Shown here: positions 1 through 38,277 of the stretch, one piece after another | Numbering within the stretch: position 1 is the stretch's first letter | How the letters are laid out: each line of letters starts with the position of its first letter | NCBI GenBank assembly: GCA_009827225.1 | Contig: WUAI01000032.1 | Span: forward strand, 1-38,277 | Reading direction: 5' to 3' | Length of the DNA: 38,277 bases | Origin: Flavobacteriaceae bacterium | Lineage (GTDB): Bacteria > Bacteroidota > Bacteroidia > Flavobacteriales > Flavobacteriaceae | Position numbers and translations under genes: made by a program | The notes under the pieces: model-generated | Databases searched by the model: none | What the model was told of the DNA's origin: nothing | The model's input: only the letters and a program-made list of their open reading frames with translations

Positions 1-29
1 GAAAAAAATTGCTATGAAAAAGAAAAATT

Positions 30-50
30 ATCGCTTCTAAGACAAGCGAT
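30..50 (-). terminator. Putative terminator of grpE-dnaJ
   Basis: A 7-bp perfect stem (ATCGCTT/AAGCGAT, 7-nt loop) lies 40 nt downstream of the dnaJ stop. Read on the minus strand it is followed by a T-rich tract. This fits a rho-independent terminator for the minus-strand pair. Confidence 0.6.
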
Positions 51-89
51 GTTCAAATATAAGTAAAAAATTAAATAATCGTCCACAAA

Positions 90-1202
90 TTATGAAAACA
101 TATCCTTTACCTTTTCAAAAAACGATTTATCCTCTTTTTCAGGTTTTGGTTCAAAATGTTCGTCATCCCTCATTTTTTCAAAGAATTCACGTTGTTCTTT
201 GGTCAAATCTTTTGGTGTCCAGACATTTACATGTACCAGTAAATCCCCAACTCCGTATCCATTAATGCTTGGAATACCTTTTTTACGCAGGCGAAGGATT
301 TTTCCACTTTGAGTACCCGCGTCTATTTTAATACGTACTTTTCCTGTAACAGTCTCTATTTCCTTAGAAGTTCCCAATACAGCATCCGAATAACTGATAT
401 ACAGGTCGTAATGCAAATTATCACCCTCGCGCTGTAAATTAGGATGTGCTTCTACTTCGATAGCTACCAGCAAATCACCTGCAATTCCATTACCCGGGGC
501 ATCGTTCCCTTTGCCGCTCACTTTTAGCTGCATGCCATCCACTACTCCGGCCGGAATCTTGATAGAAACCGTTTCTTCTTCAGCAATGAGCCCGAAAGCA
601 TCAGCCCCTGCAGGCGCGTTATCTATAACTTCTCCAGTCCCTTTACAAGTTCCGCAGGTAGTCGCCGTTTGCATCCTACCCAATATCGTATTCTGTATTT
701 TGGTGACCTGTCCATGTCCGTTACAGGTAGGACAAGTTTTATAGGTGGTTCCGGGAGCGACTTTCTTGCGCTTTACCTTGATCTTCTTATCCACACCATT
801 CGCAACTTCCTCCAGGGTAAGTTTTACGCGTATACGAAGATTGCTTCCTTTTACCCGACCTCTTTGGGCTCCTCCAAATCCGCCGAACCCTCCAAAACCA
901 CCACCAAAAGCACTTCCGAAGATATCTCCAAACTGGCTGAATATGTCGTCCATATTCATACCACCGCCAAAACCGCCACCTTCGAATGCCTGATGACCAA
1001 ACTGATCGTATCTGGCTTTCTTATCGGGATCACTCAGTACTTCGTAGGCTTCCGCAGCTTTTTTAAACATCTCTTCAGCCTTCGCATCTCCGGGATTTTT
1101 ATCAGGATGGAATTCGATCGCTTTTTTACGATAGGCCTTCTTTATCTCTGAAGCCGTCGCATTTTTCGAAACTCCTAATATGTCGTAGTAATCTTCCTTC
1201 AT
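90..1202 (-). CDS. dnaJ: Molecular chaperone DnaJ (Hsp40), short zinc-finger form
   Basis: 370-residue cytosolic co-chaperone that stimulates DnaK ATPase and delivers unfolded clients. The J domain (about 1-70) carries HPD at 32-34. A Gly/Phe-rich region follows (about 74-112), then the substrate-binding domain with GDLLVAIEV-type strands, and a C-terminal end [10 protein letters not shown] typical of flavobacterial DnaJ. Only two CxxCxGxG motifs are present (157-164 and 183-190) where classical DnaJ has four. By alignment with E. coli DnaJ these are motifs 2 and 3, the zinc centre II pair, so centre I (motifs 1 and 4) is absent. It lies directly downstream of grpE on the same strand with one base between them, so the two are probably co-transcribed. 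Identification is firm. Confidence 0.97.
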
Positions 1203-1203
1203 C

Positions 1204-1746
1204 TTATTGTCCTATAACCACTTTCGGATAACGTATGATCTTGTCGCCCAGGGTGTAACCCTTTTCAATCACATCGATGATCTTTCCTTTCATATCATCA
1301 GTGGGTGCAGGAATCTGGGTTACCGCTTCATGGTGATCGGCATTAAATACCTGGCCCGGCTCCGTTTCAATAGGTTCGAGGCCTTTCTGTTTTAAAGTTT
1401 CCTTGAATTTATTGCTGATGAGAGCAATACCTTTTAAATGATCATCGTCTGTCTTTTCGATCTCCTTCAGCGCACGGTCAAAATCATCGAGAATGGGCAA
1501 CAAGGCAGTCATCACATCCTGGCTGGCCGTTTTGAACAATTCGATACGCTCTTTACCGGTTCTACGCTTGTAATTCTCAAATTCAGCAAACAAACGCAAA
1601 TAACGATCCTTTTCGGTCTCAAGTGCAGACTCTAATTCAACCATCTTATCTTTTGAATCCTTTTTTGAAGATTTTTTAGAAGCCGACTTCTTTTCGGTTG
1701 CCTTTTCTTCTGTAATTGTCTCTTCTGAACTAGATTTCTTACTCAT
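1204..1746 (-). CDS. grpE: Nucleotide exchange factor GrpE
   Basis: 180-residue DnaK nucleotide exchange factor. A Lys/Glu/Ser-rich disordered N terminus (about 1-40) leads into a long coiled coil with the family motif [10 protein letters not shown]. The C-terminal beta domain ends in [22 protein letters not shown]-like sequence, part of the GrpE signature. The frame is open upstream to 1815, but I chose the ATG at 1746 because a TACTTTTG -7 element lies between the two, and residues upstream of MSKKS do not resemble GrpE. It is followed by dnaJ in the same operon. Confidence 0.96.
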
Positions 1747-1783
1747 AGATGAATTCGATTTATTCGTTAATTTCTCAAGGGTG

Positions 1784-1816
1784 CAAAAGTACTGCCAATT
1801 CTTCGAAAATGTCAAA
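1784..1816 (-). promoter_or_regulatory. Promoter of grpE-dnaJ
   Basis: On the minus strand a TTTG (1816-1813) precedes TACTTTTG (1791-1784) with a 21-bp spacer. This matches the Bacteroidota TTTG/TAnnTTTG promoter, with a slightly long spacer. Its position supports the grpE start at 1746. Confidence 0.5.
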
Positions 1817-1848
1817 ATGTCATTGCTTTATTTAGTATTAATTTAAGA

Positions 1849-1876
1849 TTGAATTAATCCAAAGCGAATAAATTTG
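1849..1876 (+). promoter_or_regulatory. Promoter of the YceI lipoprotein gene
   Basis: TTG (1849-1851), a 17-bp spacer and TAAATTTG (1869-1876) form a near-consensus Bacteroidota promoter. The ATG lies 23 nt downstream of the -7 element. Confidence 0.65.
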
Positions 1877-1899
1877 CGGGAACCTTAAACGTAAAAAAC

Positions 1900-2568
1900 A
1901 TGAAAAAACACATTTTGAACATAGCATTGGTGGCTTTTATCGCTTCCGGAGCTGTGGCTTGCAAGGAAAAAGAAGAAAAAACCGAAACTACTGAAACTAC
2001 TGAAGTTGCTGAAAACACTGGAGTTACCGCCGATTTCAACGTGAATGTTGATGAGTCAACTATCGAATGGAAAGGTTCAAAACCACTTGGTAGTCATAAT
2101 GGTACGATCAATCTTGCATCCGGAACTTTTTCGGTAAAAGATGGATCCCCTGAAGCGGGTAAAGTATCTATCGACATGAACTCGATCGCTGATCTGGATC
2201 TTGAAGGAGAGATGAAAGAAAGTCTGGAAGCTCACTTAAAAGGAACTGTTGAAGGGAAAGAGGGAGACTTTTTCAATGTAACTGAATTCCCATTTGCAAA
2301 TTTTCAACTTACCGGGATTACTACAGAAAACGATCAGACCATCGTTCACGGTGACCTTACGATCAGAGATAAAACGAATCCGGTTTCATTCCCGGCAGCT
2401 ATTTCCGTAGATGACTATAAAATGACACTGAATAGTGAAACTTTTACCATCGACCGAACTCAATGGGGTGTTAACTTCGGATCTAAGTCAATCTTTGATA
2501 ATCTGGGTGATAAATTTATCGATGACGAGATTGAATTGACGATTTCAGTGGTGGCGAATAAGAGCTAA
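1900..2568 (+). CDS. YceI-family lipoprotein
   Basis: 222-residue exported protein. A signal peptide with lipobox ends at Cys21 (SGAVAC), followed by an acidic, Thr/Glu-rich tether (about 22-45) and a YceI-like lipocalin-fold domain. Visible family features are the start VDESTIEWKGSKPLGSHNG, the FPFANFQLT strand, the GDLTIRDKTNPVSFP hairpin and the IDRTQWGVNFGS stretch. YceI proteins bind isoprenoid or other lipid ligands in the periplasm, but the ligand here cannot be read from sequence. It has its own promoter and a bidirectional terminator downstream, so it is monocistronic. Confidence 0.92.
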   Translation: MKKHILNIALVAFIASGAVACKEKEEKTETTETTEVAENTGVTADFNVNVDESTIEWKGSKPLGSHNGTINLASGTFSVKDGSPEAGKVSIDMNSIADLDLEGEMKESLEAHLKGTVEGKEGDFFNVTEFPFANFQLTGITTENDQTIVHGDLTIRDKTNPVSFPAAISVDDYKMTLNSETFTIDRTQWGVNFGSKSIFDNLGDKFIDDEIELTISVVANKS

Positions 2569-2587
2569 GTCCATCCTAACATAAATC

Positions 2588-2616
2588 AAAAAAGGCGGAA
2601 CATTCCGCCTTTTTTT
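2588..2616. terminator. Bidirectional rho-independent terminator
   Basis: Stem GGCGGAA/TTCCGCC (2594-2600 and 2603-2609) is flanked by A6 on the left and T7 on the right, so it can terminate both the YceI gene and the converging epimerase gene. The T tract runs just into the end of the minus-strand gene. Confidence 0.85.
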
Positions 2617-3517
2617 ATAGTAGATTTTCTATTGCTTTTTCAAGATTGACATATTCAAATCGATAACCACTTTCTTCTATTTTAGAAGCACTCACCAGCT
2701 GACTTTCCAAGACCAAAGATGCCATTTCTCCCAACATAAGTTTCAGTACGAACGACGGAACATTTGGCAACCACAAAGGCTTCTTAAGATGTGAAGCAAT
2801 TACTTTTGTCATTTTCTTGTTGGTAACCGGACCTCCGCACACCCCATTGAATACCCCTTCCTGTCTTGACTTAAGAAGATGCAGGTAGATTCCAGCTATG
2901 TCAGAAATATGGATCCAGGACTGCCATTGATCTCCACTTCCTAAAGCAGCGCCCATTCCCATTTTTATGGGTTTTACGATTTTCTCCAGAGCACCACCTT
3001 CCGAAGACAACACAATTCCGGTCCTCACGATACTCACAGGAATATTCAGTTTGCTAAAGTCATAGGCAGCCTTCTCCCATTCCACCACAACCTGGGCGAG
3101 AAAGGATTCTCCGGCTGTATCATATGATTCGTCGTATAGCTTGGTTTTAGAACTAGGATAAAAGCTAATGCCACTGGCAGAAATATAATGGGATACCGAA
3201 TGATCCATTTTCGCAAGTGAATCTCTTATCACCTGTGCTGTTTGAAGTCGGCTTTGAAGAATGATTTCTTTATAGGCTTTGGTCCATTTTTTGGAAACCG
3301 TGGCCCCGGCAAGATTGACAATAGCTGTCACACCATCGAATGCTGCAAGATCGATTTCGCCCGAGGTTGGGTTCCAATAAAATCCCTTTGCTCCTTCAAT
3401 ACTGTCCAGTTGGTTCTTTCTTGTCGATAAGAAATGTACCGGAATACCGGATTCATGGCATTGAACGATGATTTCCTTGCCAATCAACCCTGTAGCACCG
3501 GCAATTAATACTTTCAT
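2615..3517 (-). CDS. TIGR01777-family NAD(P)-binding epimerase-like protein
   Basis: 300-residue protein of the extended short-chain dehydrogenase/reductase superfamily (TIGR01777, E. coli YfcH-like). The N-terminal Rossmann motif GATGLIG (7-13) supplies GxxGxxG. Further family landmarks are VNLAGA, SASGISFYPS around the catalytic-type region, and a C-terminal DUF1731-like segment (PLWLPNVPSFVLKLMLGEM). The substrate of this subfamily is not established. It converges with the YceI gene over a shared terminator. No upstream partner is on the same strand within 90 bp. Confidence 0.9.
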   Translation of the reverse strand: MKVLIAGATGLIGKEIIVQCHESGIPVHFLSTRKNQLDSIEGAKGFYWNPTSGEIDLAAFDGVTAIVNLAGATVSKKWTKAYKEIILQSRLQTAQVIRDSLAKMDHSVSHYISASGISFYPSSKTKLYDESYDTAGESFLAQVVVEWEKAAYDFSKLNIPVSIVRTGIVLSSEGGALEKIVKPIKMGMGAALGSGDQWQSWIHISDIAGIYLHLLKSRQEGVFNGVCGGPVTNKKMTKVIASHLKKPLWLPNVPSFVLKLMLGEMASLVLESQLVSASKIEESGYRFEYVNLEKAIENLL

Positions 3518-3613
3518 TTTAGCTGCAATTTTTCGTAAAGGTAAGTTCCTGAAAACGAATGAACAGGGTTATTAACTCGAAATTGGGAAGATAAGACCGC
3601 ATTTAACTACAAA

Positions 3614-4297
3614 TTAAGGAAGCATTTTGGTTGCTCTTAACATTTCACGTTTCCCCGGAGGACCCGGAATTCGCTCCACTTTAAATCCCGCCGCCTGCAT
3701 GGCGCGCCTTACACTTCCTTTGGCCGAATAGGTAGTCAACACACCCGGATTCTTCAACGCCTTGAACATGTTATGGAAAATTTCTTCCGTCCAAAGATCA
3801 GGCTGCACTCTGGGTCCGAAGGCATCAAAATAAATAATGTCATATTGTTGTACTGCTGAAATTTCAGAAAAAAACATCTTCGACTTTTTAAGATGAAATC
3901 GATCTGAAATCTGCGCCTCTTCTTCCCAGGGAGTGGTATGTAAATTCAGAAATAATGATTCCGAAGCACTCAGCAATTCAGCATAATTCAGCTTTTCTAC
4001 TTCCGCCATTTCTACCGGATACGCCTCGATTCCGTGGTAATGAATTGGAACCTTCAAATGTGAAGCAAGCAAAGCACTTAAAAAAGCGTTTAGGCCGGTA
4101 CCAAAGCCAACCTCAAGGATATGTATCTGTGAAGAATCCTCTCCAGAATAATTATTGAGAAAATGTTCCAGTCCACTTTGAATGAAAACATGTTTCGCTT
4201 CATTCAAGGCGCCGTGTTTAGAATGATATTGTTCGTTCCATTCCGGGAGATGAATGGTATAGGAGCCGTCTCCCGTTTTAAGGAACTCGCGTTTCAA
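3614..4297 (-). CDS. mnmD: tRNA (5-methylaminomethyl-2-thiouridine)(34)-methyltransferase, MnmD type
   Basis: 227-residue stand-alone version of the methyltransferase half of MnmC, acting on the wobble uridine of tRNAs. The N-terminal motif YTIHLPEWNEQYHSKHGA is diagnostic of the family. The SAM-binding loop is LEVGFGTGLNAF, and YFDAFGP is a conserved active-site strand. The FAD oxidoreductase half of MnmC is absent, as is usual for MnmD. The start codon is TTG, one base after the TAA of the upstream DUF4920 gene, so translation is probably coupled. No alternative ATG precedes the conserved N terminus. Confidence 0.92.
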   Translation of the reverse strand: MKREFLKTGDGSYTIHLPEWNEQYHSKHGALNEAKHVFIQSGLEHFLNNYSGEDSSQIHILEVGFGTGLNAFLSALLASHLKVPIHYHGIEAYPVEMAEVEKLNYAELLSASESLFLNLHTTPWEEEAQISDRFHLKKSKMFFSEISAVQQYDIIYFDAFGPRVQPDLWTEEIFHNMFKALKNPGVLTTYSAKGSVRRAMQAAGFKVERIPGPPGKREMLRATKMLP

Positions 4298-4298
4298 C

Positions 4299-4817
4299 TT
4301 ATTGTTTTTCAGGGATTAACACACCGTGAGACAAGAAGGATAAAGATAACTCGGGCTCGGTAATGGCATCAATTTCTTCCTGGGTTTTTCCGGCGTCTTC
4401 GGCAAAGTGCTTCAAATCTTCAACGCTGGTTTCCTCCACGAAGGCTTTCCCGGCAACGATCACATCCTGTCCGGCGATATCTTTCGGCATGAAGAAGCCA
4501 TAATCCTTAAATCTAACAAAAGACTCCTTGTCGCCCATATTGAGTCGCATCCAGCATCCTTTATTCTGGCAAACACTGTTTACTTCCGAAGTAAACTTTA
4601 CATCCACCGTATCGCCCAACTTCATTCCCTGGTATTTTTCCATCATTTCGTCCTTTGACAATACACCTTCATCGTTTATTTTTTCTCCAAAAGAAGTATA
4701 AGCGTCCTGGGTTTCCATTTCATTTTGGTTTTCGGCAACTTCCGTATTTTCTTCGTTGTTATTTTTACAAGCGAAAAGTACGGCCACAATCATTGATAAG
4801 TATAGAATTTTCTTCAT
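4299..4817 (-). CDS. DUF4920 lipoprotein
   Basis: 172-residue exported protein. The signal peptide ends at a lipobox (VAVLFAC, Cys17), followed by an Asn/Glu-rich linker and a DUF4920 domain with the characteristic CQNKGCWM cysteine motif and VRFKDYGFFMPKD. Family function is unknown. The paired cysteines and OB-like strand pattern suggest metal or redox binding, which is inference. It is directly upstream of mnmD and divergent from ilvE, with the ilvE promoter in the gap. Confidence 0.88.
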   Translation of the reverse strand: MKKILYLSMIVAVLFACKNNNEENTEVAENQNEMETQDAYTSFGEKINDEGVLSKDEMMEKYQGMKLGDTVDVKFTSEVNSVCQNKGCWMRLNMGDKESFVRFKDYGFFMPKDIAGQDVIVAGKAFVEETSVEDLKHFAEDAGKTQEEIDAITEPELSLSFLSHGVLIPEKQ

Positions 4818-4896
4818 GTGATTAGAAATTTGAGTAGAATTATAATATACTGCAATTTTATGAAATTTTTAGATTTTAAATGGTCTAAATTTTGCC

Positions 4897-4904
4897 TAAT
4901 TTTG
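4897..4904 (+). promoter_or_regulatory. -7 element of the ilvE promoter
   Basis: TAATTTTG is a perfect TAnnTTTG, 17 bp upstream of the ATG at 4922. It overlaps the only alternative upstream start (TTG at 4892), which is thereby excluded. Confidence 0.6.
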
Positions 4905-4921
4905 ACCCGAAATACAATTCT

Positions 4922-5992
4922 ATGAGCCTGACCACCACACCTGTAATCTCTGTTGAAAAAACCAGTCAATCGAAAATCGAGAATGTAGATTTTAGCAACC
5001 TGGTATTTGGCAAGGTGTTTACTGATCATATGTTTGAGTGCGAATTCAAGAACGGGCACTGGCAAAATGCCAGTATTCGGCCTTATGGTCCGTTGGAAAT
5101 TGATCCTTCGGCCAAAGTATTTCATTACGGGCAGGCCGTATTTGAAGGCATGAAAGCATATAAGGACGAAGACGGTTCTGTCTTTTTATTCCGCCCTGAC
5201 GAAAATATAAAACGTATCAATCGCAGTTCGAAACGACTTGCGATCCCTGAATTCCCGGAAGAATTATTTTTCCAGGCGTTGCATCAATTGATTGAACTGG
5301 ATAAAGAGTGGATCAAACCGGGCCTAGGTAATTCCTTATATATTCGTCCTTTCGTGATCGCAACCGAAAATTGCGTTTCGGCCTCCCCTTCCGATTCCTA
5401 TAAATTCATCATTATCCTCTCCCCGGCGCAGGCCTATTATACTGGAGAGGTGAAAGTGGTATTTGCTGAAAAATACAGCCGTGCCGCCGACGGTGGTGTG
5501 GGATATGCCAAGGCAGCCGGGAACTATGCGGCTCAATTCTATCCTACTAATTTGGCTAAAGAAAAAGGATTTCAGCAGGTGGTTTGGACCGATGCCAATG
5601 AACACAAATATCTGGAGGAAGCGGGAACCATGAATGTATTTTTCAGGGTGAATAATACCCTGCTCACCGCCCCTACCAACGACCGAATTCTTGACGGGGT
5701 AACTCGTAAAAGTGTGATTGCGTTGGCGAGAAGAAATGGTGTGGACTTAGAAGTACGGCCGGTAACGGTTGACGAGATTGTGACCGCTGCAAAACAAGGT
5801 CATCTTAAAGAAATTTTTGGAGCCGGAACTGCCGCTGTGATTAGTCCGGTGAGTGGGTTTAGTTATAAGGATATTACCTATGACTTACCGCTACAGGAGG
5901 ATTCATTCGCCGCCAAATTCAAAAAGGAGCTTACCGAAATACAGCACAATTTGGCTGAAGATCCCTTTGGATGGCGCTATAAGGTGATGTAA
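4922..5992 (+). CDS. ilvE: Branched-chain amino acid aminotransferase (class IV)
   Basis: 356-residue PLP enzyme catalysing the final transamination in Leu/Ile/Val synthesis and the first step of their breakdown. Visible features are PLEIDPSAKVFHYGQAVFEGMKAY-type substrate-loop sequence, the PLP lysine K197 in YAKAAGNYAAQ, the EEAGTMNVFF strand and the GAGTAAVISPV phosphate-binding loop. Length and motifs fit the eukaryote/Bacteroidota BCAT type. The start at 4922 is chosen because the longer frame begins inside the promoter. It ends 2 bp from the stop of the converging gene (TAA-TA-TTA). Confidence 0.96.
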   Translation: MSLTTTPVISVEKTSQSKIENVDFSNLVFGKVFTDHMFECEFKNGHWQNASIRPYGPLEIDPSAKVFHYGQAVFEGMKAYKDEDGSVFLFRPDENIKRINRSSKRLAIPEFPEELFFQALHQLIELDKEWIKPGLGNSLYIRPFVIATENCVSASPSDSYKFIIILSPAQAYYTGEVKVVFAEKYSRAADGGVGYAKAAGNYAAQFYPTNLAKEKGFQQVVWTDANEHKYLEEAGTMNVFFRVNNTLLTAPTNDRILDGVTRKSVIALARRNGVDLEVRPVTVDEIVTAAKQGHLKEIFGAGTAAVISPVSGFSYKDITYDLPLQEDSFAAKFKKELTEIQHNLAEDPFGWRYKVM

Positions 5993-5994
5993 TA

Positions 5995-6381
5995 TTAACG
6001 GTTCAGGATTTCTTCGATGTTGGGCTTGAAGTAGTTGGGCCCTTTCAATACTTTTCCATCTTCTCGGTATATGGGTTTGCCATCGGCTCCCAGTTTACTC
6101 ATATTACTACGCTGAATTTCGTTGAAAACTTCTTCGATCTTATGTTGCATGCCATGTTCTATGATGGTTCCACAAAGGATGTATAGCATATCACCCAGTG
6201 CATCTGCAACCTCCACAAGGTCACCTTCGTTTGCCGCTTCCAGGTATTCTTCATTTTCCTCTCTCATGAGTTTATAACGCAACAGGTTTTTGGCTTCGCC
6301 CAGGTTGGCAGTAGGGTTATTTTTAATGCCTAAACCGAAGGCAGCATGGAATTCATGAACTGCGGCAATTTTATTCTTCAT
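5995..6381 (-). CDS. MazG-like / PRA-PH-like nucleotide pyrophosphohydrolase
   Basis: 128-residue all-alpha NTP pyrophosphatase-superfamily protein. The metal-binding pattern is REENEEY (ExxE type) followed by VADALGDMLY, where the second helix supplies E and D ligands. The conserved tail SNMSKLGADGKPIYREDGKVLKGPNYF resembles phage- and Bacteroidota-type phosphoribosyl-ATP pyrophosphohydrolase-like proteins. Exact substrate is unknown; house-cleaning of noncanonical nucleotides is the usual role. The ATG at 6381 fits the family start better than the upstream codon. It is divergent from a small membrane-protein gene. Confidence 0.88.
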   Translation of the reverse strand: MKNKIAAVHEFHAAFGLGIKNNPTANLGEAKNLLRYKLMREENEEYLEAANEGDLVEVADALGDMLYILCGTIIEHGMQHKIEEVFNEIQRSNMSKLGADGKPIYREDGKVLKGPNYFKPNIEEILNR

Positions 6382-6399
6382 AGTATGGTTTTTAGATCG

Positions 6400-6407
6400 T
6401 ATTTTTG
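6400..6407 (+). promoter_or_regulatory. -7 element before the small membrane protein gene
   Basis: TATTTTTG matches TAnnTTTG and lies 23 bp upstream of the ATG at 6431. It makes the GTG at 6410 an unlikely start. Confidence 0.5.
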
Positions 6408-6430
6408 TTGTGGGTAAAGCTACACATTTT

Positions 6431-6619
6431 ATGATTTCCACCGGACAATTAATTTTCGCGATTTGCTTTTTTGTAGCCTTTGTGATTATTATTGTTTTTA
6501 GCTATCGACGGGATAAAAAGTTGCACAGCAAGTATTATAAGGGAAGTATATGGGTACTAGTGGGCTTTATCGTTTTCGTCCTTTTATTGGTGGCCGCCAA
6601 ACTCTATCTAAAGGAGTAA
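6431..6619 (+). CDS. Small two-helix inner-membrane protein
   Basis: 62-residue protein with two predicted transmembrane helices (about 7-25 and 40-58) separated by a basic, hydrophilic loop (YRRDKKLHSKYYKG), suggesting a hairpin with the loop in the cytosol. I recognise similar short proteins in flavobacterial genomes but know no function. The ATG at 6431 is preferred over the GTG at 6410 on the basis of the -7 element. It is probably a single-gene unit, divergent from the MazG-like gene. Confidence 0.72.
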   Translation: MISTGQLIFAICFFVAFVIIIVFSYRRDKKLHSKYYKGSIWVLVGFIVFVLLLVAAKLYLKE

Positions 6620-6639
6620 CCCTACACTTTTTATATACG

Positions 6640-6760
6640 ACAAAAATAGTTTTAAAGCAAATTGGAAACTTGGAATTTTCCGTCTAACTTCACGTGCCAA
6701 GTCCCAAGTTTTAATAGATTCGATCGCCATTTGCATTTTGTTTCCCCTTTTGTTTTGGTA
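6640..6760 (-). pseudogene. Possible remnant of a four-helix-bundle (S23-type) protein gene
   Basis: On the minus strand a short frame encodes MAIESIKTWDLAREVRRKI, which resembles the first helix of four-helix-bundle proteins related to 23S rRNA intervening-sequence proteins. The rest of that family is missing: the frame continues for only about 25 residues of unrelated-looking sequence. The segment also contains an inverted repeat (AAACTTGG 6666-6673 with CCAAGTTT 6704-6711). The match is short and from memory, so this is tentative. Confidence 0.22.
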
Positions 6761-6767
6761 AAATAAT

Positions 6768-6785
6768 ATACCCGGTAATGGGTAT
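6768..6785 (+). promoter_or_regulatory. Palindromic operator site 1 (upstream of protease/TCS operon)
   Basis: ATACCC-GGTAAT-GGGTAT is a perfect 6-bp inverted repeat with a 6-bp spacer. Counting 22 bp from its right edge gives GATTTTTA (6808-6815), in register with the -7 positions at the two other copies. The operon's first ATG is at 6830. Confidence 0.75.
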
Positions 6786-6829
6786 GTTTTGGTAATGGAT
6801 ATTAATTGATTTTTACAAAAATTTGAATT

Positions 6830-7156
6830 ATGAGTGATCAAACACCTACCAAAGTAACCGCAGCCCAAATGTTAGTGATCGCAATGGTCATCTTTGTAGG
6901 GCTATTTCTTTATTTGGCTCTTGCTCCCAACAATAGCATGAGCGACGATTTGAAGCGACTAATAAGAGTTCTAACCGCATTAGCAGCTGGGGCGGTGAGT
7001 ATGTCATTGTCTGGAACTATTAATGTTGGAACACAGGAAAACAATGTTCAAACAATGGCTGAGAAAGCGCCCAAAATTACTGCTGCTGGATCGCTTGCGG
7101 TTTTTGTACTTGTTTATTTGGTGGATCCTTTACGCCAGGCAGCTTCAGAAGAATAA
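6830..7156 (+). CDS. Small membrane protein, first gene of the protease/two-component operon
   Basis: 108-residue protein with a short polar N terminus, a strong helix at about 14-31, a weaker Ala/Gly-rich helix at about 45-62 (LTALAAGAVSMSLSGTI) and a C-terminal helix at about 85-101. The order RxLTALAAGA, a loop, then GSLAVFVLVYLVDP resembles a membrane module I associate with various uncharacterised signalling or effector proteins, but I cannot name a family. Its TAA overlaps the ATG of the protease gene (TAATG). Membrane tethering or sensing for the protease is inference. Confidence 0.72.
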   Translation: MSDQTPTKVTAAQMLVIAMVIFVGLFLYLALAPNNSMSDDLKRLIRVLTALAAGAVSMSLSGTINVGTQENNVQTMAEKAPKITAAGSLAVFVLVYLVDPLRQAASEE

Positions 7157-8247
7157 TGACAGAAGATAAGGCACATAATACTCTGGAGGATTTCATCAAA
7201 AAAATGAAGGCCCCTGATAGCAATATCAGTTATGCCGCTATCGTCGCGGATCCTTTGGATGTAGAAAACTTCATTATTGAATATGGAACGTATGACGCTG
7301 GTGGCGGATTTTATTTTGAAACCGAACTCAATGATCAACAAACTGAAGATTTCAAAAACGAGCTTTTCTTGGAGTATGGCCTAAAGGAAAACACCAAGGA
7401 TTTCCGATCGGTTGTCACAAACTCTTCTGAAGGAAAATTGCTAAATCACCATCCTCTAAAGGAAAAAATAAGACCTCTTAAAGCAGGTATAAGCGTAAGC
7501 GATTTACGCTCAATTATGAAGTCCGGAACTTTAGGAATCCTTTTTTCGGTGCAAGAAAACACGAAAACCTATTTGTTGTCCAATATGCATGTTCTTGCAT
7601 ATTATAAAGAGGAAGCAGGAAGTTCTCTGAATCCTAAGAAAGAACAAGAAGAAATTGTACAACCGTCACGAAGCGACTCAGCAAATATAAATTACGAAAA
7701 CAGTCCATTTATAATAGGTAAAACAGTATGGAAACGATTTGATGGAATCATTGATGCAGCTGTCGCAGTGCTTTATAATGACGTAGTAAGTCTCGGAGGT
7801 TTTTTTAATGCCGAAATAGAACTAAACCCTTTTATTTACACACGTCTTAAATTGAATCGAACCGTAATAAAATACGGTCGTACTACAGGATTGACCGACG
7901 GTAAACTTATTTCAGTTAACGCTGCTATCAGGCTTGAAAACCCATATCCAACGGTGAATAGAGAAGGAAAATATATGGTCTTTACCGACCAGATCATGAC
8001 TTCGAATATGGCAGATCCTGGTGATTCCGGCAGTCTGCTAATCGACGAACAAAGAAAACAAGGCATTGGACTAACTTTTGCCGATATCAATTTCAACGAC
8101 AAAGCTTTATTATCACATAAAATTCGAAATTTTGACCCTCCAGGAAGGACCTTCCATAATAAACTTCAAAATATTATAACCGCTCTAGAAAAGGGCGATA
8201 ATTACGATGGTAACTCCCATCCTTTACATTTCAACCAATTTATTTAA
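7156..8247 (+). CDS. Trypsin-fold serine protease-like protein with intact triad
   Basis: 363-residue protein without a recognisable signal peptide. A roughly 110-residue N-terminal region of unknown fold precedes a chymotrypsin-fold domain. The triad can be placed as H145 (LSNMHVLA), D200 (DGIIDAAVAV) and S291 (DPGDSGSLL). The intervening YGRTTGLTDGKL stretch resembles Nal1-like and other intracellular trypsin-like proteins. Catalysis is therefore plausible; the substrate is unknown. It is translationally coupled to the membrane-protein gene before it and followed by an unknown gene, a histidine kinase and a response regulator, so a role in signal generation or an envelope/defence response is possible. 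GC content is lower than in flanking genes. Confidence 0.82.
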   Translation: MTEDKAHNTLEDFIKKMKAPDSNISYAAIVADPLDVENFIIEYGTYDAGGGFYFETELNDQQTEDFKNELFLEYGLKENTKDFRSVVTNSSEGKLLNHHPLKEKIRPLKAGISVSDLRSIMKSGTLGILFSVQENTKTYLLSNMHVLAYYKEEAGSSLNPKKEQEEIVQPSRSDSANINYENSPFIIGKTVWKRFDGIIDAAVAVLYNDVVSLGGFFNAEIELNPFIYTRLKLNRTVIKYGRTTGLTDGKLISVNAAIRLENPYPTVNREGKYMVFTDQIMTSNMADPGDSGSLLIDEQRKQGIGLTFADINFNDKALLSHKIRNFDPPGRTFHNKLQNIITALEKGDNYDGNSHPLHFNQFI

Positions 8248-8263
8248 ACTAAAAACAATTAAA

Positions 8264-8746
8264 ATGGCAGTACACGATCATCAACTAGCAGATAATGACA
8301 GAGCCCCTTTCAATTTCATTGATCACGGAGATTTTGAACTCGAAATGGCATGTACCAAATGGACGCGAAAAAAATCACCGATAATTGAAGAAACATTCTA
8401 TTTTGAAAATAGTCAATCGGGTAAACACATTAAATTAGTCAAGGCTATTTTATGCGATCCAGTCAATGAAACGGACCCGGATATCAAAAAACACCTGGTA
8501 CTATTTGTCCAAGAAGTGTCAAGTCCACCGGCTTCAACCTCATTAACACAACATATTACTATGAATATGGGGTTTCGAGACGAGTATAGAAAAGTTGTGG
8601 TGAGATATTTTTTGAATGAAAATATGCCAGGCGAAGATCAAATAGACTGTGCACTTTACAAAGAAATAGTAGAATCGGATAATTACCACAACGTCGTGGG
8701 AATTATTCCCGACACCAATAATGGCGGTATAATTATAAAGGTCTAG
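8264..8746 (+). CDS. Unknown protein between the protease and kinase genes
   Basis: 160-residue soluble, acidic protein with no signal peptide, no transmembrane helix and no family I recognise. It is rich in beta-type segments (GKHIKLVKAILC, HLVLFVQEV, YRKVVVRYFLN) and ends in GGIIIKV. An in-frame ATG at 8207 would overlap the protease gene by 41 bp. The ATG at 8264, preceded by an A-rich stretch, is preferred. Its TAG overlaps the GTG start of the kinase (TAGTG). It may be the protease substrate or a ligand-sensing partner, but that is only positional inference. Confidence 0.75.
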   Translation: MAVHDHQLADNDRAPFNFIDHGDFELEMACTKWTRKKSPIIEETFYFENSQSGKHIKLVKAILCDPVNETDPDIKKHLVLFVQEVSSPPASTSLTQHITMNMGFRDEYRKVVVRYFLNENMPGEDQIDCALYKEIVESDNYHNVVGIIPDTNNGGIIIKV

Positions 8747-10527
8747 TGCGGTTAGATCTAAAGAAAATATTTCAGATGCTTATCCTGACCGTATTATCGG
8801 TCGGGATTTTGCAGTCACAAGAATTATATTTTCCTGATCTGGATACACTCACCATACAACGCAACTTACTCGGTTTGCATGAATCACTCAAAAAAATCGA
8901 TACGACCGATTTAAAACCCAGAGAAAAAGCTGCCTACTATTATTACTCAGGCTCGGTTCTGTATTTTGAAGATAATAATGAGGGAGCCATTGAATATCTA
9001 CTTCGAAGCAAGTCCATTCTCAATGAGTTTTCTGAAGATGAAAGATTCGTTTTCAATTTAAATGACAGACTTTTGGAGGGAATCGGCTCCACTACAGAGT
9101 ATTCAGTTCGACCTCAAGAACTGATCGAAGAAAATTGTCGAATTGCGTACAATCTAAATGATCCTACTTTTTTGTATAACTGCTATTATTATCAATACGC
9201 AGATGCATTAGATAATAAAAAATATGAACAAGCATTGAATCTAATGAACCAGGCTATGGAGGTGGTAAGCAATGGGAGTTCACCGAATCTTGTAGCGAAT
9301 TTACAGTCCAACATAGGACATACGCATTTGAATCTGAGAAATCTTGATAGCGTGCTCCCGAATTATCAAAAAGCTGAGAAGTATTATCTCCTGGTAAATG
9401 ATGAATCAAAGCTTGCTTATCTATACAATAATTACGGTAATTACTATAAAATCATCGGTGATTTTGAACGTGCACTGGATTATCTTTTAAAGGCCTATGA
9501 CTATCGTTTAGATCAAGAGGAAGCGTCCACCAAGAACTTTATCTTAAAGAACATTGCAGACACCTATTACTTCAATGGTGAATTTGAAAAAGCAGCACTT
9601 GCTTACGAAACCTTTGCAAAAAAATCAGATAGTCTGGATAGAGCCGACCATGCAAAGAAGATTCAATACTATAATACCAAATACCAAACGGCCGAAAAAG
9701 AAAAGCAGATCCTAGTCGAAACCCAAAAGAAAAATCAGAATAAAAATATAGCCCTGGCCCTCGGCGGCGGCCTCCTGGCCGTTAGCATCTTCGGATTTCT
9801 TATCTACAAAAACACCAAACGCAAACAACGCATCGCCGAACAAGAACGGGAACTGGAAATCCAGAAAAAGGAAAAGATCCTCAAAGAGCAGGAACTCAAT
9901 GCCATCGACGCCATGATCGAAGGACAGGAAAAAGAACGGCAGCGTCTGGCCAGTGATCTGCACGATAGTGTGGGTGCCACTTTATCCGCGGCTAAGCTTC
10001 AGTTTGATCATTTGGCCAAAAACAAAGACAAACTCACCAGCCTGGAAGAACTATTCGAGAAAACCGGCAATCTGCTGGATGAAGCCTATACAGAAGTTCG
10101 CTCCATGGCCCACCTCAAAAATAGTGGGGTGATTGCCAAGAAAGGTCTGCTACCTGCGGTCGAGAAACTGGCCAAAAATGCCAGTACGCAGCAGGGACTT
10201 AAAATTGAAGTACAGGACTTCGGACTTACAGAAAAACTGGAGGCCTCGCTGGAGATCTCCATCTTCCGAATCATCCAGGAACTGGTGACCAACATTATCA
10301 AACACGCCCATGCTTCCGAAGCGAATATATCGATCACTCAACATGAAGATACCCTGAGTATAATTGTGGAAGACGACGGCCGCGGATTCGATCCTCGTGC
10401 GATGCATGATTCCGAGGGAATGGGGCTGGGAAGCATAGAAAAAAGAGTAGAACACCTGGAAGGAACGATGGAGGTAGACTCCACCCCGGGCAAAGGAACC
10501 AATATTTTAATCGATATACCAATATGA
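8746..10527 (+). CDS. TPR-containing sensor histidine kinase (HisKA_3)
   Basis: 593-residue hybrid of an exported sensor and a cytoplasmic kinase. A signal peptide (1-24) is followed by tetratricopeptide-like repeats to about 300, a coiled segment, a transmembrane helix (ALALGGGLLAVSIFGFLIY, about 333-352), a second coiled coil, a HisKA_3 domain with phospho-acceptor H406 (ASDLHDSVGA), and an HATPase domain with N516 (ELVTNIIKHA) and VEDDGRGF. It should phosphorylate the response regulator whose ATG overlaps its stop (ATGA). The start is GTG. Base composition changes abruptly near 9750, between the AT-rich sensor half and a GC-rich membrane/kinase half, suggesting a chimaeric gene. Confidence 0.95.
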   Translation: MRLDLKKIFQMLILTVLSVGILQSQELYFPDLDTLTIQRNLLGLHESLKKIDTTDLKPREKAAYYYYSGSVLYFEDNNEGAIEYLLRSKSILNEFSEDERFVFNLNDRLLEGIGSTTEYSVRPQELIEENCRIAYNLNDPTFLYNCYYYQYADALDNKKYEQALNLMNQAMEVVSNGSSPNLVANLQSNIGHTHLNLRNLDSVLPNYQKAEKYYLLVNDESKLAYLYNNYGNYYKIIGDFERALDYLLKAYDYRLDQEEASTKNFILKNIADTYYFNGEFEKAALAYETFAKKSDSLDRADHAKKIQYYNTKYQTAEKEKQILVETQKKNQNKNIALALGGGLLAVSIFGFLIYKNTKRKQRIAEQERELEIQKKEKILKEQELNAIDAMIEGQEKERQRLASDLHDSVGATLSAAKLQFDHLAKNKDKLTSLEELFEKTGNLLDEAYTEVRSMAHLKNSGVIAKKGLLPAVEKLAKNASTQQGLKIEVQDFGLTEKLEASLEISIFRIIQELVTNIIKHAHASEANISITQHEDTLSIIVEDDGRGFDPRAMHDSEGMGLGSIEKRVEHLEGTMEVDSTPGKGTNILIDIPI

Positions 10528-11150
10528 TCACAGTGGCTATTGCAGAAGACCATCAATCGTTAGTGGATGGAATCAACTTATTGTTGAAATACGAAGAAGA
10601 AATATCCGTAGTAGGAACTGCGAATGACGGAGAGGCCCTTCTGGATATTGTTCGGTTGAAACAACCTAAGGTGGTACTCACAGACATCAAAATGCCCAAA
10701 ATGGATGGGATCACTGCCACGCGTATCATCAAGAAGGAACATCCTACCATTAAAGTGATCGCATTCAGTATGTTCGATCAGGAAGATGCGGTATCTCAAA
10801 TGCTGGATGCCGGGGCATCCGGATATCTTCTTAAAAATTCACCTCTGGAAGAAGTACTAAATGCCGTTCAAATTGTGAGTCGGGGTGGCACCTATTTCGA
10901 TGCCTCTATCGACATGGAATCGATTCAGGAAGTTTCAGAAAAAACCAAAGAAAAACCAATCCTCTCCAAAAGTGAACGCGAAATCCTTCGCTTGATAGGC
11001 GAAGGTAAAACTACCAGTGAGATCGCAAATATCCGATTCACAGCAGTTTCCACAGTGGAAAAACATCGTAAGAATATGATTCGCAAGCTGGGACTTTCCG
11101 GTAAAGGAGAATTGCTTCGATACGCGCTGGAACGCAAATACGATTTTTAA
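10524..11150 (+). CDS. LuxR/NarL-family response regulator
   Basis: 208-residue two-component regulator. The REC domain has acidic residues after IAEDHQ, phospho-acceptor D54 (LTDIKMPKMDG) and the conserved lysine in YLLKNSP. The C-terminal LuxR-type HTH runs from about 148 (LSKSEREILRLIGEG through VEKHRKNMIRKLGLSGKGELL). The gene overlaps the kinase stop by 4 bp, so they are a cognate pair. NarL-type regulators bind short inverted heptamers, and the local TACCC/GGGTA palindromes fit that style. Autoregulation is the simplest inference, as one palindrome lies before the operon and another directly follows this gene. Confidence 0.96.
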   Translation: MITVAIAEDHQSLVDGINLLLKYEEEISVVGTANDGEALLDIVRLKQPKVVLTDIKMPKMDGITATRIIKKEHPTIKVIAFSMFDQEDAVSQMLDAGASGYLLKNSPLEEVLNAVQIVSRGGTYFDASIDMESIQEVSEKTKEKPILSKSEREILRLIGEGKTTSEIANIRFTAVSTVEKHRKNMIRKLGLSGKGELLRYALERKYDF

Positions 11151-11161
11151 CCTTCTAAATT

Positions 11162-11179
11162 ATCCCCTGAAACGGGTAT
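11162..11179 (+). promoter_or_regulatory. Palindromic operator site 2 (upstream of LuxR-type HTH gene)
   Basis: ATCCCC-TGAAAC-GGGTAT differs by one base from the perfect palindrome. Exactly 22 bp separate it from a -7-like TACTTTTA (11202-11209). The ATG of the HTH gene follows at 11214, so the leader would be very short. Confidence 0.75.
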
Positions 11180-11213
11180 TTTCCTGGCTACTCCCCGGAC
11201 GTACTTTTACGTC

Positions 11214-11597
11214 ATGAGTACCTTAGATCAAATTATCCGAATCATTGCAACCGCCAAACAGAATAAAGTTCGACTCAACCTGGACGATACCCTTGCTGTT
11301 TTCGAAGCGGTAAAGCACATATCTACCGACAAAAAACTTATCGAAAAGGCCATACACATGGTCTTTCAAGTTCAACAGAAAAAAACTCACATTCAGAGTC
11401 TCACCAAAAGAGAAAATGAAATTTTTCAACTTATCGGTCTCGGGTTTTCTTCTCGCGAAATAGGGCGGTTCATTTCCATTTCAGAAGCTACTGTGAGCAC
11501 GCATCGAAAAAAAATCATCCAAAAGTTGAACCTGTCCGGTGCAGGTGCGTTGCAAAAGACAGCGTATCAATTTGCCCAATCTCAGCTCAGCAAATAA
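11214..11597 (+). CDS. Stand-alone LuxR-type HTH regulator
   Basis: 127-residue protein. A helical N-terminal region of about 60 residues has no receiver-domain signature (no phospho-acceptor Asp motif) and no family I recognise. It is followed by a LuxR HTH (LTKRENEIFQLIGLGFSSREI to RKKIIQKLNLSG). The HTH resembles that of the adjacent response regulator, including an LSGxG end, so both could recognise the same palindrome. It has its own promoter and operator. It may act as a modulator or competitor of the response regulator, which is inference. Confidence 0.88.
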   Translation: MSTLDQIIRIIATAKQNKVRLNLDDTLAVFEAVKHISTDKKLIEKAIHMVFQVQQKKTHIQSLTKRENEIFQLIGLGFSSREIGRFISISEATVSTHRKKIIQKLNLSGAGALQKTAYQFAQSQLSK

Positions 11598-11598
11598 T

Positions 11599-11616
11599 AT
11601 ACCCTGCATCGGGTAT
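11599..11616 (+). promoter_or_regulatory. Palindromic operator site 3 (upstream of OMP/lipoprotein genes)
   Basis: ATACCC-TGCATC-GGGTAT is a perfect inverted repeat. It lies exactly 22 bp before TACTTTTG (11639-11646), a consensus -7 element. The palindrome therefore sits over the -33 region, centred roughly 40 bp upstream of the expected start, the usual place for a class II activator. Confidence 0.8.
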
Positions 11617-11638
11617 TTTCTCACCCTGATCCAGCCTA

Positions 11639-11646
11639 TACTTTTG
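11639..11646 (+). promoter_or_regulatory. -7 element of the outer-membrane protein gene
   Basis: TACTTTTG matches TAnnTTTG. No good TTTG is seen at the normal -33 position; the operator abuts it instead, as expected for an activator-dependent promoter. Confidence 0.65.
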
Positions 11647-11675
11647 AACTAACTAACAATTAAAATCTTTCAATT

Positions 11676-12329
11676 ATGAAACCTCTCAAGATTCTGCTTC
11701 ATTGCCTGGTGATCCTGTTTTTCTTCGGAAATGTGAGCCATACGGTATTCGCACAGGAGCAAGACGGGATTCCTGCGGTATCAGGAAATGTTGAAACCGG
11801 GGAAAGTGTGAAACCGTTACGAATAGGCTTCAAGATTGGTGCGCCTTCTGTGTTTACATTAAATGCAGAATACCTAACGCCACTCCTTGACAATCGCGTA
11901 TCGGTCGCTCTGGATTACTTTCCTCTGAGTGCCAATATAGATGACATCGAGCTGAAACTAAACAATTTCGAATTCGGATCGAACGTCTATTTAAACAATA
12001 CCGGAAAAGGATTGTACGGTGGTATCAGTTACTTCAGTTTCAGTGCTGATGCCGATGTGATCGACGTGGATTTTGATGATGGGACTTTCGGAGATGGTAG
12101 CACCTCCTTGAAATTCAATACCCTCAATGTAAAGATTGGTGGCAAGTTCGGCAAAACCTTCTATTTCAGAATTGAAGTTGGATATGGCTTTGGAAGTCTG
12201 CCGGATGAACTTGTAATCAATGCCAAAAACACGAACGCCAGTACCACAGAACCTATTGAAGACATCAGTGTATTGTCTTCTTCCGGAGTGCCTTTATTCA
12301 ACTTCGGAATAGGATTCGGATTTCTATAA
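11676..12329 (+). CDS. Exported outer-membrane beta-barrel-like protein
   Basis: 217-residue protein with a signal peptide ending near AQA/FAQ (about 26). The mature part consists of alternating amphipathic strands (LRIGFKIGAPSVFTLNAEY, GGISYFSFSADADV, TLNVKIGGKFGKTFYFRIEVGYGFG) and ends in FNFGIGFGFL, with the terminal aromatic/aliphatic pattern of an outer-membrane barrel. No specific family is recognised. It is preceded by a perfect operator and followed 22 bp later by a lipoprotein gene, so it is probably a surface-envelope target of the neighbouring two-component system. Confidence 0.78.
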   Translation: MKPLKILLHCLVILFFFGNVSHTVFAQEQDGIPAVSGNVETGESVKPLRIGFKIGAPSVFTLNAEYLTPLLDNRVSVALDYFPLSANIDDIELKLNNFEFGSNVYLNNTGKGLYGGISYFSFSADADVIDVDFDDGTFGDGSTSLKFNTLNVKIGGKFGKTFYFRIEVGYGFGSLPDELVINAKNTNASTTEPIEDISVLSSSGVPLFNFGIGFGFL

Positions 12330-12351
12330 TCACTAACTAAAAACCAAATAC

Positions 12352-13449
12352 ATGATTAAATTAAAATACCTTTTCGCAACGCTGTTCCTTTTCGGGATGA
12401 TATTCACCTCATGTGAAACTGAGGAAGAACCTGAAGAAGAAGAACAGGAAGTCATCGAAGTAAATGAAGTATCCATTATCCCTTCATCCACTTCAGGAAG
12501 ACCCAATCAAAAATTGGGTTGTATTGAAATTAGCAGTCGAATTACCACCATCCAGGTATGGGATCATGGGCAGATCGACGGTGATATCGTTTCCATTTAT
12601 GCAAACGGAGCGACATTGATCAACCAACAAACTTTAGCCGGACCCGACAGTCCGATTACCGTGGATTATGATTTTGGCTTTAATGGCTTCAACTACGTGA
12701 CCTTATTCGCCCACAACCTGGGAGATATAGCTCCGAATACGTGTACCATAGCTATTAATGGTGTGGAATTCGTTTTAGAAGCGAATCTTGACACTAATGG
12801 ATCCATCGACGTCATCGTATCCGGTTACGGAGTGGATTGTAGTAGCTCAGGTAACGGTGGAGGCAATGGTGGCGGCTCCGGTGGTGGAGGAAATGGCTCC
12901 AATACCGGCGATCTTGTTTTCTGGACGCAAAGCGATCTGGGTTGCGGCCCTATTAATGTCTCGCTTAACGGAGTAGGTAGCACCAATATAACCGGGTTCT
13001 TTTCCGGTGGAGCTCCAGACTGTTCCAATAACAGCGGTGGCGGGAATTTCAACGATCTGGCACCCGGCACTTATTCGTTTACGGCAAGCTGCTCCACCCT
13101 TAACTGGAATGGTACTGTGACCATACAGGAAGGTGTTTGTACCCAGCAAGAGCTCCTCGGCGGAGGTGGAGGCGGCGGTGGCGGCGGAAGTGGCACCGGA
13201 GATGTAAAATTCTGGATCAATCAGGACTTTGGCTGTGGCCCTATCGATGTGAATGTGAGCGGCGCAGGAAGTTCCACGATCACCGGATTTTTCCAATCTG
13301 CGCCTCTATGCGACAATAGCAATGGTGGTGGAAACTTTAATAACCTGCCCGTAGGAAGTTATTCTTTCACAGCTAGTTGTTCCACGCTCAGCTGGAATGG
13401 AAACTTTAATATTACCGAAGACGGTTGTCTACAATTTCAACTAAACTAA
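12352..13449 (+). CDS. Lipoprotein with Gly-rich linkers and duplicated Cys-containing domain
   Basis: 365-residue exported protein. The signal peptide ends at lipobox Cys21 (IFTSC), followed by an acidic tether (EEEPEEEEQE), an N-terminal beta-rich domain (to about 163), a Gly/Asn/Ser linker (about 164-187), repeat A (about 188-268), a poly-Gly linker (about 269-283) and repeat B (about 284-365). Both repeats share FW-x4-D-x-GCGPI, TGFF, GGGNFN-x-L, SYSFTASCSTL and WNG, with conserved cysteines that could form disulfides. The architecture looks like a multivalent cell-surface binding protein; function is unknown. It is co-directional with the barrel protein gene 22 bp upstream. Confidence 0.82.
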   Translation: MIKLKYLFATLFLFGMIFTSCETEEEPEEEEQEVIEVNEVSIIPSSTSGRPNQKLGCIEISSRITTIQVWDHGQIDGDIVSIYANGATLINQQTLAGPDSPITVDYDFGFNGFNYVTLFAHNLGDIAPNTCTIAINGVEFVLEANLDTNGSIDVIVSGYGVDCSSSGNGGGNGGGSGGGGNGSNTGDLVFWTQSDLGCGPINVSLNGVGSTNITGFFSGGAPDCSNNSGGGNFNDLAPGTYSFTASCSTLNWNGTVTIQEGVCTQQELLGGGGGGGGGGSGTGDVKFWINQDFGCGPIDVNVSGAGSSTITGFFQSAPLCDNSNGGGNFNNLPVGSYSFTASCSTLSWNGNFNITEDGCLQFQLN

Positions 13450-13491
13450 TCGGATTAACCTTCGATTGTTTCATTAGTTTTTGTTTAAAGT

Positions 13492-13512
13492 GCCTCCCCT
13501 TTTTGGGGAGGC
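13492..13512 (+). terminator. Strong hairpin after the repeat lipoprotein gene
   Basis: GCCTCCCC-TTTTT-GGGGAGGC is a perfect 8-bp stem 42 bp downstream of the lipoprotein stop. No T tract follows, so it may be a 3' stabilising or factor-dependent end rather than a classical terminator. Confidence 0.4.
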
Positions 13513-13563
13513 CATAGAAAAGCAAACCAATTAAAAGAATCTATAAATCCAAAAATTCAAATT

Positions 13564-14259
13564 ATGTATAAACAAGTAAACTCGCTACTGCTTCTTTGTT
13601 TTGTAGCTCTCCTCGCAACTTCCGGCTTAGCCAACAATGCCGTAGAAGATTTTGGGAAAAAACGTATTGATCTTGGTGTTTCTGAAGCAGACGCCGAAAT
13701 AAATGTAAATGGTAGGTTGATCGGGAAAGGATCCGCAGAGATTACCGTACCCAAAGAAAGCTGTGTCACTGTGATCGTTAGAAAAGTTGGTTACTTAACT
13801 GAAAAGATCGAATTCTGTAACAAACGCGGAATGTCCAGCCCACCAAAAAGTTACTACATCGAAATGAAAAACGACGATGCCTACGATGCTTCAATTCAAA
13901 CGGATATCGCAAATGTGGATATCGAACTCATCGTAGATCAAATGGACAAAGATACTGCCTGGAAACTGATCAACCAGATCGTACTGTCGTATATCGATGT
14001 GATCGAGATGACCGATAAGGAAACAGGGTACTTGCGTACGGCCTGGTCGCTCAAGGCGTTCAAACAAAATACGGTTCGTACCCGTATAATTATCAAGGAA
14101 TCTTCGACCGACCCACTTGTTTTTAAAGCCAAGTTAGTAAGTGAGTCTTCAGGAAGTGCCCTCACGAGTGTGAAGAGCGACGAGCTTTATAAAGAATGGG
14201 ATCGTGTTTTGAGAAGTTATTCGGATGTGATCTCCGAATTTCAGGCTCGCATAAAATAA
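13564..14259 (+). CDS. Exported protein with PEGA-like domain
   Basis: 231-residue protein with a signal peptide (about 1-23). The early mature region (about 35-85) has the PEGA-like pattern of an ADAEINVNGRLIGKGSAEITV start, then a GYLTEKIEF end. The C-terminal half is mixed alpha/beta (DTAWKLINQIVLSYIDVIEM) with no known family. The last helix carries EWDRVLRSYSDVISEF. It is possibly an envelope-associated component; function is unknown. It follows the repeat lipoprotein on the same strand after 114 bp that contain only a hairpin, and it ends at a bidirectional terminator. Confidence 0.75.
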   Translation: MYKQVNSLLLLCFVALLATSGLANNAVEDFGKKRIDLGVSEADAEINVNGRLIGKGSAEITVPKESCVTVIVRKVGYLTEKIEFCNKRGMSSPPKSYYIEMKNDDAYDASIQTDIANVDIELIVDQMDKDTAWKLINQIVLSYIDVIEMTDKETGYLRTAWSLKAFKQNTVRTRIIIKESSTDPLVFKAKLVSESSGSALTSVKSDELYKEWDRVLRSYSDVISEFQARIK

Positions 14260-14283
14260 CCTCATTCATATCCAAATAAAAAA

Positions 14284-14307
14284 GCCTCCGCAAAACGGAG
14301 GCTTTTT
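14284..14307. terminator. Bidirectional terminator
   Basis: GCCTCCG/CGGAGGC stem (14284-14290 and 14296-14302, loop CAAAA), with A residues to the left and T5 to the right. It serves the PEGA-like gene and the converging M49 gene. Confidence 0.85.
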
Positions 14308-14324
14308 CTTGTTTTCAACAGAAA

Positions 14325-16358
14325 TTAGTCTTTCAGGAAACTGTATTTTTCACTGTAATCTAACATCTGAGCTTCAAAGCTTTCCGGTTGTGTTATATTG
14401 AATCCGGTAATTTCTCCATTATCATCCATAATTGGAACGATGTCGGGATTTACAAATCCGCCGTACGGAGCTGAAGTAAATTTAGAGTTACGCTCCAACA
14501 CCTCGGCGTGCAAAGTTTGATCTACCTTAACCCCATAGTCTTCCACCAAGGCCTTACCCGCTTCGTAATCTCCTTCGGAAGTAATTCTTTGGGTTTCTCT
14601 CAACAATTGTCCAAACAACTCACGTAGTTTTTGATAGTCGTTAATGTTATAATACGTCTTTCCATCACGCGTAATCTTCTCGATTACATTGTCGGCAGCA
14701 CCCTTCTCAAATACCCAGGCACTTACCCACTGTCGGTTTCTCATGTGGGATTCTTCCACATCATCGCCTAATTCAAGGCGAACCAATTGAGTGACCAGCC
14801 CGTTTCGGATATAACCATCATAGGCAGCTTTTCCGGTCTCTTCCCAATTTTCAACAAGTCCGAGTTCCTGTAGTTTAGGATCCATCAGGTAGTATAAACC
14901 GAAAAGGTCGGCACGGCCTTCTTCTATTGTCGACTTGTAACTCTTAAGAGTCTCTTTAGGTGTTCCCACACCCGGGTTGATCTGTCCGGAAGCATGCCCA
15001 ATTACCTCGTGAAGCGCCGTATGTAATTTATCGGCCAATTGCCCGTATTTTTCTTCCAGGGCAATCTCCTCCTCGTCATTGGCGAATTCCTTAAGTCTTC
15101 CACTTCCTCCTGCATTATTGTAGGAGCTGATGATGTTCCCCAGGGAAACAGACTTACTTCCGTGTGCCTGACGAATCCAGTTGTTATTAGGAAGGTTTAC
15201 ACCAATAGGCGTGCTTGGAGAGGCATCTCCTGATTCTCCAGCAACAATTACGGTTTTATAAGAAACTCCTTTCACTTCTTTTTTCTTATGCTCGGGCATT
15301 AAAGGGGAATTGTCCTCAAACCACTGAGCTTCTTCAGAAAGAACTGCCATTTTCTTTGACATATCGAAATCTTTGATCTCTACGATATTCTCGAAAGATC
15401 CCTTGTATCCTTTAGGGTCGTTGTATACCTCGATAAATCCGTTGATCCAGTCGATGTTACCTTCCGTAGAATTCACCCAAGCCACTGCATAATCGTCCCA
15501 GGTATTCAGATCACCGGTTTTGTAATAATCGATCAACAATCCAAGAGCGGTAGCCTGATTGTCATTTTCAGCAACTCCTTTGGCTTTTTCCAACCACACG
15601 ATGATTTCATCAATGGCGGAACCATAGAGGCCTCCACTTTTATAAACCTGCTCCATCAACTCACCATTCTCTTTAACTAAACGTGTATTTAAACCGATCT
15701 CAATAGGCTCGTTAGGATCTACTTCCATCGCTCCGTAGAAAGCTTCCACATCAGCCGTCGTTACATCAGGACCATAGAAATTAATAGCGCTTTCCAGAAC
15801 GATATCAGCATCTTTGCTCAGGTTTACCTTTTTAGCATCGGCATCGTTGAAGATAACGTCCATGGCTTCCTGGCTAATAGAAGTATTGGTAAGCTTCACC
15901 AAATTGTTCAAATAATCTTTAGAAAATTCAGGCTTGAGTTTGGCATTACTGTAGTGGTGGTGAATACCATTCGAAAACCATACTCTTTTTAAGTAAACCT
16001 CAAAGTTCTTCCAATCGTCACTCTCCTTATCTCCATCGTAGGACGTATAAATATTCTCCAATGCGTCACGAATCTCGAGATTGTGTCTGTAATTCTGAGC
16101 CCACATAATATCCCTTCCTGCCAGTCCGGCCTGGGTTAGATAATACACCAGTTTTTGTTCATTTAAACTGAGGTCTTCAAATCCGGGGATCTTATAACGT
16201 AGTACTTTGACATCGGCGAACTGGTCGACCAGATATTCAAAATTATCCTCTTGTGTTTTTTCGGTTGTTTCAGTAGCGGCGGTCTCTTTTTTTTCATCGG
16301 CACAGGAAAGAAAAAGTGCAGCCGATAAAAAGACCATCCATAAAAATTTAAGTTTCAT
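14325..16358 (-). CDS. M49 family (dipeptidyl peptidase III-like) zinc metallopeptidase lipoprotein
   Basis: 677-residue exported peptidase. The signal peptide ends in a lipobox (AALFLSC), followed by a Glu/Thr-rich tether. The HExxGH zinc motif specific to M49 is at 450-455 (HEVIGH), and the second motif EEGRAD is at 479-484, supplying the third zinc ligand. The length matches bacterial DPP III (about 675). It should release dipeptides from the N terminus of oligopeptides, here at the cell envelope. Such proteins are sometimes mislabelled dihydrofolate reductase. The ATG at 16358 is chosen because the upstream codon at 16382 lies in a -7 element. It is monocistronic. Confidence 0.93.
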   Translation of the reverse strand: MKLKFLWMVFLSAALFLSCADEKKETAATETTEKTQEDNFEYLVDQFADVKVLRYKIPGFEDLSLNEQKLVYYLTQAGLAGRDIMWAQNYRHNLEIRDALENIYTSYDGDKESDDWKNFEVYLKRVWFSNGIHHHYSNAKLKPEFSKDYLNNLVKLTNTSISQEAMDVIFNDADAKKVNLSKDADIVLESAINFYGPDVTTADVEAFYGAMEVDPNEPIEIGLNTRLVKENGELMEQVYKSGGLYGSAIDEIIVWLEKAKGVAENDNQATALGLLIDYYKTGDLNTWDDYAVAWVNSTEGNIDWINGFIEVYNDPKGYKGSFENIVEIKDFDMSKKMAVLSEEAQWFEDNSPLMPEHKKKEVKGVSYKTVIVAGESGDASPSTPIGVNLPNNNWIRQAHGSKSVSLGNIISSYNNAGGSGRLKEFANDEEEIALEEKYGQLADKLHTALHEVIGHASGQINPGVGTPKETLKSYKSTIEEGRADLFGLYYLMDPKLQELGLVENWEETGKAAYDGYIRNGLVTQLVRLELGDDVEESHMRNRQWVSAWVFEKGAADNVIEKITRDGKTYYNINDYQKLRELFGQLLRETQRITSEGDYEAGKALVEDYGVKVDQTLHAEVLERNSKFTSAPYGGFVNPDIVPIMDDNGEITGFNITQPESFEAQMLDYSEKYSFLKD

Positions 16359-16381
16359 TGTTTGTATGAATTGGTTTTGCA

Positions 16382-16389
16382 CAAATGTA
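16382..16389 (-). promoter_or_regulatory. -7 element of the M49 peptidase gene
   Basis: Reads TACATTTG on the minus strand, 23 bp upstream of the chosen ATG. A good -33 is not apparent. Confidence 0.45.
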
Positions 16390-16479
16390 ACAAAATATCG
16401 GCTTTAAAGCCCATAAATCGCAAGCTTGGAGCTTGTTAAAATTATTTATCTTAGCTGTAGATTACTAAACAACCGAAAC

Positions 16480-17547
16480 ATGAAAATTTTGAAATACCTC
16501 TTGTATTTGATTCTGATTGTCATCATTGGAGGCGCGGTCTATTTTGGAACTCAGGATGGTTCCTTCGATGTGGCTAGCACCAAAGTGGTTCAAGCACCAC
16601 CGGCTATGGTGTATGAGAATGTAAATGATTTCAGGAACTGGCAGGTTTGGGGGCCCTGGAAGGCAGAGGACCCGTCTTTGGAATATCTGTTCCCCGAAAA
16701 CACTTCAGGCGAGGGAGGATCTTACACTTGGACCAGCGATGTTATGGGCGATGGTTCTATGAAAACGATAAAAACGGTTGAAAATGCTGAAATTGATCAG
16801 TTGATCACTTTCGTCTCACCTATTGGTGAATCCTCCAGCGATGTCTACTGGCGATTTAATGAAAAAGACGGTCAATCTGAAGTTACCTGGGGAATGAAAG
16901 GCGAACATTCATTACTGGAAAAGGTTTTTATGGCTTTCCAGCCGGGAGATTTCGACGTAGCGGTGAAAGATATGTTTGACAAAGGACTCACTAATCTGGA
17001 TTCGGTACTGCAAGTAGAGATGAATAAATTTACCATTGATGTAGAGGGCATCAAGGAATATGGAGGTGGTTATTATATGTATACCACCACAGCGAGCCGC
17101 CAGTCCGAATTAGGTTCAAAAATGGCTCCTATGATGGGCAAAGTTGCGACTTTCCTTGAAACCAATAAAATTGAAGCTACCGGTATGCCTTTCACTATCT
17201 ATAATGAATGGGATACTACCAATGGAACCGTGATTTTTTCAACGGCCATCCCGGTCAAAGAAAAGATAATTACAACAGGTGGCGACGTATTTTGTGGTTT
17301 TATGGAACCACTTACGGCGGTCAAAACTGTTCTTAAAGGAAATTACAACCATCTGCCGGAAGCTTATGAAACGGCACAGACCTATGTTCAATCCAATAAT
17401 CTATTGGTAGATCCTACCAAAAAGATGTTCGAGATCTATGCCAATGATCCTGGCACGGTTCCCAATCCGGCAAACTGGACGACAGAAATTTACATTCCGG
17501 TTTTTAAGGATTTGAGAAGCAACCATTCCATAATCAACGGTAACTGA
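16480..17547 (+). CDS. Membrane-anchored SRPBCC plus GyrI-like ligand-binding protein
   Basis: 355-residue protein. An N-terminal membrane anchor (YLLYLILIVIIGGAVYFG) leads into an SRPBCC (polyketide cyclase-like) domain (about 30-165) with the typical VVQAPPAMVYENVNDFRNWQVW start. A GyrI-like / effector-binding domain follows (about 185-345), with AIPVKEKI and HLPEAYETAQTYV. Each fold binds small hydrophobic ligands, but no substrate is known. The longer frame from 16426 is rejected because the ATG at 16480 gives a normal anchor. crcB follows 5 bp downstream, so they are probably co-transcribed. Confidence 0.87.
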   Translation: MKILKYLLYLILIVIIGGAVYFGTQDGSFDVASTKVVQAPPAMVYENVNDFRNWQVWGPWKAEDPSLEYLFPENTSGEGGSYTWTSDVMGDGSMKTIKTVENAEIDQLITFVSPIGESSSDVYWRFNEKDGQSEVTWGMKGEHSLLEKVFMAFQPGDFDVAVKDMFDKGLTNLDSVLQVEMNKFTIDVEGIKEYGGGYYMYTTTASRQSELGSKMAPMMGKVATFLETNKIEATGMPFTIYNEWDTTNGTVIFSTAIPVKEKIITTGGDVFCGFMEPLTAVKTVLKGNYNHLPEAYETAQTYVQSNNLLVDPTKKMFEIYANDPGTVPNPANWTTEIYIPVFKDLRSNHSIINGN

Positions 17548-17552
17548 ACCCG

Positions 17553-17924
17553 ATGAAACACGTATTATTGGTCTTTCTGGGAGGCGGTCTGGGTAGTGCA
17601 CTTCGTTATGGTTTTGGAAAATGGCTGAATCCCATTATGAACGGTTTTCCACTGGGTACTTTCAGTGTTAATGTTTTAGGAAGTTTTATCATAGGCCTCA
17701 TCCTTGGCCTCTCCTTAAAGCAGAATTCTTTTTCAGAAACAACCGTAATACTTATAGCGACTGGTTTCTGTGGCGGTTTCACCACCTTTTCGGCCTTTGC
17801 CTTTGAAAATTATGAATTGCTGAAAAATGGAGATTTTCTCAATTTCGGGCTCTATACACTGGCCAGCTTATTATTAGGGATCCTGGCCGTATTTCTCGGA
17901 ATTTGGCTGGTGAAAATAATCTAG
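17553..17924 (+). CDS. crcB: Fluoride channel/exporter CrcB (Fluc)
   Basis: 123-residue, four-helix inner-membrane protein that exports fluoride as a dual-topology dimer. Diagnostic motifs are GGGLGSALRYG (10-20), GTFSVNVLGSFIIG (35-48) and GFCGGFTTFSAFAFE (about 71-85). It follows the SRPBCC/GyrI gene by 5 bp. No fluoride riboswitch is evident in the short gap. Its TAG shares the palindrome CTAG (17921-17924) with the stop of the converging gene. Confidence 0.95.
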   Translation: MKHVLLVFLGGGLGSALRYGFGKWLNPIMNGFPLGTFSVNVLGSFIIGLILGLSLKQNSFSETTVILIATGFCGGFTTFSAFAFENYELLKNGDFLNFGLYTLASLLLGILAVFLGIWLVKII

Positions 17925-18529
17925 TATTTCTTGAAATCCTTGATCCCGGCTTCAACGCGAACCAACAAGTCATTTTCTTTCGGAGGAATTGGACATGAAT
18001 ACTTCTTGTTGTAGGCGCAATAAGGGTTATACGACTTGTTAAAATCAAGGATCATTGTCTCCCCCGACGGAATTCGGGCATCTATAAAACGTCCTCCACC
18101 ATAGGAACCATCACCACTGGTGAGATCGGTGAATGGAAGAAACAAGTAATCTTCATATCCCTCCTGATTCTCGTGATTTGTATGTTGATACAAACTGAGT
18201 ACCAAATCTTTGTTTTGAATACTGAAATGCAATTCCCCATATTTTACATATTCGGGTAAACGGCTCGTTGTGGTTGGCATAAGAAATGGTTTCTCATCAG
18301 GAGTTCTCACGAATTTTGCTTCCACACGAAAACTTAAATCCACAGGATAATAATCCAGTTCCTTAAAACTTGCAAAATCCTTAGGTTCCAGAATCGTAGT
18401 GTCTTCCTTACCGAACTTGTCGTTCTCCGATTGTCGGTATTCCATGATCTCGTTCAGAATTTCTTCGGAATCCTGTGCAGACACAGAAATGGTGATACTA
18501 AACAGTACCAATAAGCAAAAATGTTTCAT
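17921..18529 (-). CDS. DUF1684 exported protein
   Basis: 202-residue protein with a signal peptide (about 1-18, ending SVSAQ). DUF1684 features include the sequence DLSFRVEAKF, FSIQNKDLVLSLYQ, LFLPFTDLTSGDGSYGGGRFID and the conserved end DFNKSYNPYCAYNKKYSCPIPP. Function of the family is unknown. The longer frame to 18664 is rejected because only the ATG at 18529 gives a signal peptide. The gene runs convergently with crcB and shares its stop palindrome. It is divergent from the MFS leader. Confidence 0.9.
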   Translation of the reverse strand: MKHFCLLVLFSITISVSAQDSEEILNEIMEYRQSENDKFGKEDTTILEPKDFASFKELDYYPVDLSFRVEAKFVRTPDEKPFLMPTTTSRLPEYVKYGELHFSIQNKDLVLSLYQHTNHENQEGYEDYLFLPFTDLTSGDGSYGGGRFIDARIPSGETMILDFNKSYNPYCAYNKKYSCPIPPKENDLLVRVEAGIKDFKKY

Positions 18530-18568
18530 GAAAAAGTATTTGAGTAAATATAGATCAAAAAAATTTTC

Positions 18569-18576
18569 TACATTTG
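18569..18576 (+). promoter_or_regulatory. -7 element of the MFS leader transcript
   Basis: TACATTTG is a perfect TAnnTTTG. It is 19 bp upstream of the leader ORF start; no clear TTTG lies at the usual -33 distance. Confidence 0.5.
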
Positions 18577-18595
18577 AACCGAATATAAAAGAGAT

Positions 18596-18667
18596 ATGAA
18601 GCAAAATACATACATAACCCAAAATAGAGTGGTTCGAAGAACCGCTTACCGGATATGTGTGCATTGA
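18596..18667 (+). CDS. Putative 23-residue leader peptide
   Basis: A short ATG-started frame encodes a basic, Arg-containing peptide with NRVVRRTAYR in its second half and ends in TGA, 28 nt before the terminator stem. It follows a -7 element by 19 bp and spans the candidate antiterminator arm. Coding is not proven; the support is its placement in an attenuator-like leader ahead of a transporter gene. Confidence 0.4.
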   Translation: MKQNTYITQNRVVRRTAYRICVH

Positions 18668-18695
18668 TTATTTGAACATAAGTTATTTCAATATA

Positions 18696-18730
18696 AAAAC
18701 GTCCGGTCAATAGATCGGACGTTTTATTTT
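18696..18730 (+). terminator. Intrinsic terminator within the MFS leader
   Basis: A perfect 10-bp stem AAAACGTCCG/CGGACGTTTT (18696-18705, 18716-18725) with a 10-nt loop is followed by a T-rich tract. It sits 22 bp before the MFS ATG and downstream of a same-strand promoter, so it must be read through or regulated for that transcript to reach the MFS gene. Confidence 0.8.
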
Positions 18731-18747
18731 TATACAGAACAACCAAC

Positions 18748-19983
18748 ATGAAAAAACTTTATAACGGATACCTGGAAAACTTCAGGGGATTGTCGAAAGA
18801 GATTTGGCTGCTATCCCTGGTAACGTTTATAAACCGCGCCGGGGCGATGGTAATCCCCTTCTTGTCTCTTTATTTGGTGAATGAAAAAGGATTCACCCTA
18901 CCTCAGGTAGGATGGATTATGACCAGTTTTGGAGTAGGGTCCTTCGTTGGCACATGGATCGGCGGTAAATTGACGGATTCCATAGGGTTTTACAAGGTAA
19001 TTGTACTTAGTCTATTCTTCGGAGGGCTTGGATTTATCGCCCTGCAATATTTAGATTCTTTCTTTGGGCTTTGCCTGGGAGTCTTCGGACTTATCCTCGT
19101 AGCCGATTCTTACCGTCCCGCCATCTTTGTGGCTTGTGATGCATACAGTGAACCCAAGAATGTAACCCGAAGTATTGCGCTGATCCGACTGGCGATCAAT
19201 CTTGGGTTCTCTATAGGGCCGATGATCGGTGGACTTATTATCGCGCGGATTAGCTACACCTCATTATTCTGGATCGATGGGGCTACTTGTGTGTTGGCGG
19301 CAGCTATTCTTTTTGTGGTACTGAAACCGAAAAAGTTGACCGATTCCGAAGAAAAAGAAGTCAAAGTAGTGGAAGGCAAGCCTGCATTCCAAAATGGACT
19401 TTATATGTTGCTGTTGGTTATTATGGTTTTGAGTTCCGTCATGTTCGTCCAATATTTTTCGGTCATGCCATTATACTATGAGCAAGCACATTTTCTATCG
19501 GAAGACCTTATTGGATTATTGCTATTCCTCAATGGCGCAATGATTGTTATTTTCGAAATGCCGCTTGTGGGATGGTTGGAAAAGATCAACATTTCCAAAA
19601 CCATGGCCACCTTCTGGGGGATGGTATTTCTTGCCCTTAGTTTTATAGTTCTGAATTTATCGGATTGGGGCGGAGTCCTGGTCATCGGCATGATCCTGAT
19701 GACCCTGGGAGAAATGATCGGTTCTCCATTCTCGAACGCTTTGGCTCTGGAAATGGCACCTAAAGGCAGAAAAGGAGCCTATATGGGCTATTACAGCATG
19801 AGTTGGTCTTTATCACATATAGCAGGGCACAACGGTGGTATGAATATGGTGAACAGCTATGGGTACGATTTCACCTGGTATGTGATCTTCAGTATACTCG
19901 TTGTAGTTTCTATTATGACCTTATGGTTAAACAATCGCTACAAAAAATCGACTACCTTTAAGGTCCAAAAATCGGCGGTATGA
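18748..19983 (+). CDS. MFS transporter (DHA1/multidrug-efflux-like)
   Basis: 411-residue inner-membrane carrier with about 12 hydrophobic segments. The loop 2-3 motif A-like GGKLTDSIGFYK, an early SLVTFINRAGAMVIPFLSLYL helix and a central basic loop (VLKPKKLTDSEEKEVK) fit drug-exporter-type MFS proteins (MdtH/YdeE-like). Substrate is unknown. It overlaps the DJ-1-family lipoprotein gene by 4 bp (ATGA), so they are one operon. It lies downstream of the attenuator-like leader, which suggests inducible expression. Confidence 0.92.
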   Translation: MKKLYNGYLENFRGLSKEIWLLSLVTFINRAGAMVIPFLSLYLVNEKGFTLPQVGWIMTSFGVGSFVGTWIGGKLTDSIGFYKVIVLSLFFGGLGFIALQYLDSFFGLCLGVFGLILVADSYRPAIFVACDAYSEPKNVTRSIALIRLAINLGFSIGPMIGGLIIARISYTSLFWIDGATCVLAAAILFVVLKPKKLTDSEEKEVKVVEGKPAFQNGLYMLLLVIMVLSSVMFVQYFSVMPLYYEQAHFLSEDLIGLLLFLNGAMIVIFEMPLVGWLEKINISKTMATFWGMVFLALSFIVLNLSDWGGVLVIGMILMTLGEMIGSPFSNALALEMAPKGRKGAYMGYYSMSWSLSHIAGHNGGMNMVNSYGYDFTWYVIFSILVVVSIMTLWLNNRYKKSTTFKVQKSAV

Positions 19984-20738
19984 GAATAAGTTTGCTCTTG
20001 GTAATTACTTTGATGTTGTGTTCCTGTGTGGAGCGTACTTCGGAAATATCCGGGGATCAAAATGATGATCGTGAACCGAAGATTGAAAAATACAGCCCTG
20101 TTCTTGATAGCAGCCGATATAATGTGGCGTTTCTCATCATGGACGGGGTCTATAACACCGAGCTCACGGCGCCTTTCGACATATTTCAGCATACTATATT
20201 CAGGGAAGGAATCAAAGCCATGAACGTCTTCACAGTCGCCAATTCCAGTGATCCTGTAATGACCTTCGAAGGAATGCGAATCCTTCCGGATTTTGATTAT
20301 ACGAAGGATTCCATTCCGCGTATTGACATACTCGTGGTTCCCAGTGCAGAGCATCACCTGGATTCGGATTTGGAAGATACCACCATGCTCGATTTTGTGA
20401 AGAAAGCCGATGCCGAGGCACAATATGTCACTTCACACTGTGACGGTTCTTTCGTGCTTGCCAAAGCCGGTTTACTCGACGGCAAAGTGTCCACCACATT
20501 TCCAAGCGATGTGGAAGCATTGCGGACTATGTTCCCCGACCTGGATGTTCGGGATTCTGTGTTGTTCGTGCATGACGGGAAATACATTACTTCGGCGGGT
20601 GGTGCTAAAAGTTTTGAAGCAGCGCTGTACTTATGCGAACACCTTTACGGAAAAGAGATCACCAAATCGCTTGCTAAGGGTTTGGTCATCGACTGGAATC
20701 TTGATGAAGTTCCCCATCTTGTTATAGAAGACAATTAA
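19980..20738 (+). CDS. DJ-1/PfpI-family lipoprotein
   Basis: 252-residue exported protein. The signal peptide has a lipobox (MLCSC, Cys16). The domain is DJ-1/PfpI (class I glutamine amidotransferase-like, close to the AraC-associated subgroup): FLIMDGVYNTELTAPFDIF, the nucleophile-elbow cysteine C154 in YVTSHCDGSF, and the later GKYITSAGGAKSFEAALYL. Reaction is unknown; cytosolic relatives act as chaperones, deglycases or hydratases. Envelope location is unusual. The start overlaps the MFS stop. Its TAA shares TTAA (20735-20738) with the converging hydrolase gene. Confidence 0.9.
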   Translation: MRISLLLVITLMLCSCVERTSEISGDQNDDREPKIEKYSPVLDSSRYNVAFLIMDGVYNTELTAPFDIFQHTIFREGIKAMNVFTVANSSDPVMTFEGMRILPDFDYTKDSIPRIDILVVPSAEHHLDSDLEDTTMLDFVKKADAEAQYVTSHCDGSFVLAKAGLLDGKVSTTFPSDVEALRTMFPDLDVRDSVLFVHDGKYITSAGGAKSFEAALYLCEHLYGKEITKSLAKGLVIDWNLDEVPHLVIEDN

Positions 20739-21967
20739 TCTTTCTCTAGCTGGGCCAGCCATTTCTGATAACGGGCATTTTCAGGTTGGATCAATAGCAG
20801 GATTTGCACCGAAAAGAGGGCTTTTTGCTTGTCCTCAACGGCATTACCGTACCCAATACCCGATTCGAATGCAATCGCCTGAATATGTCTTAGCAATCGC
20901 TGGGCGTGTTGCGATTCGAGTTCCGAATCGGAACTTTTTTGCTGTTGCAATTTTTGAATCTTCTTTCTCCAGAATTTAAGTCGGTTAAGCGGTACTTTTT
21001 CAAGGCTATGTTTGAAATAGGAATCGTTGATCTTTGTGATTTCTGAAATTTCTTCGGAAAGAATCTTGCTCTCTTCCAGGAGTTGTTTGTCTATTTCTTT
21101 TCCGGATGGCATAGCCGAAATTATTTCAGCAGGAATATTCGAACTATAATTTTGTTGTATCCGGTCCATGGTCTTACTTGCCAGGATAAAGTCCTTTTTA
21201 TCCACCAGGGATCTTAAGTGTGTAATTTCCCTATCAAGAATATTATCTTTTTGTGAAACAAAATTTTGAATCAGTTTTTTACGCTGTGCTTCTTTCTCCA
21301 ACCAGCCGAATACCCTTAGTATCTCATCTTCTGCAGGCCATTGGTGACCGCCATCAAACACAAACAAATGATTAGAAACGTTGAATTTGTCGAGCCAGGC
21401 CGTGTTCTTTTGCATTTCAGAATAATTCATATCCAGATTACCCACAACGCCGGCATAGGAGAAAGTTTCGAAATTGGGTTTTTCTGAAGTATTGGGAGAA
21501 AACCCGGAGCCACAACCGATCACCCCGGCAAATTGCTTGGACAATACAGCAATGGCACTGGCCAATCGGGAACCCCCGGAAAAACCGGCTACATACATGC
21601 GAGAAGAATCTATAAGGTAATCCTCGATTACCTGGTTCATGAGCCGACTGGCAATGTTGAAATTCTCGGAATGGAGTCCGTTGCGAGCGGTGTTTGACGC
21701 AATCAGCAAATAACCGAACTCATCAGCAGCCTTGCGAAACGGTAACATTCCCTTTCCTCCGTGTCCCATAGGATCAAAAATGAAAAGTACGGGCCAGACC
21801 CTGTCTTTTTCATATCCATTGGGATAATAAACTTCAAAAGATTCATTGGCATGTCCACGCACATTCTCAGTATAATAGTTGGTGCTATTCAATTCCTGAC
21901 TATTTAAGTCCTGATGTATCATGGGAAACATCATCAGAATAACCAATATGGACATGAGAGGTTTCAT
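20735..21967 (-). CDS. Exported alpha/beta-hydrolase (esterase-like) with helical tail
   Basis: 410-residue protein with a signal peptide (about 1-23). The alpha/beta-hydrolase domain (about 35-230) resembles PHB depolymerase/esterase-type folds: FEVYYPNGYEKDRVWPVLFIFDP, nucleophile S130 in GFSGGSR and a late histidine H208 in FDGGHQWP. The last 180 residues are helical, with a Gln-rich segment and an NARYQKWLAQLEK end resembling TPR-like helices. Substrate is unknown. It follows the Lrp/AsnC regulator by 12 bp on the same strand, so it is probably its operon partner. Confidence 0.85.
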   Translation of the reverse strand: MKPLMSILVILMMFPMIHQDLNSQELNSTNYYTENVRGHANESFEVYYPNGYEKDRVWPVLFIFDPMGHGGKGMLPFRKAADEFGYLLIASNTARNGLHSENFNIASRLMNQVIEDYLIDSSRMYVAGFSGGSRLASAIAVLSKQFAGVIGCGSGFSPNTSEKPNFETFSYAGVVGNLDMNYSEMQKNTAWLDKFNVSNHLFVFDGGHQWPAEDEILRVFGWLEKEAQRKKLIQNFVSQKDNILDREITHLRSLVDKKDFILASKTMDRIQQNYSSNIPAEIISAMPSGKEIDKQLLEESKILSEEISEITKINDSYFKHSLEKVPLNRLKFWRKKIQKLQQQKSSDSELESQHAQRLLRHIQAIAFESGIGYGNAVEDKQKALFSVQILLLIQPENARYQKWLAQLEKD

Positions 21968-21979
21968 GAGAGGGTATCT

Positions 21980-22423
21980 TTACTTTAAGGCTTTGATCGC
22001 ATTGTGTTCGACCACATGCGAAAGAACAATCTGCGTTTTGGTTTCTCCGTATACGATGAGTTGATCGATAAACGATTCCAGGTGCTTCTGATTCTTGAGC
22101 ACTACTTCCATCACTATATTTTCGTTACCCGTAATGCGATAGCAATTCAGCACCTCGTCGTAGGTTTTTACTTTTTCCAGAAAGGGTTTCAGTTTTCCCA
22201 TGAATGCCCGCAAGGTGACAATGGCTTTCAATTGATAGCCACATTCGAATGGTGACACTTCCGTAAAGAACCCATTGATAATTCCAGCGTCTTCCAGCTT
22301 TTTAATTCGTTCTGAAACCGCGGGAGAACTAATGCCTACACGCCTTCCAATTTCAGCATTGGACAATCTCGCATTTTGTTGCAAATGTTTCAAGATTTTC
22401 CAATTCAAAGCGTCTATATTCAT
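21980..22423 (-). CDS. Lrp/AsnC-family transcriptional regulator
   Basis: 147-residue DNA-binding protein. The N-terminal AsnC HTH (about 3-50) has LDALNWKILKHLQQNARLS-like sequence and VGISSPAVSERIKKLEDAGII. The C-terminal RAM/AsnC effector domain (about 62-140) carries the ligand-binding-type segment CYRITGNENIVMEV. Such proteins usually sense amino acids and autoregulate. The region upstream (22424-22510) is very AT-rich with several TTTAA-type palindromic steps. The ligand is unknown. Confidence 0.94.
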   Translation of the reverse strand: MNIDALNWKILKHLQQNARLSNAEIGRRVGISSPAVSERIKKLEDAGIINGFFTEVSPFECGYQLKAIVTLRAFMGKLKPFLEKVKTYDEVLNCYRITGNENIVMEVVLKNQKHLESFIDQLIVYGETKTQIVLSHVVEHNAIKALK

Positions 22424-22514
22424 TTTTTAAATTATTTAACTCAATTTAACATATTTTAAAAGCAAAATACACAAATAACTTTAATTATTAAAGTCAAGTC
22501 CTGTTTACTATTGG

Positions 22515-22522
22515 TAAATTTG
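22515..22522 (+). promoter_or_regulatory. -7 element before the 131-residue protein gene
   Basis: TAAATTTG matches the consensus exactly and lies 30 bp upstream of the ATG at 22553. The alternative TTG at 22529 would give a nearly leaderless message. Confidence 0.55.
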
Positions 22523-22552
22523 GAGTAATTGCTAGAAAAGTTAAAAGAAGTC

Positions 22553-22948
22553 ATGTTACCCAATATCCCAAGCCACCTACCTCAATCACCTTTATATCAA
22601 AAGGCTATAGAAATATTTACGTTGTCGCGAAGCATTTCACATTACTTCGTAGATGACCTAAGTTACCTTCAATCGAACGGTAGCGAGAACCCTCATATTT
22701 ATTTTTCAGGAGACATCGTTCAGCAATCTGTTTCACTGGCTCCGGAGATTCTCAAAGCCGAATCCGAGCCTTTTTCTGAAAATAAAAGGAAGTACGCGGC
22801 TTCGGTTACTCGACTTACGAACAGGTTGTATAAGAACTGTGAGCGTCTTGAAAGAACTCACAGCAATGGTCGTGACTTTCTTCCTATTTTGCGTTCTGAA
22901 CTGAAAAAATTCAGAAAACTACAACGCACCTGGATGTTGACGTTATAA
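22553..22948 (+). CDS. Uncharacterised small cytosolic protein
   Basis: 131-residue helical protein without signal peptide or transmembrane segment. Visible features are a leading MLPNIPSHLPQSPLYQKA segment, a region with SISHYFVDDLSYL, and a basic C-terminal helix pair (RLTNRLYKNCERLERTHS, RSELKKFRKLQRTW). I know no function. It converges with icmF, with 7 bp between the stops and no terminator. Confidence 0.72.
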   Translation: MLPNIPSHLPQSPLYQKAIEIFTLSRSISHYFVDDLSYLQSNGSENPHIYFSGDIVQQSVSLAPEILKAESEPFSENKRKYAASVTRLTNRLYKNCERLERTHSNGRDFLPILRSELKKFRKLQRTWMLTL

Positions 22949-22955
22949 GCGTCTA

Positions 22956-25900
22956 TTACATATTTCTTCGATACTGTCCTCCTACCTCGAATAATGCTGA
23001 GGTGATTTGACCCAATGAACACACTTTGGTAGCCTCCATCAACTGTTCAAAGATATTCTGATTCTGTATCGCAGCGTGCTGCACTTTCTCAATGGCCGCA
23101 TGAGCCTTCCCTTCATACGTTTGATGAAGATTTTCGAGCGTAGCGATCTGTGCCTGTTTTTCTTCCTCCGTCGCCCGGATCACTTCCGCAGGTAACACCG
23201 TTGGTGAACCTTTGCTGCTAAGGAAAGTGTTGACCCCAATAATCGGAAATTCTCCGGTATGTTTTAAGGTTTCGTAATATAAACTCTCTTCCTGGATCTT
23301 ACTCCGCTGGTACATGGTCTCCATGGCACCCAAGACGCCACCTCGTTCGGTGATTCTGTCGAATTCTTCAAGCACGGCTTCTTCCACCAGGTCGGTAAGT
23401 TCTTCAATGATGAAAGATCCCTGTATCGGATTCTCATTTTTAGCCAGCCCAAGTTCCTTGTTGATGATGAGTTGGATTGCCATCGCACGTCTCACACTTT
23501 CTTCCGTAGGAGTGGTAATCGCTTCATCATAAGCATTCGTATGCAACGAATTACAGTTATCATAAATGGCATACAGCGCCTGCAAGGTCGTTCTGATATC
23601 ATTGAAATCAATCTCCTGGGCATGAAGTGATCGGCCTGAAGTCTGAATATGATATTTCAGCATTTGAGCACGTGGGTTGGCGCCGTATTTATGCTTCAGT
23701 GCCTTTGCCCATATTTTTCTGGCGACTCTTCCAATAACGGAATACTCGGGGTCAATCCCATTACTGAAAAAGAACGATAAATTGGGCCCAAATTTATTGA
23801 TGTCCATCCCACGGGAAAGGTAGTATTCCACATAGGTAAATCCGTTGGCCAGGGTAAATGCCAATTGGGTAATTGGGTTGGCTCCGGCTTCAGCAATATG
23901 GTATCCACTTATAGAAACGGAATAAAAATTACGGACCTTATGGTCGATAAAATACTCCTGAACGTCCCCCATCAGTCGTAAGGCAAATTCCGTAGAAAAA
24001 ATACAGGTGTTTTGCGCCTGGTCTTCTTTGAGGATATCGGCTTGAACTGTACCACGAACCTGCTGGAGGGTTTCGGCTTTGATCTTTCCGTATACTTCGG
24101 CAGGCAGTACCTGGTCTCCGGTAACTCCCAAAAGCATCAATCCGAGTCCGTCGTTTCCTTCGGGCAAGTCACCGAGGTATTCCGGTCGTTTCGCACCCTT
24201 CTCTTTGTAGATGGCTTTGATCTTCTTTTCTACCTCTTTTTCCAGTTTTTGTTCTTTGATATATTTCTCGCAGTTCTGATCGACAGCGGCATTCATAAAG
24301 AACCCCAGCAACATAGGAGCAGGACCATTGATGGTCATACTCACCGAGGTCATCGGATCGCTCAAGTCGAACCCTGAATACAATTTCTTTGCATCGTCCA
24401 AACAGCATATAGAAACTCCGGCATTTCCAATCTTACCGTAGATATCCGGACGGTGACCGGGATCATTGCCGTAAAGGGTTACACTATCAAAAGCGGTCGA
24501 CAAACGTTTGGCAGGCATTCCAAGACTCACATAATGAAAACGACGATTGGTACGTTCGGGTCCGCCTTCTCCTGCAAACATTCGTGTTGGGTCCTCACCG
24601 GTTCTTTTAAACGGATATAGGCCCGAAGCATACGGGAATTCTCCGGGTACATTTTCCTGCAGGCACCAACGCAAGATATCACCCCAAGCCTGGTATTTAG
24701 GTAGCGCCACTTTGGGTATCTGGGAATGCGACAATGACTCAGTATGCGTATCTATGTTGATTTCCTTGCCCCGTACTTCGAAAGAATACACGGGATCTTT
24801 GTAACGCTTCACCTTGGCTTCCCAACCAGTGATGATCTCCCAATTGTAAGGGTCCAGATCCATTTTTACCTTGTCAAATTCCTTTAACAACAGTCCCAGA
24901 AAATCTTTATCGGTTTCATTTTGTGCATTTTCGAGGACCACTTCATTGTCGAGGCCATTTTTGCTAAAAAAAGACCTCTCGACCGTGCTCGAGGAGACAC
25001 CGCTTACAACACAAATAGTTTTAAAAATCCCATATAGTTTTTGTGCGACTTCCACTTGTTCAACAGCCTTCTTGTCATAGGCCCGGTTGTTTTCTGAAAT
25101 CTCCGACAGATATCTCGTTCGGGCAGGAGGAATCACGAATATCTTTTCGCTCATCTCGTCGCTGATCTCATAACTGCTGGCAAGATCGGCTGAAGTATTC
25201 TCTACCAGTTCGTCCATGATCGCCTTGTACAACTGGTTCATGCCAGGATCGTTAAACTGTGACGCGATGGTTCCGAATACCGGTAAATCTTCCTGAGGTG
25301 TATCCCAGAGATTGTGATTCCTCATGTATTGCTTCTTCACATCCCTCAACGCGTCCAGGGCACCTCTTTTGTCAAATTTGTTGATCGCAACCAGATCTGC
25401 AAAATCCAGCATATCTATTTTTTCCAGTTGAGTAGCAGCTCCAAATTCCGGAGTCATAACATACAAGGATACGTCGCTGTGTTCCAAGATTTCCGTATCA
25501 CTTTGCCCAATTCCTGAAGTCTCTAACACGATGAGATCATACTCGGCCGCTTTGAGCACCTCAATGGCTTCAGAAACATATTTTGACAAGGCAAGGTTGC
25601 TTTGTCGAGTAGCCAGACTGCGCATGTAAACCCTCGGAGAATTGATGGCGTTCATCCGAATTCTGTCACCGAGCAAGGCGCCTCCTGTTTTTCTTTTAGA
25701 TGGGTCGACGGAAATAAGTCCGATGGTCTTTTCCGGAAAGTCGATGAGAAATCGACGCACTAATTCATCTACTAAAGAAGATTTTCCTGCACCACCGGTT
25801 CCTGTAATTCCCAGCACCGGAGTACTGATCTTTTCGTTCTTTTTATGAATGGTGTCCAAGGCATCCTTAGCAATATCCGGGAAGTTTTCTGCGGAAGAAA

Positions 25901-26408
25901 TCACGCGAGCGATGGCTCCCGGTTCTTTATCCGACAGGCGGTCTACTTCTCCATTAAGCTGATCCCCAATGGGGAAATCGGCTTTCTTTACCAAATCATT
26001 GATCATCCCCTGCAATCCCATCTCTCGACCGTCGTCCGGGGAGTAGATACGGGTGATGCCATAATCCATTAAATCTTTGATCTCGGAAGGAAGGATCACA
26101 CCTCCACCACCTCCAAATATTTTGATGTGACCGGCTCCTCTTTCCTGCAGCAGGTCGTACATGTACTTGAAGTACTCATTGTGTCCTCCTTGATAGGAAG
26201 TCATCGCAATGGCATTGGCATCTTCCTGAATCGCAGTATTCACTACCTCTTCCACACTTCGGTCATGCCCAAGATGGATCACTTCCACCCCCGTTGCCTG
26301 GATGATTCTTCGCATGATATTGATAGCTGCATCGTGCCCGTCGAAAAGGGACGCTGCAGTAACAATTCTTACTTTATTCTTAGGAATATACGGTGCCTGT
26401 TGTTGCAT
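22956..26408 (-). CDS. icmF: Fused isobutyryl-CoA mutase IcmF
   Basis: 1150-residue adenosylcobalamin-dependent mutase. It has an N-terminal B12-binding domain (about 12-140, with cobalt-ligand candidate H25 in FDGHDAAI), a MeaB-like G-protein chaperone (P-loop GTGGAGKSS near 205, NKFD near 344) and a C-terminal acyl-CoA mutase TIM barrel (about 560-1100). The order B12 domain, GTPase, mutase is that of IcmF and not of ordinary methylmalonyl-CoA mutase. It interconverts isobutyryl-CoA and n-butyryl-CoA, linking valine and fatty-acid breakdown; the GTPase repairs cofactor. The ATG at 26408 is chosen because the upstream TTG at 26438 lies in a -7 element. Confidence 0.95.
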
Positions 26409-26435
26409 TGACAAAATAAGTTCGATGTGAGGGCA

Positions 26436-26443
26436 CAAATTTA
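26436..26443 (-). promoter_or_regulatory. -7 element of icmF
   Basis: Reads TAAATTTG on the minus strand, 27 bp before the icmF ATG. No clear -33 is seen. Confidence 0.5.
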
Positions 26444-26522
26444 CGAAAATCGCAGGTATTTCTGCTTTCTCATGATGATTTAAACAAAGATAAACTGTAA
26501 CTGTTTATTTTGGATTTGTTGT

Positions 26523-26530
26523 TATCTTTG
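26523..26530 (+). promoter_or_regulatory. -7 element of the DUF4197 gene
   Basis: TATCTTTG matches TAnnTTTG, 18 bp before the ATG at 26549. It excludes the upstream in-frame start at 26510. Confidence 0.55.
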
Positions 26531-26548
26531 GCACTTAATATTTCAACC

Positions 26549-27259
26549 ATGCTGCGTAAAAAATTATTGTTGATTTCTCTTTCTTTATTTTTCATTTCCT
26601 GCGACGAACTTCAAAATGTAGTGGGCACGGTACCCACCGGTGGGGGCGGAATCAGCGAAGCCATGATCGGCAACGGCCTCCGCGAAGCACTCGATTTTGG
26701 GATCGACAAGCAGGTTACTAAACTCACGCAAAAGGACGGTTTTTATAAAAATCAACTGGTTAAGATCCTATTACCACAGGAATTGCAAAAAGTGGACAAT
26801 ACACTGCGCGACATAGGATTGGGTAATTTGGCCGATGAAGGACTAAAAATTCTCAATCGTGCCGCTGAAGATGCCGTAAAGGAAGCCACCCCGATATTTG
26901 TGGACGCCGTTAAAGGGATCACCTTCAACGATGCGAAAAATATACTTTTGGGTCCAGACAACGCAGCTACGAACTACCTTAAGGGGAAAACTAATGCTGC
27001 TTTATACAGTAAATTTAATCCTGTGATCCAAAATTCCTTTTCGAAAGTAGGTGCCGATCAAATCTGGAACCAGATCATTACCACTTACAATTCGATTCCG
27101 TTGGTAAACAAAGTGAATCCGGATCTTACCGACTATGTCACTAACGAAGCACTAAAAGGGGTGTACAAGATGATTTCAGTAGAAGAAAAACAAATACGAA
27201 CCAAATTATCTTCTCGTACTACCGATTTACTTAGGAAGGTATTTGCTTTACAGGATTAA
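26549..27259 (+). CDS. DUF4197 lipoprotein
   Basis: 236-residue exported protein. The signal peptide ends in a lipobox (LFFISC, Cys18). The helical DUF4197 domain is recognisable from GNGLREALDFGIDKQVTKL, a central AAEDAVKEATPIFVDAVKGIT and AATNYLKGKTNAALYSKFNPVI. Family function is unknown. It is divergent from icmF. Its TAA shares TTAA (27256-27259) with the stop of the converging gene. Confidence 0.9.
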   Translation: MLRKKLLLISLSLFFISCDELQNVVGTVPTGGGGISEAMIGNGLREALDFGIDKQVTKLTQKDGFYKNQLVKILLPQELQKVDNTLRDIGLGNLADEGLKILNRAAEDAVKEATPIFVDAVKGITFNDAKNILLGPDNAATNYLKGKTNAALYSKFNPVIQNSFSKVGADQIWNQIITTYNSIPLVNKVNPDLTDYVTNEALKGVYKMISVEEKQIRTKLSSRTTDLLRKVFALQD

Positions 27260-28026
27260 ACATCCAGCGATTTAAAATAGGAAAATGCCTTGATAAGGCG
27301 GGAGCCGTACCAGCTAAAATATTCGCCATCCACCAATTGCACTTTGGTTTTGAGTAACCGCTGTAACTCTGTTACATCATGTTCTTTGAAGGGAAATGGC
27401 TCTGTGGATAGTAATACTATGTCTGCTTTTTTCATCGTTTCCAAACTGACCTGTGGATAGCGTCTTTCAGCAATGATATTTTCAAATTTATTCATGGTGA
27501 GTAACGAATGAATAAATGTATCGGTGCCGGCAGCCATAAACGGATTCTTCCAAATAAGGTAAGCTACTTTTTTGGCGTGTCGTGTTAATATGTCGATCTT
27601 AAATTCCCGCATTCCCTCAATGACAGCTTCATTGATCCATTTTGCTTCGTCCGATTTACCAAACAATTCCCCCATGAGGTAAGTCATCTCCAGGCTATCT
27701 TCAATAGTCTTGATATCGCTCACCCATACCGGGGCAATAGTATCCAGCTCCTCTACCATTTCCAGCGTATTCTCTTCTTTATTACAAATGATCACATCGG
27801 GTCTCAAGGCGTAGATCTTTTCCAAATGAACATTTTTGGTGCCCCCTACCACGGTTTTCTCGGTTCTTAACTCCTCGGGGTGGACGCAAAATTTAGTAAT
27901 CCCAACTAGTTTGTTTCTTAGATCAAGATCCACCAATAATTCAGTGTGCGACGGCACTAATGAGATGATGCGTTGGGGGATGGTCGAAAATTCTAGGGTT
28001 CTATTGAGTTGGTCCTTAACTAGCAT
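27256..28026 (-). CDS. Helical-backbone metal-receptor (BtuF/TroA-like) protein without signal peptide
   Basis: 256-residue protein of the class III periplasmic-binding-protein fold. Visible features are [28 protein letters not shown], then [19 protein letters not shown] and a long linking helix before [13 protein letters not shown]. Relatives bind vitamin B12, haem or metal-siderophore complexes outside the inner membrane. No signal peptide is visible: the conserved region starts within 20 residues of the ATG at 28026, and the frame further upstream lies inside pyrF. It overlaps pyrF by 11 bp on the same strand. A cytosolic ligand-binding role, or export by another route, is possible. Confidence 0.85.
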
Positions 28027-28834
28027 TGAGGATGGATTCCATTTGCTGCTGAAGTTCCATCGCCTTGGTCGCAGCAGCCTCTGCGAAGTCTTTCCCTTTG
28101 GAGGCATAGATAATTCCTCTCGAAGAATTGATCAACAGTCCGACATCAGAGTTCATTCCGTATTTGCAAACCTCTTTGAGATCTCCTCCCTGGGCTCCTA
28201 CTCCCGGAACCAACAGAAAACTATTTGGAACAATGTCCCTGATCTCTGCCAGATATTCTACTTTAGTGGCCCCTACCACATACATCAGATTATCGCTATG
28301 GTTCCAGTCCTTAGAAACCTGAAGGACCTTTTTGTATAATTCCTGATCATTTACTTTTTCAGTCTGGAAGTCGAAGGCACCTATATTGGAAGTAAGCGCC
28401 AACAAGATGGTGTGTTTATCGGTAAATTCAAGAAATGGCTCAACCGAATCCTGACCCATATAAGGAGCAACGGTGATCGAATCGAAGTTCATGTCTTCGA
28501 AAAATGCCTTGGCATATCTGCTTGAAGTGTTACCAATATCACCCCGTTTAGCATCGGCGATGGTAAAAACATCGGGATGGTTATTATTAAGGTACTCAAT
28601 CGTCTTTTGTAGCGACTGCCAACCTTTCAATCCGTAAGCCTCATAAAACGCCGTATTCGGTTTATAAGCCACTGCCAAATGGTGGGTGGCATCGATGATG
28701 GCTTTGTTAAAACTGAAGATCGGATCCTCTTCCTTGAGCAAATGTTCGGGAATTTTCTCCAAATCCACATCCAGTCCAATGCACAGGAATGATTTCTTTT
28801 TTTGTATTTCTGAAATGAGATTTTCAGTGGTCAT
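28016..28834 (-). CDS. pyrF: Orotidine-5'-phosphate decarboxylase (type 2)
   Basis: 272-residue TIM-barrel enzyme converting OMP to UMP in pyrimidine synthesis. Visible features are [14 protein letters not shown], the catalytic Asp/Lys network in [13 protein letters not shown], the phosphate-binding region [14 protein letters not shown], and [10 protein letters not shown]. The length fits the longer PyrF subtype 2 found in Bacteroidota. It starts 2 bp after prfA on the same strand and overlaps the metal-receptor-like gene. Confidence 0.96.
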
Positions 28835-28836
28835 GC

Positions 28837-29913
28837 TTAGAAGGTTTCTCCGGCTTCTTTCAGTTTTTCCGTGTTGCTTACAAGCTGCAGTTCATCAATG
28901 ATCTTTTGAATGTCGCCATCAATGATATTTCCGAGGTCGTATAAGGTGAGATTGATACGATGATCGGTTACTCTTCCTTGTGGGTAGTTATAAGTACGAA
29001 TCTTTGCACTTCGGTCACCGCTGGTCACCATAGATCCCCGTTTTTCTGCATCTTCAGCTTGCTTTTTAGCCAATTCTAGATCGTACAATCTGGAACGCAA
29101 CACCTTGAACGCTTTCTCTTTGTTTTTATGCTGAGACTTTTGATCCTGACATTGCGCCACCAACCCTGTGGGTTCGTGCGTAAGACGGACTGCAGAATAG
29201 GTCGTATTCACAGACTGACCTCCGGGTCCTGACGAACAGAAATAGTCGATACGAACGTCTTTAGGATCGATTTCCACATCGAACTCCTCCGCCTCCGGGA
29301 ATACCATAACAGTAGCAGCACTCGTATGCACCCTTCCCTGAGTTTCTGTTTGAGGAACACGTTGCACACGATGTACACCCGCTTCAAATTTTAAGGTTCC
29401 GTACACATCTTCGCCCGAAATTTCAAACTGGATCTCTTTATATCCGCCGCTGGTTCCTTCACTAAAGTCCACCACGCTAACCTTCCATCCTTTGCCTTCG
29501 CAATACTTGGTGTACATTCTATGCAAATCACCCGCAAATATACTGGCTTCATCCCCTCCTGTCCCGGCGCGAATTTCCATTACCGCATTTTTGGAGTCTT
29601 CTGGGTCTTTCGGTATCAACAAAAATTTGATCTCTTCTTCGAGTTCAGGTATTCGAGATTTAGACTCATCGTATTGCAATTTTGCCATCTCAACCATTTC
29701 GGGATCGCTACCATCGGAAATGATTTCCTCAGCTTCTTTCAGATTATCGGTAAGTGTCACATATTCGTTACGCTTGTCCATGAGGATACGCAGATCTTTA
29801 TATTCCTTATTTAATTGAATATATCGTTTCTGATCGGAGATGATATCCGGTTGAATGATGAGGTCGCTCACCTCATCGAAGCGTTGTTTGATTATTTGAA
29901 GTTTTTCCAGCAT
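28837..29913 (-). CDS. prfA: Peptide chain release factor 1
   Basis: 358-residue class I release factor recognising UAA and UAG. The catalytic GGQ is at 231-233 ([12 protein letters not shown]). The stop-codon tripeptide of RF1 type (PxT) is P187-Q188-T189, in contrast to the SPF of RF2. The N-terminal helical domain 1 and the C-terminal [19 protein letters not shown] stretch are complete. It heads the operon prfA-pyrF-metal-receptor gene and has a strong consensus promoter. Confidence 0.97.
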
Positions 29914-29923
29914 AGTTCGAAGA

Positions 29924-29954
29924 CAAAGATACCTTTGGTATCAAATCGCACAAA
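29924..29954 (-). promoter_or_regulatory. Promoter of prfA-pyrF operon
   Basis: On the minus strand TTTG (29954-29951), a 19-bp spacer and TATCTTTG (29931-29924) form a full-consensus Bacteroidota promoter, 10 bp before the prfA ATG. An overlapping TAAATTTG (29958-29951) could be a second, upstream -7. Confidence 0.7.
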
Positions 29955-30035
29955 TTTACGATAATTTACATGAAACTTTTACAGCTATGAAATTGAAAAT
30001 AATCTCGATCGTTTGCGCTCGAACGTCGATTAAAT

Positions 30036-30761
30036 TTAAATGTTGATCGCCTTTGTTCGACGATTTACCCAATTAAGAATGGCGAAGTGAAGAAACAGTG
30101 CCATGGACGAGATATTCAGGAATCTTGCAATGTACACGGCGATATCACCATACGCGAAGTCATAATACGCAATGCCCCGGAATATTTCAGCAAAAATCAA
30201 TAAGAACACAAAAATTGTAAAAACTATGGAAAGCTTAGAAGTATGCAAGTGATTAAAAACCAGTGCAAAGAATGCTGCTATGGCTAAACTCATTGCGCCG
30301 AACATCATTAATAAATAGTGATAATTATTAAAAGCCTCGTCTTTCATCATATGCACAAATTCATATAACAAGTAAGCATTAAACAAAATCAAGATTACAA
30401 ATAAGACGGTATATCCACGATTCATTTTCTTGATATTCACCTTGGGTATCAGCATCAAAATTATAGCCCAAAAGGCCAATAGATTGAGCAGCATGGAGAG
30501 GGTGGCGAAATATTCATGTTCATACCAAATGGTAAGCGTGCTGGAAGCACCATAGAGCACCAGAAATATGGCCATCCAGGGTTTTAGCACGTTGGGTTTT
30601 CGGATCAACAAATACACCAAAGCACTAAAAATCACCAAAGCCCGTATACCTCGATAAATCAAGTAGCTCTCAACCTGGTGTACGTAGATACTAACTCCGA
30701 GTACAATAAAGGTGAGACACAGTAGACAAATGCGATAATCTCTTTTAAATATTTTGAACAT
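30036..30761 (-). CDS. Multi-pass inner-membrane protein
   Basis: 241-residue, very hydrophobic protein with about seven or eight predicted transmembrane helices. The positively charged N terminus (MFKIFKRDYR) and the end (NWVNRRTKAI) suggest cytosolic termini. No catalytic or binding motif stands out and I do not recognise the family. It lies between purM and prfA on the same strand, about 95 bp from purM and 122 bp from prfA, so co-transcription is uncertain. Confidence 0.75.
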   Translation of the reverse strand: MFKIFKRDYRICLLCLTFIVLGVSIYVHQVESYLIYRGIRALVIFSALVYLLIRKPNVLKPWMAIFLVLYGASSTLTIWYEHEYFATLSMLLNLLAFWAIILMLIPKVNIKKMNRGYTVLFVILILFNAYLLYEFVHMMKDEAFNNYHYLLMMFGAMSLAIAAFFALVFNHLHTSKLSIVFTIFVFLLIFAEIFRGIAYYDFAYGDIAVYIARFLNISSMALFLHFAILNWVNRRTKAINI

Positions 30762-30856
30762 TTGGGCTCGCACCCATCATTTTATGACAGCTGCGCAATG
30801 CGGGGAATGATGTTCAGTAAAGGTTTGCGCTGCAATATATAAGAAATTTCTTACAA

Positions 30857-32035
30857 TTAATAGTTAAATTCTCCAAACTCACTCTTTATGGTGAGTTTTT
30901 TAGAGTCGCCGGGAAGCACTTTTCCAACGATTTGAGCATCTACATTGAACGATTGAGAAATTTCAATGAGGGCGGCTGCTATCTCTTCAGGCACGTACAA
31001 TTCCATACGATGGCCCATATTAAATACTTGGTACATTTCTTTCCAGGAAGTACCACTTTCTTCCTTGATCATTTTAAATAAAGGTGGCAGCTCGAAGAGA
31101 TTTTCTTTTACGATATGCAGGTTATCTACAAAATGAAGTATTTTCGTTTGTGCACCACCACTGCAATGAACCATCCCATGAATCATTGAAGTATCGAGTT
31201 TTTCCAGAATTTTGCTGATTACAGGTGCGTAAGTACGAGTAGGTGATAACACCAGTTTTCCAGCATCCAGTGGACTGTTCGCCACAAAATCCGTTAGAGA
31301 TTTGCTACCGGAATACACAAGATTTTCCGGCACGGCTGGATCAAAACTTTCTGCATATTTTACAGCCAGTTCTTTATTGAACACATCATGACGTGCACTG
31401 GTCAAACCATTGCTTCCCATACCCCCGTTATATTCGGTTTCGTAGGTAGCCTGGCCATAAGAAGACAAGCCAACGATCACATCTCCCGCCTGAATATTAG
31501 CATTATCTATAACCTTATCGCGTCTCATTCGAGCGGTTACTGTGGAGTCCACAATAATGGTTCTTACGAGGTCACCCACATCCGCGGTTTCGCCTCCTGT
31601 TGAGAAAATAGAAACCCCAAAATCCTTCAATTCAGAGATGAGTTCTTCGGTACCGTTGATAATGGAAGAAATAACCTCTCCCGGTATCAGGTTTTTGTTC
31701 CTTCCAATCGTAGAGGAAAGTATAATGTTTTCAGTAGCACCCACACATAGCAAGTCGTCCACATTCATAATTAAAGCATCCTGCGCAATACCTTTCCATA
31801 CCGAAAGGTCTCCTGTTTCTTTCCAGTACATATAGGCCAGTGAAGATTTGGTACCTGCTCCATCAGCATGCATCACCAGGCAATAGTCCTCATCGCCCGT
31901 GAGATAATCGGGAACAATCTTACAGAATGCTTTCGGAAACAGCCCTTTATCGACATTCTTGATCGCATTGTGAACATCTTCTTTACTGGCTGAAACGCCT
32001 CTTTGTGCATACCGTTTGGATACGTCTTCACTCAT
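30857..32035 (-). CDS. purM: Phosphoribosylformylglycinamidine cyclo-ligase (AIR synthase)
   Basis: 392-residue ATP-dependent enzyme of purine synthesis that makes aminoimidazole ribotide from FGAM. Visible features are MHADGAGTKSSLAYM, GIAQDALIMNVDDLLCVGA with the conserved metal/ATP-binding Asp residues, FSTGGETADVGD, and VHCSGGAQTKILHF near the substrate site, then VFNMGHRMELYV. It is longer than the E. coli enzyme (about 345), as is usual for the Bacteroidota form. Confidence 0.95.
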   Translation of the reverse strand: MSEDVSKRYAQRGVSASKEDVHNAIKNVDKGLFPKAFCKIVPDYLTGDEDYCLVMHADGAGTKSSLAYMYWKETGDLSVWKGIAQDALIMNVDDLLCVGATENIILSSTIGRNKNLIPGEVISSIINGTEELISELKDFGVSIFSTGGETADVGDLVRTIIVDSTVTARMRRDKVIDNANIQAGDVIVGLSSYGQATYETEYNGGMGSNGLTSARHDVFNKELAVKYAESFDPAVPENLVYSGSKSLTDFVANSPLDAGKLVLSPTRTYAPVISKILEKLDTSMIHGMVHCSGGAQTKILHFVDNLHIVKENLFELPPLFKMIKEESGTSWKEMYQVFNMGHRMELYVPEEIAAALIEISQSFNVDAQIVGKVLPGDSKKLTIKSEFGEFNY

Positions 32036-32069
32036 GATCTGAAATTAGATTACAAAAGTACATATAATT

Positions 32070-32095
32070 AAAAAGCTCGCAACTGCGAGCTTTTT
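32070..32095. terminator. Bidirectional terminator between curli operon and purM
   Basis: GCTCGC/GCGAGC stem (32075-32080, 32085-32090) with an A5 tract on the left and T5 on the right. It lies 20 bp past the stop of the last minus-strand curli-operon gene and closes that operon. Confidence 0.8.
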
Positions 32096-32115
32096 AGATT
32101 TATTATTTGATTGAT

Positions 32116-33615
32116 TTATTCCCAATCCGGCATGAACGCATTGGAATACAATTCTCCACGATCGTCATCTCCTCCGATTTGAAGGCTCCACACATTTTTT
32201 TGTGAAATTCCATCATTGGAAGTATTGGTAAATATCACAAATGCTTCATTTGGTGAGAACAATGGTTCAAGGTCATTGGTTCCTGATGCTTTGTTTTCAG
32301 AAATATCCGTAATGGTATCAGCAACCATATCATACAGGAATATTCTGGAATCCAATCTGCGATAAGACTGACTTTGGAATTCTGATACGTCATAAGAATA
32401 GATCACCTGCATATTGGTTACGGAAATACTAATACCGCTAGCAGCACCAGACATATCAGAAATAATACTGTTCAGCACATTTCCATCGAAATCAATGGTG
32501 AAGATATCCACATCATATCCACTGAGATTATTGGTTTTTACTGCAATAATATCCGCGGTTTCGCTAACATCGATCTCAGAAATCAGAGAACCATCAGGTG
32601 TTTGATAAATCAATTCCAGTCCCTGTCCGTTCGAATTAATTCGATACAATTTATCCAGTTGTGGGAAGTAAATTCGATCGCTATTCGGAGGCCAGGAAAT
32701 GTTGATCTCGTTCAGATTGAATCCTGCCGGCTTCACTGAAGACGTGACTTTGGTCTTATCCGTACCATCACGATTCATCGTATATATATCTACATCCGCT
32801 CCATCGGTTTGCAAGAAAGCTATCTTATTAGCAGCCACATTGCGTCTTGGACGGAAACTATTCAGGTTTTGTGAAGTTAACTGGAATTCCGCCCCGTCCT
32901 CATCGGCTGAGAAAATCACATTATTGCCATCGATATTTCTAACGAAAAGGAATCGATTATCCACTGGAGCACTAATAACATCAAAAGTACCCACCGGGCT
33001 CAGGATAGGATCATTAATACCATCGTCTGCCGATACCTGCCAGAAATATTGAGCTCCTAATATAAGAGGAGAATAGGTAAGTGTCGTGTCGGTTAATTCT
33101 TCGAACAACATCACATCATCATTTTGGTCGTTTCTCAATTCCAGAGTAAAAGTGAGCGGATCGTCTTCGGGATCTGTAGCCGACCATTGGAAAACTGCCT
33201 CAATAGTTTGCAGCAATTCGTTTTCCGCCGGAGCGATAAGTTGTGGTGCCGCCGGTGGTCTGTTATTTGCTGTGGACACTTCCAGTTCAAACACCACATT
33301 CACTGCAGCATTGGCCACTACCGAGGTAGGCTCAAAGTCGGTAATATATCCATCGATTCGCGCTTCTACAGAATAATCTCCTACGGGTACATTTTCAATT
33401 CTGAAATTCCCCGAGCTATCCGTAAATACGGTACTGGTAATAGGTTGAGTAGAAATTCGGGTGTTGGGCAAGGGAGTGTTATTCCCAGTGATCACCACTT
33501 TTCCTTTTATGGTTCCGTAGTCGTTTTCACCAATTCTATCTTCATTGCATGAAAACAACAGTACGGTAAGAAAAACTCCGAACCATGCGTAAATTATATT
33601 TTTTCCTGTTTTCAT
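32116..33615 (-). CDS. Lipoprotein with carboxypeptidase-regulatory-like, Fn3-like and TolB-like propeller regions, in the curli operon
   Basis: 499-residue exported protein. The lipobox ends at Cys23 (LLFSC). A carboxypeptidase-regulatory-like domain (about 35-112) has KGKVVITGNNTPLPNTRIS and FRIENVPVGDYSVEA. An Fn3-like domain (about 118-215) contains FQWSATDPEDDPLTFTLEL. The rest looks like a TolB/WD40-type beta propeller, with blades marked by FLFVRNIDGNN, ADVDIYTMNRDGTDK, DIFTIDFDGN and LFSPNEAFVIFTN. It starts 4 bp after csgG, so it belongs to the curli operon. A role in fibre anchoring or secretion-pore assembly is inference; it is not a classical Csg protein. Confidence 0.87.
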   Translation of the reverse strand: MKTGKNIIYAWFGVFLTVLLFSCNEDRIGENDYGTIKGKVVITGNNTPLPNTRISTQPITSTVFTDSSGNFRIENVPVGDYSVEARIDGYITDFEPTSVVANAAVNVVFELEVSTANNRPPAAPQLIAPAENELLQTIEAVFQWSATDPEDDPLTFTLELRNDQNDDVMLFEELTDTTLTYSPLILGAQYFWQVSADDGINDPILSPVGTFDVISAPVDNRFLFVRNIDGNNVIFSADEDGAEFQLTSQNLNSFRPRRNVAANKIAFLQTDGADVDIYTMNRDGTDKTKVTSSVKPAGFNLNEINISWPPNSDRIYFPQLDKLYRINSNGQGLELIYQTPDGSLISEIDVSETADIIAVKTNNLSGYDVDIFTIDFDGNVLNSIISDMSGAASGISISVTNMQVIYSYDVSEFQSQSYRRLDSRIFLYDMVADTITDISENKASGTNDLEPLFSPNEAFVIFTNTSNDGISQKNVWSLQIGGDDDRGELYSNAFMPDWE

Positions 33616-33619
33616 CTTT

Positions 33620-35026
33620 TTATTGGTTGGTTTTTAATTTGGTTTTGTTGGATCCGAATTTATAATTAAGCCCGGCTCCAAAAGTAAAATAGTAGTCATC
33701 ACGTCTACCGTTGATCACATTGTCGATTTTATCTGAAAATGTCGCGTTCCAGTCTCCATTCAGGGTAACCGATAGTCGGTCGGAAATACTGTACTCCACC
33801 CCTGCGCCGAATTTCAGCTGAACATAGGAGTCCCATCGATCGAGCAATAATTCCGGAGAATCATCAGCGAACAACAAAACACCGGGACCTGCATACAGTA
33901 TGGGTGACAATTTATCATGAGGTAGAATATTATATTCAACCAAGAACGACTGACTAAGCCACCAATGACTGGTCCTCGCTGTGGAGTTCAATCGGAATAT
34001 CTGGAAATCGGCTCCCAATGACAAGCCAGGAAACAATCGGTATTTGTACAATAAACCGGCTTTATAGTCCAGGATTCCCGAGGTGTAGTCACCGTCAACA
34101 AGGGCCAAACCAAAATTGGCATTCACTACATTTCTGAAGTCATTTCTCAAATATTTGCGCTCATACATGGCCGTGGATTCTTCCAGCTCTTTTTCTATCA
34201 TATACGCTTCAACGATCTCCTTATCTTTATCCGGACCTTCCTTGGTTCCCCATAATTCATCCTTGATCCCTTCCAGAATCAATACCTCCACGGCTTTTTC
34301 AATAGCCTCCTGAACCGCTAGTTGAGTAGGCTCGTTCTTAGTGAAACCTGTTTCAACTTCCAACAGACGTTGGAAATTAACATAACGGAATATCCCCACG
34401 TCTACCGACTGAGATAAGATGGTTTTGGAAACATTTACAGTTTTCAATACCTCCCCTGAATTGGTAGAAACGGCTCTCAGGTAAACCGTGATACGGTCCT
34501 GGCGATATTGAGTGCTCCCTCCTACTCCAAAATAACGCGCTCCTGCACCGCCGGTGAGCAAATTGGAATCGTAAGAGATCACCCCACCTTCCAGCAATAT
34601 TCCGGCAAATAATAACGGATTCAATCGCTGTGGAGATTCGTCCGCCCTTCGGTATTCGTCACGCGTAGTACGAATGATGTTACGCTCATTCAAAAGGTTC
34701 TGAAGGTTTTCCCTTTCAATGGGTCGGAACCACTTGGAATCTTCCAGCGCCTTGATCAGGATGGTAGTTGCTCCCTGTGTCACGGCAGTACTAAAGGTAC
34801 TCCCGGTTTCGATATTTTTATATTGACCCGTTTGATCTTTGAAGTTGTACACTCCGACCACGATGGGTTTAGCCGGTACAGGAAGATCGACTAATTTCTT
34901 CGTTTGCTTGGTCATTTCGGCGATCCGTGCATCCTGCGGGCCAATGGGTTGGTTCCAGTAGGACCCACAACCGGCCATAGAGACAGATACAGCCAATAAC
35001 AGCAGTATTTTAATTCGGTTTATCAT
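33620..35026 (-). CDS. csgG: Curli secretion channel CsgG with C-terminal barrel-like extension
   Basis: 468-residue lipoprotein (lipobox Cys20, SMAGC). CsgG forms the nonameric outer-membrane pore that secretes curlin subunits. The core is clear: CGSYWNQPIGPQDAR, VGVYNFKDQTGQY, then WFRPIERENLQNLLNERNIIR and AGILLEGGVISYDSN. It fills about 20-270. E. coli CsgG has about 277 residues; here some 170 more follow, rich in beta strands (FGLALVDGDYTSGILDYKAGLLYKYRL-type, ending YFTFGAGLNYKFG) like an outer-membrane barrel. It lies 10 bp after csgF in the operon. Confidence 0.94.
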   Translation of the reverse strand: MINRIKILLLLAVSVSMAGCGSYWNQPIGPQDARIAEMTKQTKKLVDLPVPAKPIVVGVYNFKDQTGQYKNIETGSTFSTAVTQGATTILIKALEDSKWFRPIERENLQNLLNERNIIRTTRDEYRRADESPQRLNPLLFAGILLEGGVISYDSNLLTGGAGARYFGVGGSTQYRQDRITVYLRAVSTNSGEVLKTVNVSKTILSQSVDVGIFRYVNFQRLLEVETGFTKNEPTQLAVQEAIEKAVEVLILEGIKDELWGTKEGPDKDKEIVEAYMIEKELEESTAMYERKYLRNDFRNVVNANFGLALVDGDYTSGILDYKAGLLYKYRLFPGLSLGADFQIFRLNSTARTSHWWLSQSFLVEYNILPHDKLSPILYAGPGVLLFADDSPELLLDRWDSYVQLKFGAGVEYSISDRLSVTLNGDWNATFSDKIDNVINGRRDDYYFTFGAGLNYKFGSNKTKLKTNQ

Positions 35027-35036
35027 ATAAAATAAG

Positions 35037-35417
35037 CTAGTTAGGAACTATTATCTGGGTTTGCTCCCCGGTGGTAATATCGAGGATATTAATTACAAGC
35101 CCTTCATTCGATTCATATACCTCATAATTGAGATTACCATCGGTTGAAGAACCGATTTGAGGTACCTGATTGCCACCTAATCCCTGGTTAAAGAATTGGT
35201 TGTTCAGGCTATTATCGAAAGAATTGAAATCTCCCAGGGCATCCAATCCCTGTAATGAATCATCTTCAAAAGGGTTTTGGGCATTGGCAGAATTCAATAG
35301 CCAGGTGTAATTAAACGGATCACCGCCAAAGGCAGGATTGGTCGGAGTATAGACCAGCTGCTGTCCGAAACAGTAGCTGCTCACTCCCAGAAATAGTAAT
35401 AAAAAAGTGGTTTTCAT
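35037..35417 (-). CDS. csgF: Curli assembly protein CsgF
   Basis: 126-residue exported protein with a signal peptide ending at FGQ (about 18). The mature N terminus LVYTPTNPAFGGDPFNYTWLLNSA is the CsgF signature: this segment inserts into the CsgG pore and forms a second constriction. The remainder is Asn/Gln-rich, with a C-terminal strand region. CsgF couples the minor subunit to the secretion pore at the surface. It lies 10 bp from csgE and 10 bp from csgG. Confidence 0.93.
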   Translation of the reverse strand: MKTTFLLLFLGVSSYCFGQQLVYTPTNPAFGGDPFNYTWLLNSANAQNPFEDDSLQGLDALGDFNSFDNSLNNQFFNQGLGGNQVPQIGSSTDGNLNYEVYESNEGLVINILDITTGEQTQIIVPN

Positions 35418-35427
35418 ATCAATTTGG

Positions 35428-36210
35428 TTAATATCGTTTCACGGCATATCTACCGCTTCTCAGGTCGTTAAAATATTTATTCGTTCTTCTAATGGCAACT
35501 TCTACCATTTGAGTGAGATATTCATTTTGTGGTCGAACGATGAATTCAACGATCTTCACACTACCGATGAAAACATCTATTTTCGTGTTATTGGCCAGTG
35601 AAAGTTCTTCCTTTATTAATACAACTCTTTCACCATTGATATTAAGTGCACGATAGATGTCGGTGTACATACGGTAAAATTCCCGTCCCGGACGAGTTTT
35701 GGTTTCTTCAAGGATTAAGCCTCTCAGTTCCACACCATCGGCGGCTGAAAAGGACGCATCCGGCGACACATAAACTTTTTCGTTCGTTTTCTTGGCCAGC
35801 TCTTTATCAGCTTCGTTACCGTTGATCACAATTCGGTCTTTACCAACGATTTCATTATCGATATCATATAACAGAAGCAGCACAATAATACGGGCAGTTT
35901 CCGAAGCATCTATGGTGGTTTGGGATAAATTCTTTTTTTGGCCTGCCTCCAATACGAGGCGACCTTCCTGCTGATTTCTGGTTCGGTTTCCGGTTTGCGG
36001 ATCGGTTCTGATTACTGATAGCGTGTAGCGAATGCTTGCGCTGATTTCAGTTTTATTGAATGCTGAACCTATAAGTTGAATAAATTCTGAATTCGTTACA
36101 GCATTGATTTTTCCTTCTATTTCAGAATTATGGATTTGGGCATAAGCATTATTTGGGAGAAGGCTTAAGGTGAAAATTAAAGCGATATGTAATGCATACT
36201 TCCGAATCAC
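35428..36210 (-). CDS. csgE: Curli assembly protein CsgE with extra N-terminal (CsgH-like) domain
   Basis: 260-residue exported protein with a signal peptide (about 1-25, ending AYAQ). The C-terminal half (about 155-255) is the CsgE domain: GVELRGLILEETKTRPGREFYRMY, then IDVFIGSVKIVEFIV and VEVAIRRTNKYF. CsgE caps the CsgG pore and delivers subunits. E. coli CsgE is only about 129 residues. The N-terminal half (about 55-130: RYTLSVIRTD, QEGRLVLEAGQK) looks like an immunoglobulin-like CsgH-type domain. The start codon is GTG, directly after the TAG of the csgB-like gene. Confidence 0.9.
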   Translation of the reverse strand: MIRKYALHIALIFTLSLLPNNAYAQIHNSEIEGKINAVTNSEFIQLIGSAFNKTEISASIRYTLSVIRTDPQTGNRTRNQQEGRLVLEAGQKKNLSQTTIDASETARIIVLLLLYDIDNEIVGKDRIVINGNEADKELAKKTNEKVYVSPDASFSAADGVELRGLILEETKTRPGREFYRMYTDIYRALNINGERVVLIKEELSLANNTKIDVFIGSVKIVEFIVRPQNEYLTQMVEVAIRRTNKYFNDLRSGRYAVKRY

Positions 36211-36735
36211 CTATTGACGTTTAATGTTCCTGATGATCACGGTCTGTTTCTGACCGGACATATTAACCCTGATCTTTTCCGAAAGGGAATTGCTTCCTAA
36301 CCAGATCAGGTTTTGATTGGTTCCCCTTTGTAAGACATTCGCCCTGTGAAGCAAGCTGGCTCCACCATTAATATCTATGAACGAATTGTTGCGTCCCCAC
36401 TGAATAATATTTTCGTCCAAAAGGGCCGATGTGACATCCACAGCCACTTCATTTCGGTTACCTGCCTGCAGCACATTCATGCGACCAGCTACCGTACGGG
36501 TATTAGCCACTAAACTGTTGTTATTACCAATTTGCTGAATATAAATTGAATTTGTGGCCGATACGCTGGAAGAGTTCAACGGATTCAAATTTTGTGCAGA
36601 AAACACACTTTTTTGAAGGTCCTTTTGCGATAATTTCGAACCTGAAGGTATTTCATCGCGAAAAGTCTGACCCATAGAGCTTCCAACTGCAAACAGCAAC
36701 GCACATGCTAAAATAAAGGATTTGTTAGAAGTCAT
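36211..36735 (-). CDS. csgB: CsgB-like minor curlin subunit
   Basis: 174-residue exported protein with a signal peptide ending near GSSMGQ (about 23). A 40-residue linker precedes imperfect curlin repeats with the Q-x-G-x-x-N core: IYIQQIGNNNSL, NVLQAGNRNEV, NIIQWGRNNSF, NVLQRGTNQNL. Repeats are less regular than in the neighbouring major subunit, and the end is basic (TVIIRNIKRQ), as in E. coli CsgB, which nucleates fibres while staying anchored to the surface. It heads the csgB-csgE-csgF-csgG-lipoprotein operon. Assignment as CsgB rather than a second CsgA rests on position, irregular repeats and basic tail. Confidence 0.82.
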   Translation of the reverse strand: MTSNKSFILACALLFAVGSSMGQTFRDEIPSGSKLSQKDLQKSVFSAQNLNPLNSSSVSATNSIYIQQIGNNNSLVANTRTVAGRMNVLQAGNRNEVAVDVTSALLDENIIQWGRNNSFIDINGGASLLHRANVLQRGTNQNLIWLGSNSLSEKIRVNMSGQKQTVIIRNIKRQ

Positions 36736-36765
36736 TTTACTCTATTTTATTGGTATAGATACATT

Positions 36766-36797
36766 TAAAGGTATCAATAAATATGTTTTTTAACAAA
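36766..36797 (-). promoter_or_regulatory. Candidate promoter of the csgB-csgE-csgF-csgG operon
   Basis: On the minus strand TTTG (36797-36794), a 20-bp spacer and TACCTTTA (36773-36766) give a promoter with a one-base-off -7. The -33 is the outer end of a long inverted repeat, suggesting regulator contact. Confidence 0.5.
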
Positions 36798-36840
36798 GTA
36801 GTGCATAAGAAAGCGTCGACGCATCTTATACACTACTTTG
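36794..36840. repeat. 47-bp near-perfect inverted repeat between csgA and csgB
   Basis: Arms CAAAGTAGTG (36794-36803) and CACTACTTTG (36831-36840) are perfect. Inside them ATAAGA pairs with TCTTAT, and the centre is the palindrome GCGTCGACGC. No T tract follows on either strand, so it is not a simple terminator. It lies immediately upstream of, and touching, the candidate csgB promoter. Confidence 0.85.
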
Positions 36841-36879
36841 ACTAATCTATAATTCTAAGAATTATAAAATGCTAGTAAA

Positions 36880-37701
36880 TTACAGGTTGTGCTGGCTAAC
36901 TGTAGAAGAGTTTCCTGCTCCAAACTGAGTTACAGTACTCATATGTCCAAGACCATGCTGATGTACGTAAGAACTGTTAAAGAATCCTACTTGTAATACG
37001 TCAGAGTCATTCCATCTTCCATACTGCTCTGTCCAGTCACCGTTTCCAACACCAATTTGTAATTTGTCAGAATCGTTATTTCTTCCGCGCTGGTCAGTTA
37101 CACTCCAGTTACCCAATCCAAACTGTAAGGTAGTGTTAGTGTTTCTTCTTCCAAGTTGGTAAGCTACAGCGATGTTTCCAATTCCTACCTGAAGGGCATA
37201 CGTATCATTTCTTCTTCCTTCTTGAAGAGTCCCTGCTAAGTTTAGTCCCCCTAGTTGAACATGGTCTGCATCATTACGGCGTCCGTACTGAGCAATTGCA
37301 GATCCATTAAGGATACCGCGCTGATAAACATTCGCATCGTTACGACGTCCACGTTGGTACACATCTGAATAATTCAGGATACCTCCCTGGTCTACGTTAG
37401 ATACATTTCTTCTTCCTCTTTGGTCAACTTCGGAATAGTTTCCGCCACCAACTTGAAGAACATCAGATTCGTTAAATCTTCCTCTTTGATCAACATCTGA
37501 TCGGTTCCAAATACCTACCTGGTCAACATCAGAATCATTAGCTAATCCCTGCTGATAAACATCAGAATCATTAATGTACCCTGTTTGGTCAACGTCAGAA
37601 GTATTTAAAACTCCAACTTGTAGAACGTCACTATCGTTAAACTGAGCAAAACCAACGGTCGCCACAAATAACGCTAATGCGCTTAAAACTACTTTTTTCA
37701 T
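36880..37701 (-). CDS. csgA: CsgA-like major curlin (functional amyloid) subunit
   Basis: 273-residue exported protein: signal peptide 1-20 (TVGFAQ), a short cap, then 22 gapless 11-residue units (28-269) of pattern Q-x-G-x-x-N-x5, ending QHNL. In curlins each such unit forms one beta strand and turn, two units per solenoid layer, so about 11 layers are expected; E. coli CsgA has five repeats. Units 5, 7, 9, 11, 13, 15, 17 and 19 carry Arg at position 4 (QxGR), while all even units carry a small or hydrophobic residue there, giving a 22-residue super-period. Its gene stands upstream of csgB with 144 bp between, so it has a separate promoter or is processed. Confidence 0.93.
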   Translation of the reverse strand: MKKVVLSALALFVATVGFAQFNDSDVLQVGVLNTSDVDQTGYINDSDVYQQGLANDSDVDQVGIWNRSDVDQRGRFNESDVLQVGGGNYSEVDQRGRRNVSNVDQGGILNYSDVYQRGRRNDANVYQRGILNGSAIAQYGRRNDADHVQLGGLNLAGTLQEGRRNDTYALQVGIGNIAVAYQLGRRNTNTTLQFGLGNWSVTDQRGRNNDSDKLQIGVGNGDWTEQYGRWNDSDVLQVGFFNSSYVHQHGLGHMSTVTQFGAGNSSTVSQHNL

Positions 37702-37783
37702 AATTTAAAAGGTTTAAAGGTGAATATATTAGTTAATACTGCCATTCAAGCAGATTGCTTTAAATCAATAATTAATAATACAT

Positions 37784-37800
37784 CGAAGTACACTACTTCG
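37784..37800. promoter_or_regulatory. Perfect inverted repeat upstream of csgA
   Basis: CGAAGTA-CAC-TACTTCG lies 83 bp upstream of the csgA ATG. Its right half reads TACACTACTTCG, one base different from TACACTACTTTG in the repeat upstream of csgB. It is a candidate binding site for a curli regulator. Confidence 0.6.
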
Positions 37801-38127
37801 TAACAGGGGATAGAAACGGGCAATGCAATGCCACCTTTTATGCGGTTGGGTCTGTTTGGACGTTCACTCGAAATGGGTAGACGAATGAACTACACAAGTA
37901 ATTTAGGGTGAGAATAATTTCTCTTCTTCAAAATTAGACTCCTTCGTAATAAGGTGGTTTAAAATAACTTTAAACTACCATTATGTTTCCGAACGAACTA
38001 TAGTATAAAATTAAGGGAAAAACCAACACAAAACTTGTAGGAAAAACAATATGGGTCAATTTCCCCCGAGCGGCTTAAGGGTTTATCCTGATGAACGCAA
38101 TAAGTTTTCCGATGAATGACAAAATTG

Positions 38128-38155
38128 AACCGTTAAACAGCCCAAATAAACCGTT
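38128..38155. repeat. Direct repeat AACCGTT, 21-bp period
   Basis: AACCGTT occurs at 38128-38134 and 38149-38155, exactly 21 bp (two helical turns) apart. Such spacing suits a protein binding one DNA face. Chance occurrence cannot be excluded for 7 bp. Confidence 0.35.
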
Positions 38156-38243
38156 CATCGAATTGTTAAAATTTTGTTAAAATGCTAAAATGACGAATAA
38201 CAATCGATTTCGAAAAGATATACGGTATTTTTTTATCGATGAA

Positions 38244-38262
38244 CTACACTATTTCAGTGTAG
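38244..38262. promoter_or_regulatory. Inverted repeat at the window edge
   Basis: CTACACT-ATTTC-AGTGTAG is a perfect 7-bp inverted repeat. It includes TACACTATTTCA, related to the repeats upstream of csgA and csgB. The gene it might serve lies outside the window or is csgA at long range. Confidence 0.5.
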
Positions 38263-38277
38263 GAAAAAGATCGGAAA

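Follow-up and report, generated by a model that had tools for sequence, protein, structure and literature searches.

A palindrome at a fixed distance from -7 boxes marks a predicted regulon of a NarL/FixJ-type response regulator in Flavobacteriaceae

Introduction

A 38,277-nt stretch of a Flavobacteriaceae genome (contig WUAI01000032.1 of assembly GCA_009827225.1; hereafter the window) carries copies of one 18-bp palindrome in front of a protease/two-component operon, a small LuxR-type gene, and genes for exported proteins. Which protein binds these sites, and do they form a regulon? An earlier note on this DNA had suggested a local, autoregulatory circuit, in which the response regulator (RR) encoded between the first two sites acts as a class II activator.

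Results

The features of the locus are listed in Table 1. Both domains of the RR scored above cut-off (Response_reg, 6.5e-27; GerE, 1e-12). In its receiver, D9 and D54 were invariant in 13 aligned sequences, the window included, and we take these residues to provide the phospho-acceptor aspartate. The 108-, 363-, 179-, 217-, and 231-aa proteins had no Pfam or NCBIfam match above curated cut-off, and no PADLOC model matched them at E <= 0.01. In 11 of 75 loci, counting the window, a homologue of the 365-aa protein lies downstream of the RR (G000, G003, G005, G104, G107, G109, G145, G232, G263, G293, and G314). In G004, a site immediately precedes the 217-aa homologue. In G003 and G005, this homologue comes after the 231-aa one, which in those two genomes, as in G145 and G293, is itself immediately preceded by a site.

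Table 1. Features of the locus (positions in the window)
Feature	Position	Strand	Remarks
Palindromic site 1	6768..6785	+	ATACCC-N6-GGGTAT, 0 mismatches; predicted -52 to -35
-7 box of site 1, GATTTTTA	6808..6815	+	G replaces T at -12; predicted start 6820
108-aa protein, first operon gene	6830..7156	+	homologues in several other RR loci
Trypsin-fold protease-like protein	7156..8247	+	no variation at H145, D200, or GDSG (Ser291) among 11 aligned sequences
179-aa protein	8207..8746	+	no Pfam/NCBIfam match above curated cut-off
TPR histidine kinase	8746..10527	+	TPR, HisKA_3, HATPase_c
NarL/FixJ-type RR, proposed binder	10524..11150	+	receiver + GerE
Palindromic site 2	11162..11179	+	ATCCCC-N6-GGGTAT, 1 mismatch
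-7 box of site 2, TACTTTTA	11202..11209	+	predicted start 11214 = A of ATG
LuxR-type HTH protein, 127 aa	11214..11597	+	no receiver domain; predicted leaderless mRNA
Palindromic site 3	11599..11616	+	0 mismatches to ATACCC-N6-GGGTAT
-7 box of site 3, TACTTTTG	11639..11646	+	predicted start 11651
Exported 217-aa protein, proposed target	11676..12329	+	outer-membrane-like by eye
Exported lipoprotein-like 365-aa protein, proposed target	12352..13449	+	second behind site 3
Exported 231-aa protein	13564..14259	+	no site directly before gene in window

All three palindromes described in the earlier note were recovered, each separated from its -7 box by exactly 22 bp. When the box was placed at -12 to -5 as in the available part of PMC9723704, the predicted centre of the palindrome came near -43.5. 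The inverted heptamers with TACCC half-words and a 2-bp gap have the NarL-type 7-2-7 layout, from which binding of a dimer is predicted. In 6/6 genus members having the small LuxR gene (G000, G003, G004, G005, G007, and G008), the site in front of it (site 2 in the window) has the left arm AT(C/T)CCC. The absence of further copies in the window, already remarked on by eye, held at up to one mismatch; a fourth match (2145-2162), inside a YceI-like gene, had two. At up to two mismatches, the window thus contained four palindromes vs. 1.08 expected, and 1 of 100 shuffles reached four. The evidence for the palindrome from the window alone is modest, and since these statistics were weak, the analysis was moved to the genome and family scale.

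The genome-wide search that the earlier note had proposed yielded five exact palindromes in the own genome vs. none in the reversed control, and in all five, one strand carried a -7-like box (TANNTTTR with up to one mismatch) 22 bp away, against a background of about 1.4% per position. At up to one mismatch, 18 palindromes were found vs. 5 in the control. Nine of these 18 had a spaced -7 box (up to two mismatches in all); the nine without it resemble chance copies more closely. When a 22-bp gap was imposed, there were 18 matches vs. 5 at up to three mismatches, and 11 vs. 1 at up to two. Spaced sites also lay on contigs other than that of the window, so that 'local' proved too narrow a term for the regulon; the spaced matches on contigs C25 and C31 had two mismatches. 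Many intragenic copies at random spacing, named in the note as grounds for rejection, did not appear. One of the trans sites precedes ruvB, an odd target, which we counted against the model.

The spacing was also conserved in the family. When any gap from 10 to 40 bp was allowed, 51 of 61 palindrome/-7 pairs from 299 family genomes were at 22 bp, and the reversed control gave one match; three pairs were at 21 bp and three at 23 bp in a tally omitting the own-genome row. In the RR loci, 101 of 123 pairs were at 22 bp (39/50 upstream, 33/40 directly past the RR gene, and 29/33 elsewhere), where 'upstream' refers to position alone (1.5-6 kb ahead of the RR) and not to a per-operon check. A spaced site was present upstream in 46 of 75 RR loci (47 under a second motif definition), and 60/75 had one either upstream or right behind the RR gene, compared to 0/75 in each of ten shuffles. 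Orthologous operons thus share the arrangement, and the proximity of site and regulator gene supports autoregulation. Left out of the 75 loci were G262, whose contig is short; G026, with 44% identity; G004, whose contig stops within the RR gene; and the named locus L260. The 15 loci without a nearby site by the criteria used all had an RR identity of 63% or less, and in two of them (G117 and G254) there is little or no DNA upstream. Among the 299 genomes, a site stood near the RR in 17/17 with an RR at least 71% identical.

Within 1.5 kb on either side, a site was found in 33 of 39 RR loci vs. 2 of 18 other LuxR loci (raw 5/24, before six loci that are or adjoin RR orthologues, L055-L058, L069, and L076, were dropped). 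Exact sites were present in 26/65 genomes with the RR vs. 13/234 without it (Fisher p 6e-11, odds ratio about 11; tallied by hand from site and orthologue listings). A GerE gene lay no more than 4.5 kb away from 21 of 62 listed family sites; the rest were unlinked to such a regulator in the DNA examined. A scan of the named genomes' contigs kept, among the matches listed, 80 loci, at least 8 of them from the family and at least 5 with sites; the non-family loci were distant RRs and were left unused. The half-site ATACCC occurred in 62/72 vs. 56/124 by RR recognition-helix class, a comparison confounded by phylogeny, and because of this shared ancestry we do not lean on it.

The base at -12 differed between promoters. 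T was found in 10/47 upstream (operon) promoters vs. 34/37 and 30/32 at other sites, and 34/47 upstream sites had G or C. At least ten G/C switches at -12 were counted on the regulator tree; the RR tree was weakly resolved, with 34 of 72 inner branches open.

In the small LuxR gene, the gap from the -7 box to ATG was 4 nt in G000, G003, G004, G005, G007, G104, G314, and G317 and 5 nt in G008. Because the start codon lies 4-5 nt past the box in these nine genomes, a leaderless mRNA starting at the A of ATG is predicted. The box is irregular in G236, and G172 was without the 4-5 nt arrangement. Among 60 relatives, only the genus (6 genomes, counting the own one) gave matches to the small LuxR protein stronger than E 1e-30; members at 35-50% identity were found in G104, G314, G317, and G236. 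A structure search yielded general GerE matches only, none at E <= 0.001.

Discussion

From the sites, their fixed spacing and conservation, the regulator linkage, the base preference at -12, and the placement of the start codon, all read from the sequence, we infer that the phosphorylated RR very probably binds the palindrome as a dimer, with class II-type autoactivation of the operon along with the small LuxR and envelope genes. The dimer would occupy the TACCC-N6-GGGTA word near -43.5, beside and partly over the position expected for a -33 element, and would aid a sigma-A-type polymerase at the TAnnTTTR -7 box 22 bp downstream. As in class II activation, the site adjoins or reaches into the upstream promoter element and keeps a constant distance to the core box; an activator of this class would be expected to contact sigma region 4. 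The conserved spacing and the NarL 7-2-7 geometry argue for the class II-like position proposed earlier. In F. johnsoniae, a -33 element could not be found, according to the accessible portion of PMC7366714. Activation from the predicted start points would extend to the RR's own protease/kinase/regulator operon, to the receiver-less LuxR gene, and to genes for exported envelope proteins, some close by and others at distant genomic loci.

The RR is likely the binder, since exact sites are commoner in genomes that have it and 46 site-bearing loci are without a short GerE-only gene, which agrees with the earlier assignment. Weighing against the model are the exact sites in genomes with no detected RR, the 15 RR loci lacking a nearby site, the family sites unlinked to a GerE gene, and the small number of family loci among the matches listed for the named genomes. 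The small LuxR protein could itself be the main binder, the RR acting elsewhere: it has a GerE domain whose TVxTHRK helix is invariant in 10 aligned members, and sites flank its gene. Short GerE-only ORFs, however, occur in just 14/75 RR loci, and the sites are far wider spread than the members of this protein (G001 and G020 have the RR and exact sites but no small LuxR orthologue), so we consider this improbable. It is possible, though rather doubtful, that several NarL/LuxR-type regulators, the small LuxR included, compete for the word and that the RR dominates only its own locus. The word and its -7 box also occur in the 13 genomes without a detected RR orthologue, so that further regulators of the LuxR type may recognise it. 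Some copies there are neighbours of a different GerE gene (e.g., G266, G160, and G029), and perfect spaced sites in G009, G029, and G048 are within about 1.3 kb of LuxR-type matches. The strong enrichment in RR-bearing genomes and the contrast between RR and other LuxR loci speak against such sharing.

Two readings dispense with activation. A repressor operator, by which the regulator shuts off its own operon, is quite improbable: operators tolerate varied positions, whereas this site keeps a single distance upstream of the core box, and the weakened -12 at the own promoter would fit an activator-dependent rather than a repressed promoter. A precedent exists in NarL, which represses frdA via sites near the start point (available part of PMC4549865). 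Site 2 and many others lie just past the RR stop codon, a possible terminator place, and the palindrome might thus belong to a hairpin in the RNA, as a terminator or leader. That it is such a hairpin and no DNA site is extremely unlikely, as the word is also found in front of the operon and in unlinked promoters, in most cases with a -7 box 22 bp further on, and its N6 centre and linker vary.

Among the closest parallels to activation by the RR is E. coli NarL, which shares the receiver and GerE domains and the upstream sites of inverted TACCC-type heptamers, 2 bp apart and 16 bp overall. In the accessible text of PMC4549865, an engineered high-affinity NarL site, TACCCCTAAAGGGGTA, fits the word, and the napF and yeaR 7-2-7 sites are given at -40/-49 and -38/-47, from which we calculated centres of about -44.5 and -42.5. 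The window system departs from NarL in its TPR kinase, its Bacteroidota -7 box, the single rigid spacing, and the weak -12 of its own operon; the RR scored 102 bits with the curated NarL model NF007935 (cut-off 250) and is not a member. FimS/FimR of Porphyromonas gingivalis is also a Bacteroidota two-component system whose RR directly activates a surface-protein gene; its targets differ, and no binding word or spacing was found in the available part of PMC1974823. Against the window kinase, the NCBIfam FimS model gave a weak match over residues 157-370 (35 bits, with a cut-off of 600). The closest solved structure by sequence was LiaR/VraR-type (5hev, E 1.9e-30) and the closest NCBIfam model MctR (170 bits, below the cut-off of 300), both presumably from other phyla and acting at other promoters. 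No description of the motif or regulon was found among the top literature matches, judged by title and abstract, most subscription journals being outside the scope; a search on the motif letters matched mostly microbiome and primer-type papers.

The weakened -12 at the operon promoter would make the feedback loop strictly activator-dependent, while the targets keep a full -7 box. We tentatively suggest a built-in promoter hierarchy, in which a non-T -12, held by repeated selection, keeps the loop silent until the RR is phosphorylated; the leaderless, receiver-less mini-LuxR might then bind the same or relaxed half-sites independently of phosphorylation, locking in or damping the response. The -12 bias makes leak avoidance in autoactivating loops directly testable. 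A NarL-type word and position appear to be kept here together with a Bacteroidota-type promoter, and the resulting sequence-readable rule (word, 22 bp, and -7 box), recurring in related genera, would make targets of the regulon predictable from genomes.

Palindromes in the window and in the genome

The three palindromes of the form ATACCC-N6-GGGTAT, each with a -7 box 22 bp downstream, were exactly as the earlier note had described them. By themselves, the palindromes of the window are only moderately unusual, with four matches at up to two mismatches against 1.08 expected. The fourth match, with two mismatches, lies within a YceI-like gene and is probably a chance copy. The own genome (G000) contained five exact palindromes and the reversed control none. 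A -7-like box (at most one mismatch to TANNTTTR; background about 1.4% of positions) stood 22 bp from all five. At up to one mismatch, 18 palindromes were counted vs. 5 in the control; with the gap fixed, the counts were 11 vs. 1 at up to two mismatches and 18 vs. 5 at up to three.

Coordinates of sites and genes in the window
Feature	Position	Remark
Palindrome in YceI-like gene	2145-2162	2 mismatches
YceI-like gene	1900-2568	
Site 1	6768-6785	exact
363-aa protease-like protein	7156-8247	
Response regulator (RR)	10524-11150	208 aa
Site 2	11162-11179	1 mismatch
Small LuxR protein	11214-11597	127 aa
Site 3	11599-11616	exact
217-aa protein	11676-12329	
365-aa exported protein	12352-13449	

Spacing and promoter position

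Exact palindromes followed by TANNTTTG at any gap of 10–40 bp were collected from 299 genomes of the family. This search returned 61 pairs in 39 genomes (one match in the reversed control), and the gap was exactly 22 bp in 51 of them (50/60 without the own-genome row); the remaining gaps were 21 (3), 23 (3), 17, 25, 38, and 40 bp. A phylum-wide sample of 296 genomes gave 20 pairs in 11 genomes, two of the pairs from family members (G000 and G190), with gaps of 21 (nine), 22 (six), and 23 bp (one) and one each of 13, 14, 33, and 40 bp; outside the family, 21 bp was commoner than 22 bp. In other families of the class, 21 bp frequently replaced 22 bp as the gap (G468 with five sites, G415, and part of both G400 and G511).

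According to the available part of PMC9723704, the -7 box was mapped at -12 to -5 in F. psychrophilum; the palindrome would therefore span -52 to -35, centered at -43.5. The available part of PMC4549865 reports 7-2-7 sites at napF -40/-49 and yeaR -38/-47 and the engineered NarL site TACCCCTAAAGGGGTA, employed for co-crystals and gel shifts; the flavobacterial word matches the NarL word given there.

Linkage to the response regulator

Orthologues of the RR (E <= 1e-48) were detected in 65 of the 299 family genomes. Exact sites occurred in 26 of these 65 genomes vs. 13 of the 234 genomes in which no orthologue was detected (Fisher p 6e-11), in some of the 26 at a distance from the RR gene. The family listing supplied 57 of the 75 RR loci analyzed; the others were the window, four more congeners (G003, G005, G007, G008), six of the 60 relatives (G001, G010, G018, G020, G027, G034), and seven named loci among the matches listed (Mesonia, Lacinutrix, Winogradskyella, Cellulophaga, Leeuwenhoekiella, Flavobacterium, Psychroflexus). 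The named orthologues, such as those of Mesonia and Winogradskyella, point to Flavobacteriaceae as the family searched. A spaced site was present near the RR in 60/75 loci vs. 0/75 in each of ten shuffles: 1.5–6 kb upstream in 46, just after the RR gene in 43, and in both positions in 29. RR identity was at most 63% in the 15 loci lacking a site, two of which were cut short upstream, and all 17 genomes (of 299) with an RR at least 71% identical had a site near it. Within ±1.5 kb, the site was found at 33/39 RR loci vs. 2/18 other LuxR loci. The G008 locus (L081, 3210-9200) carries a second kinase-like match (3210-4970) and an extra spaced site at 5056, both separating the protease-side genes from the kinase/regulator pair.

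Candidate binding protein

Both LuxR-type proteins of the window could be considered as binders. A short GerE-only ORF was present in 14/75 RR loci, 46 loci had a site but no such ORF, and G001 and G020 have the RR and exact sites without an orthologue of the small LuxR protein. Since most site-bearing loci and these two genomes lack its counterpart, the RR is the better candidate. The regulator is of a known kind, and the solved structures closest to it are LiaR/VraR, DesR, and NarL. The exact word also occurs in 13 genomes without a detected RR orthologue, some copies beside other GerE genes, which counts against the RR as its exclusive user. The palindrome/-7 arrangement was seen beside other GerE-domain genes in L171 (G160), L207 (G029), and L208 (G266), where no RR orthologue was detected.

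The small LuxR gene begins 4 nt past the -7 box in G000, G003, G004, G005, G007, G104, G314, and G317 and 5 nt past it in G008; the predicted transcript start is therefore the A of ATG or its neighbor, which would make this mRNA leaderless. Leaderless mRNAs make up 5.5% in F. psychrophilum (available part of PMC9723704). The box is irregular in G236, and the arrangement is absent from a more distant homologue (G172). The left arm before this gene is a weaker half-word, AT(C/T)CCC, in 6/6 members of the genus; outside the genus, it is ATCCCC in G104, ATACCC in G314 and G236, and GTACCC in G317. In three congeneric loci (L080, L082, L083), GGGGTATG directly follows the -7 box, so that its GGGTAT half-word overlaps the start codon as a possible second contact or brake. 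The AlphaFold model of the protein has three N-terminal helices followed by the GerE domain (pLDDT 80 on average, 65–73 in the N-terminal blocks). It may act as a co-activator, competitor, or brake.

Base at -12

For this comparison, sites with the -7 box were scored so that the -12 base was free to vary. The 47 sites upstream of the RR had G in 18, C in 16, T in 10, and A in 3, whereas T was found in 34/37 sites just after the RR gene (Fisher p 3e-11) and in 30/32 other sites (p 6e-11). On the weakly resolved RR tree, G and C rows were intermixed, requiring no fewer than 10 switches between G and C across 34 rows; therefore, the -12 base is not one inherited letter. In G007, the row with T comes from a site located after the first gene, and C is found at -12 of a weaker palindrome that precedes this gene. 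We infer that the upstream promoter is a self-activating promoter of low basal activity.

Predicted regulon

The predicted regulon includes the RR's own operon and the small LuxR gene; in addition, site 3 precedes an outer-membrane-like and a lipoprotein-like protein. Elsewhere in the genome, spaced sites with at most one mismatch in total stand before a Cleaved_Adhesin protein carrying a type IX sorting tail (contig C58), a lipoprotein-like 168-aa protein (C79), a 498-aa protein predicted to be exported (C30), and ruvB (C13), a doubtful target. Sites with two mismatches on C15 and C75 also precede predicted exported proteins; export of these distant products was assigned by visual inspection of their N-terminal sequences. 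In 11/75 loci, a homologue of the 365-aa protein is encoded near the RR. The 365-aa protein contains a Cys-/Gly-containing repeat twice (WTQSDLGCGPINV.../WINQDFGCGPIDV...). The fold of the 363-aa protein is trypsin-like, with S. griseus protease B (E 2e-10) and Nal1 (E 3e-9) as matches to its model (pLDDT 72.5). Its sequence diverges much faster (22–45% identity) than that of the RR from this operon, but the catalytic residues (H, D, and GDSG) are invariant in 11 sequences.

A search of the open-access literature found no description of the regulon rule or of the two promoter features. Comparison across genomes indicates that the NarL-type activation architecture, with predicted binding and activation, is real and widely conserved among Flavobacteriaceae.
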